Program-made: the position numbers and the translations under genes | From: a virus | Direction: 5' to 3' (one strand) | DNA: 24,870 nt | Virus record (IMG/VR): IMGVR_UViG_3300028590_000085 | Location: 1-24,870 of that record | Part shown: one piece after another, positions 1 to 24,870 of the stretch | How positions within the stretch are numbered: the stretch's first letter is position 1 | Layout: each line of letters begins with the position of its first letter | The notes under the pieces: model-generated | The model's database searches: none | Told to the model about the DNA's origin: nothing | The model's input: the letters and a program-made list of their open reading frames with translations, nothing else

Positions 1-41
1 TCTTTATGTCTTTATAACTTTCAATGAAAAGCAAAAGAGTT

Positions 42-70
42 GCAGCAGCGCTGTGCCACAGCGCTGCTGC
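42..70. repeat. Perfect GC-rich inverted repeat (hairpin)
   Basis: A 29-nt perfect inverted repeat has 14-nt arms around one central base; as RNA it would be about a 12-bp stem with a 5-nt loop. The arm reads GCAGCAGCGCTGTG. A T-run follows about 13 nt after the 3' arm, which is too far for a classical intrinsic terminator. It could still end a gene lying to the left of the window, or be a protein-binding palindrome. Confidence 0.6.
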
Positions 71-121
71 CAGCTCAGCTACTTTTTTAAGTCATAAAGA
101 CAAAGACACAAAGACACTTTG

Positions 122-139
122 AGACGCTAAAGCGTCTTT
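122..139 (+). terminator. Short hairpin with T-tract, possible weak terminator
   Basis: AGACGCT and AGCGTCT form a 7-bp stem separated by AA and followed by TTT. The T-tract is short. The surrounding bases carry repeated AAAGACA units (about 107-117), so this may simply be a degenerate intergenic repeat. Confidence 0.3.
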
Positions 140-142
140 CAG

Positions 143-517
143 GTGTCCTGAGTGCCTAAGTCTTTTTAAAGGCTGTGCCTTGCATAGCTTTGGCGTTTGC
201 CTTTTCGGGTTTTCGAACGCCTGGGCCTGACCGGGTCCGAGCGCCCACGGCAGCCCCAACCCAAAAACAGGCGCAACAGCGTCCAAGCGGCTTGTTAATG
301 AGCGTAGCGAATTACAAGGGCGCGATCACCCTTCACGGGTAGTTATGGCGCCAGGACGGGCGTTTTTCGACCGTTCGTCGGACGGCTCCAGTCCGCAGGA
401 AGGTTAGCCAGCCCTTCGGCCGGTTTTCACGTCGCGTGCCAAGCATGGCACCGTGACTCCATGGGTCAGGACCACACGCCTGATCTCCGACATCCGCTAC
501 TACCCGAAGGACTGCTC
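143..517. other. Non-coding, hairpin-rich stretch
   Basis: No convincing gene is visible. The only open frame here, on the reverse strand near 92-286, has no ribosome-binding site and an unnatural composition. Several short palindromes follow one another, for example TGCCAAGCATGGCA near 440-452 and CCAGCCCTTCGGCCGG near 409-424. This may be the leader of the small genes starting at 518, a structured RNA, or intergenic DNA. Confidence 0.4.
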
Positions 518-922
518 ATGTTCGCAATCGAGAACGTCAAGTCTGGCCGCGCCAGAAGCACGCCGGCTCAGTCACGTCATCGCAACCTCTACGACGGCAT
601 GCGCGCTGGGTGCAACTGCCACCTCAACACCGTCCACGTTGACGCGATTCCCAGCGCAGATTCAAGTACTTGGACGCGACGATTGCAACGACTTCTTCAT
701 CGGCATGAGCGCCATCCGGGACGAAATTACCCCATAAAAATCAAAGGCTTAGCTAAGACTTCCGCAATGTTGGCAGCGCTTGAAGCATGTCGTGACGCTA
801 GGATTCGTCGCAGCACCCGTATATCTACGCGGGACCACTCAGCGCAGGATCACTTTCCGGCAAGGCATGTCCTGAACCCTGGTACCTATACAAGTGCATC
901 AGCCTTACGGAGCCGCCTGTGA
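518..922 (+). CDS. Small hypothetical protein, possibly degraded
   Basis: A 134-residue frame starts with ATG preceded by AGGA at 6-nt spacing. Its stop overlaps the start of the next frame (GTGA), which is the main support for translation. The N-terminal half looks protein-like, but the second half is rich in Arg and His, and another frame across about 650-737 reads equally well. It could therefore be a frameshifted remnant or a spurious frame. I recognise no family. If real, it would form a two-gene unit with the small membrane protein that follows. Confidence 0.28.
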   Translation: MFAIENVKSGRARSTPAQSRHRNLYDGMRAGCNCHLNTVHVDAIPSADSSTWTRRLQRLLHRHERHPGRNYPIKIKGLAKTSAMLAALEACRDARIRRSTRISTRDHSAQDHFPARHVLNPGTYTSASALRSRL

Positions 923-1089
923 AACCCAAACTCAACCTGCTTGAGAGCATCTTGAAGCTCATCGAGACCATGGACGCTCACCCCATCGGAGCAGCCTTCT
1001 TCATTCGCCTCGTCACGGTGTGCTTGGGTAGCCTTGTCATTGCAGCCGTGGGAGCGTTGTTCAAGAGCTTGATGAGCCAGCTGTTTTGA
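919..1089 (+). CDS. Small single-span membrane protein (56 aa)
   Basis: The frame starts with GTG, which overlaps the TGA of the preceding frame (GTGA), and has GGAG six bases upstream. The 56-residue product has an amphipathic N-terminal helix (about 3-18) and one clear hydrophobic segment at about residues 24-48, followed by a short Lys/Ser/Leu/Phe tail. It has the size and hydrophobicity of a small phage or toxin-type membrane peptide, but I cannot assign a family. Known roles for such peptides include holins, minor coat proteins of filamentous phages and type I toxins; choosing among them would be a guess. Confidence 0.45.
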   Translation: MKPKLNLLESILKLIETMDAHPIGAAFFIRLVTVCLGSLVIAAVGALFKSLMSQLF

Positions 1090-1121
1090 TGGTCTGCTCT
1101 CCGGCCGTCAACCTGACCGAG

Positions 1122-1173
1122 TAGTTCATGCTTGAACTATCCTCCCGAGGGCAGATATTTCATGCTTGAAATA
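1122..1173. repeat. Two tandem hairpins with the same TGCT loop and different stems
   Basis: TAGTTCA-TGCT-TGAACTA (1122-1139) and TATTTCA-TGCT-TGAAATA (1156-1173) are both perfect 7-bp stems with an identical 4-nt loop. They share TTCATGCTTGAA and differ at paired positions in a compensatory way. They lie directly downstream of the small membrane-protein frame. They could be a tandem operator or an RNA element. Confidence 0.55.
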
Positions 1174-1179
1174 GTCCGG

Positions 1180-1210
1180 AACCGTCTAAGAAGGTACAAA
1201 TTAGACGGTT
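1180..1210. repeat. Perfect 10-bp stem-loop
   Basis: AACCGTCTAA (1180-1189) pairs perfectly with TTAGACGGTT (1201-1210) around an 11-nt loop. No T-tract follows on either strand, so an intrinsic terminator is unlikely. It is the third hairpin in an 90-bp cluster. Confidence 0.5.
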
Positions 1211-1236
1211 GCTGGAGCACTGAAGGCGCATTCGCA

Positions 1237-1282
1237 CCGTTGAGGCCCAGATACCTCCAGCATGCACCCGTTGAGGCCCAGA
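1237..1282. repeat. 15-bp direct repeat, 31-bp period
   Basis: CCGTTGAGGCCCAGA occurs at 1237-1251 and again at 1268-1282. The 31-bp start-to-start distance, close to three helical turns, would put two protein sites on the same face. Only two copies are visible, so an iteron array is not established. Confidence 0.45.
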
Positions 1283-1579
1283 GGTGAAAAAGCCGCACGG
1301 ATGCAGAGTTCAGCATCAACACGGTACTGACACCTTAGAGCCTCACCAGCGCTGTGCAACCTGGCCGAGGCTTCCGCCATTGGGAAAATGGAACATGTCT
1401 CCGGTACTGGGGCTTTGCGGGGGCTCAGATTCCGCGAGCCTGCTCGCCACGAATTCCCAAACCCCCATCCCAGCCTGCTCGCGATCACCCCAGATCGAAC
1501 CACCACCTAGATAGAAACAGAGACCCAGAAATTATTAGGCCCGCGCTATCCCGCGATTTTGGGTCAATCGCCTCACAGC

Positions 1580-2635
1580 TCATGACTGCTGAGGCAACTC
1601 GCCTCGGGATGACATTTCGCTGATTTCATCAGTTGCTGCGGCCCACATTTTGTGAAGCGCAGCTTTTAATGTGTCTTCGCCCTTGACGCTAAGGATGGCG
1701 TCGAACTGCTTCAGCCTTGTGAACAATCTCAAGCCGCGCGCTGTTAAACGAAATTCTCGATTGTCCTCGTGATCCGCGACGAAGTTGCCATCAATCAACT
1801 TCATTTCCTGAATGTCCGAAAGAGGCTCCGTGACAACCCGAAAGCTTCTCCCATCTTCTGGGATATCAAACTTCAGATAGGCTGACATAGCGCGAAGTGT
1901 TTCTACGTCGAGTCCCCTCTTAAACTCGCCACTCTCCTCTAGATGCTTCAACACCGCCCACTCTATGGCGCCGATTCCTTCCGGAACGGTCTTGTCCGTA
2001 TCCAAAAGATCAAACAATTGCTGGATAATGGTTGCTGAACTTATCGTCTGCTGCAACAGGTAGCGGCCTCTTCGTCTGGCGTCTTCGATCTGCCCGGACA
2101 AATCATTAAGCTGGCCTGCCCGTGTTGCCGAAATTGCTTCAGCCTCCAGGCGCGAAGCTTCCGCTGCCTCTTTAAGTGCTTCACTCAGATTGCGCTGCTC
2201 ATTGGCTTCGTCGCGCTCGATTGTCAGTTTCCCCAGTTCCGAGCGCAACCGGATGTTCTCCGACTTCAACTCATTCGATTGCTCAAGCGTGAGGGTGACG
2301 GTACCGTCGATACTGCGTCGGTCGTCCTCTACTCCCTTTTGCTGCAGGCGCCACCACTTCGAAACCCATCGTGACGGCCTCGGCAACGCGAACAAGTAGA
2401 GGGCAGTGGTCAGCGCGGGCAGCAATACACCGTTGACGGCGATGGCCCACGCATCTGGAAAGCAAATCTGTTTTATCAGTGTGATCGTCTCAACTGCGGG
2501 CGTCTTCGAAAAAAGCAGTACGAAGAACTTGTAGTTCCACAACGACCACGAAATCACGAACGTGCTGATCAGCGGACTCGACAGGCGCTCGTCTATGACA
2601 CTTCCCAGCGTCTTGCTGATGTTGTCCCAGCTCAT
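1580..2635 (-). CDS. Two-TM, coiled-coil membrane protein; candidate exclusion/defence gene
   Basis: A 351-residue protein. Hydrophobic segments at about 22-43 and 62-84 predict a two-span N-terminal membrane anchor; the SPLISTFVISWSLWNYK stretch resembles an N-terminal two-TM module I recall from many uncharacterised bacterial proteins. A long charged coiled coil follows (about 115-190), then a mixed helical/beta region (about 220-315) with a winged-helix look ending in FRLTARGLRLF. ATG lies two bases after the stop of the upstream gene, with GAGGAG nine bases before it, so the two are coupled. It is transcribed against the late genes, as lysogenic-conversion genes often are. A role in superinfection exclusion or phage defence is inferred from architecture and location only; no catalytic motif is visible. 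Confidence 0.8.
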   Translation of the reverse strand: MSWDNISKTLGSVIDERLSSPLISTFVISWSLWNYKFFVLLFSKTPAVETITLIKQICFPDAWAIAVNGVLLPALTTALYLFALPRPSRWVSKWWRLQQKGVEDDRRSIDGTVTLTLEQSNELKSENIRLRSELGKLTIERDEANEQRNLSEALKEAAEASRLEAEAISATRAGQLNDLSGQIEDARRRGRYLLQQTISSATIIQQLFDLLDTDKTVPEGIGAIEWAVLKHLEESGEFKRGLDVETLRAMSAYLKFDIPEDGRSFRVVTEPLSDIQEMKLIDGNFVADHEDNREFRLTARGLRLFTRLKQFDAILSVKGEDTLKAALHKMWAAATDEISEMSSRGELPQQS

Positions 2636-2637
2636 GG

Positions 2638-2973
2638 TCAGAACTCCTCGAACGTTGAACGTGGCTCTTGTGGGACGTGCCGCTGGAAGACCCAGAAGTC
2701 CTCTTCAAGCAGACCAGTAATCACCTCCTGCTCGATGCCGCTATCGTCCATGTTGTCGCAGCCGTTGTAGACGCTCCAGCTGTACTTGTAGTGCAGGTGG
2801 ACCATGTCACCTTGGTACTCGACGTGGGTGATCTCTGGGTCAACAACGTGCGCTCGCGGATTCATCAAGTCGAAGTCCATTGCGTCCTTCAACAGACTCC
2901 CTGACCTCATGAAGACGCTACGCATCTCGTCCTCATCCTCAAGCGCCGCAATCCGAATCGGTCCATCGTCCAT
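2638..2973 (-). CDS. Small acidic hypothetical protein, first gene of the reverse cassette
   Basis: A 111-residue protein when begun at the ATG encoding MDDGPIR, which has AAGGAGG eight bases upstream. The longer frame beginning nine codons earlier with TTG would place the ribosome-binding site inside the gene, so I reject it. It is strongly acidic, with Asp/Glu clusters at the N terminus and around NMDDSGIEQE, and ends in RSTFEEF. No membrane segment is visible. I do not recognise the family. Its tight spacing with the membrane protein suggests the two act together, for example as regulator or partner and membrane effector, but this is inferred. A TACGAT element just upstream suggests expression from a host-type promoter. 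Confidence 0.8.
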   Translation of the reverse strand: MDDGPIRIAALEDEDEMRSVFMRSGSLLKDAMDFDLMNPRAHVVDPEITHVEYQGDMVHLHYKYSWSVYNGCDNMDDSGIEQEVITGLLEEDFWVFQRHVPQEPRSTFEEF

Positions 2974-2999
2974 GGCTACTCCCTCCTTGTTGACCTCCA

Positions 3000-3005
3000 A
3001 TCGTA
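3000..3005 (-). promoter_or_regulatory. TACGAT, putative -10 of the reverse cassette
   Basis: On the reverse strand TACGAT lies 11 nt before AAGGAGG of the acidic-protein gene. The same TACGAT-9..11 nt-AAGGAG arrangement precedes the reverse-strand genes starting at 22411 and 23575. TACGAT matches the key T, A, A and T of a sigma-70 -10 box. I see no good -35. Confidence 0.5.
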
Positions 3006-3035
3006 ACGAAACGTGAGGCCAAGGCGCGCCCCGTG

Positions 3036-3079
3036 TAAATACGTCTTTCAGAGAGCGGCGCGAAGACCGCAGGGAGACG
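3036..3079 (+). promoter_or_regulatory. Late-gene element 1: TAAATAC plus leader hairpin
   Basis: TAAATAC (3036-3042) is followed by an outer stem CGTCT (3042-3046)/AGACG (3075-3079) with an inner GCGG (3055-3058)/CCGC (3067-3070). GGGAGA, the likely ribosome-binding site of the gene at 3084, lies at the edge of the outer 3' arm. This is the first of six clear copies and marks the start of the structural region. Confidence 0.6.
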
Positions 3080-3083
3080 ATTC

Positions 3084-3395
3084 ATGTGTGGTGGTGGACC
3101 CAAAGGCCCTAGTGCAGCAGAACAGCAAGCGCAGGCAGAAGCGAACGCAGCGTTGATCCGTGCAGAGACGGACAAGATCAAGGCAGAGCAGGAGATCGAG
3201 AAGCAGAAGCAGGCTGACAAGGTCATGGCCGACAACAAGGCCATGGCACAAGCAGACCAGCAGAAGAAGCAGCGTCAGTTGACTCTGTTGGGCGGCATCC
3301 TCGGTGAAGACGAGGACGAAACGCCGCTCGACAGCACGCTCACCGACAGAAAGAAGTCGAAGAAGAAGCCGCTACTGCAGCAGCTTGGGGAGTAA
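3084..3395 (+). CDS. Small charged helical phage protein, first late gene
   Basis: A 103-residue protein with a Cys/Gly-rich start (MCGGGPKGP), then a long charged helix (about 11-65) rich in Ala, Gln, Lys and Glu, and a Lys-rich tail. The start ATG sits five bases after the hairpin of element 1, with GGGAGA upstream. The N terminus resembles those of small internal or head-associated proteins of T7-like phages. I cannot assign a defined role. It is the first gene of the portal block and ends six bases before the portal start. Confidence 0.8.
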   Translation: MCGGGPKGPSAAEQQAQAEANAALIRAETDKIKAEQEIEKQKQADKVMADNKAMAQADQQKKQRQLTLLGGILGEDEDETPLDSTLTDRKKSKKKPLLQQLGE

Positions 3396-3401
3396 GCCGC
3401 A

Positions 3402-5063
3402 ATGGCAGGCTCCTACCAGGAACCCTCGGAGAAGGGTAAGTCGGTCGTTTCTCAGTTCGACAAGCTGAAGGCGATCCGGTCACCGCTCGATCGCGAGTAC
3501 CGCGAGTGCTACGAGTACACCAAGCCGTTCCTCGGCATCGGCTTCGACGAAGGAACGGACGGCGACGGCTACCTCAACGCCCACACGGCCAAGTCCAAGC
3601 AAGCCAAGCTGCTCGACAGCACGGCAACGGACGCCGTGCGGATGCTCGCAAGCTCGGTGCTTTCGAGTCTCACACCGCCCAACACGCTCTGGTTTGACCT
3701 CGCTGATGGATCACGGGTCGATGACGACCTCGACCAGGAGTCGAAGGAGTGGCTGAAGAACGCAGCCAAGCGCCTGCACACGCTCATCCACTCGTCCAAC
3801 TACGACAACGAGGCCATGACCTTTGTCGAGCACATGGTCATCGCCGGCATCGGTGGCATCTACATCGAGGAAAAGAACGGAAAGCTCCGCTTCGAGAACT
3901 GGCCGCTCAATCACCTGTACGTGCAGGAGACCCTGAACCTCGGCTACATCGACACCGTCTACCGCCAGTTCTACTACACGGTCCAAGAGGCTGTGTACGA
4001 GTTCGGACTGAACGCGCTGCCGCAGAAGATGCGGGAGGCCTACGACCAGAACCCGCATGACGTGACGCCTCATCGCTTCGTCGTGGCGATCCGTCCACGC
4101 ATCAAGAACGGCAAGCAGTCCACCGGAAACACCGCACGCAATCTGCCATGGGAGTCCATCTGGGTCAGTGGGTGCGGCTGCGTCGTCCGAGAGTCAGGCT
4201 TCCACGAGATGCCTGTCATCGTGCCCCGCTGGCAGACCATTCCAGATACCGACTACGGGCGCGGACCAGTCTCCGACGCTCTTCCCGACATCAAGACCCT
4301 CAACAAGGTCACGGAGACCTACCTGCTGAACATGGACATGCACGTAGCTGGCATGTTCAAGGTCAAGGACGACGGGGTCATCAACCCGAACACGATTCGC
4401 TTTGGTCCGCGCCGCTTCATTCCAGTGAGCGACATGGACAACATCCAGCCGTTGCAGACAGGTGGCGACATCAACTTCGCGGTCAACCAGATCGAGTCCC
4501 TACGGTCCAACATCAAGCAGATTCTTCTGGCGAACAGGCTCAGCTTCGACAAGGCGATTCAGACCGCTACAGAGGTTCAGACCAGGAACAACCAGGTCCG
4601 CCAGATTCTCGGCCCGATCTTTGCCCGCATGCAGTCAGAGTTCCTGACTCACCTCGTTGAGCGCTGCTTTGGCTTGGCGCTTCGCGCTGGGCTGTTCCAG
4701 CCGATCCCAGAGGGGCTCCGTGGCCGTGAATTCGAGATCGACTACCGCTCTCCGCTTGCACGCTCCCAGAAGATGCAGGAGGTCGAACAGGTCGATGTCT
4801 TCATGGCTGCAGCAGCCAAGCTGGGCGAAGTCCAAGGGGCGATCACCTCGCCAGTCATGGACCTCATCGAGTTCGATTCGATGCTTCGCTCCTACGCAGA
4901 GCAGTTGGGAATCGACCCCGCACTGGTGAACGACGAGAACGCAGTCAAGAAGCTGCGCCTCCAGCGTCAGCAAGCACAGCGGGCAGCAGCCGAGGCAGAG
5001 CAGCAGCGCATGGCTCAAGAACAAGCGGCTAGCCGCCCACAGCAACCAGGACTCTTCGAATGA
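3402..5063 (+). CDS. Portal protein (head-tail connector)
   Basis: A 553-residue protein matching the T7 gp8-type connector in size and position, before scaffold and capsid. In this family twelve copies form the ring through which DNA enters and leaves the head and to which the tail attaches. The N-terminal part carries DSTATDAVRMLASSVLSSLTPP, the pattern I associate with podovirus connectors, followed by a mixed alpha/beta core. The C terminus is helical and Gln/Ala-rich (about 505-553), as expected for the barrel end. GGGGAG lies nine bases before ATG. The stop overlaps the next start (ATGA). Confidence 0.93.
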   Translation: MAGSYQEPSEKGKSVVSQFDKLKAIRSPLDREYRECYEYTKPFLGIGFDEGTDGDGYLNAHTAKSKQAKLLDSTATDAVRMLASSVLSSLTPPNTLWFDLADGSRVDDDLDQESKEWLKNAAKRLHTLIHSSNYDNEAMTFVEHMVIAGIGGIYIEEKNGKLRFENWPLNHLYVQETLNLGYIDTVYRQFYYTVQEAVYEFGLNALPQKMREAYDQNPHDVTPHRFVVAIRPRIKNGKQSTGNTARNLPWESIWVSGCGCVVRESGFHEMPVIVPRWQTIPDTDYGRGPVSDALPDIKTLNKVTETYLLNMDMHVAGMFKVKDDGVINPNTIRFGPRRFIPVSDMDNIQPLQTGGDINFAVNQIESLRSNIKQILLANRLSFDKAIQTATEVQTRNNQVRQILGPIFARMQSEFLTHLVERCFGLALRAGLFQPIPEGLRGREFEIDYRSPLARSQKMQEVEQVDVFMAAAAKLGEVQGAITSPVMDLIEFDSMLRSYAEQLGIDPALVNDENAVKKLRLQRQQAQRAAAEAEQQRMAQEQAASRPQQPGLFE

Positions 5064-5296
5064 ACGACAACAAAGTGACGCCGCAGACGTACGCCGCGGC
5101 TTTCATCCACAACCCAGCCGGTGCCGCAATCCTTGAGGTACTGCACCGCCTGTACTACGACACCGACGCGTTCGACGCGGACCCCTACGTCCACGCTCGA
5201 AACGCCGGCCGCCGCGATGTGGTTCGCCACATCCTCATCAAGCTCGGGCAAGCCGAGAACCCACCACAACTAGAAGAAGGAAACGAACCTCAATGA
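5060..5296 (+). CDS. Bbp19-like small phage protein
   Basis: A 78-residue protein located between portal and scaffold and overlapping both by four bases (ATGA at each junction), so translation is coupled. The pattern of a helix from FIHNPAGAAILEVLHRL, an Asp/Pro segment (FDADPYVHA), then an Arg-rich helix (GRRDVVRHILIKL) resembles the Bbp19 family, named from Bordetella phage BPP-1 and found at the same position in related podoviruses. I know of no established biochemical role. The assignment rests on recalled motif similarity and synteny. Confidence 0.82.
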   Translation: MNDNKVTPQTYAAAFIHNPAGAAILEVLHRLYYDTDAFDADPYVHARNAGRRDVVRHILIKLGQAENPPQLEEGNEPQ

Positions 5297-6036
5297 GCGA
5301 AGAACTCAACCAAGCAGATACCGCATCCGCGCCTGCTGAAGTAGAAGATCAAGCGGAGACACAACAGGCTGCCGAAGCAGCTCCACCGGCCACACCAGAG
5401 ACGCCAGCCGATCCGCTGTCCCTTGTTCCGAAGAAGTATCGAAACGCCGACGGCACTGTAGACATGGACCGTTTCGTCAAGGGGCACTTGGCTCTGGACA
5501 AGATGCTCGGGAAGCGCTCGATACCTGCATCGTCCGTCGAGGACTATGCCTACGACTTCGGCGACGCCTTCGAGGTCGATGAAGAGCGTACCAGCGCATT
5601 CAAGGCGGAGGCTCTGGCCAAGGGCTTCACGAAGGAGCAATACGCCTTCGCCATGGAGAAGTTTGCAGCCCACCTCCAGGAGCAAGCTCAGGCCGGCTGG
5701 ACTTCGGAAAAGACGATTGCGCACCTCAAGGAGGCCTGGGGCGATTCCTTCAAGGAGAACTCCAGAGCAGCCAATGCCGCGTTCGCCGTCTACGCGCCTG
5801 AAGACGCCGACATGAACGACCCTGTATGGGGCCATCCCGCTGTGGTCAAGCTGCTTGCACGCATCGGCGCTGAGGTCGGAGAAGACAGCGTCTCACAGCG
5901 CAAGGTCTCCAGTTCGAAGGGACCTTCAATGTCCCGCGAGCAGATCGACGAAATCCAGCGATCCGCCAAGTACATGAGTGGTGATCCAGAGGCCAACAAG
6001 ATCGTCACTGACTGGTACGCAGCGAACTTCAAGTAA
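5293..6036 (+). CDS. Capsid assembly scaffolding protein
   Basis: A 247-residue acidic, mostly helical protein placed directly before the major capsid gene, as T7 gp9 is. The first 50 residues are low-complexity (Glu, Ala, Pro, Gln). A conserved-looking segment follows with LSLVPKKYRNADGTVDMDRF, then helices, and a short basic end. Scaffolds of this type direct procapsid assembly around the portal and then leave the shell. Its start overlaps the Bbp19-like gene. An intrinsic terminator lies 22 bases after the stop, which would separate its transcript from the capsid transcript. Confidence 0.88.
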   Translation: MSEELNQADTASAPAEVEDQAETQQAAEAAPPATPETPADPLSLVPKKYRNADGTVDMDRFVKGHLALDKMLGKRSIPASSVEDYAYDFGDAFEVDEERTSAFKAEALAKGFTKEQYAFAMEKFAAHLQEQAQAGWTSEKTIAHLKEAWGDSFKENSRAANAAFAVYAPEDADMNDPVWGHPAVVKLLARIGAEVGEDSVSQRKVSSSKGPSMSREQIDEIQRSAKYMSGDPEANKIVTDWYAANFK

Positions 6037-6058
6037 GCCGTTGCGACAGGCACGACTC

Positions 6059-6082
6059 AAGCCCTCCTAGCGAGGGCTTTTC
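6059..6082 (+). terminator. Intrinsic terminator after the scaffold gene
   Basis: AAGCCCTC (6059-6066) and GAGGGCTT (6072-6079) form a perfect 8-bp stem with a 5-nt loop, followed by TTC and within a TTTTCT run. It lies between scaffold and the capsid promoter element, so upstream transcripts should stop, fully or partly, here. Confidence 0.85.
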
Positions 6083-6100
6083 TACGTCTACGTGGCCCCG

Positions 6101-6143
6101 CCAATAAATACCCGGTCACACCCAGCAAGGACACGCCTATTGG
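6101..6143 (+). promoter_or_regulatory. Late-gene element 2: TAAATAC before the capsid leader
   Basis: TAAATAC (6105-6111) sits inside CCAATAAATACC. CCAATA (6101-6106) can pair with TATTGG (6138-6143), a longer-range stem than in the other copies. The loop contains CACACCCAGCA, similar to the CACAACA of other copies. The capsid start is about 120 bases downstream. Confidence 0.6.
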
Positions 6144-6154
6144 CCCCATGAGTT

Positions 6155-6186
6155 GGCGATGACATCGCCCTCCGAATAGCTCGGAG
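6155..6186 (+). promoter_or_regulatory. Two back-to-back hairpins in the capsid mRNA leader
   Basis: GGCGAT-GAC-ATCGCC (6155-6169) is immediately followed by CTCCGA-ATAGC-TCGGAG (6170-6186), both perfect 6-bp stems. With the CCAATA/TATTGG stem upstream, the leader between element 2 and the capsid ribosome-binding site (AAAGGGAGG, about 6217-6225) is almost fully structured. This may stabilise the capsid mRNA. Confidence 0.55.
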
Positions 6187-6231
6187 ACACGCACTCCCCA
6201 TTCGAACAACAAAAACAAAGGGAGGCCACTC

Positions 6232-7050
6232 ATGGCTATCACTATCGACAACGCATTCATTGCGCAGTTCGGTGCAGACGTAAAGCACGCATATCAACTC
6301 GAATCGAAACTCTGGAACGCTGTTCGCAAGCGCACTGGTGTTGTCGGTTCCACCTCGAAGTTCCAGACCCTCGGTGCAGTTTCTGCGTACACCAAGACCC
6401 GCAACGCGGATCTGACGGTTCTCGAACCAGCACACGCCCAAGTCACGGTCACTCTGACCGATCACTACGCAACCGTTCTCGCCGACGACCTTGACCTGCT
6501 CAAGACCAACGTTGACATCAAGCGCGAGTACGTCAAGACCGTTTCCAAGTCCATCGCCAAGAAGATCGACGAATTGATCATCACTGCTGCTGTCGCCGGC
6601 TCCAATGCCGCTACCGCTTCCGGTGCTCTGTCTGTCGCGCGTGTCCTCGAAGTAAAGAAGATGCTCGACAACGCTGGCGTTCCAGCTGATGGCCGCGTGT
6701 ACGTGGTCGGTGCTTCGGCAATGCAAGGTCTGCTCGGAGAAACGAAGGCGACCTCCGTTGACTACACGTCAGTGAAGTCCCTGGTTCAAGGCCAGATCGA
6801 CACCTTCATCGGCTTCAAGTTCATTCAGGTTCCTGACTCGTACCTGCCGTTGAACGCGACTCCAACCCCAGACACCCGCATGTGCTTCGCCTTCCACGAA
6901 GACGCACTCGGTGTGGCTGTCGGTCAAGACCCAAAAACCTTGATCGAGTGGTCGCCTGACAAGCACGCTTGGTGGGTCAAGGCAACGCTCTCTATGGGCG
7001 CTGCAATCATCGATCCGACCGGCGTTGTTGAACAAGAAGTCGACATCTAA
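6232..7050 (+). CDS. Major capsid protein
   Basis: A 272-residue protein directly after the scaffold gene, in a separate transcription block with its own element, a structured leader, a strong AAAGGGAGG site and a terminator after it. That is the layout of the most highly expressed virion gene. The sequence has the alternating beta/alpha texture of an HK97-fold shell protein: an N-terminal helix, a beta-rich segment with TDHYATVLADDLDLLKTN, a helix around VSKSIAKKIDELI, and a C-terminal MCFAFHEDALGVAVGQDPKT stretch I recall from podovirus coat proteins. It is shorter than T7 gp10 (345 aa), so it probably belongs to a smaller podovirus coat family. Confidence 0.9.
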   Translation: MAITIDNAFIAQFGADVKHAYQLESKLWNAVRKRTGVVGSTSKFQTLGAVSAYTKTRNADLTVLEPAHAQVTVTLTDHYATVLADDLDLLKTNVDIKREYVKTVSKSIAKKIDELIITAAVAGSNAATASGALSVARVLEVKKMLDNAGVPADGRVYVVGASAMQGLLGETKATSVDYTSVKSLVQGQIDTFIGFKFIQVPDSYLPLNATPTPDTRMCFAFHEDALGVAVGQDPKTLIEWSPDKHAWWVKATLSMGAAIIDPTGVVEQEVDI

Positions 7051-7071
7051 ACCGTACCGACTCAATGACAC

Positions 7072-7100
7072 AGGGACTGCCGAAGGGGAGTCCCTTTCTT
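7072..7100 (+). terminator. Intrinsic terminator after the capsid gene
   Basis: AGGGACT (7072-7078) pairs with AGTCCCT (7089-7095), followed by TTCTT. It occupies the same place as Tphi after gene 10 of T7 and precedes the next late element at 7126. Confidence 0.8.
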
Positions 7101-7125
7101 CTGCCTCCCGGATGAATGGTCCAAA

Positions 7126-7154
7126 TAAATACCGGCTACTACAGGGAGTGGCCG
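7126..7154 (+). promoter_or_regulatory. Late-gene element 3: TAAATAC plus hairpin
   Basis: TAAATAC (7126-7132), then CGGCTAC (7133-7139) pairs with GTGGCCG (7148-7154) with one G-T wobble. The loop is TACAGGGA. The hairpin ends one base before the ATG of tail tubular protein A, so the only purine-rich ribosome-binding sequence (AGGGAG) is in the loop and 3' arm. Confidence 0.65.
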
Positions 7155-7155
7155 C

Positions 7156-7725
7156 ATGGACCAAGACGCAGGCAAAGTCAGAATCATCAATATCGCTCTC
7201 GCCCGAATCGGCGATGCAGCAATCACGGCCCTAGATGAGGGCACACCGCAACAGCAGAAGGCGGTCACGTTCTTCACGAATACACGTGAATCGCTGTTGA
7301 GGCAGCACCCATGGAACTTTGCGGTCCATGAGGTCGAGTTGGCGCGTATCCCCAACGAGCGCCCCTTCGAGTTCAGCTACGCGTTTCAGCTACCGGCTGA
7401 CTACATCCGGTTGCTCAAGGTCATCGACGCGGACAGCTACAAGGTCCAAGGCCGTCGCATCCTCAGCAACGAGAAGGTCTGCAGGATTCGCTACGTCCGG
7501 GACGTGGAAGACCCAGCGCTGTGGGACGCATCCTTCACAGACGCTTTCACTTATCAGCTAGCCGCAGCGATCTGCTTTAGCACGGTCGGTCAGGCATCCA
7601 TGGCCGAGCTGATGGCTGGCCTCGCAGAGCAGAAGCTACGACAAGCCAAGTACATCGACTCAACAGAGGATGTGCAAGAGGCGATGGACGAGAACCGATC
7701 GCCTGCGTACACGGCGAGGTTCTGA
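7156..7725 (+). CDS. Tail tubular protein A (adaptor)
   Basis: A 189-residue protein of the T7 gp11 type, which forms the ring between portal and tail nozzle. Recognisable features are the opening IINIALARIGDAAITAL, the RESLLRQHPWNFA segment, and FSYAFQLPADYIRLLKV, followed by a helical C terminus with QAKYIDS. This family typically has about 180-200 residues. It is followed after three bases by the tail tubular B gene, the usual order. The ATG lies directly after the hairpin of element 3. Confidence 0.92.
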   Translation: MDQDAGKVRIINIALARIGDAAITALDEGTPQQQKAVTFFTNTRESLLRQHPWNFAVHEVELARIPNERPFEFSYAFQLPADYIRLLKVIDADSYKVQGRRILSNEKVCRIRYVRDVEDPALWDASFTDAFTYQLAAAICFSTVGQASMAELMAGLAEQKLRQAKYIDSTEDVQEAMDENRSPAYTARF

Positions 7726-7728
7726 CCC

Positions 7729-9708
7729 ATGCCGGTTCTCGATCACATCCAGACGACGTTCGACTTCGGCGAAATCTCACCGCGCCTCGATGCTCGGATC
7801 GACCTGCCTGCCTACAAGAAGGGCCTCAAAACCCAGGAGAACAGCTACACGCTGGTGCACGGGCCTGCAACCAAGCGCAGAGGCACGATGTACCAGGGAG
7901 AGGCAAGGAACTCAGCGCAACGAGTCCGCCTGATCCCATACACCTACGACCAGAACAACCAGTTCATCCTGGTCTTCAACGACGGGCGCATCGAGTTCCT
8001 GAAGAACTGGCAGTTCGTCGAGTCGTCTCCCGGTGTTCGGTACTCGATCACCATGCCGTACACGGAATCCCAACTGGACGACATTCGCTTTACGCAGCCG
8101 GGAAACACGATGTTCCTCGCGCACGCTTCGCACTTCCCGAAGCAGCTTTCCCGCATCAGCGACACCAACTGGGTACTTGCGAACATCCCGTTCATCTACC
8201 GTGCGGTCAGCGACGTGACGTTCTCGAATGCCTTCATCACGTTCCGGCTCATCAACGGCTCCACGAAGTTCGTGTCTGGACAGTCCTTCACCATCACTAC
8301 ATCCTCAGGGGCCATCAGCTCCGTGAGTGCCATTTCTGGTGCTGGAAACGGGCAAGTCGCCGCTGTGGCCTCTATGCCGGGCGCATCCACCAGCGAGACA
8401 TGGACTGTCACCTGCGTGTTGGCTTCCGATTCGCGCCAGGAGTGGACCGTCACGGGCTCAGTGTCTGGCGCATCGCCAGCCTACTGGAAGACCGGCAACT
8501 ATCCGCAGGCCGTGGCCTCGTTCGATCAACGCCTGTACTTCGGAGGATCACCCCAGTTTCCACAGCACATCTGGGGGTCCGCAGCCGGCGACTTTCTGAA
8601 CTTCTCGGTTGGCAACCGTGAGAACGACGCTGTCATCCTTCAGCTTCTGAGCAACGACCACGCAGCAATCCAGCACTTGGTTGGCGCTCGAAATCTGATG
8701 CCAATGACGACTTCCACGGAGTTCAGCTTGTCCGGTGTCAACAACTCGTCCGTGTCAGGCATCTCCGCCAACAACGTCAAGGACCACACCCGACACGGTA
8801 GCTCCAACGTCAGGCCACTCCGTATCGGACGTGAGGTGATCTTCGTCCAGCGGGACGGCAAGAAGGTCCGAGCCATCAGCTACTCGGTCACGGAGGACGC
8901 CAACGTCGCTCCCGACATCACCGTATTTGCTGAGCACTTGACCGAAGGCAAGCACATCGTTGACATGGCCCTCGCATCCGCCCCCGACTACATCGCCTGG
9001 ATGGTCTGCAGCGACGGCACGATGCTATCCCTCACGCTGGCCCGTGACTACGAGACCAACGCCTGGGCACGCCACACCACTGACGGTCAATTCGAGTCGA
9101 TTGCGACACTCCCAGGCGATGGGGTAGATGACGTGTACGTGGTCGTGAGACGGACCATCGACGGTGTGGAGAAGCGCTACATCGAGATGTTCGACTATGA
9201 GGACCTCGATACCGTCTACACGGACTGCAGCATCTACTACAACGGCACGCCAACAACGACCATCAGCGGCCTTGACCACCTGAAGGGAAAGACCGTTGCC
9301 GTGATGACCGACGGTGTCGTTCACCCTGTTCGCACTGTCAACGAGGATGGTGAGATCGTGCTACAGCGACCAGCATCCCGAGTCTGGGCTGGTCTACCGT
9401 TTACCATGAAGTTGGAGTTGCTGAGCCCTGAGTACGGGGACGTGAACGCCTCCTCACAGGCCAAGAAGGTGAAAGCGACTGAAATCTTCGTCAAGTTCCA
9501 CAGGAGTGTGGCCGCCAAGGTCAACGGTCGTGAAGTGATCCACAGGAGTCTGGCTGATGGCCTCGACACTGCGCCGACCCCGTTCACAGGAACGAAGCGC
9601 ATCGACGGAGACAACAGCTGGGTAGCCCCGCACTACACCTTGATCGAATCCGAGAACCCGACTTCGCTGACAGTTCTCAGCGTGATCACACGCTCTGCAA
9701 TCAACTGA
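7729..9708 (+). CDS. Tail tubular protein B (tail nozzle)
   Basis: A 659-residue, beta-rich protein of the T7 gp12 type, which forms the distal nozzle of the short tail and usually holds the fibres. The N terminus shows FGEISPRLDARIDLPAYKKG and GPATKRRGTMYQGEA, a pattern found in podovirus nozzle proteins (a pattern of removing or replacing host contacts is not implied). Later segments include a DQRLYFGGSPQFPQHIWGS stretch typical of these proteins. It starts three bases after tail tubular A. The product is somewhat shorter than T7 gp12 (about 794 aa). No depolymerase motif is evident. Confidence 0.92.
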   Translation: MPVLDHIQTTFDFGEISPRLDARIDLPAYKKGLKTQENSYTLVHGPATKRRGTMYQGEARNSAQRVRLIPYTYDQNNQFILVFNDGRIEFLKNWQFVESSPGVRYSITMPYTESQLDDIRFTQPGNTMFLAHASHFPKQLSRISDTNWVLANIPFIYRAVSDVTFSNAFITFRLINGSTKFVSGQSFTITTSSGAISSVSAISGAGNGQVAAVASMPGASTSETWTVTCVLASDSRQEWTVTGSVSGASPAYWKTGNYPQAVASFDQRLYFGGSPQFPQHIWGSAAGDFLNFSVGNRENDAVILQLLSNDHAAIQHLVGARNLMPMTTSTEFSLSGVNNSSVSGISANNVKDHTRHGSSNVRPLRIGREVIFVQRDGKKVRAISYSVTEDANVAPDITVFAEHLTEGKHIVDMALASAPDYIAWMVCSDGTMLSLTLARDYETNAWARHTTDGQFESIATLPGDGVDDVYVVVRRTIDGVEKRYIEMFDYEDLDTVYTDCSIYYNGTPTTTISGLDHLKGKTVAVMTDGVVHPVRTVNEDGEIVLQRPASRVWAGLPFTMKLELLSPEYGDVNASSQAKKVKATEIFVKFHRSVAAKVNGREVIHRSLADGLDTAPTPFTGTKRIDGDNSWVAPHYTLIESENPTSLTVLSVITRSAIN

Positions 9709-9724
9709 TCTCGCATCGTCTCAC

Positions 9725-9754
9725 TAAATAGTTCTCACACAACAGAGTGGGAAC
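9725..9754 (+). promoter_or_regulatory. Late-gene element 4: TAAATAG plus hairpin
   Basis: TAAATAG (9725-9731), then GTTCTCAC (9731-9738) pairs with GTGGGAAC (9747-9754) as 8 bp with one wobble. The loop is ACAACAGA. The ATG of the GNAT gene follows five bases after the stem. Any ribosome-binding sequence (GTGGGAA) lies in the 3' arm. Confidence 0.65.
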
Positions 9755-9759
9755 TACAC

Positions 9760-10227
9760 ATGCACGTGAGACAAGCCGTCCTAGAGGACATCCCAGCCTT
9801 CGTCGAACTCGGCCGCGAGATGCACTCCGAGAGCAGCGTCTTCAGCCGGTACAACTTCGACGCGACGAAGCTCGCCGCCTACCTTCAGCAGCTCATCGAG
9901 AGCGATTGGGGCATCGTCCTCACCCTCATTGCCGATGAATCAATCGCCGGCGGATTTGCTGGCGTGATCGTTCCGCATTGGTTTGGGCATGACGCTTGGG
10001 CATCTGACATCGCCCTGTTCGTCAGCGCAGGGCATCGAGTCAGCCGTGCTGGCTTGCTTCTGCTCAACAACTACGTGGAGACGGCAAGACAGAAGGGTGC
10101 AGACCAGATCGTCATGGCGAACTCCACTGGCTACGAGCCCGATCGGGTGGCAAAGCTGTTCGGATCGGTCGGCTTCGAGAAGGTGGGCTACGTGATGTCG
10201 ATGCACGTCCCGAAGGGAGGTCAGTAA
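9760..10227 (+). CDS. GNAT-family N-acetyltransferase
   Basis: A 155-residue protein with the GNAT layout: an N-terminal VRQAVLEDIPAFVELGREM strand-helix, a central strand ending in DIALFVSAGHRVSRAGLLLL, where the VSAGHRVSRAG loop corresponds to the acetyl-CoA pyrophosphate-binding region, and a C-terminal part with VAKLFGSVGFEKVGYVM, the usual last helix and strand. The enzyme should transfer an acetyl group from acetyl-CoA to an amine; the substrate is unknown. Similar genes occur among virion genes of other short-tailed phages. It opens the internal virion protein block and overlaps the next gene by one base (TAATG). Confidence 0.88.
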   Translation: MHVRQAVLEDIPAFVELGREMHSESSVFSRYNFDATKLAAYLQQLIESDWGIVLTLIADESIAGGFAGVIVPHWFGHDAWASDIALFVSAGHRVSRAGLLLLNNYVETARQKGADQIVMANSTGYEPDRVAKLFGSVGFEKVGYVMSMHVPKGGQ

Positions 10228-10763
10228 TGTGCGTCACAGCAGCAGTAGCCGTTGTCGGGCTGGCTTCCGCTGGAATGTCCGCCAATGCTCAGAGGCAAGC
10301 AGGCAAGGCATCGGCGATTGAGTCACGAGTGGCAGGGTTTGCCGCCGACTACGAAGGTCAACTGGATCGCGCGCTTCGCAACATGGAGGCGGACGACACG
10401 ATGACCGCTGCCCAGAAGGAAGCCAATGAAATCCGCAGGCAACAGTTGATGGTCCGTGGCCAGATGGCTGTAGCGCAATCAGGATCGGGCGTCGTCATGG
10501 GTGAAGGCTCAGCACAAGCTGCCATGGACCTCGCAGACACGCTGGCCGCATCTGACACCCTTGCTGCCCTCTACAGCGGTGTCAACAAAGCGGTCTCCAT
10601 CCGCTACCAAGGCGAACAGTCCGCCAGAGCTGGGGCCAACGCGCTCGTCTCGGCCAATCGCAGCGCTGCAAACACCGAAAGCGCATCACGTCTCAACGCT
10701 GCTGGAACGCTGCTTGGCGGTGTTGCCCAGGCTGGCGGGGTGTACTACGGAGCCAAGAAATGA
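10227..10763 (+). CDS. Internal virion protein, gp14-like
   Basis: A 178-residue Ala/Ser/Gln-rich protein with a hydrophobic, glycine-containing N terminus (AAVAVVGLASAGMSANAQRQAG), long helices, and a second small-residue hydrophobic stretch at the C terminus (LLGGVAQAGGVYYG). Size, composition and position, first of three proteins between tail nozzle and terminases, match the T7 gp14-type ejected protein, which in T7 forms the channel part in the outer membrane. The start overlaps the GNAT stop, and the stop overlaps the next start (ATGA). Confidence 0.82.
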   Translation: MCVTAAVAVVGLASAGMSANAQRQAGKASAIESRVAGFAADYEGQLDRALRNMEADDTMTAAQKEANEIRRQQLMVRGQMAVAQSGSGVVMGEGSAQAAMDLADTLAASDTLAALYSGVNKAVSIRYQGEQSARAGANALVSANRSAANTESASRLNAAGTLLGGVAQAGGVYYGAKK

Positions 10764-13027
10764 CCATCAGAATTCCAGACAACACCCGATCCGCGCCGTT
10801 AACACCCGGCGCAGGCGATGCGGGACCAGACCCAACACGAGTCTTCGGAGGTCGCCAGGAGAAGTTCAGCAACCAGCCGCAAGTTCAACGTGGTGTCGGT
10901 GGTGTGCCCGTACAGAACGCAGCAGCGCCCTACGAGGCAGCAGCACGCACCTTCCAGCAGGTAGGCAACGCAGTCACAGGCGCCGTTGACCAAGTGCAAG
11001 CGCTTCAAGCTGCCAACGAGACGGGCCGCGCAAAGCTCATGCTGTTGGAGATCGAGAAACAAGACGCCGCGCTTCGGGACCGACTTTCGGCTGACCCTGA
11101 CTTTGCGAAGCGCACTACGACCGAGCAGGCAGACCGCTACCAGACAGAGCGCGACCTGTTCATCGACAAGGCAAAGGCAGACGCTGGTCTGTCCCACCAG
11201 AAGGTGGTCAAGGAACTGGACTTGGAGCTTGAGCAGTTCAAGGTGCGCAGCGGGATCGACTATCACGAGCGCGTCATCAAGCCCCGCGTTGTCGCTGAAG
11301 CGAAGATCACCGACACGAAGAGCGACAACCTGGTCATCGACACCGTCACCCTTGACCCGACGCCGGAGAACGTGGGCAAGGCAGCGGCGAACATCGTTGA
11401 GCGATACGACGACCCACGTGCGTATGCCGTCTATGGCGCGCATGGTGCCAAGGTCATGCGTGAAGCAGCCATCAAGCGCCTGCAGGATGCCACCCTCGTC
11501 GGATTCCAAGACACGCTGGAGAAGTCGCCCATCGCGACCTACAACGGGGGAGAGATCACCAAGGAGAGCATGCAGTCCGGTGAGGTCGCAATGCGAATCG
11601 CTGACCAGAAGTTCCGCTTCTCAAACGTCGTCGGTCAGCTCCCCCTCACTGAGCAGGCCAAAGCCGTCTTGATCGACCGTGGCAACAAGTACATCGACCA
11701 GTTCTCCAAGAAGGCGATCAGCGACCACAACGCCCTCGTCAAAGAGCAGAACAAGCAGCGACTGGACCAGATTCAGGACAACCTCGATACATGGTCGGTG
11801 CAGTTCGGCGTCCTGGCACGTCAAGGCGCTCTGACAGAACGCGAGGCATTCAGCCAATTCGAGAAGCTCGTCAACGACCCGGCCATCAAGGACGATCCGC
11901 AGGCCGTCAAGAAGGCTTACCTCGCGTATGACAAGGTGTCCGACGAGATCGCTGCTCAGCGCCGCCACCGTGAGCGCATGGAGTCCGATCGTAGAACCAG
12001 GCTGTCCATCGCTGAGCTTCGAGTAGCCAATGACGTAGGTGTCAGCGGCAGTTCGCTCGATCAGGTATGGAAGAAGAACGGCACTCTCACGTCCTTCTTC
12101 AACAACGACAACCGCCTCAATGAAGCGCACCTTGCAGACATTGCCAAGGCTGGCGCAGTACCAACCTCCGTCATCGGGTCGATCCGAAACGACCTTGCCA
12201 GTGGCGACCAACTGGTCCAAGCGCGCGGCATCGTCAACCTCATGGCGATCAAGAACCACTCGTCGAAGGCACAGCAGGCCCTGTACAGGGAGCTTCCAGA
12301 CGAGTACGCAGGCGTCATCAACCGCCTGGACAACGGACAGACCCCCAAGGAGGCACTGTCGTTCCTGACCAGACCACGCAACACGCCCGACGTGGAGAAG
12401 AAGCTACGCAATCAGGCGGACAGCAAGAAGCCGAAGGAGATTGCGCTGAAGGCCATGAAGGACGCTGGATTCGACCCAGAAAAGATGGGTGGAGGCATGA
12501 AGGAGGAAGCGTTCGATCAATGGCGCGATGCCTACAGCCGAGCCAATGGCGACGAGAAGCTGGCGAGCGATCTGTTCCGCCAAGACCTCGCAAAGAACCG
12601 GACCTGGGGTGTCTCTAAGTTCACCGACAAGGTCGAGAAGTACCCGCTGACGAACTTCACTGGCTCAAAGGACGTGGCAACGCAGTTGATCAACAAGGAC
12701 TTCCCTGAGACGGTTGGCAAGACCGTAGTCCCTGTGTTCAACGGTATCCGAACCAGCGACGGCGAGCAGATTCCGACCTATGACATATTCGTCAAGGGCG
12801 ATGACGGTCTGCTAGAGCGTGTCACTTCAGATCGACGGGTGTTCTACACCACCAGGGAAGAGGTGGGCGCCTTGGTCGAAGCTGAGCGCAACAAGGCTAT
12901 CCAGGCAGAGGTGGATAAGGCACAGGCGCAACGTGACAAGGATCTTGCAGCGGAACTCCGTGGCCGTCCGAATGCGGATGCCCTCAAGAACAGACCGCTC
13001 ATGGACAGATTTGGAGACAAGAACTAA
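10760..13027 (+). CDS. Internal virion protein, gp15-like
   Basis: A 755-residue, highly charged and mostly helical protein in the position of T7 gp15 (747 aa), an internal core protein ejected into the periplasm on infection. The N terminus is Pro/Gly-rich (about 1-50), followed by a helix with FQQVGNAVTGAVDQVQAL, a pattern I recall at the start of such proteins, then long helical repeats. No enzymatic motif is visible. It is coupled to both neighbours by start/stop overlaps (ATGA upstream, TAATG downstream). Confidence 0.82.
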   Translation: MTIRIPDNTRSAPLTPGAGDAGPDPTRVFGGRQEKFSNQPQVQRGVGGVPVQNAAAPYEAAARTFQQVGNAVTGAVDQVQALQAANETGRAKLMLLEIEKQDAALRDRLSADPDFAKRTTTEQADRYQTERDLFIDKAKADAGLSHQKVVKELDLELEQFKVRSGIDYHERVIKPRVVAEAKITDTKSDNLVIDTVTLDPTPENVGKAAANIVERYDDPRAYAVYGAHGAKVMREAAIKRLQDATLVGFQDTLEKSPIATYNGGEITKESMQSGEVAMRIADQKFRFSNVVGQLPLTEQAKAVLIDRGNKYIDQFSKKAISDHNALVKEQNKQRLDQIQDNLDTWSVQFGVLARQGALTEREAFSQFEKLVNDPAIKDDPQAVKKAYLAYDKVSDEIAAQRRHRERMESDRRTRLSIAELRVANDVGVSGSSLDQVWKKNGTLTSFFNNDNRLNEAHLADIAKAGAVPTSVIGSIRNDLASGDQLVQARGIVNLMAIKNHSSKAQQALYRELPDEYAGVINRLDNGQTPKEALSFLTRPRNTPDVEKKLRNQADSKKPKEIALKAMKDAGFDPEKMGGGMKEEAFDQWRDAYSRANGDEKLASDLFRQDLAKNRTWGVSKFTDKVEKYPLTNFTGSKDVATQLINKDFPETVGKTVVPVFNGIRTSDGEQIPTYDIFVKGDDGLLERVTSDRRVFYTTREEVGALVEAERNKAIQAEVDKAQAQRDKDLAAELRGRPNADALKNRPLMDRFGDKN

Positions 13028-16000
13028 TGGCGATCCTCGACACTACCGATTGGGGCTCTGACGACAACGACCCGAACGCACCAGCTGCAGCCAAGAAGCC
13101 GACCCGTACAGGGTTCGTAGATGGCGTCAAGGCGACATGGGCGCAGGAATCCATCTGGCAGGGCAGCAAGGTCCGCTCAGTCACCGAGTACCCCTACGAC
13201 GCATCCTTCGACTACAAGTCCTATGACCAAGACCTCTGGCCGCTGGTAGCTGGCGCACGCAACAAGGAGCACGCTGACAACATCGTCGAGCAGGCCACCA
13301 TCGAGCGCAGGAACAAGGAGATCATGGACAACCAGAACTGGGCACTTGGTCTTGCAACGGGTGTCACGGTTGGCCTGACCAACCCGCTCAATTACATCGG
13401 CCTTGGCAAGGCTGCAACGCTGACCACGGCCGCAGTCAAGGGCGCTGCCGGCGCCGTGCTTGGTACTGCAGCCACAGAGCCACTCCTGCACTCAAGGCAG
13501 GTTACACGCACGCTGGAGGATTCCGCCTTGAACGTGGCAGGCTCGGCCCTGTTGGGTGCACCACTTGGTGCAGCTGGAAAGCTGGTCAGCAACCGATTCA
13601 CCGAGGGAACATGGCTGGGTGGCAAGCCCAACGTGTCGAAGTCCAAGCTGTTTGAATCCATCGAGAGTGGATACGGCGCCGACTCCATCAGCGCAGCAAG
13701 GGCGCGTACTCGAACGGCTGAGGATGCCGCTATCGCAGACGCACCATGGATGCCCAAGGGCTGGACTGAGAAGCTGTACCGATTCAGCATAGTCGGGCCG
13801 ATCCGTCGATCAGCCAACCAACGCACCCAGACATCCGATTTCCTGGCAACCCGAAACGCCGCACAGGCGCTGGTCAGCAACAAGCTGGCGACAGGCGAGA
13901 ACGCTGCAGGCGTTGCATCCGAGGTGCCCCTTGAGTTCGGTATCCGCCAGAACGAGCGCGCTGCTTTCACCAAGCTGGTTGACCTTGACAAGAACATGCG
14001 TGATGCGTGGTGGGCAAAGGTCGATTCGGGACACTACGACGCCTCGAAGATTCTTGAGACGCTTCGAGCCTTCGATCCGGCGCTGAGCCCCGACTACAAG
14101 GTCACGCGAACCACCTTCGACAAGCTTCTCAAGTACCACATGGCCGACGCCGACCTTGTGAAGGACATGCCCGAAATCGAGACACGCGCCAAGATCGAAG
14201 TGGATCAACGAGCACAGATCGACGCGGACAAGATCGACTTCGGTGTCTACAAGGACAAGAGCCAGCTCATCGACATCAGCACAGGCCTAAAGGTCGTCAA
14301 GCCAGAAGACAGCGTTGAAGCCATCGAGCTACGCAAGCTGAAGACTGAGCGTGACGAGCTGGCCGAGGAGTTGAAGCGCGCTTCAGCCTCTGCGGTTCCA
14401 CAGGGCGAGCTTGACCTGATGAAGGCGAAGATGGACGCCCTGGCAGAAGAGGCAATCAACCCCGCCAACCGGGGTGACAAGGAACTTCTCAAACGCATTC
14501 GTGAAGAGCACTCCAAGTTGCGCAAGGAGTACGACAAGGCCCGCCTTCCAAGGGTCGCCAAGGAAGAGATCGAGGCCATTCGCAAGCGTGCCGCCGAGGT
14601 GAGCGCATCCATTGACGAGTACTCCGACCGTCTTGCACAGCGTGTCATCGAATACGACAGCCTGGTCCCAACCTCCAAGACCCACCGATTCGCCTACGAG
14701 GACGGCTCCTACTACCTGTCCCGCGCGTTCGACAAAGGCCGAATCCTTGGCAACCGAGACGCCTTTCAGCAGTCATTGATCGAGGGCTGGGCAGCACGCA
14801 ATCCCGAGATCGACGCCATGGACCCTGAAACGTACCTCGAACTCAAGCTGATGGCCGAGCAGGTCACCAACAAGCTGCTCAATGAGGAATACACCGTCTC
14901 GCTGGGTGAGCTTGCGCAGAACCTCGACCTGCCGGGCAAGTACACCAAGGGACGCACCTTGAATCTCGACGACCGCTTCCTGGTCAACTGGACTCACGAC
15001 GACATAGTGGCGACCCAAATGCGCCACCTCAGCCAGTCGATCACGGACATCGAAATGGCGAAGCGCGGCTTGAAGTTCGCCGACCTCATCAACAACATTC
15101 AAGACGAGTTCAAGGTCAAGGTCGATGAGATCAACGTCACGATGGGCGCGGGCACCAAGAAGGCTGCAAAGGCCATCAACGCACTTGCCCGTCAGAGAGA
15201 CGACGACATCAAAGAGCTTGAGTACATCATGCGCCGACTCAAGCGCAAGACCCCACCCAGCCAAGGCGCAGTAGCCGACTTCATCGACACGAGCGTCAAC
15301 CGACTGAACGTGGTTGCTGGAACCGTTCAGCTGGGATCATCAGCATTTCCGAACTCCCTTGGCGACGTGGCATCCACAGCCCGTGTCATGGGTACGGGCA
15401 ACATGCTCAGAGTGATCGGGAGGATGTTCAGCCCGGCAGACCTCGCAGACATGAAGTCCGAGGCGAAGGCGCTGGGCATCCTGACGCAGGATGTGGACAA
15501 CATCGTCCGTGAGCAACAGTTCTCCGAGATGCTGAGCGAGTCACTTGACCCGAACAAGGGCTTCAAGGGCACCGCTTCGCAGTACCTCGATCGCGGCCTG
15601 GACAAGCTCCAGAAGGGGTTCGCCACCGTCTCCCTGGTGGAGCCATGGACGAAGGTAACTCGCGTGGTGGCTACGGAGACGGCCAAGCGCCACATCGTCA
15701 AGTCAGCGTTCAAGGGCTGGGGCAAGCTGAGCAAGACGACTCAGATGGACTTCGCCAAGTTCTACATCGACGAGGACATGATGCAGCGAATTGCCAAGGA
15801 GGCACGCGCTCATGGCATGGACGAGAACAACTTCAAGGTCGCAGACATTGCAAGGTGGGAGGATCAGGAAGCGGCCCGCGTCATCAAGGCGTCCATCTAC
15901 GCCCACGTCGAGCAAGCACTGAACGTCCCATCGGTCGGTACTGGCTCGCAGTTCATGAATGAGCACACCATCGGCCGCATCCTCATGCGCTACCAGTCGT

Positions 16001-16605
16001 TCAACATGGCATCTCACGAGAGCATGTTGCTGTCGTCACTGCAGAACGGCGATGCATCCCGTCTGGCTGTAGGCGTCATGAACTACACGGCTCTGAACTT
16101 CATGTCCCTGCTGGCCTACGACACGATCACCGGTCGGGATACCAGCTGGGAAGGCTACTTCGGCACCCAGGATGCCCGTGAACTCACCGCATGGAAGATC
16201 CTGCTTCGTGGTGGCTTCGTCGCTGCTGGCGCCGATGGCGCTGTCGGGTTGCTCAAGCTGCTTGGTCACGACAAGTCCCCATTGGCTGAGCAACTGCGCG
16301 AGTGGTTCCCGAAGTCCATCGAAGACGAGGTCTTCCCGAAGTACAAGGAGGTGGACACCCTAGCCAAGCTGGCAGGGCCGACCTACGGCTACCTCGAAAA
16401 GGCGATCTCTACCGGAGCGGGCCTGTTGGATGGCGAGTGGACGCCCAAGGACGTGACTGGGATTAGATCGATACTTCCAGGTCAGAACATCGGCTGGCTG
16501 CGCAGCTCGATCGACTACGTCGAAGAGCTTCTTGGTGGCCGTGACGCAGACCGCAACGGCGGATCGAACTACACAAAGGACGCGGTGGAAGCCCTTACGC
16601 AATAG
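13027..16605 (+). CDS. Large internal virion protein, gp16-like
   Basis: A 1192-residue protein, the largest in the window, in the position of T7 gp16 (1318 aa), which spans the inner membrane during DNA ejection. Hydrophobic small-residue segments occur at about 105-150 (WALGLATGVTVGLTNPLNYIG and following) and about 170-190. A coiled-coil-rich part lies at about 420-545, and further hydrophobic segments at about 1020-1075. I do not see the soluble lytic transglycosylase signature that T7 gp16 carries at its N terminus, so wall digestion may rely on another protein. It overlaps the previous stop by one base. Late element 5 begins ten bases after its stop. Confidence 0.85.
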   Translation: MAILDTTDWGSDDNDPNAPAAAKKPTRTGFVDGVKATWAQESIWQGSKVRSVTEYPYDASFDYKSYDQDLWPLVAGARNKEHADNIVEQATIERRNKEIMDNQNWALGLATGVTVGLTNPLNYIGLGKAATLTTAAVKGAAGAVLGTAATEPLLHSRQVTRTLEDSALNVAGSALLGAPLGAAGKLVSNRFTEGTWLGGKPNVSKSKLFESIESGYGADSISAARARTRTAEDAAIADAPWMPKGWTEKLYRFSIVGPIRRSANQRTQTSDFLATRNAAQALVSNKLATGENAAGVASEVPLEFGIRQNERAAFTKLVDLDKNMRDAWWAKVDSGHYDASKILETLRAFDPALSPDYKVTRTTFDKLLKYHMADADLVKDMPEIETRAKIEVDQRAQIDADKIDFGVYKDKSQLIDISTGLKVVKPEDSVEAIELRKLKTERDELAEELKRASASAVPQGELDLMKAKMDALAEEAINPANRGDKELLKRIREEHSKLRKEYDKARLPRVAKEEIEAIRKRAAEVSASIDEYSDRLAQRVIEYDSLVPTSKTHRFAYEDGSYYLSRAFDKGRILGNRDAFQQSLIEGWAARNPEIDAMDPETYLELKLMAEQVTNKLLNEEYTVSLGELAQNLDLPGKYTKGRTLNLDDRFLVNWTHDDIVATQMRHLSQSITDIEMAKRGLKFADLINNIQDEFKVKVDEINVTMGAGTKKAAKAINALARQRDDDIKELEYIMRRLKRKTPPSQGAVADFIDTSVNRLNVVAGTVQLGSSAFPNSLGDVASTARVMGTGNMLRVIGRMFSPADLADMKSEAKALGILTQDVDNIVREQQFSEMLSESLDPNKGFKGTASQYLDRGLDKLQKGFATVSLVEPWTKVTRVVATETAKRHIVKSAFKGWGKLSKTTQMDFAKFYIDEDMMQRIAKEARAHGMDENNFKVADIARWEDQEAARVIKASIYAHVEQALNVPSVGTGSQFMNEHTIGRILMRYQSFNMASHESMLLSSLQNGDASRLAVGVMNYTALNFMSLLAYDTITGRDTSWEGYFGTQDARELTAWKILLRGGFVAAGADGAVGLLKLLGHDKSPLAEQLREWFPKSIEDEVFPKYKEVDTLAKLAGPTYGYLEKAISTGAGLLDGEWTPKDVTGIRSILPGQNIGWLRSSIDYVEELLGGRDADRNGGSNYTKDAVEALTQ

Positions 16606-16614
16606 CCCGCCAAG

Positions 16615-16646
16615 TAAATACCTGACGCACAACAACAAGCGTCAGG
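16615..16646 (+). promoter_or_regulatory. Late-gene element 5: TAAATAC plus perfect hairpin
   Basis: TAAATA (16615-16620), then CCTGACGC (16621-16628) pairs perfectly with GCGTCAGG (16639-16646). The loop is ACAACAACAA. The ATG of the small terminase gene starts three bases later. The stem sequence is unrelated to those of elements 4 and 6, yet the architecture is the same. Confidence 0.7.
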
Positions 16647-16649
16647 TAC

Positions 16650-17426
16650 ATGAACAACAAGAACAAAGCGCTCATCGGGAGTGAGCACAAGAAGTCCGTA
16701 CAGCATCGGATCAACAAGGGAGGGGCGGGAGAGAACGCCCTCAGCCGCACTGCTCACACACAGCTGCCCCGACGACTCGAAGCCATCTACATCGCCTTTG
16801 CGAAGGACGTGGCGAATTCATCGCTGGTCCTGACACGCGCAGAGCTGGACGAGAACCCATCGACAAAGCTGCTTCCAGATTCCGAGAAGGACTTGCTGGT
16901 CAAGTTCTGGCCGGCATTCAGGTTGAGGGCTCAGCAAGCATCCAAGATCGGCATGGCTCGTGAGGATGGCGTGAAGCGCCTTGCGAAGTCGCAGAAGGAT
17001 GCGAACGTCCTCAAGCGCCGCTACGGTGTCAAGGACTCCATGAGCGAGCCTGACCAACTTCGAGCGATGGCGCACATCACCGCCCGCCAGTTCAAGGAGT
17101 CGGCGATTGTCCTGGCAACCATGCCGGCGCCAGAGGCGGACACGGACAAGCTGGACCTTGCACTGTGGAAGGAGCGATCCGAACGGGTCAAGGCATTTGC
17201 CTACATCACAAAGACGGCAATCGATCTGGCCGCGCGCCTGGAAGAAGTCACCACAGACGAACTGCAATCCGCTGAGCTTACAGATGAGGCCCAGTCGCTT
17301 CTGGACCAGACCAATGCAGAACTGATCAACAGAGGGTACCAACACCTTCTGTCTCCTGAAATCACCGATGACGTAGCCGCTGACGAGCAAGACTCCGAGG
17401 CGGACGATGGCGGACAAGCAGAGTAA
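16650..17426 (+). CDS. Putative small terminase subunit (TerS)
   Basis: A 258-residue helical protein directly before, and overlapping by 20 bases, the large terminase gene. That position is the main evidence. TerS proteins bind the packaging site and deliver DNA to TerL. The N terminus is basic and Asn/Lys-rich (about 1-45), the middle is helical with many Lys, Arg and Ala, and the C terminus is very acidic (DDVAADEQDSEADDGG). It is longer than T7 gp18 (89 aa). No helix-turn-helix is obvious by eye. ATG lies three bases after the hairpin of element 5. Confidence 0.72.
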   Translation: MNNKNKALIGSEHKKSVQHRINKGGAGENALSRTAHTQLPRRLEAIYIAFAKDVANSSLVLTRAELDENPSTKLLPDSEKDLLVKFWPAFRLRAQQASKIGMAREDGVKRLAKSQKDANVLKRRYGVKDSMSEPDQLRAMAHITARQFKESAIVLATMPAPEADTDKLDLALWKERSERVKAFAYITKTAIDLAARLEEVTTDELQSAELTDEAQSLLDQTNAELINRGYQHLLSPEITDDVAADEQDSEADDGGQAE

Positions 17427-18993
17427 GAAGCCATCCCCCCAAGCAGCACGAAGGCTCCGTCAGAAGTCAGTTGAGAAAGTTGCGCTACCGGCGCCGACTG
17501 CGGCCAAGGTGTCATGCACCTTCCAGCAGTTCTTCCTGGTGTGGGCAAGTATTCAGGTGCCCAAGTGGGACGTTCCAGATTTCCACTTCGACATCCTCGA
17601 CTTCCTGTCGAAGCACGCCAACTGGGCCAGCAATACAGGCGTCGTCCAGATATTCCGCGGTGCAGGCAAGTCGACCATCGTCGGCCTGTTCATCGTGTGG
17701 ATGCTCACGCAAGACCCGACGCTGCGTTTCCTGATCCTCTCAGCCGACAAGAAGACTGCCACCAAGATCACGCAGGACGTTGCGTCGATTATCCAGCGCC
17801 ACCCGCTGGCAAGACACCTTCACGGCGAGGAAGGTGCATGGCGTCAAGACCACCTCGTAGTCGCTGGCTCCACCGACGGCCGGAACCCGAGCCTCACGAG
17901 CTGGGGCGTGATGTCGAACATCACCGGCTCACGTGCTGACTGGATCATCTACGACGACACGGAGGTACCGAAGAACTCACAGACCGAAGCCGAACGGGAT
18001 GCCCTACGCGAGCGTCTCGACGAAGCGACCCACATTCTGGTTCCTGGCGGCTACGAGTTGTTCGTCGGCACACCGCACAGCTTCGACTCCATCTACCCCG
18101 AGATCACGGGCGAATCGGACAAGGAAGACCCGCTTCGAAGTGGATCGTCGAGCCTGAAGATTCCGGCGCTCAGTGATGTCAGGGGCGAGTTCCCTGAGTT
18201 CGATGGCGTCCCGACGTGGCCTCAGCGGTTCCCCGTTGCTGAACTTCAGAAGCGTGCCCGCAGTTCCCACACCAAGGGTCACTTCCTCTCCCAGTACCTG
18301 CTGCAGCCGTACAACCCCGACGACTGCGTTCTCGACCCGACGTTGGTCGCCACGTACACGGCAGAACTGGACCTGCACACGGCGAACGGTGCAACGCTTG
18401 CCCGAATCAACGGCGTGCGAGTCATGAGCTACTCGTGCTTCTGGGACCCATCCTCAGCGAAGCTCTCGGCAGACGACAGTGTTCTCGCCATCATCTACTC
18501 AACCGACGACGGCCACTACTACATCCACCGAACCCACAAGCTGACTGGCGATATCAACGACCAGATTGTCGAGGTCATGGAGGTCATGAAGGAATGTGAC
18601 GTGTCGCACGTTGTGATCGAGGCCAACGGTGTTGGCGAGTTCCTGCCAGCCATGTTCCGCAAGGCTGCGACTGGTCGCGGCTTCACCTGCGAGGCAGCGT
18701 ACGCGAACATGAACAAGGCCCTGAAGATCATGCAGGCCTATGAAGTTCGGTTGTCTGGTGGTTTCATCCACGCCCACAAGTCGGTAATGGACTCCTCGTT
18801 CCGAACCCAGCTTCGAGACTTCAATCACCGAAGCGTCGGGCGCAGCAAGGATGACTTCATCGACTCAGTTGCATCTGCCATCCTGCGCGAACCGATCCGC
18901 CTGAAGGCTGGTCACTACGGCAACCGGGCATCGGTCTGGCAGCAGAACATGGGCAGCACGATCGAAGTGCCCATGGACGGTCTCACGTTCTGA
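17407..18993 (+). CDS. Large terminase subunit (TerL)
   Basis: A 528-residue packaging motor. The ATPase domain shows a Walker A-type FRGAGKST at about residues 83-90, a Walker B WIIYDDTE at about 179-186, and a coupling-motif-like VGTPH at about 220-224. The nuclease domain has the expected acidic positions: Asp in CFWDPSSAK (about 347), Glu in VVIEANGVGEF (about 405), and the Asp cluster in KDDFIDS (about 482-486). This matches the T7 gp19/DNA maturase B class. The gene overlaps TerS by 20 bases. Unlike in T7, the terminases precede the tail fibre gene. Confidence 0.95.
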   Translation: MADKQSKKPSPQAARRLRQKSVEKVALPAPTAAKVSCTFQQFFLVWASIQVPKWDVPDFHFDILDFLSKHANWASNTGVVQIFRGAGKSTIVGLFIVWMLTQDPTLRFLILSADKKTATKITQDVASIIQRHPLARHLHGEEGAWRQDHLVVAGSTDGRNPSLTSWGVMSNITGSRADWIIYDDTEVPKNSQTEAERDALRERLDEATHILVPGGYELFVGTPHSFDSIYPEITGESDKEDPLRSGSSSLKIPALSDVRGEFPEFDGVPTWPQRFPVAELQKRARSSHTKGHFLSQYLLQPYNPDDCVLDPTLVATYTAELDLHTANGATLARINGVRVMSYSCFWDPSSAKLSADDSVLAIIYSTDDGHYYIHRTHKLTGDINDQIVEVMEVMKECDVSHVVIEANGVGEFLPAMFRKAATGRGFTCEAAYANMNKALKIMQAYEVRLSGGFIHAHKSVMDSSFRTQLRDFNHRSVGRSKDDFIDSVASAILREPIRLKAGHYGNRASVWQQNMGSTIEVPMDGLTF

Positions 18994-19003
18994 TGGCTGG
19001 GAA

Positions 19004-19032
19004 TAAATACGTCTCACAACAAGAGGTGAGAC
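19004..19032 (+). promoter_or_regulatory. Late-gene element 6: TAAATAC plus perfect hairpin
   Basis: TAAATAC (19004-19010), then GTCTCAC (19011-19017) pairs perfectly with GTGAGAC (19026-19032). The loop is AACAAGAG. GAGGTGAG, the likely ribosome-binding site of the fibre gene at 19037, is split between loop and 3' arm. This copy looks most like the T7 promoter (TAATACGACTCACTATA). Confidence 0.7.
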
Positions 19033-19036
19033 CTAC

Positions 19037-20206
19037 ATGCCCGTTCTGAACCAGACCCCAATTCGAGAGTACATCGCATCCGGCAGCGGAACCGTCTTCG
19101 TCTACGACTTCAAGATCGTCGATGAAGAGTCGCTGAAGGTCTTCATCGACGAGGTCTTGCAGACCACTGGATACACCGTGTCCGATGTGGGCAGCATGGG
19201 TGGTGGAAACGTCACGTTCTCGGTTGCGCCGCCAGCAGACTCTGTGATCCGCCTGGAGCGACAGACGCCTTTGGTTCGTGAGACGGACTACATCGAGGGT
19301 GGAGCGCTTCCTGCCGAAGTTCTCGATAGCGACTTTGACCGCATCGTGCAGATGGTGCAGGAGCTGGACGCAAAGACGCTGCAGGCGTTTGGTGGCTCAG
19401 GCACAGACGCTCATGGCCGTCGAATCACCAACGTTGGAACACCAATTGACCCGACTGACGCTGTCACAAAGGTCTGGGCTGAGACAGCGGGAACGTCATT
19501 TGTGTCTCAGGCTGCAGGCCATGCAGCAGCAGCGGGTGTAAGTGAGACGAATGCAGCCGCAAGCGAGTCAGCAGCTTCCGACAGTGAAGACGCGGCAGCA
19601 GCCAGTGCCGCAGCGGCTGCGCTCAGCGAGGCAAACGCAGCAGCAAGCGAGTCGGCAGCCAGCACGTCAGAGAGCAACGCGGCAACCAGTGAAACGAACG
19701 CAGCCGCGAGCGAGGCCGCTGCAGCAATCTCCGAGACGAACGCAGCGAACAGCGCTTGGACCGCAAGCAATGCAGCCACAGGTGCTTCCTCAGCACAGAG
19801 CGCAGCAATCGCCGCAGCTGAGGACGCCGAGGAAAGTGCGATAGCTGCAGCCGCCAGTGCAGCCGATGCAGAGAACCGCGTGCCGAAGACGAGCAACACA
19901 GGCTCAGCAGTCATGCCAACGGGTACCAGCGCTCAACGCGATGCGATCCCTGGCCACGGCTACACCCGCTTCAACACCACGCTCCGAACGCTTGAGACCT
20001 ACGACGACGTAGCGATGGCTTGGGTGCCTGCGGGACAAGGGGCTACAGGACCAGTCGGCAACCCGGTCTTCTACGAGAACGACCAGTCCGTGACTGGCGA
20101 CTACACGCTGCCTGGGAACAAGAACGCCATGTCCACGGGACCGATAACTATTGCAGACGGAGCCACGGTGACCATCAGTGATGGTGCTACTTGGGTCATC
20201 GTCTAA
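19037..20206 (+). CDS. Tail fibre protein with T7 gp17-like N terminus
   Basis: A 389-residue protein. Residues about 1-140 match the T7 gp17 type of virion-binding N-terminal domain, including FVYDFKIVDEESLKVFIDEV, IRLERQTPLVRETDY and DSDFDRIVQMVQEL. Residues about 160-285 are Ala/Ser-rich repeats of the SETNAAASE type, a probable trimeric coiled-coil shaft. The C-terminal 100 residues hold a PTGTSAQRD segment, a short collagen-like patch (GQGATGPVGNP) and a beta-rich end. The fibre lacks a large receptor-binding tip. The three small beta-rich proteins encoded next may provide it. It starts five bases after element 6. Confidence 0.9.
   Translation: MPVLNQTPIREYIASGSGTVFVYDFKIVDEESLKVFIDEVLQTTGYTVSDVGSMGGGNVTFSVAPPADSVIRLERQTPLVRETDYIEGGALPAEVLDSDFDRIVQMVQELDAKTLQAFGGSGTDAHGRRITNVGTPIDPTDAVTKVWAETAGTSFVSQAAGHAAAAGVSETNAAASESAASDSEDAAAASAAAAALSEANAAASESAASTSESNAATSETNAAASEAAAAISETNAANSAWTASNAATGASSAQSAAIAAAEDAEESAIAAAASAADAENRVPKTSNTGSAVMPTGTSAQRDAIPGHGYTRFNTTLRTLETYDDVAMAWVPAGQGATGPVGNPVFYENDQSVTGDYTLPGNKNAMSTGPITIADGATVTISDGATWVIV
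19530..19870 (+). repeat. Degenerate Ala/Ser-coding repeats in the fibre shaft
   Basis: The DNA repeats variants of the coding unit for SETNAAASESAAS. Units are imperfect, so copy-number change by recombination is possible but not shown. The repeat also opens a long frame on the reverse strand, which is only a shadow. Confidence 0.6.
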
Positions 20207-20218
20207 AGGGAGAACTAC

Positions 20219-20686
20219 ATGCCAACAACACTACGAGGGGGTGACGACTTTGACACATCACCCAGCCTTCGAAGCCGAGTCAAAGTGCGCGGGGCGCAGG
20301 GGTTCGGCTCGACCAACACTTGTGTCCGCCGCTGGAGCACGCTGGACTATTGGGAAGGAACGGACATCAGTCAAACGGACAGCGCCTCACTCGGTGCGTC
20401 GTTCACGATCAATACGGACGGAATCTATGCGATCAGCTACAGCGACAACTTCAACGCAGTCGGCACACTCGTGATCACCAATACGAACAACAACCTCAAC
20501 ACCACAGCGTCAGTGTTGGACGTGCTCGTTATGCAGACCACCGGGGGAGCCAATTTGGCAGGCGCATGCAACTGGATCGGATATGTCCCTGCAGGCACAG
20601 TCATCCGAGCGAGAACGTACGCACCTGTTGGCGGCAATGGAACCCTCACGGCTTCAGAACACTTCAGCATCGTGAGGGTCTCGTAA
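20219..20686 (+). CDS. C1q/TNF-like beta-sandwich protein, probable fibre tip
   Basis: A 155-residue protein 12 bases after the fibre gene, with AGGGAG seven bases before ATG. After a 30-residue N terminus the pattern SFTINTDGIYAISYSDNF, a middle of small beta strands, then GYVPAGTVIRARTY and ASEHFSIVRV, is typical of C1q/TNF-like jelly-roll domains, which often form trimeric tips of phage fibres. I infer a receptor-binding or accessory fibre role from fold and position. Its stop overlaps the next start (TAATG). Confidence 0.75.
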   Translation: MPTTLRGGDDFDTSPSLRSRVKVRGAQGFGSTNTCVRRWSTLDYWEGTDISQTDSASLGASFTINTDGIYAISYSDNFNAVGTLVITNTNNNLNTTASVLDVLVMQTTGGANLAGACNWIGYVPAGTVIRARTYAPVGGNGTLTASEHFSIVRVS

Positions 20687-21048
20687 TGAGCAGCACTCTT
20701 CGATTCAACAACTGGAAGTCCGGGGACGGCTCACATGACTTCTTCAAGTGCTATGCCTGGGTGAACTTCAACGGCACTGGAACATTGGCGATTCGCGCAA
20801 GCGGCAATGTCAGCAGCATCACCGACAACGGCACAGGCGACTACACCGTGAACTTCGCAACGGCTCTGCCGGATGCGAACTACGCCTACACCCTCGGCGG
20901 TCAGTACCCAACGAACAGCATTGTCGGTGCCATGCAGCAGACATCAGTCGGCGGGCAAACCGCATCGGCGTTCAGACTGCTCACCGGCAGTGCAAACGCG
21001 AACTCGGCAGCAGACTACCCGACGGCCTGCGTTGCAGTGTTTAGGTAA
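20686..21048 (+). CDS. Small fibre-tip-like protein, copy 1
   Basis: A 120-residue protein starting at the ATG that overlaps the previous stop (TAATG). It begins MSSTLRFNNW and contains WVNFNGTGTLAIRASGNVSS followed by ITDNGTGDYTVNFATALPD, a pattern I recall from C-terminal knobs of phage tail fibres. The next gene encodes a clear relative, so the two probably arose by duplication. A longer frame upstream, in another phase of the preceding gene, is not coding. Confidence 0.8.
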   Translation: MSSTLRFNNWKSGDGSHDFFKCYAWVNFNGTGTLAIRASGNVSSITDNGTGDYTVNFATALPDANYAYTLGGQYPTNSIVGAMQQTSVGGQTASAFRLLTGSANANSAADYPTACVAVFR

Positions 21049-21062
21049 GGAGAACAAGAACA

Positions 21063-21416
21063 ATGAGCAGCGCACTTCAATTCGACACCTTGAACACACG
21101 TGACGGGAGCAGCAGCATCGGCGTAGAGCGCTTGATCAAAGGCGCTTGTGCCGCTTGGATCAACTCCAGTGGCGTGAGCAACGTGATTCGCGGCAGCTAC
21201 AACGTGAGCTCGATCACTGACACAGGAACTGGTGCCTACACCATCAACTTCGCAACGCCGCTACCGGACGTGAACTATGCAGCGGTGGGCGCGACAGACA
21301 GTTTCGTCTTGTCCACAAGGACTCGCACAGTGAACGGCTGTGACGTGGTGACATTCAGCAGCACAACCGGTACCCCAGCGGACTACTCACAGAACTCGGT
21401 GAGCATCTTCAGATAA
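21063..21416 (+). CDS. Small fibre-tip-like protein, copy 2
   Basis: A 117-residue relative of the preceding protein. Both start MSS(T/A)L(R/Q)F, have a WxN(F/S) segment, and share NVSSITD(N/T)GTG(D/A)YT followed by (V/I)NFATxLPDxNYA; they end in a short (V/I)FR. The middle and end parts diverge strongly. AGGAG lies about ten bases before ATG. It may be an alternative or additional receptor-binding module. Whether both are built into the same particle cannot be judged from sequence. Confidence 0.8.
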   Translation: MSSALQFDTLNTRDGSSSIGVERLIKGACAAWINSSGVSNVIRGSYNVSSITDTGTGAYTINFATPLPDVNYAAVGATDSFVLSTRTRTVNGCDVVTFSSTTGTPADYSQNSVSIFR

Positions 21417-21427
21417 GGACAACAACA

Positions 21428-21862
21428 ATGAAAGTACTCGCGTACCCAACAGTCGATGGCGCATTGAGCGTCGTGATCCCAGCACCTGGCTACACGCTTG
21501 CCCAGGCACTCGCCAACCCTGACGTGCAAGCCAGCTTGGATGCCAATCAGTCGGCAGGCCAGCCCGTGCAGATCGAAGACAGCGATCTACCAGTAGACCG
21601 CATGTTCAGAGGCGCTTGGACATTGGACGGCAGCTCCTGCATTGAGTGCCCCGTCAAGAGCAAGGAAGTGGCTCACGACATTCGCAGATCGATGCGCGAA
21701 GCGGAGTTCGCACCGCACGACAAGGTCGTTGCGCTTCAGCTACCTGGCGCAGAGGCTGCAGAAGCAGAGCGCGTAGCCATCCGAGCCAAGTACGCGACGA
21801 TGCAGAGCGACATCGATGCGGCTGAGACGGTGACTGCGCTACGCGGCATCCTTACGAGCTGA
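21428..21862 (+). CDS. Putative tail fibre assembly/phage tail accessory protein
   Basis: A 144-residue protein, last of the forward fibre block, with AGGA eight bases before ATG. The C-terminal half shows DRMFRGAWTLDGSS, then KSKEVAHDIRRSMREAEFAPHDK, and AIRAKYATMQSDIDAAETV. I recall this pattern from small proteins encoded after fibre genes in many phages and annotated as tail assembly or fibre accessory proteins. A chaperone role is inferred from position. It ends 12 bases before the stop of the convergent gene. Confidence 0.7.
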   Translation: MKVLAYPTVDGALSVVIPAPGYTLAQALANPDVQASLDANQSAGQPVQIEDSDLPVDRMFRGAWTLDGSSCIECPVKSKEVAHDIRRSMREAEFAPHDKVVALQLPGAEAAEAERVAIRAKYATMQSDIDAAETVTALRGILTS

Positions 21863-21874
21863 TCGCTTACCAGA

Positions 21875-22411
21875 TCACCTTGGCGGTCGATCTAGATCGT
21901 TGTCAACGATGTAGGCTGTTCCTGCGGGAAGAAGATTCACCACCTCTTCGCTCACACTGTTCCGAACGACTGAGATGAAGTCTCTTGCCTGCAGCTTGTG
22001 TAGGGCGTGATTGAAACGCACAGTTGTCTGTTTGGTCATGCTTTGCAGTATGTCGATGTCCACGTTGTCATCGGCATGTGCCAAGGTTCCAAGCATGAGT
22101 AGTTCCTCTGGGCTGACCTTGTTTAGATGCTCATGCAGGACATGGTCGGCCTCCGCCGAGGCAAGCTCGTAGGAGACAGACTCTTTGAGTCGATGCGCTC
22201 CAACTGACGCCCTCGCTACAAGGAATAGCGTCACGAGAAGAATGGATAGCGGAACCGGGATGGTGAACGCCAACATCGTCCACATGAAGGATGCAGAGGC
22301 GCCGAGCCAGTCAAGTCCAGTGGGCAGATTCGCGCTTGCACGATCCAGAGCCCAGGTGGCAAACGCCAGAACTAGGCTCCCAATCACTGCGGCTTTAACT
22401 TCCTTCGACAT
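21875..22411 (-). CDS. SieB-like two-TM membrane protein with C-terminal winged-helix-like domain
   Basis: A 178-residue protein when begun at MSKEV, which has AAGGAG eight bases before ATG. The upstream ATG of the longer frame would leave this site inside the gene. Hydrophobic segments lie at about 6-22 and 48-67, the second preceded by IPVP. A cytoplasmic-type domain (about 99-172) reads SPEELLMLGTLAHADD and ends LPAGTAYIVDNDLDRPPR. The protein encoded at 23033-23575 has the same layout and ending, so they are paralogues. Architecture resembles superinfection exclusion protein B (SieB) of lambdoid phages; direct homology is not shown. It is transcribed against the late genes from its own promoter. 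Confidence 0.82.
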   Translation of the reverse strand: MSKEVKAAVIGSLVLAFATWALDRASANLPTGLDWLGASASFMWTMLAFTIPVPLSILLVTLFLVARASVGAHRLKESVSYELASAEADHVLHEHLNKVSPEELLMLGTLAHADDNVDIDILQSMTKQTTVRFNHALHKLQARDFISVVRNSVSEEVVNLLPAGTAYIVDNDLDRPPR

Positions 22412-22434
22412 CTTCGAACTCCTTCCGTGCACGA

Positions 22435-22440
22435 ATCGTA
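22435..22440 (-). promoter_or_regulatory. TACGAT, putative -10 of the 21875-22411 gene
   Basis: On the reverse strand TGCTACGAT (an extended -10 form) lies 10 nt before AAGGAG. The same arrangement occurs at 3000-3005 and 23600-23605. No clear -35 is visible. Confidence 0.5.
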
Positions 22441-22524
22441 GCAACTAGTGGCGCTATTTTTCGGGCAGTTAAAGGGCCGCGTTTTTTGTGGTAGGCCCCG
22501 CGCTGACGGTCGTGCTCCAGCCAA

Positions 22525-22604
22525 TAAGTACATCAGAACCCTAGGGATTGGAGGCGCTGTCTCCTTGAATTCGGGTCGAAGCATCCGAACAACAGGGGGA
22601 GACA
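22525..22604 (+). promoter_or_regulatory. Degenerate late element 7 and long leader hairpin of the lysis pair
   Basis: CCAATAAGTAC (core TAAGTAC, 22525-22531) is a one-base variant of the late core. Downstream, TGTCTCC (22558-22564) pairs with GGAGACA (22598-22604), and inside it TTCGG pairs with CCGAA. The GGGGGAGA ribosome-binding sequence of the gene at 22606 is inside the 3' arm, so it may be occluded. Confidence 0.5.
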
Positions 22605-22605
22605 C

Positions 22606-22833
22606 ATGACTTTGAAGCAATGGGGGATGGGACTGCTATCGGCGACCTTGATCGGCGGAGCTGGCTACTTCGGTGTAGCCATCATCGAGACGCGGGAGAA
22701 CGTCGCGGTGATGTTGAGCGTCATGCAGACCTACAACGCAGTGCAGTCCGACCACGAAGCCCGCATCCGTGTTGAAGAGCGTGCAACCCTCGATCACGAA
22801 GGGCGCATCCGTGCGCTGGAGGGTAAGCAATGA
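22606..22833 (+). CDS. Small membrane-anchored coiled-coil protein, lysis-module candidate
   Basis: A 75-residue protein with one hydrophobic segment at about residues 8-28 and a charged, helical C-terminal part (about 30-75) with Glu/Arg/His heptad-like spacing. This fits a small inner-membrane phage protein projecting a coiled coil, as i-spanins do, though it is short for one. Its start lies after the leader hairpin, with GGGGGAG upstream, and its stop overlaps the next start by four bases. The late position beside a holin-like gene supports a lysis role. The exact function is uncertain. Confidence 0.65.
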   Translation: MTLKQWGMGLLSATLIGGAGYFGVAIIETRENVAVMLSVMQTYNAVQSDHEARIRVEERATLDHEGRIRALEGKQ

Positions 22834-23036
22834 AGCTCGTAGACAAGTGGTGGAAGGCGTGGACCGTCTGGGTAGCGGCCACAGGTGTTGCGCTGCCGGA
22901 GATCTTGCAACTGATTGCAGAGAACACCGCGCTGATCCCGTTCCTACCGCCTGAGTGGCAAGGACTCATCAGACTTGCGGCGCTTGTGCTCGTTCTGATC
23001 TTGCGACCGATCAAGCAGTCGAACATGCGGGACTAG
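22830..23036 (+). CDS. Holin-like small membrane protein
   Basis: A 68-residue protein with hydrophobic segments at about residues 11-30 and 46-62, separated by a Pro-containing turn (LIPFLPPEWQG), and with a basic C terminus (RPIKQ). Size, two spans and the WKAWTVWVAATGVALPE start resemble a family of short phage holins. It is coupled to the previous gene by ATGA overlap (GCAATGAAG). Its stop shares CTAG with the stop of the convergent gene. No endolysin gene is present nearby; in T7 the amidase gene is also far from the holin. Confidence 0.7.
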   Translation: MKLVDKWWKAWTVWVAATGVALPEILQLIAENTALIPFLPPEWQGLIRLAALVLVLILRPIKQSNMRD

Positions 23037-23575
23037 AAGGGCGGCTTGTCCAGATCGTTGCTGACAACGTAGTCAGTTCCCTCACTAGTGAGGTAGATGC
23101 TCGAATTGCCCATAGCGCTTGGGGCGTATCCGACCAGCCCCTTGTCTGCTAGCAGCTTGACAGTGTGTTTAAGTCTTATTTCACTCGATGATGTTCTGGC
23201 TCGTGCCAGATCCATTGTCAGCATGTTCCTTGTGGCAGTTGCGAGGGCGTCGAGTAGCACTAGCTCTGGCTCTGTCAGTTCAACCGATTTTTTAGGTTGA
23301 TCTTTTTCGTTTAGTCGTGCCTCTAGTTCGCGTAGGCGGGCGAGCATTCCGTTCGCTTCAAATCCTATGCGGATGAACACGGCACCAACTAGCAGTACGA
23401 CCCATGTGTAGACCGGTCTGGGCGTCCCAAGCCACGTCAGAACGTCTGCGGAAAGCGCTGAAGCCCATTGGAGCCAAGCAGGAACAGCTTCCTTCAACGT
23501 GGCAAGAACCCACAGTACGCCCGCCACCGCCAAGCCTGCTGCGACCTGAATCAAGAACGACTCAACACGCTTCAT
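23033..23575 (-). CDS. SieB-like two-TM membrane protein, paralogue of 21875-22411
   Basis: A 180-residue protein with AAGGAG nine bases before ATG. Hydrophobic segments lie at about 7-26 and 53-71, the second preceded by TPRP; a short charged coiled coil follows (about 74-92), then a winged-helix-like domain (about 98-172) starting LTEPELVLLDALATATRN and ending LTSEGTDYVVSNDLDKPPF. The ending (GTxYxVxNDLDxPP), the PxP before the second span and the L(S/T)xxEL start of the domain are shared with the protein at 21875-22411. It is oriented against the late genes and overlaps the holin-like stop by four bases. A superinfection-exclusion role is inferred. Confidence 0.82.
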   Translation of the reverse strand: MKRVESFLIQVAAGLAVAGVLWVLATLKEAVPAWLQWASALSADVLTWLGTPRPVYTWVVLLVGAVFIRIGFEANGMLARLRELEARLNEKDQPKKSVELTEPELVLLDALATATRNMLTMDLARARTSSSEIRLKHTVKLLADKGLVGYAPSAMGNSSIYLTSEGTDYVVSNDLDKPPF

Positions 23576-23599
23576 CTTCCCTATCTCCTTGTGCGCGAC

Positions 23600-23605
23600 A
23601 TCGTA
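23600..23605 (-). promoter_or_regulatory. TACGAT, putative -10 of the 23033-23575 gene
   Basis: On the reverse strand GGCTACGAT lies 9 nt before AAGGAG of this gene, matching the arrangement upstream of the two other reverse-strand membrane-protein transcripts. No clear -35 is visible. Confidence 0.5.
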
Positions 23606-23623
23606 GCCAATCCCGAGGCATGA

Positions 23624-23646
23624 GAAAGGGCCCTTGGCGGCCCCTT
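23624..23646 (-). terminator. Probable intrinsic terminator of the reverse gene pair
   Basis: Read on the reverse strand, AAGGGGCC and GGCCCTTT form a GC-rich stem with one bulged base, followed by TTTCTC. It lies after the stop at 23664 and just upstream of the 23575 gene promoter. Confidence 0.5.
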
Positions 23647-23663
23647 CGTGGAGTGAGTACGGG

Positions 23664-23936
23664 TCAGTACTCGGAGGGAAGCAGGATCGTCGTCACGCTG
23701 CGATCCCACTCGGTGATGATCCACACCCGGTGTTCCGGGCCGTGGAGGTTGTACGAGCTAAAGAGCCGCCCGCCTGACCTCAACGCCTCGTCGTTGGTGC
23801 ACTTGTCCTCTTGGTCGAGGTCGCCCCAATCGCACAGCTGATGTCGCAGCAAGAGCAGCGCAGGGTTCACCTGCACCACCTGAAGAAGGGCGATGGCACC
23901 CTTGGTAGCCACCACCCGCCCGAGTTCGAAGTTCAC
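23664..23936 (-). CDS. Small conserved hypothetical protein (plasmid/island type)
   Basis: A 90-residue protein. I choose the GTG that overlaps the preceding stop (GTGA) as start. The frame is open further upstream, but that part overlaps the well-supported 65-residue gene in another phase and is a shadow. The sequence opens (M)NFELGRVVATKGAIALL and continues with LLLRHQLCDWGDLDQEDK, then RLFSSYNL, VWIITEWDRSVTTILLPSEY. I recall this as a widespread small family of plasmids and genomic islands, sometimes mislabelled as a restriction-enzyme subunit. Its function is not known to me. Confidence 0.8.
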   Translation of the reverse strand: MNFELGRVVATKGAIALLQVVQVNPALLLLRHQLCDWGDLDQEDKCTNDEALRSGGRLFSSYNLHGPEHRVWIITEWDRSVTTILLPSEY

Positions 23937-24130
23937 TTGAGGGCTTCGAGTGCGCTCAGGTACTTCGTGATGCGGGCCTGGAACCCGGTGAGTTCGTCCG
24001 TGGTGATCTTGCCCGCCAACACTTGCTTGCGGATTTGCTCGTCGATGCGATCCAGCAGAGGCTTTTGAACCTTGGGTTCTTTGGGAGCCTTGGGGGTCTT
24101 GGCGGCGGGAGTGGAGGTTTGGGTAGCCAT
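23933..24130 (-). CDS. Small basic hypothetical protein, first gene of the reverse pair
   Basis: A 65-residue protein starting at MATQTS, with AAAGGA six bases before ATG. A start eight codons upstream is possible but lacks a good site. Residues about 5-28 are Ala/Pro/Lys-rich and probably unstructured; the rest is helical (LLDRIDEQIRKQVLAGKITTDELTG and following). It overlaps the next gene (GTGA), so the two are made together. A palindrome lies just upstream. I do not recognise a function. Confidence 0.72.
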   Translation of the reverse strand: MATQTSTPAAKTPKAPKEPKVQKPLLDRIDEQIRKQVLAGKITTDELTGFQARITKYLSALEALK

Positions 24131-24152
24131 TTGCATTCCTTTGAAGGGTTGC

Positions 24153-24172
24153 ATCGATCGAGATTGATCGAT
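24153..24172. promoter_or_regulatory. Palindromic operator-like site between divergent genes
   Basis: ATCGATC (24153-24159) and GATCGAT (24166-24172) are perfect inverted 7-mers with a 6-bp spacer, placed 23 bases before the MATQTS start and 28 bases before the divergent frame. A dimeric repressor could control the reverse pair here. Confidence 0.45.
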
Positions 24173-24200
24173 AGATGAATACTATTTTGCTACTCATGGG

Positions 24201-24650
24201 GTGTACACAAGAACGAGGCGGGGAACCTCGGTTGTTACACTTCTCTCCGGCCTGCAGCCCAACGGCGGCGCGGCCTCCAGACCGCCACTGTATGCTTGTA
24301 CAGTGTGGATTGCGCTTGAACTTCAGTACAAGGATGGGGTGCGGACCAAGGGTCAGTGGCCGCCCCTGGTGGGTGAGCTACGGTCTGAGAGCGTCAAGGG
24401 CGTACACGTCCTCAGGCTGCTCGATCTGAACCAGTCGAAGACGGGTCCGTTGGCGACCCTTTGGAAGCCCGAACTGGTCGGAGCGGGGTCATCACATCTC
24501 CGCATCAGCGGCATGGAGGTGAAGGGCGACGGTGATCGACGAAGGTGGTTCGCGCAGCAGTGGTACTGCGAGGTGCTCACGCATCAGCGTGCGATGACTT
24601 ACTTCGACAAACGCATGATCACTGGTGAGTTACCCTCTGCTCACAACTGA
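24201..24650 (+). CDS. Hypothetical protein, possibly SOS-regulated
   Basis: The open frame from GTG at 24201 gives 149 residues, but a LexA-type box lies inside it at 24286-24305, so the real start may be later, for example a GTG at 24303 or 24333 in the same frame. The stretch after the box (VWIALELQYKDGVRTKGQWPP, LRSESVKGVHVLRLLDL, LATLWKPELVGAG, RRRWFAQQWYCEVL) has regular beta-strand spacing and reads as a real protein, while the first 34 residues are low-complexity. I do not recognise the family. No good ribosome-binding site decides the start. Confidence 0.65.
   Translation: MYTRTRRGTSVVTLLSGLQPNGGAASRPPLYACTVWIALELQYKDGVRTKGQWPPLVGELRSESVKGVHVLRLLDLNQSKTGPLATLWKPELVGAGSSHLRISGMEVKGDGDRRRWFAQQWYCEVLTHQRAMTYFDKRMITGELPSAHN
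24286..24305. promoter_or_regulatory. LexA-type SOS box
   Basis: CACTGTATGCTTGTACAGTG contains CTGT-N8-ACAG, the enterobacterial and beta-proteobacterial LexA consensus, inside perfect 7-bp inverted arms (CACTGTA/TACAGTG). It lies at the beginning of the protein-like part of the frame at 24201-24650. Confidence 0.65.
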
Positions 24651-24743
24651 ACTGCACCACACTTCCCTTCTCATTTTATATAGCGGTCGACTGATCTAAA
24701 ACTAAAGTTATCTATTTCAAGTTTATAGAGCTTTAATACATTC
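24651..24743. other. AT-rich intergenic stretch before the host gene
   Basis: Bases about 24672-24743 are strikingly AT-rich against their surroundings (TTTTATATAG, CTTTAATACATTC). They must hold the promoter of the CoA-transferase gene and may include an island or prophage junction. I found no matching direct repeat of useful length near position 1. Confidence 0.4.
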
Positions 24744-24870
24744 ATGAATGCACTGGATGGTATCCGCATCCTCGATTGCTCCCGGGTGCTCGCCGGCCCC
24801 TGGTGCACCCAGACCCTGGCCGACCTGGGCGCCGACGTGGTGAAGGTGGAGCGCCCGAGCGGCCCGAACC
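24744..24870 (+). CDS. CaiB/BaiF-type CoA-transferase (family III), N-terminal fragment
   Basis: The first 42 codons of a gene that runs off the window. The product reads [20 protein letters not shown], then [19 protein letters not shown], the hallmark N terminus of formyl-CoA:oxalate/carnitine-type (family III) CoA-transferases, which move CoA between carboxylic acids. The substrate cannot be told from this part. Almost every codon ends in G or C, unlike the phage genes, which points to resident chromosomal DNA of a high-GC host. No strong ribosome-binding site is seen before ATG. Confidence 0.9.

Follow-up and report, generated by a model that had tools for sequence, protein, structure and literature searches.

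Two genes of this phage, A and B, encode related membrane proteins and lie on the strand opposite to the lysis region between them, which raises the question of what such a pair does there. The initial annotation took them for SieB-like superinfection exclusion proteins of a prophage. The window, by which we mean the whole stretch analyzed, is a 24,870-base IMG/VR virus record. Both genes are real open reading frames preceded by strong ribosome-binding sites:

21875 to 22411, minus strand: gene A, a 178-aa membrane-anchored winged-helix protein; ATG start, GGAAGGAG ribosome-binding site
23033 to 23575, minus strand: gene B, a 180-aa paralogue of A; ATG start, AAGGAG ribosome-binding site

Compared by BLASTP, A and B are homologous over their full length (E of 3e-13, 174 aligned columns) at only 26% identity, which confirms that they are paralogues and that the two copies have diverged strongly. 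With B as the query against the window, the matches were B itself and A alone (A at an E of 6.5e-13). Searches of Pfam, PHROGs, NCBIfam, and PADLOC gave nothing significant for either protein. Four extra members were reached through phages with related terminase and portal genes, and all four are in phage contigs, which agrees with the initial annotation:

L005 12162 to 12677, minus strand: L005a, in genome G002, in tandem with L005b
L005 12717 to 13262, minus strand: L005b, in genome G002, in tandem with L005a
L015 14194 to 14763, minus strand: the single copy in genome G006
L023 1492 to 2040, minus strand: the member in C151 of G005, a phage contig that seems to have been misbinned in a Caldisericota metagenome-assembled genome (MAG)

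The family here numbers six homologues in four related phage contigs, the window included, and our statements about it rest on only these six sequences. The nearest relative of A is L005a (34% identity over 160 aa). The PADLOC-DB system models matched none of the six members, no member was found in the INPHARED phages or, with one member as the query, in plasmids, and single-protein and profile searches of viral contigs gave no contig beyond those already reached. The family is unnamed and new to the libraries searched; the class of function proposed below, prophage exclusion or defense, is already known. Two contigs of the phage group, L003 and C151 (L024), sit in the Caldisericota MAG G005, with a portal 81% identical to that of the window. 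Since a search of 20 genomes related to that MAG found no relative of the family, the placement of these contigs is likely to be misbinning.

Hydropathy agrees with the two transmembrane (TM) segments noted earlier in each protein, and structure prediction, which had been named as a check, gave the two C-terminal domains the same winged-helix fold:

22346 to 22402, minus strand: TM segment 1 of A (aa 4 to 22), by hydropathy
22217 to 22273, minus strand: TM segment 2 of A (aa 47 to 65), with PVP, by hydropathy
21878 to 22120, minus strand: predicted MarR-type winged-helix domain of A (aa 98 to 178), ending in GTAYIVDNDLDRPPR; AlphaFold2 pLDDT mostly 84 to 91, PDB MarR-family Z up to 12.9
23501 to 23557, minus strand: TM segment 1 of B (aa 7 to 25), by hydropathy
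23360 to 23416, minus strand: TM segment 2 of B (aa 54 to 72), preceded by PRP, by hydropathy
23036 to 23284, minus strand: predicted MarR-type winged-helix domain of B (aa 98 to 180), ending in GTDYVVSNDLDKPPF; AlphaFold2 pLDDT mostly 80 to 90, PDB MarR-family Z up to 13.4, Foldseek E of 1.4e-4

In the AlphaFold2 models the C-terminal domains of A and B have an identical order of winged-helix elements (pLDDT mostly 80 to 91), and the TM part is of low confidence (pLDDT of 53 to 72). The solved structures that match these domains are mainly MarR-family regulators, with a Z of about 13 over about 80 residues, and the matches in both the PDB and BFVD searches are confined to the winged helix. 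A sequence profile of the six members also ranked a MarR-family chain first in the PDB, but at an E of just 0.086, and the Pfam MarR-type HMMs did not match the family at E ≤ 10. Unlike MarR regulators, A and B have a TM hairpin upstream of the winged helix: in the monomer models, long TM-containing helices precede this domain, and the protein stops shortly beyond the single helix next to the wing on its C-terminal side. Because the N terminus has basic residues, as does the stretch following TM segment 2 in most members, the likely topology is a two-TM hairpin in the inner membrane with both termini inside. The C-terminal domains of A and B are acidic (pI of about 5, net charge of −3 to −4); those of the L015 and L023 members have net charges of +1 to +3.

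Eleven residues are invariant in all six members (in L023 numbering, V11, L24, P32, W34, E109, L116, L146, G169, Y172, L178, and D179). The shared ending GTxY(I/V)VxNDLD(R/K)PP is found in both A and B. Across the family, however, it reduces to G-x2-Y-x3-[N/H]-x-LD, in which the LD is invariant and the PP is not conserved. Likewise, the PxP before TM segment 2 is present in A and B but is not a family trait, the relatives having a single proline, mostly in VPR or FPR; PxP and the terminal PP are thus particular to A and B. The initial annotation found no explanation for the NDLDxPP tail. The models form the tail from the post-wing helix (aa 162 to 170 in A, aa 164 to 172 in B) and an eight-residue extension, so that most of it is already accounted for: its helical part is the last helix of the winged-helix domain, for which a function of its own is unneeded.

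The two parts of the protein may also have separate histories in one member. The N-terminal domain of L005b resembles those of L023 and L015 and its C-terminal domain those of L005a and A (column bootstrap of 1.0 versus 0.004). Tree tests did not reject a single history (p-AU of 0.25 and 0.38), and we regard a mosaic origin of L005b as suggestive.

The resemblance to SieB is one of architecture. SieB of P22 and of lambda, like A and B, is about 180 to 190 aa long and has two N-terminal TM segments followed by a cytoplasmic C-terminal domain, a general arrangement that is not diagnostic. The HMM search named in the initial annotation went against the SieB-like identity: PF14163 matches SieB of P22 (4e-29) and of lambda (1e-29) but not A, B, L005a, L005b, or L015 at E ≤ 10, and it matches nothing in the whole window. 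In profile-profile comparisons (hhalign), in which the SieB side consisted of one or two sequences only, the probability was 0.1 to 0.2%. The C-terminal domain of A and B is predicted to be a MarR-type winged helix, SieB being set apart here by means other than a comparison of folds. SieB is expressed from the prophage (PMC10883804). Like A and B, its gene is antisense, within an operon, and sieB of P22 has its own annotated promoter; unlike sieB, which belongs to the early leftward operon, the genes of this family are in the late, lysis, or integrase region.

Two other known proteins, PdpSau of Staphylococcus aureus prophages and lactococcal AbiP, resemble the predicted A and B in having an N-terminal membrane anchor and, in the cytoplasm, a domain whose fold is linked to nucleic acid binding. 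PdpSau, which causes abortive infection and is encoded next to the lysis genes of prophages, is membrane anchored and has a cytoplasmic domain (PMC10127798). Its likeness to A and B is one of architecture, not of sequence comparison, and it differs in having one TM segment and an OB-like fold instead of two TM segments and a winged helix, and a positive C terminus instead of an acidic domain.

All six family genes are antisense to late genes and near tail, lysis, or integrase genes. In the window the neighborhood is as follows:

21428 to 21862, plus strand: last gene of the tail region, followed by A
22606 to 22833, plus strand: lysis-region gene for a 75-aa protein with one TM segment, transcribed divergently from A; no significant family match
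22830 to 23036, plus strand: holin-like protein (DUF7940), convergent with B; PF25612 at 3.3e-10, PHROG 1356 (holin) at 1.9e-7
23664 to 23930, minus strand: small gene (about 88 aa) upstream of B, 59% identical to the C151 gene in the same (syntenic) place

A is divergent from the lysis genes across a gap of 194 nt, and B is convergent with the holin gene, the stop codons overlapping by 4 bases. What had been called a lysis pair is a holin in its second gene, according to PF25612 and PHROG 1356, but its first gene lacks a significant match. That A and B bracket this pair on the opposite strand is true of the window but is not a conserved arrangement. In G002 both copies are on the same side, between the tail and lysis genes, with L005b divergent from the latter; in G006 the single copy is between the tail genes and a tyrosine integrase gene, with a tRNA-Arg gene near the contig end; and in C151 the copy is beyond the holin, with an extra gene in between.

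Several features of this region are recorded for their own sake. The gene at 21428 to 21862 belongs to a conserved set that closes the tail region and encodes proteins of 137 to 144 aa (about 50% identity), with counterparts at L005 11738 to 12151 and L015 13717 to 14133, and in these three contigs the accessory genes begin after it. The small minus-strand genes upstream of B (23664 to 23930 and 23933 to 24154) are kept as a pair in C151 and G002, and the first of them is also in G006; in G002 and G006 they are placed elsewhere in the genome. Pfam gave no match for the 73-aa product of the second or for the C151 copy of the first. The tail-lysis gap of C151, the closest relative, holds a gene for a fatty acid desaturase-like protein (PF00487, 8e-9) at L024 16511 to 17227 on the plus strand.

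A standard promoter scan found nothing, and it was only in a comparison of the upstream regions that a promoter-like motif emerged:

22435 to 22444, minus strand: promoter-like extended −10 motif of A, TTGCTACGAT, 23 nt before the ATG
23600 to 23609, minus strand: promoter-like extended −10 motif of B, TGGCTACGAT, 24 nt before the ATG
23624 to 23647, minus strand: hairpin resembling a terminator, located between B and the minus-strand genes upstream of it; −17.7 kcal/mol, z of −2.75

The motif, T[TG]GNTAC[GC]AT, has the extended −10 promoter form TGnTAnnAT, with TG replaced by GG in B, and occurs 22 to 24 nt before the ATG of five of the six family genes. The one without it is L005a, the second gene of the tandem pair, 39 bases behind L005b. 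Among 378 starts preceded by ribosome-binding sites in four genomes, these five alone have the motif at 21 to 25 nt, a count that is descriptive because the motif was chosen after these sequences had been seen. Such agreement in position across otherwise unlike DNA would be hard to get by chance, and an own promoter for these genes is well supported as a prediction. The predicted hairpin is conserved before the C151 counterpart, where it has a compensating change (−14.6 kcal/mol, z of −3.12), and it sets B and that counterpart apart from their upstream genes. There was no support for a terminator adjoining A and no convincing operator palindrome in the upstream regions. Loci with their own promoters that are antisense to lytic genes are characteristic of prophage accessory genes, or morons (PMC7067206); judged by predicted motif and gene order, A and B are loci of this kind.

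Whether the phage is in fact a prophage bears on this comparison. Because of its portal (PF12236, E of 2e-107), its gp16-like internal virion protein, and its terminase, we place the window near Yersinia phage YeP5 (40% portal identity) and Alcaligenes phage Piluca, which are temperate podoviruses with a T7-like head-tail connector. No integrase was identified in the window contig, and the prophage status claimed for it holds for the lineage, through the integrases of its relatives, but not for the window on its own. Two lineages that bear family members have integrases: G002 a serine integrase and G006 a tyrosine integrase, the latter beside the family copy. A more distant relative, G028, is flanked by open reading frames that look like host genes and has at its end a gene resembling those of serine integrases (judged by reading rather than by HMM); our search of it found no family member, though lysis-region genes are present. 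Since integrases occur in G002 and G006, and G028 lies between host-like open reading frames and has no member that we could find, the lineage is, on gene content, temperate and the A/B family genes accessory. As with morons, their presence varies among related phages: none was found in G028, G006 and C151 have one copy each, and the window (G000) and G002 have two.

The members also diverge faster than the genes around them. Between the window and C151, several tail and internal virion proteins are 74 to 79% identical, the holins 56%, and the products of the small gene adjoining B (orf88) 59%; some virion proteins are less alike too (capsid, 34%; scaffold, 44%). Where the window has B, the copy in C151 gives no BLAST match to that protein and is 24% identical to A. 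The contrast is strongest against the immediate neighbors, and in these comparisons the A/B family genes have diverged, or been replaced, at a much higher rate than those neighbors.

This layout, comprising a predicted own promoter, an antisense position in late regions, proximity to lysis or integrase genes, variable presence, and extreme divergence, fits prophage exclusion or defense genes. Our best reading, by analogy with SieB, PdpSau, and AbiP, is that A and B encode membrane-anchored exclusion or abortive-infection proteins, that is, that they are accessory genes with which a temperate podovirus protects its lysogen; we give this a probability of about 0.5. It is favored because antisense loci with their own promoters are typical of accessory genes and because anti-phage genes are concentrated in hotspots in the prophages of many species (PMC9122126). 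Transcription of each gene would start at its own promoter, probably during lysogeny, and run antisense to the late genes. The hairpin in the inner membrane, with both ends inside, would hold the winged helix at the cytoplasmic face, where it might sense a component of an incoming phage, protein or nucleic acid; because the domains are acidic, a protein trigger seems at least as likely as DNA. The membrane part could then block entry or damage the membrane and so abort the infection. Upon induction, transcription of the late genes would pass through A and B in the antisense direction, lower their expression, and so limit self-exclusion. An analogy for such silencing is the tha/ith pair of phage 80alpha, prophage immunity genes antisense to other phage genes, in which the states of lysogeny and lysis are mutually exclusive (PMC11087260); there, however, it is the inhibitor gene that is antisense, and here it is the candidate exclusion genes. 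A further conjecture, to which we give little credence, is that A and B represent an undescribed exclusion family in which membrane hairpins and winged-helix sensors of infecting phage are exchangeable modules and paralogues cover different phages; the putative mosaic L005b lends it suggestive but not decisive support.

Several features count against exclusion: winged helices usually bind DNA, which makes a regulatory role possible, and the acidic domains are unlike the positive C terminus of PdpSau. The absence of the family from the libraries searched, the low confidence of the modeled TM part, the small number of sequences (six), and the lack of an identified integrase in the window contig also weigh on that side. 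A and B might regulate transcription while tethered to the membrane, as CadC and ToxR do, the hairpin sensing membrane state or infection and the winged helix binding promoters of the prophage itself or of the host. The MarR-type fold of both proteins and the divergence of A, and likewise of L005b, from the lysis genes would suit such regulators. Yet the acidity of the domains and the lack of a convincing upstream operator speak against this, two paralogues per phage and none in a sister prophage would be odd for a regulator, and the position relative to the lysis genes varies, so we consider regulation rather unlikely.

The same variation in position disfavors a role in lysis, in which these membrane proteins beside the holin would postpone lysis or adjust its timing, either through protein contact or through convergent transcription. 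The tail-to-tail overlap of B with the holin gene and the divergent orientation of A invite that idea, but the G006 copy is beside an integrase gene, the C151 copy is separated from the holin by an extra gene, G028 has lysis-region genes and no copy that was found, and the predicted own promoter antisense to late genes also counts against it; we think a lysis role quite improbable. The moron layout by itself gives no function (PMC7067206), and the genes could instead serve lysogenic conversion with a role in host fitness apart from phage exclusion, for example, in envelope stress. Strong divergence and paralogy next to conserved neighbors favor conflict, as does a known defense pair in the same lineage, and a fitness role is in our view unlikely. 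That pair is Pycsar, found antisense to late genes in G006 (IMGVR_UViG_3300028590_000063):

L026 671 to 1363, minus strand: PycC, Pycsar cyclase (1.7e-101)
L026 1374 to 1856, minus strand: PycTM, Pycsar effector (PF18967)

The temperate podovirus group that has the A/B family thus also carries Pycsar. Prophage accessory genes are a main source of new anti-phage systems and are hard to spot from sequence alone; the exclusion reading of A and B concerns a small unnamed family whose architecture is defined, whose promoter tag is conserved, and of which several diverged members could be cloned for a direct test.

The window encodes a third minus-strand membrane protein (1580 to 2635, 351 aa). It contains two hydrophobic segments and probably a coiled coil, and its C-terminal stretch gives a weak hint of a winged helix (HTH_45, E of 0.16). 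The gene is without the promoter motif seen at A and B, has no tblastn match in the INPHARED phages, and matches weakly PHROGs 22645, 4780, and 13369, all of unknown function. G002 carries tRNA-Ser (TGA) and tRNA-Ala (TGC) genes on the minus strand at L019 10468 to 10628.
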